A DNA stretch of 5,124 nucleotides from Bacillota bacterium (GTDB taxonomy: Bacteria > Bacillota > Bacilli > Thermoactinomycetales > DSM-44946): the NCBI GenBank assembly GCA_021793745.1, contig JAJYSD010000142.1:1-5124 (forward strand), in the 5' to 3' direction. The notes beneath the pieces were generated by a model, which saw nothing but the letters and a program-made list of their open reading frames with translations, had not been told where the DNA came from and searched no databases. Position 1 is the first letter of the stretch. Each line of letters opens with the position of its first letter. The translations under genes and the position numbers were made by a program. This document shows positions 1 to 5,124 of the stretch, one piece after another.

Positions 1-120
1 CAACCCGATACAATAACACATATATTATACACAAACTGTTAGCATAATTGTACAATCGATTGATTTGCAAGTAAATGGAATAGATTTCTTCTTTACAATA
101 TTATGAATAATCAAACTAAA
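1..120. other. AT-rich intergenic segment
   Basis: This stretch has 31 G+C in 120 bases (about 26%), against roughly 60% in the genes to the right. It holds no credible reading frame. It contains several A/T hexamers resembling -10 boxes on both strands and short palindromes: ATTGTACAAT (47-56), CAATCGATTG (53-62) and ATTAT-GA-ATAAT (100-111). The simplest reading is a regulatory region between the asnO operon and a gene lying left of the window, possibly divergent. A recently acquired junction is an alternative that the sequence alone cannot settle. Confidence 0.6.
47..75 (-). promoter_or_regulatory. Possible leftward sigma-A promoter
   Basis: Read on the minus strand, TTTACT (75-70, 4 of 6 matches to TTGACA) is followed after 17 bases by TACAAT (52-47, 5 of 6 matches to TATAAT). 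The -10 box lies inside the perfect palindrome ATTGTACAAT. Another TATAAT on the same strand sits at 29-24. This would drive a gene whose start lies left of the window. The AT richness makes chance matches likely, so confidence is low. Confidence 0.3.
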
Positions 121-141
121 ATACCGCCGCAAAAAGCCCGT

Positions 142-170
142 TTGATCCCGTCGGATTCCGGTTATATAAC
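142..170 (+). promoter_or_regulatory. Candidate sigma-A promoter for the asnO operon
   Basis: TTGATC (142-147, 4 of 6 matches to the -35 consensus) is followed after exactly 17 bases by TATAAC (165-170, 5 of 6 matches to the -10 consensus). The -10 box forms half of the perfect 10-bp palindrome GTTATATAAC (161-170). It is the best-spaced rightward promoter I see between the window edge and asnO. Transcription would start near 177 and leave a leader of about 340 nt, which is long. A TTGACC at 405-410 lacks a matching -10 box. No experimental support is visible. Confidence 0.4.
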
Positions 171-516
171 ATACCGTACCTGACGTCGCCTGGAACCATC
201 GACCATCCAACCGACCCGCTTTTTCATTTCTCCAACCGAGCTCCCCCAGTTTTCGATGCAGCATTTATGGTTCTGATACATACCCGTTGAACGGTTTATT
301 GCTCCCCCAATCGATCACCGGGACCTTCGTCCCGTCCCCTCAAATCCCCCATCAAATCCCTTGCGCTTCTCCTCGGAAATCTGCCAGGAGACCGAACAGG
401 ATCCTTGACCGAGTGAACGAAAAGATCTCGCAAAGGCCCGTCATTTCCCTCCGTTTCCCCTCTGTCTCGTTTCACCCGCACTGCAAAATTATGGAATAGG
501 AGTGATGTGAAAACCC
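171..516. other. Non-coding leader upstream of asnO
   Basis: This stretch of about 345 bases contains only short frames with no ribosome binding site and low-complexity Pro/Ser/Arg-rich products, so I see no gene. A small hairpin CGGGAC-CTTC-GTCCCG lies at 319-334 without a following T-run, so it is not a classical terminator. I recognise no riboswitch or T-box motif. If the promoter at 142-170 is real, the whole stretch is 5' untranslated RNA of the operon. Confidence 0.5.
498..506 (+). promoter_or_regulatory. Ribosome binding site of asnO
   Basis: AGGAGTGAT resembles the full anti-Shine-Dalgarno complement AGGAGGTGAT with one G missing and ends 10 bases before ATG 517. It supports that start, which also places the catalytic cysteine immediately after the initiator methionine. 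Confidence 0.7.
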
Positions 517-2280
517 ATGTGCGGCATTTGCGGAATCATCGACCTGGACGAGAACCAGACCGAGGAAAATCGGTTGCGTTCGATGCTTTCCCCTCTGGAA
601 CGCCGCGAACCGGATGAAAAGGGTTGGCTGATCCAACCCGGCGCAGCCCCCCAACGCAGTCCCCATATCATCGATCTGACGGACAAGGGACGCCAGCCGA
701 TGACGGATAAGGAGCTGGGCCTTTCCGTTGTGTATAGCGGGAAAATCTACAATTACCGCGAGCTGAAGCGGAACCTGACGACCCTGGGATACCGGTTTTT
801 CTCCGACAGCGACACCGAAGTGCTTCTGAAGGCCTACCACGCCTGGGGGGATGCCTTTGTCACCCGTCTTTCGGGGATGTTCGCCTTTTGCCTTTATGAC
901 CGAAATCGGAGGCGGTGTTTGCTCGGCCGTGACCGCCTGGGTGTAAAACCCCTTTATTTCGTGGATGCCGGGGATACCTTCTACTTCGCCTCCAACATCC
1001 AGTCCCTGAAGCGGGCAGGCGCCGTTCGACCCATCCTTTCGAAGCGGGCCCTCCATTATTACCTCTCCTTTCACGGGGTGATCCCGGCCCCCTGGACCAT
1101 CTTTGAGAATGTCCGAAAGCTGGAACCGGCCACCCTGCTGGTCATCGATGCCAAGGGTCGAAAACGGAAGCAAACATACTGGACCCTGAACTTCGATGAA
1201 AAACGGCAATGGAGCGAGGAAGAGTGGGTGGAGCGGCTTCTCCACACCCTCGAGGCCAGCGTCCGGCGTCAAATGGAGAGCGACGTCCCCGTTGGCGCCC
1301 TGTTGAGCGGCGGCGTCGACTCCAGCATGATCGTCGCCCTGATGGCCCGGATGGAACCCGGGTCCCTCCGGACCTACTCCATCGGGTTTGAGGATGTGGC
1401 CGGAGAAGCGGGGAACGAGTTCCGCTACAGCGATCGGATCGCGGAGTTGTTCGGTACGGATCACCGCAAAATTTACATCGACTCCAAGGAGCTCCTCTCC
1501 CACCTGAAGGATTGCATCCGAAGCATGGCCGAGCCGATGACAAGCCATGACGCCGTCGCCTTTTATCTCCTGTCCCGGGAGGTGAGCCGGGAAACCAGGG
1601 CGGTACTGAGCGGGCAAGGCGCCGATGAAGTGTTTGCGGGATATCATTGGTATCCCCGGATCAACGACGGTTCCGGCCATCCGGCGGACCGGTATGAGAA
1701 GGCCTTCTTCGACCGAGATCACACCGAAATTCGGGAGATGCTGGGCCCCGAATACCGCGGAGACAATTGGTCCCGACAATTTGTCCACGACCATTTTGGC
1801 TTGCCCGGAGCCTCCCACCCGGTGGACAAAGCCCTCCGGCTCGACACCACGGTGATGCTGGTGGACGACCCCCTCAAACGGGTGGACAACATGACCACAT
1901 GCTGGGGTTTGCAGGCCCGGGTCCCCTTTTTGGATCATGAGCTGGTGGAGCTGGCCGCCGCCATGCCGCCGGAAATCAAGCTGGCCGGAGGGGGCAAAGC
2001 CATTTTGAAAAAAGCGGCGGAACGGCTGATCCCCCGGGAGGTGATTTACCGGAAAAAGGGCTATTTCCCCGTCCCCGCCTTGAAATACCTGCGCGGCGAA
2101 TACCTGGAATTCGCTCGGGAGGTGCTCCTGTCGGAGCGGGCGCGCAGACGCGGGCTGTTTTCCCCGGAATACGTGGAAAAACTGCTGGCCGCCCCGGAAA
2201 ATCACATCACCCCCTTAGGAGGCAGCAAATTGTGGCAGATCGCCCTGTTGGAATACTGGCTGGAGGAAATGGGGTGCTGA
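517..2280 (+). CDS. asnO: AsnO: asparagine-synthetase-like amidotransferase of N-acetylglutaminylglutamine amide synthesis
   Basis: The 587-aa cytoplasmic protein has the two-domain architecture of asparagine synthetase B. Residues 1-200 are a class II glutamine amidotransferase domain starting MCGICG, with Cys2 the expected nucleophile after Met removal. Residues about 240-580 are the ATP-dependent synthetase domain with the pyrophosphatase loop SGGVDSS (264-270). The stretches SEPM-SHDA-AFYLLSREVS (337-357), SGQGADEVFAGYHWYP (365-380), RLDTTVMLVDDPLKRVDNM (441-459) and KKGYFPVP (513-520) are the pattern I know from AsnO rather than from plain AsnB. Length also fits AsnO (about 590 aa) better than AsnB (about 555). 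Expected role: conversion of N-acetylglutaminylglutamine to its C-terminal amide, with ATP giving AMP and PPi. It is the first gene of a three-gene operon. Oddity: the glutaminase pocket reads REPD (30-33) for RGPD, QRSPHIID (46-53) for HRRLSIID, and SGKIYNY (74-80) for NGEIYNY, while Asp99 is kept. Amide-donor use may be altered. Confidence 0.9.
   Translation: MCGICGIIDLDENQTEENRLRSMLSPLERREPDEKGWLIQPGAAPQRSPHIIDLTDKGRQPMTDKELGLSVVYSGKIYNYRELKRNLTTLGYRFFSDSDTEVLLKAYHAWGDAFVTRLSGMFAFCLYDRNRRRCLLGRDRLGVKPLYFVDAGDTFYFASNIQSLKRAGAVRPILSKRALHYYLSFHGVIPAPWTIFENVRKLEPATLLVIDAKGRKRKQTYWTLNFDEKRQWSEEEWVERLLHTLEASVRRQMESDVPVGALLSGGVDSSMIVALMARMEPGSLRTYSIGFEDVAGEAGNEFRYSDRIAELFGTDHRKIYIDSKELLSHLKDCIRSMAEPMTSHDAVAFYLLSREVSRETRAVLSGQGADEVFAGYHWYPRINDGSGHPADRYEKAFFDRDHTEIREMLGPEYRGDNWSRQFVHDHFGLPGASHPVDKALRLDTTVMLVDDPLKRVDNMTTCWGLQARVPFLDHELVELAAAMPPEIKLAGGGKAILKKAAERLIPREVIYRKKGYFPVPALKYLRGEYLEFAREVLLSERARRRGLFSPEYVEKLLAAPENHITPLGGSKLWQIALLEYWLEEMGC
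2217..2222 (+). promoter_or_regulatory. Perfect AGGAGG that could set an upstream GTG start for the GNAT gene
   Basis: AGGAGG lies inside the 3' end of asnO, 9 bases before GTG 2232, which is in frame with the GNAT gene. Using it would add 17 residues and give a 49-bp overlap with asnO. However, the same bases encode Leu-Gly-Gly of the conserved LGGSKLWQ segment of AsnO, so the match may be a by-product of protein conservation. The competing start is ATG 2283, two bases after the asnO stop, with only a weaker GGGGTG (2271-2276) in front. Confidence 0.4.
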
Positions 2281-2282
2281 CC

Positions 2283-3089
2283 ATGACACAGCGCACACGG
2301 GTCCGCCACGTGAAACGCTCCCTGTCGACGACCCCGTCCGGCTGGGTAGAGGACATGCCCCCGGTCATCCACCGGAAAATGAAACGCAACGTCACCCTCT
2401 TCTGCGGATGGGGCCGGCTCATTTTCGGACATACCTTTTCCGACCACGATCGGATCATCGACATCTTCGCCTCCGAACCCGAGGGCAAGCGCGACCTGGC
2501 CATCTACATCAAAAACCATCATGTGCTCTTGACCAAGGCACCGGACCTGTTATTCGTCGATCCCTCCCACACTTACCGCCTGTGGCTGCACCACTATCGG
2601 ATGCCCAAGCAGCGCCCCTCCCACTTCCGCATCCGCCTCCTGCAGGGTGAGGAAGACGCGCGACAGGTCAACGCCATTTACCGAAAATGCGGGCTGATTG
2701 AAAGCCCCGTCTCCACCATCGTGGAAAACCAGAAAACCCCCGTCTTCAGCTACTTCGTCGCCGAAGACGCCGACGGGCAAATCATCGGGTCGATTATGGG
2801 GATCGACCACAAGGCGGCCTTCAACGATCCGGAGAAGGGGGCCAGCTTCTGGTGCCTCGCAGTGGATCCCGATCGACGGGCCCGGGGCGTGGGCCGATCC
2901 CTCGTCCGATGCGTGGCGGAATATTACCTGGCCAAGGGAAGGGAATATCTGGACCTGTCCGTGCTCCACGACAATCACAGGGCCATCCGCCTGTACCGCT
3001 CCCTCGGCTTTCGCCGGGTGCCCGTCTATGTGGTCAAACGGAAAAATGAAATCAACCGGAACTTTTACACAGGAGGGCCAAAGCCGTGA
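2283..3089 (+). CDS. ngg: GNAT N-acetyltransferase, equivalent to the N-terminal half of Ngg
   Basis: The 268-aa protein (from ATG 2283; 285 aa from GTG 2232) has two parts. Residues about 35-110 form an extension with CGWGRLIFGHTF (41-52) and DPSHTYRLWLHHY (93-105), which I recognise from Ngg, the N-acetylglutaminylglutamine synthetase. Residues about 114-250 are a GNAT fold. They carry the acetyl-CoA pyrophosphate loop R-A-R-G-V-G (199-204, consensus Q/R-x-x-G-x-G/A) after the beta-4 strand FWCLAVDP (189-196), then motif B with N231, Y238 and LGF (241-243). Expected role: transfer of acetyl from acetyl-CoA to the alpha-amino group of glutamine or of the dipeptide; which one is inferred, not shown. 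It starts 2 bases after asnO and overlaps the ATP-grasp gene by 4 bases, so translation of all three is probably coupled. In known systems this domain is fused to the ligase, whereas here it stands alone. Confidence 0.82.
   Translation: MTQRTRVRHVKRSLSTTPSGWVEDMPPVIHRKMKRNVTLFCGWGRLIFGHTFSDHDRIIDIFASEPEGKRDLAIYIKNHHVLLTKAPDLLFVDPSHTYRLWLHHYRMPKQRPSHFRIRLLQGEEDARQVNAIYRKCGLIESPVSTIVENQKTPVFSYFVAEDADGQIIGSIMGIDHKAAFNDPEKGASFWCLAVDPDRRARGVGRSLVRCVAEYYLAKGREYLDLSVLHDNHRAIRLYRSLGFRRVPVYVVKRKNEINRNFYTGGPKP
3071..3077 (+). promoter_or_regulatory. Strong ribosome binding site of the ATP-grasp gene
   Basis: AGGAGGG lies 8 bases before GTG 3086, inside the last codons of the GNAT gene. Its quality and spacing argue that the ATP-grasp protein has its own initiation at GTG 3086. 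They speak against the split being a sequencing frameshift in one fused gene. Confidence 0.8.
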
Positions 3090-4051
3090 ACATTTATGCG
3101 CAGATTCTCGTCGACGAGGCCAAGCGCCGGGGAATTCGGGTGAAGGTGATCGACGACGAGCAGGGCCTGTTTGTCCTGGAACACGGCGGTAAGCGCATCC
3201 GCTGCCGCGAATCCCTCACCGATCGAACCTCCGCCGTCGCCATGGCCATCTGCGAAAACAAATGCCTCACCCACCGGATCCTGAGGCAGGCGGGATTCTC
3301 CGTGCCGGATCAGGTACTGATCGACCGGGAGACAACGCCGAAGGAGATCCGCTCGACCGCCGATCTGTACCTGAAAAAATGGGGAAGTGTCGTCGTCAAA
3401 CCCCTCCGGGGTGAGCAGGGAAAAGGCGTCACCGTAGACGTCACCACACCGGAGGAGGTGGAGCGGGCCTGCCGATTCGCCGCCCGGGACGGAGACGAGG
3501 TGGTTTTGGAGCAATACGTGGAAGGGCGGGATCTTCGCATCATCGTCATCGACCATGCCTTTGTGGCCGCCATTGAACGGACCCCCGCCCGCATCACCGG
3601 GGACGGCCGCCACACCGTCCGCCAGCTGGTCGAAGAGGCGAACCGGCAGCTCCGGGAGCAAACCGGCGGGGAAGCCCGGATTCCGATCGACGATGAAACG
3701 CGGCGGGTGATCCGGCAGTCCGGATGGGATTGGGACGAAGTCCCCCCCGCCGGAGAAACCTTTCCCCTGCGAAAAACGGCCAACTTTCACACGGGCGGAA
3801 CCATCCGCGATGTCACCGATCAGGTGGCTCCCCGATTCCGGAGGATCGCCGAGGAGGCCAGCCGCATCCTCGATATCCCCGTCGTCGGCTTCGATTTCCT
3901 CGCCCCCGACTTCAGCGGAGAACGCTATACCCTCATCGAAGCCAACGAGCGCCCCGGTCTGGCCAACCACGAGCCCCAGCCGACGGCGGAGCGGTTCATC
4001 GACTTTCTCTTTCCGGAAACCCGGGAGAAAATCGGCGAGCAGGCCGGTTGA
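3086..4051 (+). CDS. ngg: ATP-grasp peptide ligase, equivalent to the C-terminal half of Ngg
   Basis: The 321-aa cytoplasmic ligase belongs to the ATP-grasp superfamily, near the cyanophycin-synthetase and glutathione-synthetase (GshAB) type. Visible signatures in order are RESLTDRTSAVAMAICENK (41-59), VVVKPLRGEQGKGV (102-115, nucleotide-binding Lys and glycine-rich loop), EQYVEGRDLRIIVI (142-155), ERTPARITGDGRHTV (164-178), GGTIRDVTD (237-245), VGFDFLAPD (267-275) and IEANERPGL (284-292, with Glu285 and Asn287 the expected Mg2+ ligands). Expected role: ATP-dependent amide bond formation between N-acetylglutamine and glutamine, giving ADP and phosphate. The N-terminus NIYAQILVDEAKRRGI matches the point where the ligase domain begins in fused Ngg, so nothing seems missing. 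GTG is chosen because of the AGGAGGG 8 bases upstream; the GTGA overlap with the GNAT stop suggests coupling. It is the last gene of the operon. Substrate is inferred from neighbours; the domain alone would be just a CphA-like ligase. Confidence 0.85.
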   Translation: MNIYAQILVDEAKRRGIRVKVIDDEQGLFVLEHGGKRIRCRESLTDRTSAVAMAICENKCLTHRILRQAGFSVPDQVLIDRETTPKEIRSTADLYLKKWGSVVVKPLRGEQGKGVTVDVTTPEEVERACRFAARDGDEVVLEQYVEGRDLRIIVIDHAFVAAIERTPARITGDGRHTVRQLVEEANRQLREQTGGEARIPIDDETRRVIRQSGWDWDEVPPAGETFPLRKTANFHTGGTIRDVTDQVAPRFRRIAEEASRILDIPVVGFDFLAPDFSGERYTLIEANERPGLANHEPQPTAERFIDFLFPETREKIGEQAG

Positions 4052-4086
4052 GAGCGGGGATCGGAGGCCGGACCTCTCCTGATGCC

Positions 4087-4113
4087 AGGCCCCTTCTCGG
4101 CGAGGAGGGGCCT
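4087..4113 (+). terminator. Probable intrinsic terminator of the asnO operon
   Basis: AGGCCCCTTCTC (4087-4098) pairs with GAGGAGGGGCCT (4102-4113) over 12 bp with one G-T pair and a GGC triloop, 36 bases after the ATP-grasp stop. The stem is very stable, but only a short TT CCC T tract follows instead of a full T-run, so termination efficiency is uncertain. A second small hairpin, CCCTG-TAAG-CAGGG, follows at 4115-4128. Confidence 0.65.
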
Positions 4114-4239
4114 TCCCTGTAAGCAGGGCTGGAGCATCCCGAAGCGGGCCGGAATCCGGACCAGCGGCTCCGATGGCGGTCAAAGGGCGAACCCGTCCGC
4201 AAGCCGAAACGCGGCAGAAACGTGAACAGCCCCCACCCC

Positions 4240-4269
4240 TTCACTCTCCGGTGGATAAGGGGTTACAAT
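4240..4269 (+). promoter_or_regulatory. Candidate promoter of the DUF5819-like/HTTM pair
   Basis: TTCACT (4240-4245, 4 of 6 matches to the -35 consensus) and TACAAT (4264-4269, 5 of 6 matches to the -10 consensus) are separated by 18 bases. Transcription would begin near 4276, after the operon terminator and before the preferred start of the next gene. If real, it excludes GTG 4222 as the main start of that gene. Confidence 0.42.
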
Positions 4270-4298
4270 GGTGACGATAGTTTTGCCATGCCGCCGAC

Positions 4299-4304
4299 AG
4301 GGGG
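4299..4304 (+). promoter_or_regulatory. Ribosome binding site favouring a TTG start at 4312
   Basis: AGGGGG ends 7 bases before TTG 4312. The in-frame alternatives, ATG 4288 and GTG 4222, have no comparable motif at good distance; ATG 4288 has only GGTGA 13 bases upstream. Confidence 0.5.
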
Positions 4305-4311
4305 AATCCCT

Positions 4312-4905
4312 TTGCACACCCGTCGAAGCATTGTCTGGATCGGTGCAGGCGGACTCAGCCTGCTTATCGGAATGCACTTTCTGCTGACGCTGCTGTATCT
4401 GGCTCCCGACAACCTGTTAAAACGACGTTTTTCGGAGCCCCTTCAGCAGTACATGGATCCCCTCTTCGCTCAAAACTGGCAACTGTTTGCCCCCGACCCG
4501 GTTTCCCAGCACCGCTCCCTCGCCGCCAAGGCGAAAGTGCGCGACCCGAAAACCGGCGAAGTCCGGGAAACTCCGTGGCGGGATCTCACCGGTCCCCGGG
4601 TCCGGGAGGTGTGGGAAAACCGGTTGTTCAACGGCAGTCGGGCCCTGCGATTCCAGGTCTCTGCCATCTCCATGTATCAAAGCAAAGACCCGGCGCGAAA
4701 AGCCCAGGGCCGACAGATGCTGCGACGTCTGGCGCTGGACTCCTTCCGTTCGAAACCGGGTCTTCGGCATGTCGAACAGGTAAAGGTGCGAATTGTCCTC
4801 AACCGCTTCCCGCGCTATCCGGAACGGCAGAAACCCGACCGGATGGGCACCCTCTACTTTGACGAAACGGATTGGATGCCGGTGGAAAAGGGGCATCAGC
4901 AATGA
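4312..4905 (+). CDS. DUF5819-like single-pass membrane protein
   Basis: The protein is 197 aa from the preferred TTG start (205 aa from ATG 4288, 227 from GTG 4222). It begins with a short basic tail (HTRR, 2-5) followed by one hydrophobic segment at about residues 7-32, then a soluble region that is probably outside the membrane if the positive-inside rule holds. The motif YMDPLFAQNWQLFAPDP (47-63) is the hallmark I associate with DUF5819-family proteins. The rest (about 64-197) is basic and without a recognised catalytic site. Function is unknown. It overlaps the following HTTM gene by 4 bases (ATGA), so the two are surely co-expressed. By analogy, SdpA and the HTTM protein SdpB act together in maturing the Bacillus toxin SdpC. 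No toxin precursor is visible here, so that analogy is only a hint. The start codon is uncertain; the frame and stop are firm. Confidence 0.7.
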   Translation: MHTRRSIVWIGAGGLSLLIGMHFLLTLLYLAPDNLLKRRFSEPLQQYMDPLFAQNWQLFAPDPVSQHRSLAAKAKVRDPKTGEVRETPWRDLTGPRVREVWENRLFNGSRALRFQVSAISMYQSKDPARKAQGRQMLRRLALDSFRSKPGLRHVEQVKVRIVLNRFPRYPERQKPDRMGTLYFDETDWMPVEKGHQQ

Positions 4906-5124
4906 GCCAACGATTGTACCGTTTCCTCACCACGGAGCACCTGCTCACGGGGATCAGCCTGGCCCGGATCGCCTACGGCTTGTTTCTCCTCTTTTACCTC
5001 ATCAGCCATTATGCCGAGCGCCACCTTTTATGGGGACCCGACGGGCTTTTGCCTCACGATGCCTTCCTGGAAGCCTCCGAGGCACGGGGAATCCTCACCC
5101 TGTTCCATCTGAGCGGTTCGCCCG
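4902..5124 (+). CDS. HTTM-domain membrane protein, N-terminal part (runs off the window)
   Basis: 74 residues are visible; the frame is open to the window edge. ATG 4902 overlaps the previous stop (ATGA) and has AAAGGGG (4887-4893) 8 bases upstream. The start, with SLARIAYGLFLLFYLISHY (19-37) as a first membrane helix followed by LLWGPDGLLPHDAF (43-56), is typical of HTTM proteins. HTTM is the horizontally transferred transmembrane domain related to vitamin K-dependent gamma-carboxylase and found in SdpB. Family members have several membrane helices; only the first can be seen. Its partner is the DUF5819-like protein upstream. Substrate and reaction are not known from the sequence, and the carboxylase relationship does not imply carboxylase activity. 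Confidence 0.75.
   Translation, partial: MSQRLYRFLTTEHLLTGISLARIAYGLFLLFYLISHYAERHLLWGPDGLLPHDAFLEASEARGILTLFHLSGSP

What the first reader, a model, noticed from the sequence alone, without database searches (positions are those of the whole stretch)
517..4051. NAGGN osmolyte pathway with the Ngg synthetase split into two genes
asnO is followed by a free-standing GNAT protein and a free-standing ATP-grasp ligase. Their domain order, combined length (268 + 321 aa) and motifs match the single fused Ngg protein known from Pseudomonas and Sinorhizobium. The split falls exactly where the ligase domain begins. The strong AGGAGGG and GTGA overlap show that each half is separately translated. This implies the two activities either form a complex or act on a diffusible intermediate (N-acetylglutamine), and it puts the pathway in what looks like a Gram-positive host. 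I do not know whether a split form has been described.
Basis: partly seen in the sequence, partly recalled or inferred. Interest (0 to 1): 0.8.

Follow-up and report, generated by a model that had tools for sequence, protein, structure and literature searches.

The report
Two-gene NAGGN synthetase in Bacillota
In this bacterium and in the related Bacillota found to carry it, the enzyme predicted to build the salt-stress dipeptide NAGGN is encoded by two adjoining genes instead of one fused gene, and here the partner amidating enzyme has also lost residues that are likely needed to use glutamine.

Summary
asnO (517-2280) is followed by a GNAT gene (2283-3089) and an ATP-grasp gene (3086-4051) sharing GTGA. 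They match positions 1-233 and 240-546 of the 547-position Ngg model. Nine of 398 class genomes, this one and two sisters included, have this split; none passes the fused-chain cut-off. One more Bacillota genome has it. Of 80 loci kept from a named collection, 73 are fused. Split and fused forms are divided by one branch (support 100). With cyanophycin synthetase as outgroup the root falls between them, so unfused is probably original; fission is not excluded. I found no description of a split form.

Beyond the finding: AsnO here has lost two glutamine-site residues (R49S, N74S) and a tunnel-mouth Glu, while both Ngg halves look intact. Such losses occur in 8 of 203 AsnO sequences; the 7 in the tree lie on its split side, in at least three events. 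The last step likely runs on free ammonia, or is decaying. No chemistry was tested.

The parts
517..2280 (+). asnO, N-acetylglutaminylglutamine amidotransferase (587 aa), glutaminase half plus synthetase half
   Evidence: TIGR03104 840.7 bits, cut-off 570.1; Pfam GATase_7 and Asn_synthase
607..609 (+). codon 31, Glu instead of the Gly of RRGPD
   Evidence: Gly in 195 of 195 reference AsnO sequences
658..660 (+). codon 48, Ser at the position of Arg49 (E. coli AsnB numbering), in the altered and one-residue-shorter GHRRLSI motif
   Evidence: Arg in 195 of 195 references; mapping to 1CT9; the exact codon depends on the alignment
736..738 (+). codon 74, Ser at the position of Asn74
   Evidence: Asn in 191 of 195 references
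1912..1914 (+). codon 466, Gln at the Glu of EARVPFLD (human ASNS Glu-414, tunnel mouth)
   Evidence: Glu in 194 of 195 references; alignment to human ASNS, numbering counted by me
2283..3089 (+). GNAT half of Ngg as a separate gene (268 aa; or from GTG at 2274), predicted glutamine N-acetyltransferase
   Evidence: TIGR03103 positions 1-233, 290.8 bits; model pLDDT 87.4, pTM 0.84, fold matches to tandem GNATs such as MshD
3071..3077 (+). Shine-Dalgarno-like AGGAGGG of the ligase gene, inside the GNAT codons for the conserved Gly-Gly
   Evidence: sequence; Gly-Gly invariant in 27 of 27 free-standing GNATs aligned, a Y.GG tail in 0 of 74 fused proteins; five or six bases of anti-SD complement in 7 of 11 split loci
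3086..3089 (+). GTGA overlap: start of the ligase gene and stop of the GNAT gene
   Evidence: sequence; junctions of 10 other split loci
3086..4051 (+). ATP-grasp half of Ngg as a separate gene (321 aa), predicted N-acetylglutamine-glutamine ligase
   Evidence: TIGR03103 positions 240-546, 431.6 bits; 0 of 70 near-invariant columns changed

Best explanation
This is a three-gene cluster in which the two halves of Ngg are separate, overlapping genes, and it likely makes N-acetylglutaminylglutamine (NAGG) that AsnO would amidate to the osmolyte NAGGN. Predicted course: the GNAT acetylates glutamine; the ATP-grasp ligase joins N-acetylglutamine to a second glutamine with ATP; AsnO adenylates the end carboxylate and adds nitrogen. 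The ligase gene is likely translated by coupling to the GNAT gene. The two-gene state marks one clade, all of it Bacillota so far, and is probably the original state, with a single fusion in the ancestor of the proteobacterial, actinobacterial and other forms. In this species AsnO has lost residues that hold glutamine, so its last step likely uses free ammonia; whether it still works is untested.
For: Shown: the three frames and their family matches; the same split in 9 of 398 class genomes (three of them this genus), none over the fused-chain cut-off, and in one more Bacillota genome; split and fused forms divided by one branch with support 100; fused forms a clade (100/93) and split forms a clade (91/83) with cyanophycin synthetase as outgroup; AsnO tree with AsnB outgroup: fused-type AsnO a clade (99). 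The ligase's Shine-Dalgarno-like sequence lies in GNAT tail codons that split forms keep and fused forms lack. Near-invariant columns: GNAT 1 of 40 changed (shared by the genus), ligase 0 of 70. AsnO: R49S, N74S and E414Q with PP-loop residues intact, dN/dS about 0.16 against its sister species. Reaction steps of Ngg and AsnO as given in passages of PMC8070244. An asparagine-synthetase-like enzyme used ammonia instead of glutamine (passage of PMC13060819). A BCCT transporter gene is two genes upstream of asnO in one split locus, L087.
Against: No metabolite or activity data. AU tests do not reject two trees with split forms nested among fused ones (p 0.167 and 0.194). The outgroups sit on long branches, and split-type AsnO is poorly supported as one group in the rooted AsnO tree (22). 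AsnO of this lineage also changes 5 of 103 near-invariant synthetase columns, 2 of them shared by the genus, which fits decay as well as ammonia use. 4 of the 13 class genomes with Ngg-type genes have incomplete operons. The peptidase TIGR03106 is over its cut-off in only 1 of 14 genomes searched, with three more at 316-359 bits below it. The fused model shows no firm contact between the two domains.
Confidence: 0.66

Rival explanations
1. The operon is decaying in this species: AsnO is a failing enzyme and the cell makes at most NAGG, or nothing.
For: AsnO lost R49 and N74 and changed E414 and other near-invariant positions; the two nearest sequences lost Cys1 (P0244, P0247); 4 of 13 class operons are incomplete; patchy presence, 3 of 42 genomes of the order.
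Against: No stop codons; AsnO dN/dS 0.156 and 0.157, not far above the 0.125 between its intact sisters; PP-loop residues intact; GNAT and ligase unchanged at near-invariant columns apart from one shared by the genus; the same changes in another allele, P0243, one residue different.
Confidence: 0.3
2. The split is derived: an originally fused Ngg broke in two once, in the ancestor of the Bacillota forms.
For: AU tests do not reject two trees in which split forms nest among fused ones (p 0.167, 0.194); fused forms are far more widespread in the sample.
Against: Both outgroup-rooted trees leave the fused forms a clade (100/93, 99), and cyanophycin synthetase, the outgroup, has no GNAT attached (known architecture, recalled).
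Confidence: 0.27
3. The genes make a different compound: AsnO joins NAGG to another amine or closes a ring, as the related beta-lactam synthetase and CarA do (their lack of glutaminase activity is recalled).
For: The glutamine site was changed at least three times in split-type AsnO, while the adenylating motifs are kept.
Against: GNAT and ligase are conserved. Of ten neighbouring ORFs scanned none is an obvious tailoring gene, but one 243-aa ORF beside the ligase in G002 has no family. Ammonia use is the simpler reading.
Confidence: 0.08
4. Sequencing or assembly error broke one gene into two.
For: The window comes from a fragmented genome assembly (430 contigs, 68 percent complete).
Against: The same split in 10 other loci from independent genomes and in another allele of the ligase (P0123).
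Confidence: 0.01

Closest known systems
Ngg (N-acetylglutaminylglutamine synthetase, TIGR03103), e.g. the homologue on Sinorhizobium meliloti pSymB (L096)
   Same: Same two domains in the same order behind asnO; both halves align over nearly the whole model; near-invariant residues kept.
   Different: Two proteins with their own starts instead of one chain; neither half alone reaches the curated cut-off; the linker of fused forms, ending in most cases in LNPYA, is replaced by a GG-containing tail plus a new start.
AsnO (TIGR03104)
   Same: Full-length match above cut-off, same place in the operon.
   Different: Two of five glutamine-site residues checked (Cys1, Arg49, Asn74, Gly75, Asp98) and a tunnel-mouth Glu are replaced.
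Cyanophycin synthetase ATP-grasp domain (TIGR02068; 7lgn) and GshAB
   Same: Nearest other ATP-grasp relatives of the ligase.
   Different: Much lower scores (231 against 432 bits), far larger proteins; a separate clade.
Tandem-GNAT acetyltransferases (MshD, VipF)
   Same: Best solved-structure matches of the GNAT model, over 191-252 alignment columns.
   Different: 15-21 percent identity; only the C-terminal half has a recognisable GNAT signature.

Membership tests
TIGR03103 Ngg equivalog | single chain over the 569-bit cut-off | tested here: not met
   290.8 and 431.6 bits for the two halves; 0 of 398 class genomes over the cut-off
TIGR03103 Ngg equivalog | both domains present, in order, with conserved residues | tested here: met
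   positions 1-233 and 240-546 of 547; 1 of 40 and 0 of 70 near-invariant columns changed
TIGR03103 Ngg equivalog | makes NAGG from two glutamines, acetyl-CoA and ATP | not testable with these tools
   needs an enzyme assay
TIGR03104 AsnO equivalog | score over the curated cut-off | tested here: met
   840.7 against 570.1 bits
Class II (Ntn) glutamine amidotransferase activity | N-terminal Cys1 | tested here: met
   MCGIC start
Class II (Ntn) glutamine amidotransferase activity | glutamine-binding Arg49 and Asn74 | tested here: not met
   Ser at both; role of these residues from passages of PMC11296641
Asparagine-synthetase-type adenylating domain | SGGVDSS PP-loop and SGQGADE motif | tested here: met
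   all residues checked are kept
NAGGN gene cluster as in Pseudomonas (asnO, ngg, peptidase) | TIGR03106 M42 peptidase gene | tested here: not met
   own genome best 74.8 bits, cut-off 397.75, genome only 68 percent complete; sister genomes at most 75 bits

The most novel reading that the evidence does not exclude
Bacillota keep the original two-enzyme form of the NAGGN pathway, and at least three of their lineages run it with a glutaminase-dead AsnO that amidates NAGG with free ammonia (or another amine): a glutamine-sparing version of an osmolyte pathway, or a source of new NAGG derivatives.
Probability: 0.25. Interest if true: 0.6.

Novelty: new variant of a known kind. Interest (0 to 1): 0.45.

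Why it matters
It puts the NAGGN genes in Gram-positive Bacillota, where NCBI records name the halves only 'GNAT family N-acetyltransferase' and 'ATP-grasp domain-containing protein' and JGI records call several of the ligases 'GNAT-family acetyltransferase (TIGR03103 family)', which is the wrong half. It gives two separately purifiable enzymes, so acetylation and ligation can be assayed apart, including whether free N-acetylglutamine is the intermediate. It suggests how the fused enzyme arose. The repeated change of the glutamine site in AsnO offers a natural test of whether such enzymes can live on ammonia.

Tried and rejected
Frameshift artefact: rejected by sister genomes. A split form outside Bacillota: the only such locus with broken frames among the 80, L126, is a metagenome contig of 5.6-fold coverage; reading the 260 bases at the break by eye I saw no start codon at the head of the ligase frame; unresolved, not counted as a second split. 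L165, named Thermoanaerobacterales (Bacillota), is fused but groups with Actinomycetota in the four trees that held it; misnaming or transfer, not followed. Glu76 as a lost glutamine residue: dropped, because it is Cys in 119 of 195 AsnO references. The Gln in the SGQGADE motif as a lesion: dropped, it is Gln in 195 of 195. P0003 as another strain's GNAT: dropped, it is the window's own protein read from GTG 2274. Riboswitch control: no Rfam match in the window; one c-di-AMP riboswitch about 3 kb upstream of asnO in L087, about 0.9 kb before the BCCT gene, its target not tested. A fixed contact between the Ngg domains: pLDDT 86.1 but pTM 0.62 in the fused model, no support. 16S search of the three genomes of the genus: no match, so the genus is not named. 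Promoter scan 3 found against 1.6 expected, terminator scan 3 against 6.7. Papers: 9 searches; the original NAGGN paper (doi 10.1073/pnas.1003063107) is not held and is known here only through other papers. Rows left out: 44 of 74 fused Ngg rows used; 12 of 46 cyanophycin synthetase rows; 7 of the 44 fused loci had no full AsnO, and 11 of 12 AsnB rows were used there; 24 fused loci.

Full report
Observation. A GTG at 2274 is a possible earlier GNAT start. AsnO matches TIGR03104 with 840.7 bits (cut-off 570.1). The GNAT matches TIGR03103 (Ngg, 547 positions) over 1-233 with 290.8 bits and the ligase over 240-546 with 431.6 bits; the cut-off for the single chain is 569. The window is one whole contig of a fragmented assembly, 68 percent complete.

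Is the split real and how wide is it? Both sister genomes (G001, G002) have it. In the order only these 3 of 42 genomes, 1 of 27 genera, have a match at E 1e-40 or better. Of 398 genomes of the class, 9 (this genus's three included) have both halves as separate genes, 4 have only parts, and none has a match over the cut-off; only the three best candidates of each genome were scored. One further split genome (G739) appears among 398 of the phylum, again with none over the cut-off. It is a sample ranked by likeness to the free-standing GNATs, not a census. One locus named as Bacillota (L165) is fused but groups with Actinomycetota.

How the split is built. The 27 aligned free-standing GNATs (taken as split by their length, four of them confirmed in loci) end in a tail with an invariant Gly-Gly; 0 of 74 fused proteins have a Y.GG tail there. 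In the DNA these glycine codons form the ligase gene's ribosome site: 7 of 11 split loci have five or six bases of anti-Shine-Dalgarno complement, the other 4 a G-rich run with at most four. That the two genes are translationally coupled is inferred.

Which state came first? On 55 concatenated GNAT plus ligase rows the 11 split and 44 fused forms are divided by one branch, support 100 (SH-aLRT, quick method). With 12 cyanophycin synthetase rows as outgroup for the ligase, fused forms are a clade (100/93) and split forms a clade (91/83). The AsnO tree with AsnB as outgroup also keeps the fused-type AsnO as a clade (99), the split type being poorly supported as one group (22), with a long-branch warning. 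Since the outgroup ligase carries no GNAT (recalled), one fusion on the fused stem is the simplest reading. Against it, AU tests did not reject two trees with split forms nested among fused ones (p 0.167 and 0.194).

What it does. The published scheme, as summarised in passages of PMC8070244 and PMC5563000, is: Ngg acetylates one glutamine and joins it to a second, giving NAGG; AsnO then transfers an amide nitrogen to give NAGGN. The conserved residues of both halves are kept here: 1 of 40 near-invariant GNAT columns changed (shared with the sister species) and 0 of 70 in the ligase. The same activities are therefore likely, on two proteins. A tight complex or a free N-acetylglutamine intermediate are both possible; a model of a fused homologue has pLDDT 86.1 but pTM 0.62 and gives no support for a fixed contact. 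No riboswitch was found in the window or in the other 13 loci searched.

AsnO of this species. Aligned with 195 reference AsnO proteins it has Ser for Arg49 (Arg in 195), Ser for Asn74 (Asn in 191), Glu for Gly31 (Gly in 195) and Gln for the Glu of EARVPFLD (Glu in 194). By alignment to solved structures Arg49 and Asn74 are glutamine-binding residues of E. coli AsnB (passages of PMC11296641), and that Glu is human Glu-414, which with Asn-74 and Glu-76 takes part in the network holding the tunnel gate Arg-142 open (passages of PMC11615228; the numbering match is my count). Cys1 and the PP-loop are intact. It is unlikely to be a sequencing error: P0243, an allele with one other residue, has the same changes. 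Overall it changes 5 of 48 near-invariant glutaminase columns (1 shared by the genus) and 5 of 103 synthetase columns (2 shared), against means of 0.16 and 0.28 in the references; dN/dS to the sister species is about 0.16, against 0.125 between these sisters.

It is not alone. Of 203 AsnO sequences, 8 change Cys1, Arg49, Asn74, Gly75 or Asp98: the window and P0243, P0244 (C1S), P0247 (C1Y), P0264 and P0265 (N74D), P0274 and P0275 (C1S with N74D or N74S). A few other rows are cut short at Cys1 and could not be judged there. The 7 put in the tree (P0243 left out as near-identical) lie on the split side of the AsnO tree and need at least three separate changes. Contig lengths pair P0264, P0265 and P0275 with free-standing GNATs (P0027, P0028, P0035); for P0274 no partner was found. 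An enzyme of this kind was reported to use ammonia in place of glutamine (passage of PMC13060819), so a glutamine-free last step is plausible; decay is the main rival, and incomplete operons in 4 of 13 class genomes keep it alive.

Novelty. Of nine paper searches, six bear on this; their listings, and passages read in six papers, gave no description of a split Ngg or of NAGGN genes in these genera. Most subscription papers are not in that library. I rate it a new variant of a known kind.

Noticed in passing
window 517-2280: AsnO has lost R49, N74 and the EARVPFLD Glu; other split-side AsnO proteins lost Cys1 or N74, at least three events in all.
   Followed up: yes
Whether real or assembly gaps is unknown.
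   Followed up: partly
L087:11321-14131: BCCT transporter gene and, further upstream, a c-di-AMP riboswitch before the split NAGGN genes.
   Followed up: partly
window 4312-5123: A DUF5819 protein gene overlapping the start of a gene that resembles one in G002 with HTTM and DCC1-like domains; G001 and G002 have an extra 243-aa ORF between the ligase and DUF5819 genes that the window lacks.
   Followed up: no
AsnO family column of E. coli Glu76: 119 of 195 AsnO references have Cys where 44 have Glu; nearly all the loci listed there as differing from Glu are fused-type, and most split-type loci keep it. Unexplained.
   Followed up: no
L165: A contig named Thermoanaerobacterales carries a fused Ngg that groups with Actinomycetota.
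   Followed up: no
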